Source: an uncultured Peptostreptococcaceae bacterium (GTDB lineage: Bacteria > Bacillota > Clostridia > Tissierellales > Peptoniphilaceae). Taken from it: DNA of 10,764 bases. The stretch lies in contig CAMDZK010000017.1 in assembly GCA_945910665.1 (NCBI GenBank), positions 1 to 10,764 on the forward strand, in the 5' to 3' direction. A program made the translations under genes and the position numbers. Shown here one piece after another: positions 1 to 10,764 of this stretch. Positions within the stretch are counted from its first letter, which is position 1. Each line of letters begins with the position of its first letter. Below the pieces are notes generated by a model. That model saw only the letters and a list, made by a program, of their open reading frames with translations. It was not told the DNA's origin and searched no databases.

Positions 1-82
1 CCACCAAGGGCATGCCCAAATTTGAGACAGCAAACAATGCCAATAAAATAATGATAATTGCGATTTTTAATTTTTGGTGCAT
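1..82 (-). CDS. N-terminal fragment of a membrane-anchored or secreted protein
   Basis: Only the first 27 codons lie in the window; the gene continues past the left edge. The ATG (82-80) follows a GAGGGG ribosome binding site (94-89) with six bases between. The peptide starts MHQKLK and then has an uninterrupted hydrophobic run (about residues 7-19, IAIIIILLALFAV), which suits a signal peptide or an N-terminal membrane anchor. The fragment is too short to name a family. It has its own promoter with an overlapping palindrome (154-179), so it is probably under a local repressor; efflux and envelope-stress genes are often arranged this way, but that is only inference. Confidence 0.6.
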   Translation of the reverse strand, partial: MHQKLKIAIIIILLALFAVSNLGMPLV

Positions 83-140
83 TGGTATCCCCTCGTTTCT
101 CGTGTGTTACTTTAATCTATATTTACTTGTATTTTAACAT

Positions 141-168
141 ATTGTACCAAAAGAAAGTAAATAGACAA
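141..168 (-). promoter_or_regulatory. Sigma-A-type promoter for the leftward partial gene
   Basis: On the minus strand a -35 box TTGTCT (168-163) and a -10 box TACAAT (146-141) are separated by 16 bases. The start codon of the partial gene lies about 58 bases beyond the -10 box. Both boxes are close to consensus. Confidence 0.6.
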
Positions 169-179
169 GTATTTACTTT
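154..179. promoter_or_regulatory. Palindromic operator over the -35 box, with a third half-site
   Basis: A perfect inverted repeat, AAAGTAAATA (154-163) and TATTTACTTT (170-179), has a six-base centre. It covers the -35 box of the leftward promoter. A further copy of the half-site TATTTACTT lies at 120-128, downstream of the -10 box. The size and placement are typical of operators for TetR-family dimers acting as repressors; the regulator itself is not in the window. Confidence 0.55.
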
Positions 180-186
180 TCTTATT

Positions 187-798
187 TTAATTTTTTAACG
201 GTAATCGCCTGCTCCCTAAGACTAAAAAAATGAATAAATAAATCGCATGGATAAATAGACTTAAACCGATTCCATATTCTCTGCCAAATAAGCGTTGAAC
301 ATTGATAAATAAATCCATGCGCGCATATTCAAAGATTAGAAAAATGCTTAATGTTAAAAAGCTCGCCCAAATGCGATCTTTAAAAAGCGTTAATAGAAAA
401 AATGACAGGAACCCATAAAACAAACTCGAAAAAACGATTTTTAAAATCGACCATAGATTAAGTTGATGAAACAAATATAAAAAAAGAGTAGATACCGATA
501 AAATTAAAACTGTGTATGAAAATGCTAATACAGCGGTTTTTTTTACCCATATAGAACGCAGATTTTGATAAACGAAAAAAATTTCTCCACCTTGTGGTGT
601 AAAAGCTTCGCTTATGATTAATACAACCCAAAAAAAGCTAAATACTGGAAGTATATCTGTCAAAAAATAAATAAATTGCGTGGGGTCTTTGTGTGTGAAC
701 CATGTGTATAAACCATAACCCACCGCTCCAAAGACTAAGAAAAGAGGTGCAAGCACCCCTTTTCCAGCGCTTTTAATTGCAAATTGAAATTCATTCAT
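187..798 (-). CDS. ABC-2 type transporter permease subunit (203 residues)
   Basis: A highly hydrophobic protein with about six membrane-spanning segments and short loops. It is the last gene of the three-gene transporter operon and probably forms part of the membrane channel with the 636-residue permease and the ATPase. I chose the ATG at 798 (MNEFQF) over the in-frame TTG at 813. The ATG has a GGTGA sequence a few bases upstream and overlaps the stop codon (793-791) of the ATPase's displaced C-terminal frame in the compact form ATGAATGA, a layout typical of translational coupling. No nucleotide-binding motif is present. The substrate is unknown. No convincing terminator follows; the next gene's promoter starts within about 20 bases of the stop. 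Confidence 0.65.
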   Translation of the reverse strand: MNEFQFAIKSAGKGVLAPLFLVFGAVGYGLYTWFTHKDPTQFIYFLTDILPVFSFFWVVLIISEAFTPQGGEIFFVYQNLRSIWVKKTAVLAFSYTVLILSVSTLFLYLFHQLNLWSILKIVFSSLFYGFLSFFLLTLFKDRIWASFLTLSIFLIFEYARMDLFINVQRLFGREYGIGLSLFIHAIYLFIFLVLGSRRLPLKN

Positions 799-980
799 TT
801 TGTTCACCAACAATCGAAAAATAGAAGTCTTCTAAGTTTTCTTGTTCAATAATAGCCCCAGGGATATGCTGATGACATAATAAACGGTAACTGATGCCGC
901 CTTCGACTGGTTTCTTCTGTAAAACAATTGCATCGTCAGGAAATCCAGATTCTGCCCCTCGTGGGAGATTGCACACGTCC
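791..980 (-). pseudogene. Out-of-frame C-terminal tail of the ABC ATPase
   Basis: This frame continues the ATPase after a one-base shift near 970-985. It reads CNLPRGAESGF and ends NLEDFYFSIVGEQNE. An NLEDFYF-like stretch close to the end is typical of the C-terminus of ABC-2 transporter ATPases, so this is the original tail. Its TGA stop (793-791) overlaps the ATG of the next permease, which is how the intact operon would be expected to look. It has no ribosome binding site of its own and is unlikely to be a separate gene. Confidence 0.7.
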
Positions 981-1607
981 ATGGATGTCTTGAATTAATT
1001 CTCTTTGCTTTCCGTGTGCTTCAATTACCCCTTGGTTAATGACTGTTATTGTGTCTGCTGTGTATTCAATATCTTCTACAATATGTGTGGATAGTAAAAC
1101 CATGTGAGAATCCTTCAATGACGCCACCAAGTCACGGACATTTGCCCTTTGTTTTGGATCAAGTCCAACTGTTGGTTCGTCCAGCACTAATATTTTCGAT
1201 CCTCCTAATATCGCTTGGGCAATCCCTAAACGGCGTAACATCCCTCCCGATAATGCTTTAATTTTTTTGGAACGCTGCTGTTCTAGCGCTGTATATTCAA
1301 GCGCTTCGTCAATCGTTTGTTTTGAAACATCTTTGAGTGTTGCAACATATTCCATTGCTTCTTGCACTGTGAGGCGACCAAACATTTGAAAATCCTGTGG
1401 TAAATAACCTATGCGCGTGTTCTCTATTCTGATTGTGCCTTCATATGGTATAAGTCCGAGTATCGCACGCATGAGTGTTGTTTTGCCGGCACCATTCGGT
1501 CCAAGTAATCCATGAATGCCTTCTTTAAATTCTAAATTAATATCATGAAGAACTTGTTGTTTTCCATATGATTTATTAACATGATTAATTCTTAATAGTG
1601 TTTCCAT
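936..1607 (-). CDS. ABC-2 transporter ATP-binding protein, frameshifted near its C-terminus
   Basis: Cytoplasmic ATPase that powers the two flanking permeases. All core motifs are visible: Walker A GPNGAGKTT (residues 36-44), Q-loop Gln71, signature LSGGM (119-123), Walker B ILVLDEP (139-145) and the switch His175 in LLSTHIVED. The ATG at 1607 follows GGAG that overlaps the TAG stop of the upstream permease, so the two are tightly coupled. After HGRV (residue 212) the frame turns into an unrelated 11-residue tail and stops at 936, while the true tail continues in another frame to 791. An intact protein would be about 270 residues, normal for this family; as read it is 223. The catalytic core survives, so partial function is possible. 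A sequencing error would explain it equally well. Confidence 0.85.
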   Translation of the reverse strand: METLLRINHVNKSYGKQQVLHDINLEFKEGIHGLLGPNGAGKTTLMRAILGLIPYEGTIRIENTRIGYLPQDFQMFGRLTVQEAMEYVATLKDVSKQTIDEALEYTALEQQRSKKIKALSGGMLRRLGIAQAILGGSKILVLDEPTVGLDPKQRANVRDLVASLKDSHMVLLSTHIVEDIEYTADTITVINQGVIEAHGKQRELIQDIHGRVQSPTRGRIWIS

Positions 1608-1615
1608 GATATCTC

Positions 1616-3526
1616 CTAACGTAATTCATTAACATCGTCTTGTGTTATCAAACGCTGTGAAGATAAGAGTGTATACCATTCTCTAAAGAAAGTCTGAATA
1701 TCATCTTCACTTGCGGTGTCTAAAAATTGACTGATTTCGGAATCATTGATATTTCCTCGTCCAGTTTTCGCGTAAAATAATGCCTCCATGAAGTCTTCTT
1801 GTAACGCCGCATCTTGGCGCATGAAATTTGTATTCCCGCTGACAAAGGTAAATACGCGGTCCAAATACATTTCACTTTGCCATTGTTCATCTTCGATATA
1901 ATTCTCATAAGGAAGGGCATCCGATAAATAAGCAGTATCGCCATTCTTTTGCATTAACCCAGCATAATATCCGATTGTTTGTGAGCTTTCAGGAATAACA
2001 GCTACCGCTCGTATAGGCGTGTATTCTTCTCCTAAATAATCTGCAATTTCTTGGAGTTTTTGGTCTGTATCCTTTACAAAAGAAATACCCCCTTCTAAAT
2101 AACGCGTTTGAGCATATACCAAATCTAAATTATCTCTCACTTCTTGTGTTACAAAACCAGAAATCACACACAAACCGGTGTCTGAAATCCCCGATTCTTG
2201 CACGTTTGTCCATACTGGATTGTTTGTGTCTACTTGCACAGAATATGCGACAGGCTGTGATTCCTGTGGCAAAGCTAAGAATGGATTTCCTCTGAACAAG
2301 TTACCAGCATATGCGACTGGATACCAGTTAAAATATGAAGGCAAGTACATTGCTTTTGCATCAGCAAAATAGGGATATGGGGTCATTCCTGAATAACGCA
2401 TTTCAAGGTGAATAACTTCGCCCTCAATAAATTCTACGTCATTTAGAAAAATGTTATCACCTTCTTGGGTAAAAGAGACCTCGGTGCCATTGACGTGTAC
2501 TTCTTTCATTCGTAGTGCATGATACAGTGAAAATTTGGGGTCCTGTGTTGATTCAGTAACCTCAAAATCTCCCGTTAGATTGACTGAAAGGTCTTTTTTC
2601 GTCTTTAAATGCAACTCTAATGTTTTCCATTGTCCAAATGTTGTGCTAAAATCACTCTCGGTATCAGCATAGTAGGCATTTTCTGTTTCCATGCGCTGCA
2701 CTTCACCTAAGCCACTCATTTGAGCACTTGATGTATTCATTATTCCGACGAATGACAAAGCGAATAAGAAAGCTGTTCCAATAAAAATTGGAAAGGCAAG
2801 TTTTCTTTTTTCGAGCAATTGCCCGAAACACCAAATGAGTAGAAGACATACACCAATGAGGCTAACGCGCAGCATAAAAACGCGTAGCCCAGTTTCCATT
2901 CCGTAAAATGCATTGACAGATTTGGTGGCAAGAGGATAACCCAGTCGTAAGGGTTGAAATAAAAGTTCTTGTAATCCTTTAGGAAAGAACTGTCCAATAG
3001 TGCCTAACAAGTCAAATCCAAATGGGCCCATTAAAAAGAGTACAATGAGCGTCACAAAATAACCAAGTGGTCCTTTCGCAAAAATAGCGACTAAAATACC
3101 CACCAGAAAACTAATCATCATAGGAAATACATAATAATATAAAATGAAAAGAGGGACATCGCGATTAAACCATGGAAAAGCACCTGCAGGATTTTGGGAA
3201 ATTTTTGCAACAACAAAGATAATGATACCTAGAAAAACAAAAAGGAGCGTATGTGCTGCGAATCCGACTAAAGTTATTGTTCTCTCTTTTCGCTCCAAGC
3301 GCATCCAGTCGAATGCGGTTTTTTTATGCCACGTTACAAAATAGCGATAACCCAGTAAACCTGCCCACCAAAGCGCAATCTGCTGCCCAGGATATGCCTG
3401 CGGAAAATCTATAACACCATTATTAAGTTTAAGTCCAAAAAAAAGATATGGAATCAGAAAAATGAGTGCAACATAGCTTAAAGAATCGCGCAGCATCTTT
3501 TTGAGTTCTGTTTTAAGTAATGTCAT
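1616..3526 (-). CDS. ABC-2 type permease with a large extracytoplasmic domain (636 residues)
   Basis: The first half is membrane-embedded, with hydrophobic segments at roughly residues 17-34, 48-66, 86-108, 125-150, 153-178, 217-236 and 245-263. From about 265 to the end the chain is polar, rich in acidic and aromatic residues and without another membrane span, so it should form a domain of some 370 residues outside the cell. The start is firm: ATG 3526 follows AGGAGG, and that site overlaps the stop of the broken upstream gene. It precedes the ATPase with eight bases between them. The outer domain loosely recalls the M1-aminopeptidase-like domains fused to some ABC-2 permeases, but I see no HExxH zinc motif, so a binding or degenerate role is more likely. 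The substrate is unknown. Confidence 0.75.
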   Translation of the reverse strand: MTLLKTELKKMLRDSLSYVALIFLIPYLFFGLKLNNGVIDFPQAYPGQQIALWWAGLLGYRYFVTWHKKTAFDWMRLERKERTITLVGFAAHTLLFVFLGIIIFVVAKISQNPAGAFPWFNRDVPLFILYYYVFPMMISFLVGILVAIFAKGPLGYFVTLIVLFLMGPFGFDLLGTIGQFFPKGLQELLFQPLRLGYPLATKSVNAFYGMETGLRVFMLRVSLIGVCLLLIWCFGQLLEKRKLAFPIFIGTAFLFALSFVGIMNTSSAQMSGLGEVQRMETENAYYADTESDFSTTFGQWKTLELHLKTKKDLSVNLTGDFEVTESTQDPKFSLYHALRMKEVHVNGTEVSFTQEGDNIFLNDVEFIEGEVIHLEMRYSGMTPYPYFADAKAMYLPSYFNWYPVAYAGNLFRGNPFLALPQESQPVAYSVQVDTNNPVWTNVQESGISDTGLCVISGFVTQEVRDNLDLVYAQTRYLEGGISFVKDTDQKLQEIADYLGEEYTPIRAVAVIPESSQTIGYYAGLMQKNGDTAYLSDALPYENYIEDEQWQSEMYLDRVFTFVSGNTNFMRQDAALQEDFMEALFYAKTGRGNINDSEISQFLDTASEDDIQTFFREWYTLLSSQRLITQDDVNELR

Positions 3527-3535
3527 TTTATCCTC

Positions 3536-3928
3536 CTAAAATTCTCCATATGCATTAACATCTTTTGTTTTAGAACCATCTGGATCCAACTCTAAATACA
3601 TAGCCTTACCTTCGAATTCGCTTGTTACCGATCATCTACTTGTTCCATAATTTCCTGCTCTTACATAAATATCTTTAAATTCTGTATCTGCAAAAATTGC
3701 ATTATCTTTATAAAGTACCCCATATACCGCCCTAGCTGAATTTGAGTAATTAGTGACATCAATCTCTACATATCCTGATACGCCATTAATATTTTGAGTC
3801 TTTGCAGAAATTTGTGTTACATAAATATATACCTCTCTATGATCACCATTATATGCAAAAATCAACATTGCATTGGAGTCAAGTCCAAAATCTTGTGTAA
3901 AAGTTCCTAGTACAATGTTTGCTATTTT
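3536..3928 (-). pseudogene. C-terminal remnant of a resident gene cut by the cassette
   Basis: One minus-strand frame reads KIANIVLGTFTQDFGLDSNA, then a further 78 codons, an in-frame TGA (3634-3632), then 31 more protein-like codons (ending VNAYGEF) to TAG at 3538-3536. There is no start upstream: a TAG lies immediately before the Lys codon at 3928. The first 17 codons are inside the 53-base repeat whose second copy is at the right edge, where the rest of the gene presumably lies. The TAG stop overlaps the AGGAGG site of the 636-residue permease, so this was the upstream gene of that operon. The residues suggest a beta-rich soluble or secreted domain, but I do not recognise the family. The TGA replaces a sense codon, possibly Trp, and fits decay after disruption. 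Confidence 0.7.
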
Positions 3929-3929
3929 C
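3877..3929. repeat. 53-base direct repeat, left copy
   Basis: It is identical over 53 bases to 10712-10764, in the same orientation. The base before it differs from that before the other copy (G at 3876, A at 10711). On the minus strand it encodes the start of the remnant frame, KIANIVLGTFTQDFGLD. Its position marks the left boundary of the RiPP cassette. Confidence 0.9.
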
Positions 3930-4192
3930 TAAAGTTTTATGTAAGTTCTTGTAGCAAAGCCGAGAAAACCCTATGATTACTACACGATAAATATTATAAA
4001 ATTGCATATACAGCCGCTCTGAGACATTACTAAAAATTATATTGAAGATATTTAGCGGGGAAATCAAATACAAAATTTATCACTAAAGAATTATCGAATA
4101 TGAAGAGAAGCTTCAGCTAAAATAATCCAATAATGCTAAATTTAGAACATTGCTACAGCATTACAATCTACTATACTATTTTATTAGGTACA
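3930..4192. other. Non-coding AT-rich spacer at the left end of the cassette
   Basis: About 260 bases with no frame I can support. The longest minus-strand frame here (stop at 3879) has no ribosome binding site and shifts into the repeat out of the frame used by the remnant. There is no RNA gene or clear promoter that I can recognise. Confidence 0.5.
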
Positions 4193-4228
4193 TAGGAAAA
4201 AGCATACAAATAAGTATGCCCTTTCCTA
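4193..4228 (-). terminator. Strong hairpin ending the precursor operon
   Basis: The arms TAGGAAAAAGCATAC (4193-4207) and GTATGCCCTTTCCTA (4214-4228) pair along 15 positions with two mismatches and a six-base loop. It begins ten bases after the stop of the last small ORF (4238). There is no long T-run on the minus-strand side, so it may act as a 3' end stabiliser or processing hairpin rather than a classical intrinsic terminator. Confidence 0.5.
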
Positions 4229-4237
4229 TTTCATTCT

Positions 4238-4348
4238 CTATCCTTGCTGGAATTCGTCTCGATCTTCCTCTATATTTTCTTTATGATTGTCTTTCTCAAT
4301 AGGAAGCCATCGATAATTTTCGAATGCTACCCTTAGATTATTTGTCAT
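4238..4348 (-). CDS. Possible 36-residue protein overlapping the second precursor
   Basis: The frame starts at ATG 4348 inside the last codons of the 55-residue precursor (11-base overlap) and runs to TAG at 4240-4238. It begins MTNNLRVAFENYRWLPIEKD and continues very hydrophilic, with many Glu, Asp, Asn and Gln and no Cys. It has no clear ribosome binding site, so translation would depend on coupling to the precursor. The protein-like composition and its end just before the hairpin argue for a real gene; its small size and the lack of a Shine-Dalgarno sequence argue against. The function is unknown; an immunity or accessory peptide is only one possibility. Confidence 0.35.
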   Translation of the reverse strand: MTNNLRVAFENYRWLPIEKDNHKENIEEDRDEFQQG

Positions 4349-4505
4349 TGTTAGGATTGGAATTTGGCCCATAACCTGGTTTACCAGGGTCGCATAAATA
4401 AAATCTTTCAGGGCAATATGGTAGTCCTATTAAAGGTGGACATGGGTTTAATACTTGACAATTGTCCCATTGTGGGGAAATATCGCATTTGACTAATTTT
4501 TTCAT
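4338..4505 (-). CDS. Candidate Cys/Pro-rich RiPP precursor peptide 2 (55 residues)
   Basis: The start ATG 4505 follows GGAAGG (4518-4513) with seven bases between. The peptide begins MKKLVKCDISPQWDNC and has five Cys (7, 16, 22, 31, 38) and many Pro. From Cys22 on it matches precursor 1: CPP, eight residues from Cys22 to Cys31, then CP and six residues to Cys38, then DPGKPGYGP. Precursor 1 has the same spacing of six between the last two Cys and TPAKPGMSP in the same place. It ends with an Asn-rich tail (NSNPNNDK). It lies 18 bases after precursor 1 and downstream of a radical SAM/SPASM maturase and an exporter, so it is probably a second maturase substrate. The cleavage site and the modified residues cannot be read from the sequence. 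Confidence 0.7.
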   Translation of the reverse strand: MKKLVKCDISPQWDNCQVLNPCPPLIGLPYCPERFYLCDPGKPGYGPNSNPNNDK

Positions 4506-4523
4506 AAATACACCTTCCTAACG

Positions 4524-4703
4524 TTATTCTTTGTTTAAAAGTTTAATATGTTCAATTTTATTCGTACTGGTTGGACTCATGCCTGGCTTAGCTGGAGTGC
4601 AGAATAATGTTAACCCAGGGCATGGATATCCTGGAATATAGTGATTGGGTGGACACCATGGTTCTAATTCACTCGATGGTTTTTGCATAATCAATTTAAT
4701 CAT
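4524..4703 (-). CDS. Candidate Cys/Pro-rich RiPP precursor peptide 1 (59 residues)
   Basis: The ATG at 4703 has a near-perfect AAAGGAG six bases upstream. This decides the start over an in-frame TTG at 4745 that would add 14 residues. The short N-terminal part (MIKLIMQKPSSELEPW) could be the leader recognised by the maturase. Then follow Cys17, Cys28 and Cys35 in a Pro-rich core (CPP, YPCP, FC, TPAKPGMSP) and a charged tail ending KLLNKE. Precursor 2 shares the core pattern: CPP, 8-10 residues, CP, six residues, C, xPxKPGxxP. Small size, paired copies, Cys content and place next to a SPASM enzyme and ABC exporter together identify it as a RiPP precursor. It resembles the general class of Cys-rich clostridial peptides matured by SPASM enzymes, but I cannot assign a named family. 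Confidence 0.75.
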   Translation of the reverse strand: MIKLIMQKPSSELEPWCPPNHYIPGYPCPGLTLFCTPAKPGMSPTSTNKIEHIKLLNKE

Positions 4704-4746
4704 TGTATTCTCCTTTCTTTTATCGTAATAATTAGCGTTCCACAAC

Positions 4747-4799
4747 TATTGTTGAATTCACCTCCTTGTCTAACATTTATAGAAACAGACATTCACTCT
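4747..4799 (-). promoter_or_regulatory. Duplicated cis element, copy upstream of the precursor genes
   Basis: Read on the minus strand: AGAGTGAA (4799-4792), ten bases, TATAAA (4781-4776), eight bases, AAGGAGGT (4767-4760), four bases, TCAAC (4755-4751), one base, ATA. The same blocks in the same order, with gaps nine, seven and three, occur at 9235-9186. The TATAAA is a plausible -10 box, which would put the AAGGAGG at the extreme 5' end of the transcript. No usable start codon follows that Shine-Dalgarno at a normal distance; the precursor has its own at 4716-4710. It may be a promoter plus a ribosome-bound mRNA 5' stabiliser. Confidence 0.5.
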
Positions 4800-4823
4800 T
4801 TGATTGAATGAATATATGTCTGT
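4785..4823 (-). other. Hairpin between the second S41 gene and the precursors
   Basis: The arms ACAGACAT (4785-4792) and ATGTCTGT (4816-4823) can pair, with extra pairs possible inside. It starts 20 bases after the S41 stop. Only a short T-rich stretch (TTTCTAT) follows on the minus strand, so termination would be partial. It may separate the abundance of precursor transcripts from that of the upstream enzymes, as is common in bacteriocin operons. Confidence 0.4.
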
Positions 4824-4842
4824 CACTAAATCAAGATATTAC

Positions 4843-6156
4843 CTAGTCTAATTCTAATCCTTCTAACTCGAGCACTTTCTGAATAGTGCGGTCTCTTTCA
4901 ATATTAATCTCTCCATTTGAATCAAGAGGTTTAATGGGGCTCGCTTCATAGTGCGGTGTTGTTTGGTCTAATTCACTGATACTCCCCGATTCTGTCATTC
5001 CTAACTCAGATGTAAATTGAATTAAATACCCAGTGTTAGGTAAATCAAAAATCGTTAATCCGCTTGCCAGGCCATCTCCTCCTGTTGTTGTGCCTATGAG
5101 TGTCGCTATTCCAGATTCCTTGGCAAATGAGGCAAATGTTTCAGAAGAACTATATACACGTGAATTGACCAAAAGATAAATATTTCCGTTAAACCCTATT
5201 GAGTCTGCGTTTGGTTTAATATTATGTTCCCACCGTGTATAGTAATCAAAATCACTCACGATCTCTTCTGCTTGGGGATTCACATTTAATGATTTGATAA
5301 AATCTTCTGACAATTCTTGCATATTATGTTGCCGAATCATATGCTCAAATAGTGGTGCATCCTTCTGAAACAAATAAGCCGTTCTCGATGCTTCTTCATC
5401 AAGAATCATCGGTAAAATGAAATTCGCCCAATATGCTGAATCTCCGCCATAATTATCGCGGATATCAATCACTAGTGCAGGGTAGTCTTTGACTGACTGA
5501 AGATATGGAAGCAAGTATTCCTTTTCGGCCTGAACTCTCGTGCTCTTTGGATCATAGGGCAACATTGATGCGATTGAAAAGTATCCCACTTGACCTGGAA
5601 CCAAATCATAGGCTTTTAAGTTTGTTTGCTCGCCCATCTCTTCCAGATTCCGGGTAAGCGAAAGGTATTCATCAATTCTTTCATTGGTGATCGGATACCG
5701 CGCACGAACAGTTGGTTTTTCAAAAACCTCTGCTGCCTTTGAAGTCCAAGTGTATCGCGGCTGTGTCATGTAACTTGTATAAAACATTAATCCTTCTTCG
5801 GCAGGCATAAGTCTTACATGGTCATTATGTAACTCGTCCAATATCCCTTGCATAGTGGAAGTGAATTGTCCGTCTACTGTCACATTCGATAGTTGTTCAA
5901 GATATTTCTCTTTTTGTTCAAGCCAATCGACCCCAGTTTTTATTTCATTGACTTTAAAATACGGGTAATGTGCTTCTAAGATATCATAGGCATACTCAAA
6001 ATCTTCGATATACTGCTCTATCGTTAAGATTTCAGGTTCTGGGCGTTCACCAAATGTTGGAATTGCTCTAGGTGATTGTTGATATTTCTGATAGCTAGCA
6101 ACAGTAATTAGTAACAAAGCTAATCCGATTGTGATAATTGCAATTTTCTTTTTCAT
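4843..6156 (-). CDS. S41-family protease, membrane-anchored or secreted (437 residues)
   Basis: I place the start at ATG 6156 (MKKKIAI), six bases after AAAGGAG; an in-frame ATG at 6201 lies inside the exporter gene and has no such site. Residues 5-20 form a signal peptide or anchor with no lipobox Cys, unlike its paralogue. S41 features follow: His113 in LHNDH, a strand segment VGYFSI (190-195), DIRDNYGG (231-238), the presumed nucleophile in YSSSE (335-339) and GTTTGGDG (355-362). The Lys of CtpA-type Ser/Lys enzymes, usually in a TFGKG motif, is absent here, so a tricorn-like Ser/His arrangement is more likely. It is alike throughout to the S41 protein at 9234-10541. It starts 25 bases after the exporter stop. 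It probably acts outside the cell on the exported peptide, as leader remover or as self-protection. Confidence 0.85.
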   Translation of the reverse strand: MKKKIAIITIGLALLLITVASYQKYQQSPRAIPTFGERPEPEILTIEQYIEDFEYAYDILEAHYPYFKVNEIKTGVDWLEQKEKYLEQLSNVTVDGQFTSTMQGILDELHNDHVRLMPAEEGLMFYTSYMTQPRYTWTSKAAEVFEKPTVRARYPITNERIDEYLSLTRNLEEMGEQTNLKAYDLVPGQVGYFSIASMLPYDPKSTRVQAEKEYLLPYLQSVKDYPALVIDIRDNYGGDSAYWANFILPMILDEEASRTAYLFQKDAPLFEHMIRQHNMQELSEDFIKSLNVNPQAEEIVSDFDYYTRWEHNIKPNADSIGFNGNIYLLVNSRVYSSSETFASFAKESGIATLIGTTTGGDGLASGLTIFDLPNTGYLIQFTSELGMTESGSISELDQTTPHYEASPIKPLDSNGEINIERDRTIQKVLELEGLELD

Positions 6157-6181
6157 CATTTGCTCCTTTTGCATAACGTTT

Positions 6182-7780
6182 CTATAATTGTATTGTTTCA
6201 TCTGAAAAATTTATTAATCTAGAATCATGGGTTGCCAATATTATGATACGAGTATGTTTAATATCTTCCAAAATTTTTATTAACTTACTCGTAGTCTCTT
6301 CATCGAGAGCAGAAGTCGGTTCATCAAAAAGTAGTAATGAGGATGGCTTGGATAAACACTGCGCAAGTGCAATTCTCTGTTTTTGTCCTCCTGAAAGCTT
6401 TTCGAAAGTTTCATTATTCAAGGCATTCTTTTTAAACAAGGGTAAAATGGGTTGCATTTTGTCATCGAGACTTTCAAGAAGATTGCAAAAGTGTATGTTC
6501 TGTTGTAAATTTTTACATTCAAAAAACATAGGGGTTTGCTCTAATACAGATATTTTTTCTTTGCGAAGATTTATCATGTCTAACTTTGTTATAGCCAAAT
6601 CATTCATGCTTAATTTCCCACAATATTGTTTAAGATACATCCCGGCAATTATATTCAGTAATGTAGATTTACCTGAACCGTTGTTTCCTTTTACGGTATA
6701 AATTCGTCCTGGTTTAAAAGTATACGAAAAATCTTGGATAACAAACTCATTCTCTTTATACGCAAAACTTAAATTTTCGATATCAACAGAATCAATATTT
6801 TTAATTTTAATAACTCCATTATTTTCTTCTGCAATTCTAAAAATTTCCACAATTCTATCAAAAGAAACTCTTGTGTTTTCTATTGTTTGTCCTAAAGTAA
6901 AGAAAAACCGAATGCTATCAAGGGCATACGAAAAAAAAATAGATAAAATTGTAAATTGTCCAATAGTTAAAGAATTACTTAGCACTAATCGTCCTCCGAC
7001 AAAAAACGAACCGATAATCATAATAGTATAAATAGTATTATCTAATGAACTATAAACATAATTTATTTTTTGAGACCTCATCGTTATTCGAAGTAAATTC
7101 GTATAGGCTCTGGAAAACAATTTACCTATCGTGGCTTGTGCACTTTGTAACTTAATTGAGCGAACCCTAGTTATTTGTCGATGATATAGTGAAAAGAAAG
7201 AAGCCTGAACCTCTGTAAGTTCTCTATTTACTTCGTATACTTTTTTTCGCATCAGTATATATACTAAAATATATATCCTTATTAATACAATCATTAAAAT
7301 AATCATAACTGGATGAATAGAGGCTATAATTAGTAAAGTTGTAACAAATAACAATATGTTTGAAACGATATTGAATAGCCAACTTACGCTAAAACTCGAA
7401 ACTGTATTTGTGTCGATATTCATTCTTTGAGTCAGAGTTGTTAAGTCAGTTTTTTCAGATTCTTTTAAGGAGATAGATTGAAAATGTGAAATCAAATCTT
7501 TACTAATTTCAAATACAGTATTACTTTGAGAAATTGTATGATTTTTGTCTCTTAAATATGAAAGAAATATACCACTGATATTCATAACAAAAAATAATAT
7601 AGAATATTCCAATATATTCTTAAACGTAGTAGTTCTCGTCAATAAGTCTATGAAATTACCAATAAGGTATGGACTTAGTAATGAAATTATTAAATTTAAA
7701 CTTCCTGAAAAATAATACTTGTAAATGTATTGTCTTGAGGTTAACAAATAGGGTCTCATAAATCTCATTATATTAAGCAA
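6182..7780 (-). CDS. Half-size ABC exporter, type I fold, for the peptide (532 residues)
   Basis: Residues 1-305 form a six-span membrane domain of the exporter type, and 330-532 the nucleotide-binding domain: Walker A GNNGSGKST (365-373), Q-loop Gln415, signature LSGGQ (462-466), Walker B LLLFDE (482-487) and switch His518. It should work as a homodimer and pump the modified peptide out. There is no N-terminal C39 peptidase domain, so leader removal must come from elsewhere; the two S41 proteins are the obvious candidates. The TTG start (7780) is set by AAAAAGGAG seven bases upstream; the alternative ATG is four codons on (7768). It lies 35 bases after the maturase. Base composition is very AT-rich, for example 11 G+C in the 60 bases 7261-7320. 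Confidence 0.85.
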   Translation of the reverse strand: MLNIMRFMRPYLLTSRQYIYKYYFSGSLNLIISLLSPYLIGNFIDLLTRTTTFKNILEYSILFFVMNISGIFLSYLRDKNHTISQSNTVFEISKDLISHFQSISLKESEKTDLTTLTQRMNIDTNTVSSFSVSWLFNIVSNILLFVTTLLIIASIHPVMIILMIVLIRIYILVYILMRKKVYEVNRELTEVQASFFSLYHRQITRVRSIKLQSAQATIGKLFSRAYTNLLRITMRSQKINYVYSSLDNTIYTIMIIGSFFVGGRLVLSNSLTIGQFTILSIFFSYALDSIRFFFTLGQTIENTRVSFDRIVEIFRIAEENNGVIKIKNIDSVDIENLSFAYKENEFVIQDFSYTFKPGRIYTVKGNNGSGKSTLLNIIAGMYLKQYCGKLSMNDLAITKLDMINLRKEKISVLEQTPMFFECKNLQQNIHFCNLLESLDDKMQPILPLFKKNALNNETFEKLSGGQKQRIALAQCLSKPSSLLLFDEPTSALDEETTSKLIKILEDIKHTRIIILATHDSRLINFSDETIQL

Positions 7781-7815
7781 ATTATGACTCCTTTTTAACT
7801 AAGATTTAATTGATA

Positions 7816-9108
7816 TTATTCAATTTCAGATAATAAAAACTCTCCTATCGCTTTTAATTTATCTGTTAAATAATATTTTTCAGTGATACATTGGGGCTCT
7901 TTTTTAGATACACGTTCATTCGGACATCCCCCCATGCATATCGGTAAAATCTCACAATCTTTGCATTTATTGTCAGAGGTACTATCAAACATTAAATAGT
8001 CAAAAAATATTGAATTATGAGTATTCTGTTCAATTTGTTGAATATTACCGATAGATTTTTCTTTATCGCCTATGTCTACCCAACACTTATATAAATCACC
8101 ATTATAGTTGATGACAAATGAGCTGGTGTTGTCAGCTCCACAATACGTTGAACGGATTTCCGGGTATTCTTTCATCGCCATTTCTTTCGAATCGATTTTT
8201 ATGTTAGACTGTCTCATATTGGCAAATTCATTATCAGAAAAACATGCGTTATCATTATAAGCATTGTTAGTATTTTCAACTTTACCTGGATATACATTAA
8301 ATACATTCATGGTATCTATTTCTGATATTTGGTTCTTAACAAGCATCAAATCGTCTTCATTTTGTTTGTCTATATTTACTCTTATAGAAACACGTGGAAC
8401 TATTGTCGAAATATCTTTTAAATTTCTTAATATTACATCATATGTACCACGCCCATTATGTAACATACGTCTACTATCATGACTATTTTTTTCCCCATCA
8501 ATTGTTACTTGATAAGAAGACACTTTTAAATCGTTTAGTAAATATGCGGTCTCTTTTTTTAATAAATATCCATTAGTTACCATATGGGCAATATACTCTA
8601 TGTTATTATTTTTACATATATCTATAAAAGCATTCGACAGTTCTTTGATGACATCAACTTCTAACAAAGGTTCTCCACCATACCAACAAACGAGTAAAGT
8701 ATCAATATTTTTTGATTTACTTTCAACGAGCTTAATAATACTATCAATTGTATCAGAGTCCATTGTTGACTTTACTCGTTCATTTTGTTCATAACAGTAT
8801 ACACAATCAAAATTGCAATTTAATGTGGGTGCAATAGTTAATGCTAATTTTGAATTGCCATATCGATTTGCAAATAATTTATACCTTAATATCATATTTT
8901 CATCTGTATCTGCCGGAACGATAAATCCATCATGCTTTAATTCTTTCAAAAAGGAATAATTCTCAATCTCTTTTATATATAAATTTAGATTATTAAAGAC
9001 TTCATACTCTTCTTTTGACATGACATTCAACCCATTATTCATTGAATTATAAATTAACACTTGATCATCACTAATGGGAATTTCAAGATTAAATTTAGAT
9101 TTTTTCAA
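7816..9108 (-). CDS. Radical SAM/SPASM peptide maturase (430 residues)
   Basis: A cytoplasmic iron-sulfur enzyme that makes a 5'-deoxyadenosyl radical to modify a precursor peptide. Cys98, Cys102 and Cys105 (CNFDCVYC) bind the radical SAM cluster, and GGEP (144-147) contacts S-adenosylmethionine. The SPASM domain is complete: Cys323, 13 residues, Gly337, four residues, Cys342, then Cys382-x2-Cys385-x5-Cys391-x3-Cys395 and Cys407, enough for two auxiliary clusters. The first 80 residues precede the barrel and may hold the peptide-recognition region usual in such enzymes. The start is TTG 9108, set by AAGGAGG with six bases between. With Cys-rich substrates next door, thioether formation (sactipeptide or ranthipeptide type) is the likeliest chemistry, but the bond type cannot be told from sequence. 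It is strikingly AT-rich compared with the S41 genes on either side. Confidence 0.9.
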   Translation of the reverse strand: MKKSKFNLEIPISDDQVLIYNSMNNGLNVMSKEEYEVFNNLNLYIKEIENYSFLKELKHDGFIVPADTDENMILRYKLFANRYGNSKLALTIAPTLNCNFDCVYCYEQNERVKSTMDSDTIDSIIKLVESKSKNIDTLLVCWYGGEPLLEVDVIKELSNAFIDICKNNNIEYIAHMVTNGYLLKKETAYLLNDLKVSSYQVTIDGEKNSHDSRRMLHNGRGTYDVILRNLKDISTIVPRVSIRVNIDKQNEDDLMLVKNQISEIDTMNVFNVYPGKVENTNNAYNDNACFSDNEFANMRQSNIKIDSKEMAMKEYPEIRSTYCGADNTSSFVINYNGDLYKCWVDIGDKEKSIGNIQQIEQNTHNSIFFDYLMFDSTSDNKCKDCEILPICMGGCPNERVSKKEPQCITEKYYLTDKLKAIGEFLLSEIE

Positions 9109-9185
9109 TTTTTACCTCCTTAATTTTGTGTAGAAATGATTACAATTTCAACATTTGTTTTCATGCAGTTTCTATAATCTTAAAA

Positions 9186-9235
9186 TATAGTTGACCTACC
9201 TCCTTAGGATGCTTTATAATTTGTACCTTCACTCT
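9186..9235 (-). promoter_or_regulatory. Duplicated cis element, copy upstream of the maturase gene
   Basis: On the minus strand AGAGTGAA (9235-9228) overlaps the stop codon of the first S41 gene, followed by TATAAA (9218-9213), AAGGAGGT (9205-9198), TCAAC (9194-9190) and ATA (9188-9186). The blocks, order and near-identical spacing match 4799-4747. The AAGGAGGT here is about 90 bases from the maturase TTG and has no start codon at a usable distance. The element may be a second promoter for the maturase and exporter genes, or a relic of a lost precursor gene. Confidence 0.5.
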
Positions 9236-10541
9236 ACTCTTCCAACAATTTTTCAAGCCGTAACACTTGTTGTACCGCACGATCTCTTTCTAAAATTAAT
9301 TTGCCATCTGTGCCCATCATACGCAGTGGATTTACCTCATAATTAGGTTGTGTTTTATCCATTTCGCTGATAATCCCTTGTTCTGTAACGCCGATGATGG
9401 GTGTCATAGATACAAGATAACCTGTGTTTGGAAGATCGAAGAAAATCATCCCAAATCCGACGCCACCTCCACCCGTTTTACTTCCTATGACAGTCGCAAT
9501 GTCTTTTTCTTTTGCGAAAATAGCGAATGTATCGGCGGAACTATACGTTTTTGAGTCAACAAGCAAATACAAGTTTCCTTTATAATTAATCGAGTCTTCT
9601 CTAGGGGATATGGAAAGTGTCAGCGTCGTGTACATATCTGTGTTTGCAATAACATCTATCGTTTCTTGAGGAAAGGCAAATGTGTCTAGGTCATTTTCTG
9701 TCAGTGGATGAAAATGGTCGACCAATGGTGCAAATTTTTCTCCAGTGCGCATAAAGTAATAGTGGTCCGTTGAAATATCGTTCTCAATTAGTAGTGCGAG
9801 TATAAACTTTGTCCAGTACTCAGGCATTCCTCCACTATTGCCTCGCACATCTAAAATTAAAGCAGGATAATCTTTGACTTGATTCAAGTACTCTTTCACC
9901 TGCTGTTCTTCTTGACGAAAACGCTCGCTATCATCGACTGTGAGCATGTCTTGCACAGAAATGTATCCGACTTTTCCGTCGATAATGTCATAGGTTCTTA
10001 TGTTTCGTATAGTGTCATCAGATGTTGGGTTTAACTGTTCGACGTAGTGGTCAATGGATTCGTTCGTTAAATCATATCTCGCACGGACATTGTCTTGTTC
10101 AAATACTTTTCTTTGAGTGAAGTACCATGAATTTCTCGGCTGTGTGTAAAGCATGGAGTAAAAATATTGTGCATACCCTCCTTCAATCAAAAGATTCGTA
10201 TGTCCGTTATTTAATTCGCCTAATATAGACATGATCGCTTCTCGAAATTCCCGATCGGAATTAACTTCTGAAATCATCGTTTGAAAGTCATTTTTCTTGG
10301 AGCGCCAGTCTTTTCCACGCTCTCTTTTGCTAATTTCAAATAATGGATAATGACGATCTAAAATATCATACATGTACAAAAAATCATCCATATATTCTTG
10401 TTTCAAAACTTCCTTGAGCGTTGGGCGGGGACCCAAATCTGGAATCTCAGCAACTGCCGGCAAATACCGATTGCGTGCGCAACCAATTATGACGATAGAT
10501 GAAAGTAAGACAACTAAAATCAATTCTATTTTTTTATTCAA
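9234..10541 (-). CDS. S41-family protease, predicted lipoprotein (435 residues)
   Basis: First gene of the cassette. The TTG start (10541) follows AAGGAG with eight bases between. The N-terminus NKKIELILVVLLSSIVIIGC is a lipoprotein signal with the lipobox Cys at 21, so the mature protein should sit on the outer face of the membrane. S41 features: His114 in NNGHTNL, VGYISV (191-196), DVRGNSGG (231-238), YSSADTFA (333-340) with the presumed nucleophilic Ser, and GSKTGGGG (353-360) in place of the Lys-bearing motif of CtpA enzymes. It aligns along its length with the S41 protein at 4843-6156, including the shared RARY, NTGYL and C-terminal ERDR segments. One may process the leader while the other degrades or sequesters the product; this is inference. 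G+C is higher than in the maturase (29 of 60 at 9421-9480). Confidence 0.85.
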   Translation of the reverse strand: MNKKIELILVVLLSSIVIIGCARNRYLPAVAEIPDLGPRPTLKEVLKQEYMDDFLYMYDILDRHYPLFEISKRERGKDWRSKKNDFQTMISEVNSDREFREAIMSILGELNNGHTNLLIEGGYAQYFYSMLYTQPRNSWYFTQRKVFEQDNVRARYDLTNESIDHYVEQLNPTSDDTIRNIRTYDIIDGKVGYISVQDMLTVDDSERFRQEEQQVKEYLNQVKDYPALILDVRGNSGGMPEYWTKFILALLIENDISTDHYYFMRTGEKFAPLVDHFHPLTENDLDTFAFPQETIDVIANTDMYTTLTLSISPREDSINYKGNLYLLVDSKTYSSADTFAIFAKEKDIATVIGSKTGGGGVGFGMIFFDLPNTGYLVSMTPIIGVTEQGIISEMDKTQPNYEVNPLRMMGTDGKLILERDRAVQQVLRLEKLLEE

Positions 10542-10553
10542 AATTTGTACTCC

Positions 10554-10565
10554 TTATACGTATAA
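10554..10565. promoter_or_regulatory. 12-base palindrome next to the first S41 ribosome binding site
   Basis: TTATACGTATAA is perfectly self-complementary and touches the AAGGAG that serves the TTG start at 10541. It could be a small operator or simply AT-rich chance. Confidence 0.2.
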
Positions 10566-10606
10566 TCACCTTATGAAATAGTATTCTTTTATTCATGAAC
10601 TGAATC

Positions 10607-10634
10607 ATTATATAAATAAAAGTCAAAATTGAGT
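10607..10634 (-). promoter_or_regulatory. Weak candidate promoter for the cassette
   Basis: A perfect -10 box TATAAT (10612-10607) lies about 65 bases before the first S41 start. The best -35 at 16 bases is ACTCAA (10634-10629), a poor match; a TTGACT at 10626-10621 is too close (8 bases). The arms CTTTTAT (10586-10592) and ATAAAAG (10616-10622) flank the -10 region. Read-through from the interrupted resident gene is an alternative source of transcription. Confidence 0.3.
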
Positions 10635-10764
10635 TCGTATTCTTTTAGAAATTGATAACTTAATCCTGATTAGAATAAAGAAGATAATTTTACACTTATA
10701 ATATTCTATTAAGTCAAGTCCAAAATCTTGTGTAAAAGTTCCTAGTACAATGTTTGCTATTTTC
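10623..10764 (-). pseudogene. Upstream part of the interrupted resident gene, entering from the right edge
   Basis: The frame entering at the window edge reads KIANIVLGTFTQDFGLD, identical to the start of the remnant at 3928. It then leaves the homology at 10712 and runs through 29 unrelated AT-rich codons (LIEYYKCKIIF onward) to TGA at 10625-10623. The first part is inside the 53-base repeat. The simplest reading is that the resident gene's N-terminal half lies beyond the window and now ends in cassette DNA. Confidence 0.5.
10712..10764. repeat. 53-base direct repeat, right copy
   Basis: Identical to 3877-3929 up to the last base of the window. The true right limit is therefore unknown; the left copy continues with T at 3930. 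Confidence 0.9.

Follow-up and report, generated by a model that had tools for sequence, protein, structure and literature searches.

Cysteine-rich peptides modified by radical SAM enzymes are common in Clostridia. The described system closest to the locus analyzed here is Clo7bot (ctpM/TIGR04334 and the Clo7bot Cys-rich peptides), represented, for example, on the Paraclostridium bifermentans plasmid NZ_CP094934.1, where an ABC transporter and a maturase accompanied by several short, Cys-rich MKFI... peptides are encoded. The ranthipeptide maturases (PapB, NF047865) are SPASM enzymes as well, and the PapB rule is a Cys-x3-Asp/Glu spacing. Peptidase family S41 offers further points of comparison, namely, the CPAF-type proteases (CT_858, PDB 3DOR), in which Ser and Glu are 59 residues apart, and the nisin resistance protein NSR, encoded in an operon with a BceAB transporter and a two-component system. 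In the passages of PMC4698656 devoted to it, NSR is described as a membrane-associated S41/CTP protein that cuts nisin, and the 14% activity kept by its His and Ser mutants is put down to binding.

The window, that is, the entire 10,764-nucleotide stretch of DNA analyzed, encodes on its minus strand, from 10541 to 4338, a SPASM maturase, an ABC exporter, two S41 proteins, and two small Cys-rich peptides, a set that we consider, with a probability of about 0.8, to be a RiPP cassette. Judging by gene content, the unusual trait of this cassette is the S41 pair, which is predicted to be surface-anchored.

Organization of the locus

The cassette starts with S41a (9234..10541, 435 aa), a predicted lipoprotein with an IIGC lipobox (Cys at residue 21), followed by the radical SAM/SPASM peptide maturase (7816..9108, 430 aa), the ABC exporter (6182..7780, 532 aa), S41b (4843..6159), and the putative precursors pep1 (4524..4703, 59 aa, three Cys) and pep2 (4338..4505, 55 aa, five Cys) in tandem, and closes with a terminator-like hairpin (4192..4229; z-score -4.28, 0 of 200 shuffles equally stable), all on the minus strand. 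The two S41 genes bracket the maturase and the exporter. The S41b frame is open from 6201, its most likely start being the ATG at 6159 with AAAGGAG upstream; counted from this start, S41b lies 22 bp 3' of the exporter gene. The hairpin between S41b and pep1 is not significant (z -1.24), and a sigma-70 scan of the DNA stayed at shuffle level (37 found vs 36.1 expected).

All the cassette parts named in an earlier, sequence-only reading of this DNA are thus present, as judged from open reading frames, domain models, and Cys motifs. The exporter combines membrane and ATPase domains (ABC_membrane, ABC_tran) and, as that reading held, comes without a protease: the N-terminal C39 peptidase of PCAT exporters is absent from its 10 Pfam rows. 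The S41 proteins are indeed paralogs, 39% identical, that score 77.7 (S41a) and 74.7 (S41b) bits against PF03572 (cut-off 24) and retain the catalytic His, Ser, and Glu (His114, Ser334, and Glu393 in S41a); S41b has a hydrophobic N-terminus.

The interval singled out by the sequence-only reading ends, at 3930 and 10711, at two copies of the 3' end of an IS256-family element. An 80-bp remnant (3877..3956, minus strand) is identical at 80 of 80 nt to copies in L118, L119, L120, L150, L151, and L152, and 53 bp of the same 3' end, recognized by sequence identity, are found at 10712..10764 (minus strand), where the contig stops; a 29-base pattern from the latter occurs in the genome, at up to two mismatches, only at these two sites. 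The transposase of the element scores 470.8 bits against PF00872 in L149, and a plasmid search found no near copy of the element. An att site or a tandem duplication was rejected as an explanation of the 53-bp repeat, which proved to be the IS256 3' end. Given that the interval is flanked by identical IS256-family 3' ends, with the contig ending at one of them, the ABC genes beyond it on the left may not belong with the cassette.

The maturase and its relatives

The maturase carries, at residue 98, CNFDCVYC (CX3CX2C), together with the seven SPASM cysteines that had been claimed for it (C323-x13-G-x4-C342; C382-x2-C-x5-C-x3-C; C407), and scores above the cut-offs for PF04055 (63.1 bits, cut-off 29.5) and the SPASM model TIGR04085 (62.8, cut-off 27), with PF13186 just under (20.3 of 21.5 bits). 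Among RiPP class profiles, the best-scoring model and best equivalog is Clo7bot TIGR04334, at 297.4 bits against a cut-off of 600; the same model gives 264–298 bits for four close relatives, 145.5 for the maturase of L089, and 465.7 for the double-domain protein P0002. The ranthipeptide PapB-type model NF047865 stays at 153 of 340 bits, and the Cys-x3-Asp/Glu spacing occurs in neither pep1 nor pep2. The best PDB sequence match is 5WGG (1.5e-13), which we take to be CteB. The possibility that the enzyme is of the sulfatase-activating or quinohemoprotein kind finds no support in the models (TIGR03942, 93.0 of 349.45 bits; TIGR03906, 93.1 of 453; vs 297.4 for Clo7bot), and its relatives have adjoining peptide partners. 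Both the class of the maturase, which is that of a peptide maturase, and these partners support a self-contained radical SAM peptide cassette, as proposed earlier.

The locus differs from Clo7bot in several respects. The maturase is 35.5% identical and reaches less than half of the model cut-off, the peptides are CP-rich with a CxPxKPGxxP end, and two S41 genes are present, whereas none is annotated in the 15-kb NZ_CP094934.1 stretch, the annotation of which is incomplete.

In the maturase tree, the enzyme belongs to a starred clade of eight sequences (95/91); six of the other seven come from the same bacterial family (L039-L044), the seventh being L107. Cys-rich peptides are encoded beside the maturase in all six same-family loci and an exporter of the same kind in five of the six, the L039 contig ending before the exporter position could be seen. 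More broadly, of the 16 best-scoring relatives for which surroundings were available, 13 have, no more than 7 kb from the maturase, an exporter that reaches 200 bits or more against that of the window. A genome-collection scan with the maturase brought up two loci of low identity (28% and 31%), and viral scans with the maturase and S41a gave no confirmed match.

The precursor peptides

The most likely start of pep1 is the ATG at 4703 rather than the TTG at 4745; the two peptide genes, 18 bp apart, have good Shine-Dalgarno sequences (AAAGGAG and GGAAGGTG). The cores read CPP-x8 (pep1) or x6 (pep2)-CP-x5-C-xPxKPGxxP, so that the general layout of the pattern proposed earlier stands, but its spacings, 8–10 and six residues, do not. 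The local alignment of pep1 and pep2 scores 71, compared to a mean of 30.9 (sd 6.3, maximum 62) for 5000 shuffles.

A single precursor search returned two candidates in all, and no homologs of pep1 or pep2 outside the species: the sole match of pep1 is P0133, the identical peptide with its start placed at the Met in position 6, and that of pep2 is P0132, with one residue different. This search may under-report distant kin, as did the protein search with S41a, which gave 11 matches while the genome survey shows many distant homologs. Position, ends, and gene company are nevertheless kept in relatives, so that the conservation asked for in the sequence-only reading is seen for the setting of the peptides, whereas their sequences had no counterpart outside the species in this one search. 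The Cys-rich peptides of L039-L044 share a CxPxxxG(Y)xP end that is matched closely by pep2 and loosely by pep1, an MxxL(I/V)-like start recurs in peptides adjoining related maturases, and in G922 a CP-rich peptide with EPWCPTFCPC precedes a related maturase. Scored with a matrix of the C-terminal motif built from nine peptides of relatives, pep2 attained a value that none of its 100,000 shuffled versions reached, and pep1 one that 545 of its 100,000 shuffled versions reached; among 84 six-frame open reading frames of at least 30 aa, pep2 ranked first and pep1 only fourth. The CxPxxxGYxP end is missing from the precursors of L106, L135, L136, and L107 and thus marks only a part of the relatives. 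The peptides, which the sequence-only reading could not place in a named class, are accordingly not entirely without parallel, but pep1 and pep2 match no NCBIfam precursor family, including the Clo7bot Cys-rich peptide family, and neither do any of eight precursors of relatives. Given that close relatives sit beside Cys-rich peptides and that the ends are alike in same-family loci, pep1 and pep2 are very probably precursors, even without a homolog outside the species.

S41 proteins inside and outside cassettes

The window S41 proteins give a significant profile match to CPAF (2.1e-7), and S41a shares the Ser-to-Glu spacing of 59 (S334, E393). They score only 27.6 and 26.1 bits against a CPAF cut-off of 250 and, in contrast to CPAF, are predicted to be anchored and are encoded in a RiPP cassette. 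NSR is likewise a membrane-associated S41 protein, with its serine motif at a similar place, but TASSAEM, as given in the NSR passages of PMC4698656, is replaced by TYSSADT and VYSSSET in the window. The latter proteins are, moreover, encoded inside a biosynthetic cassette, with neither BceAB nor a two-component system within 10541-4338, an ABC set lying beyond the IS remnant. Of the 40 PDB sequences retrieved at E values of up to 10, none is named nisin resistance protein.

Related loci with S41 genes are arranged differently: maturase-precursor-S41-ABC in L106, L133, and L134 (one S41, one precursor each) and precursor-maturase-ABC-S41-CPBP/hydrolase protein-S41 in L089 (two and one; two and two in the window). 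The search for co-occurring S41 pairs thus turned up one more, in L089 (genome G231), where both proteins lack the catalytic His and Ser; catalytic loss is seen outside cassettes too, the His being missing in 3 of 14 stand-alone sequences. In the S41 tree, the window proteins are sisters (94/85, just under the level of a star) within a 100/100 clade in which the 16 other members are 13 stand-alone S41 proteins of the same family and three database proteins; the L089 proteins are sisters (100/100) elsewhere, which indicates a separate duplication. Starred branches force three changes of the cassette label, and a single clade of cassette S41s, found in 0% of 200 bootstrap trees, is rejected. The simplest reading of the tree is that cassettes of this kind acquired S41 genes in three separate lineages and that pairs arose twice, one gain with later losses being a less simple alternative. 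On the maturase tree, the S41 label is unclustered: it takes four changes, and 101 of 500 shuffles need no more.

Possible roles of the S41 pair

In the pathway that we propose, pep1 and pep2 would be made in the cytoplasm, where the SPASM maturase may recognize their N-termini and cross-link Cys to other residues, probably through thioethers of the ranthipeptide kind, a guess from the relatives of the maturase. The ABC exporter would then move the peptides out, and S41a and S41b, which has a membrane-anchor-like N-terminus, would meet them outside the membrane. For the S41 proteins, we lean slightly toward NSR-type self-protection over processing, at somewhat less than even odds. The catalytic residues kept in the window fit processing equally well, and S41 proteins acting as maturation proteases that remove the leader or the C-terminal tail after export, one per precursor, constitute a serious if less probable explanation. 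An exporter without C39 domain and a tail beyond the motif that is longer in pep1 than in pep2 speak for it, and the equal numbers of S41s and precursors in the window, L106, L133, and L134, although not in L089, would also fit dedicated processing. However, maturases and exporters like those of the window do without a cassette S41 in G083 and G077 (L040 and L043; no S41 match at E 1e-15) and in G027, G030, G034, and G065, where the S41 match and the maturase lie on different contigs, which counts for self-protection; the inactive L089 pair is better explained by binding than by processing; and the main text of a 2023 review of RiPP leader proteases does not contain 'S41' as a whole word (PMC10885120). 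Substitution of S41 for an immunity ABC was rejected, since S41 proteins and stand-alone ABC ATPases with a potential immunity function show no complementary pattern.

We regard it as improbable that the S41 genes are mere neighbors of the cassette, ordinary S41s that a rearrangement close to an IS element placed there. In favor of this view, S41 homologs are widespread, being present in 89 of the 249 genomes of the order, no related maturase lay close by in 19 of 20 regions retrieved around S41 matches, and the interval is bounded by IS ends. Against it, the two genes bracket the maturase and exporter, with the likely start of S41b 22 bp past the latter; in L106, L133, and L134, the S41 gene is placed between those of the precursor and the exporter; and neither the rest of the genome (76.5% complete) nor that of the congener G063 contains a further S41 match. 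CP motifs bind heme in other proteins, and the two peptides could in principle be metal- or heme-binding proteins, with the maturase acting on something else; the CP motifs, the mere three Cys of pep1, its weak motif match when taken alone, and the lack of homologs found elsewhere would suit this view. The dedicated exporter, the strong hairpin 3' of the peptide pair, and position and ends like those of peptides adjoining related maturases make it still less probable than chance neighborhood.

Implications

How radical SAM-modified Cys-rich peptides are processed or tolerated is, to our knowledge, largely unknown. We advance as a tentative and rather doubtful generalization that radical SAM peptide cassettes have repeatedly and convergently recruited S41-fold proteins as accessories, which would serve as dedicated surface receptors or neutralizers of the cross-linked peptide, by cutting in some lineages and by binding alone in the G231 pair, with NSR-like immunity built into the cassette. 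One fold added repeatedly, sometimes paired and once catalytically dead, provides a handle on the question of peptide processing and tolerance, and the combination of a SPASM maturase, an S41 protein, and a C39-less exporter is a search key for further cassettes.

A probable RiPP cassette with two S41 proteases

The window comprises the entire contig C17 of a draft genome (1.26 Mb, 219 contigs, 76.5% complete) and carries, on the minus strand, a gene set (10541–4338) that is very probably a genuine RiPP cassette whose general kind is known. The set consists of an S41 protease, S41a (10541–9234), a radical SAM/SPASM maturase (9108–7816), an ABC exporter (7780–6182), a second S41 protease, S41b (likely 6159–4843), and two putative precursors, pep1 (4703–4524) and pep2 (4505–4338), followed on the same strand by a stable hairpin (4229–4192; z −4.28, 0 of 200 shuffles). 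The sequence-only reading, which proposed a complete seven-cysteine SPASM enzyme and a protease-less exporter, is borne out: the maturase contains the radical SAM triad and all seven SPASM cysteines, and the exporter lacks the C39 domain. The precursor sequences of the cassette are new, and its protease pair is uncommon. A possible 36-aa charged peptide (MTNNLRVAFENYRW...; 4238–4348, minus strand) begins just ahead of the pep2 stop and is perhaps translationally coupled to pep2.

The maturase has 2677 protein matches at E-values up to 1e-3; the best 120 of these, the window's own protein aside, are about 36–44% identical to it. It is matched by 64 NCBIfam models; among the 25 shown, the top one is that of the maturase/peptide system Clo7bot (297 of 600 bits), followed by TIGR04463 (281 of 525) and CefB (229 of 600), and the score is above the cut-off only for the general SPASM domain. 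The nearest solved sequence is PDB 5WGG. The protein cluster of the maturase represents 24 contigs, and that of pep1 represents 12. A tree was computed for 38 of the 41 maturases whose surroundings were available (L148, L005, and L048 were excluded, and the eight phylum-level loci L190–L197, added later, are not included). Eight of its rows have long branches; the window belongs to an 8-row clade (95/91) together with L107 and the same-family loci L039–L044.

Among the protein matches of the maturase, the 688-aa P0002 contains two tandem radical SAM stretches, the first seemingly without the SPASM part, and appears to be a maturase pair, fused or misjoined. In L046, five Cys-rich peptides come after a single maturase, interleaved with five proteins of about 461 aa, the last of which is cut by the end of the stretch. 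L192, in genome G922, encompasses three related maturases within 8 kb, with a very short Cys-containing ORF ahead of each.

Putative precursor peptides

Cys-rich peptides adjoin the maturase in all six loci L039–L044, one or two in each (one L044 peptide was read from a partial start; L015, on a 3.4-kb contig, belongs to the same family and scores similarly, but is not among the six). Their motif ends include CDPNMMGYYP, CKPSATGYSP, CKPRRVGYFP, CDPGQTGYLP, and CRPGLMGYFP, to be compared with CDPGKPGYGP in pep2 and CTPAKPGMSP in pep1. The motif matrix was built from nine rows picked by eye from the ten L039–L044 peptides, one motif-less L040 peptide being dropped, so that the matrix test gauges likeness rather than an unbiased family. 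Judged by sequence, pep2 is clearly similar to the peptides of these loci; the likeness of pep1 is weak by itself, but the paralogue test ties it to pep2. The motif end is partly matched in the L133 and L134 precursors (CSPVKIQPAS), and the precursors of L106, L135, L136, and L107 end differently. A CP-rich peptide, MKFIVKPKPVNKDYEPWCPTFCPCRWPNRMV, is encoded ahead of one of the three G922 maturases. A search of 5.8 billion proteins with pep1 and pep2 retrieved no more than two entries, each nearly identical to its counterpart in the window.

Short secreted-peptide-like ORFs occur near the L133, L089, L190, and L134 cassettes (for example, MFKKFLFIMTIIMALFIISPIKQNDMFISAEDDAIEWNNYKTENISL in L133), and regulator-like proteins of about 300 aa, which resemble the RRNPP type, are encoded near the first three; together, these suggest peptide-signalling control.

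Evolution of the S41 genes

Beyond the window, 48 maturase neighbourhoods were compared, several of them truncated by contig ends. An S41 gene adjoins the cassette in four of the 48 (L106, L133, L134, and L089); because L089 and L148 were chosen through S41 hits, the fairer count is 3 of 46. In L147, an S41 gene lies at a distance of 5.3 kb, and in L005 there is a weak S41 match on the opposite strand. Among the loci with surroundings, L106 has the highest maturase score, L133 the second highest, and L134 the fourth highest. S41 homologues (E up to 1e-15) were detected in 89 of the 249 genomes of the order, and a related maturase in one of the 20 stretches taken around S41 hits, that of L089.

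In the 32-row S41 tree, S41a and S41b are joined (94/85) within an 18-row clade (100/100), the remaining rows being three database proteins, of which one bears the name Epulonipiscium, and 13 stand-alone S41s from the window's own bacterial family. A second S41 pair is that of L089; its members, joined with each other (100/100), are placed elsewhere in the tree. L106, on a long branch, groups weakly with L133 and L134 (70/56). The cassette label requires three changes on this tree, as forced by the well-supported branches, and none of 500 shuffles gave so low a number. The simplest reading is three S41 recruitments into cassettes and two separate pairings; an older S41–cassette association with later losses is a less simple, still conceivable history.

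S41a and S41b retain the His, the Ser (YSSAD and YSSSE), the GG pair, and the Glu. The L106 and L133 proteases keep His, Ser, and GG and lack the Glu at the column where the window has it. Both L089 proteins are without the His (Y and D) and the Ser (F and V), with MG and GD in place of GG. The His is also absent from 3 of the 14 stand-alone rows (L088, L090, and L091x1), and L090 has Gly instead of Ser; such loss outside cassettes weakens, without removing, the case for a binding role of the inactivated L089 pair.

Boundaries of the cassette

Copies of the 3' end of one IS256-family element occupy 3877–3956 (80 bp) and 10712–10764 (53 bp, at the contig end), so that the interval originally proposed as the cassette, 3930–10711, extends from one IS end to another in the same orientation. 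The 387-aa transposase is intact in L149 (PF00872, 470.8 bits), L150, and L151. A 29-base pattern from the IS 3' end is found at two places only in the window's genome, namely, these two edges. The contig probably breaks off at a point where repeats halt assembly.

The cassette is joined to the left part of the window across the 80-bp remnant. Given this junction and the contig end at the IS repeat, the ABC genes at 187–3526 (minus strand) were not counted in the cassette. They encode an ATPase, best matched, below the cut-off, by a lantibiotic-protection model (151.5 of 309.75 bits), and two membrane-like proteins without a family match; by eye, the ATPase frame seems cut early, resuming in a different frame (ORF 791–982). 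An open frame at 3632–3876 (minus strand) runs from the remnant to a TGA, past which it stays open to 3536; contig C30 of this draft genome carries a partial relative (36% across 53 aa).

The family search included a single congener, G063, whose genome is 97% complete. No S41 match was obtained in it at E 1e-15, and its maturase match is no more than weak (2.8e-13), a pattern that fits horizontal gain.

Possible role of the S41 proteases

In the open-access literature searched, we found no description of such an S41 and radical SAM RiPP cassette, no mention of Clo7bot, and no paper with S41-peptidase phrases that also names ranthipeptide. The whole word 'S41' does not occur in the main text of a review of RiPP leader proteases (PMC10885120), nor in PMC13289728. 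Acting outside the cell, the nisin resistance protein NSR, a known S41 protein, targets a RiPP that carries cross-links (PMC4698656); it is encoded in an operon with a BceAB transporter and a two-component system (PMC4698656; PMC9958725). For the S41 proteases of the cassette, self-protection is slightly favoured over processing.
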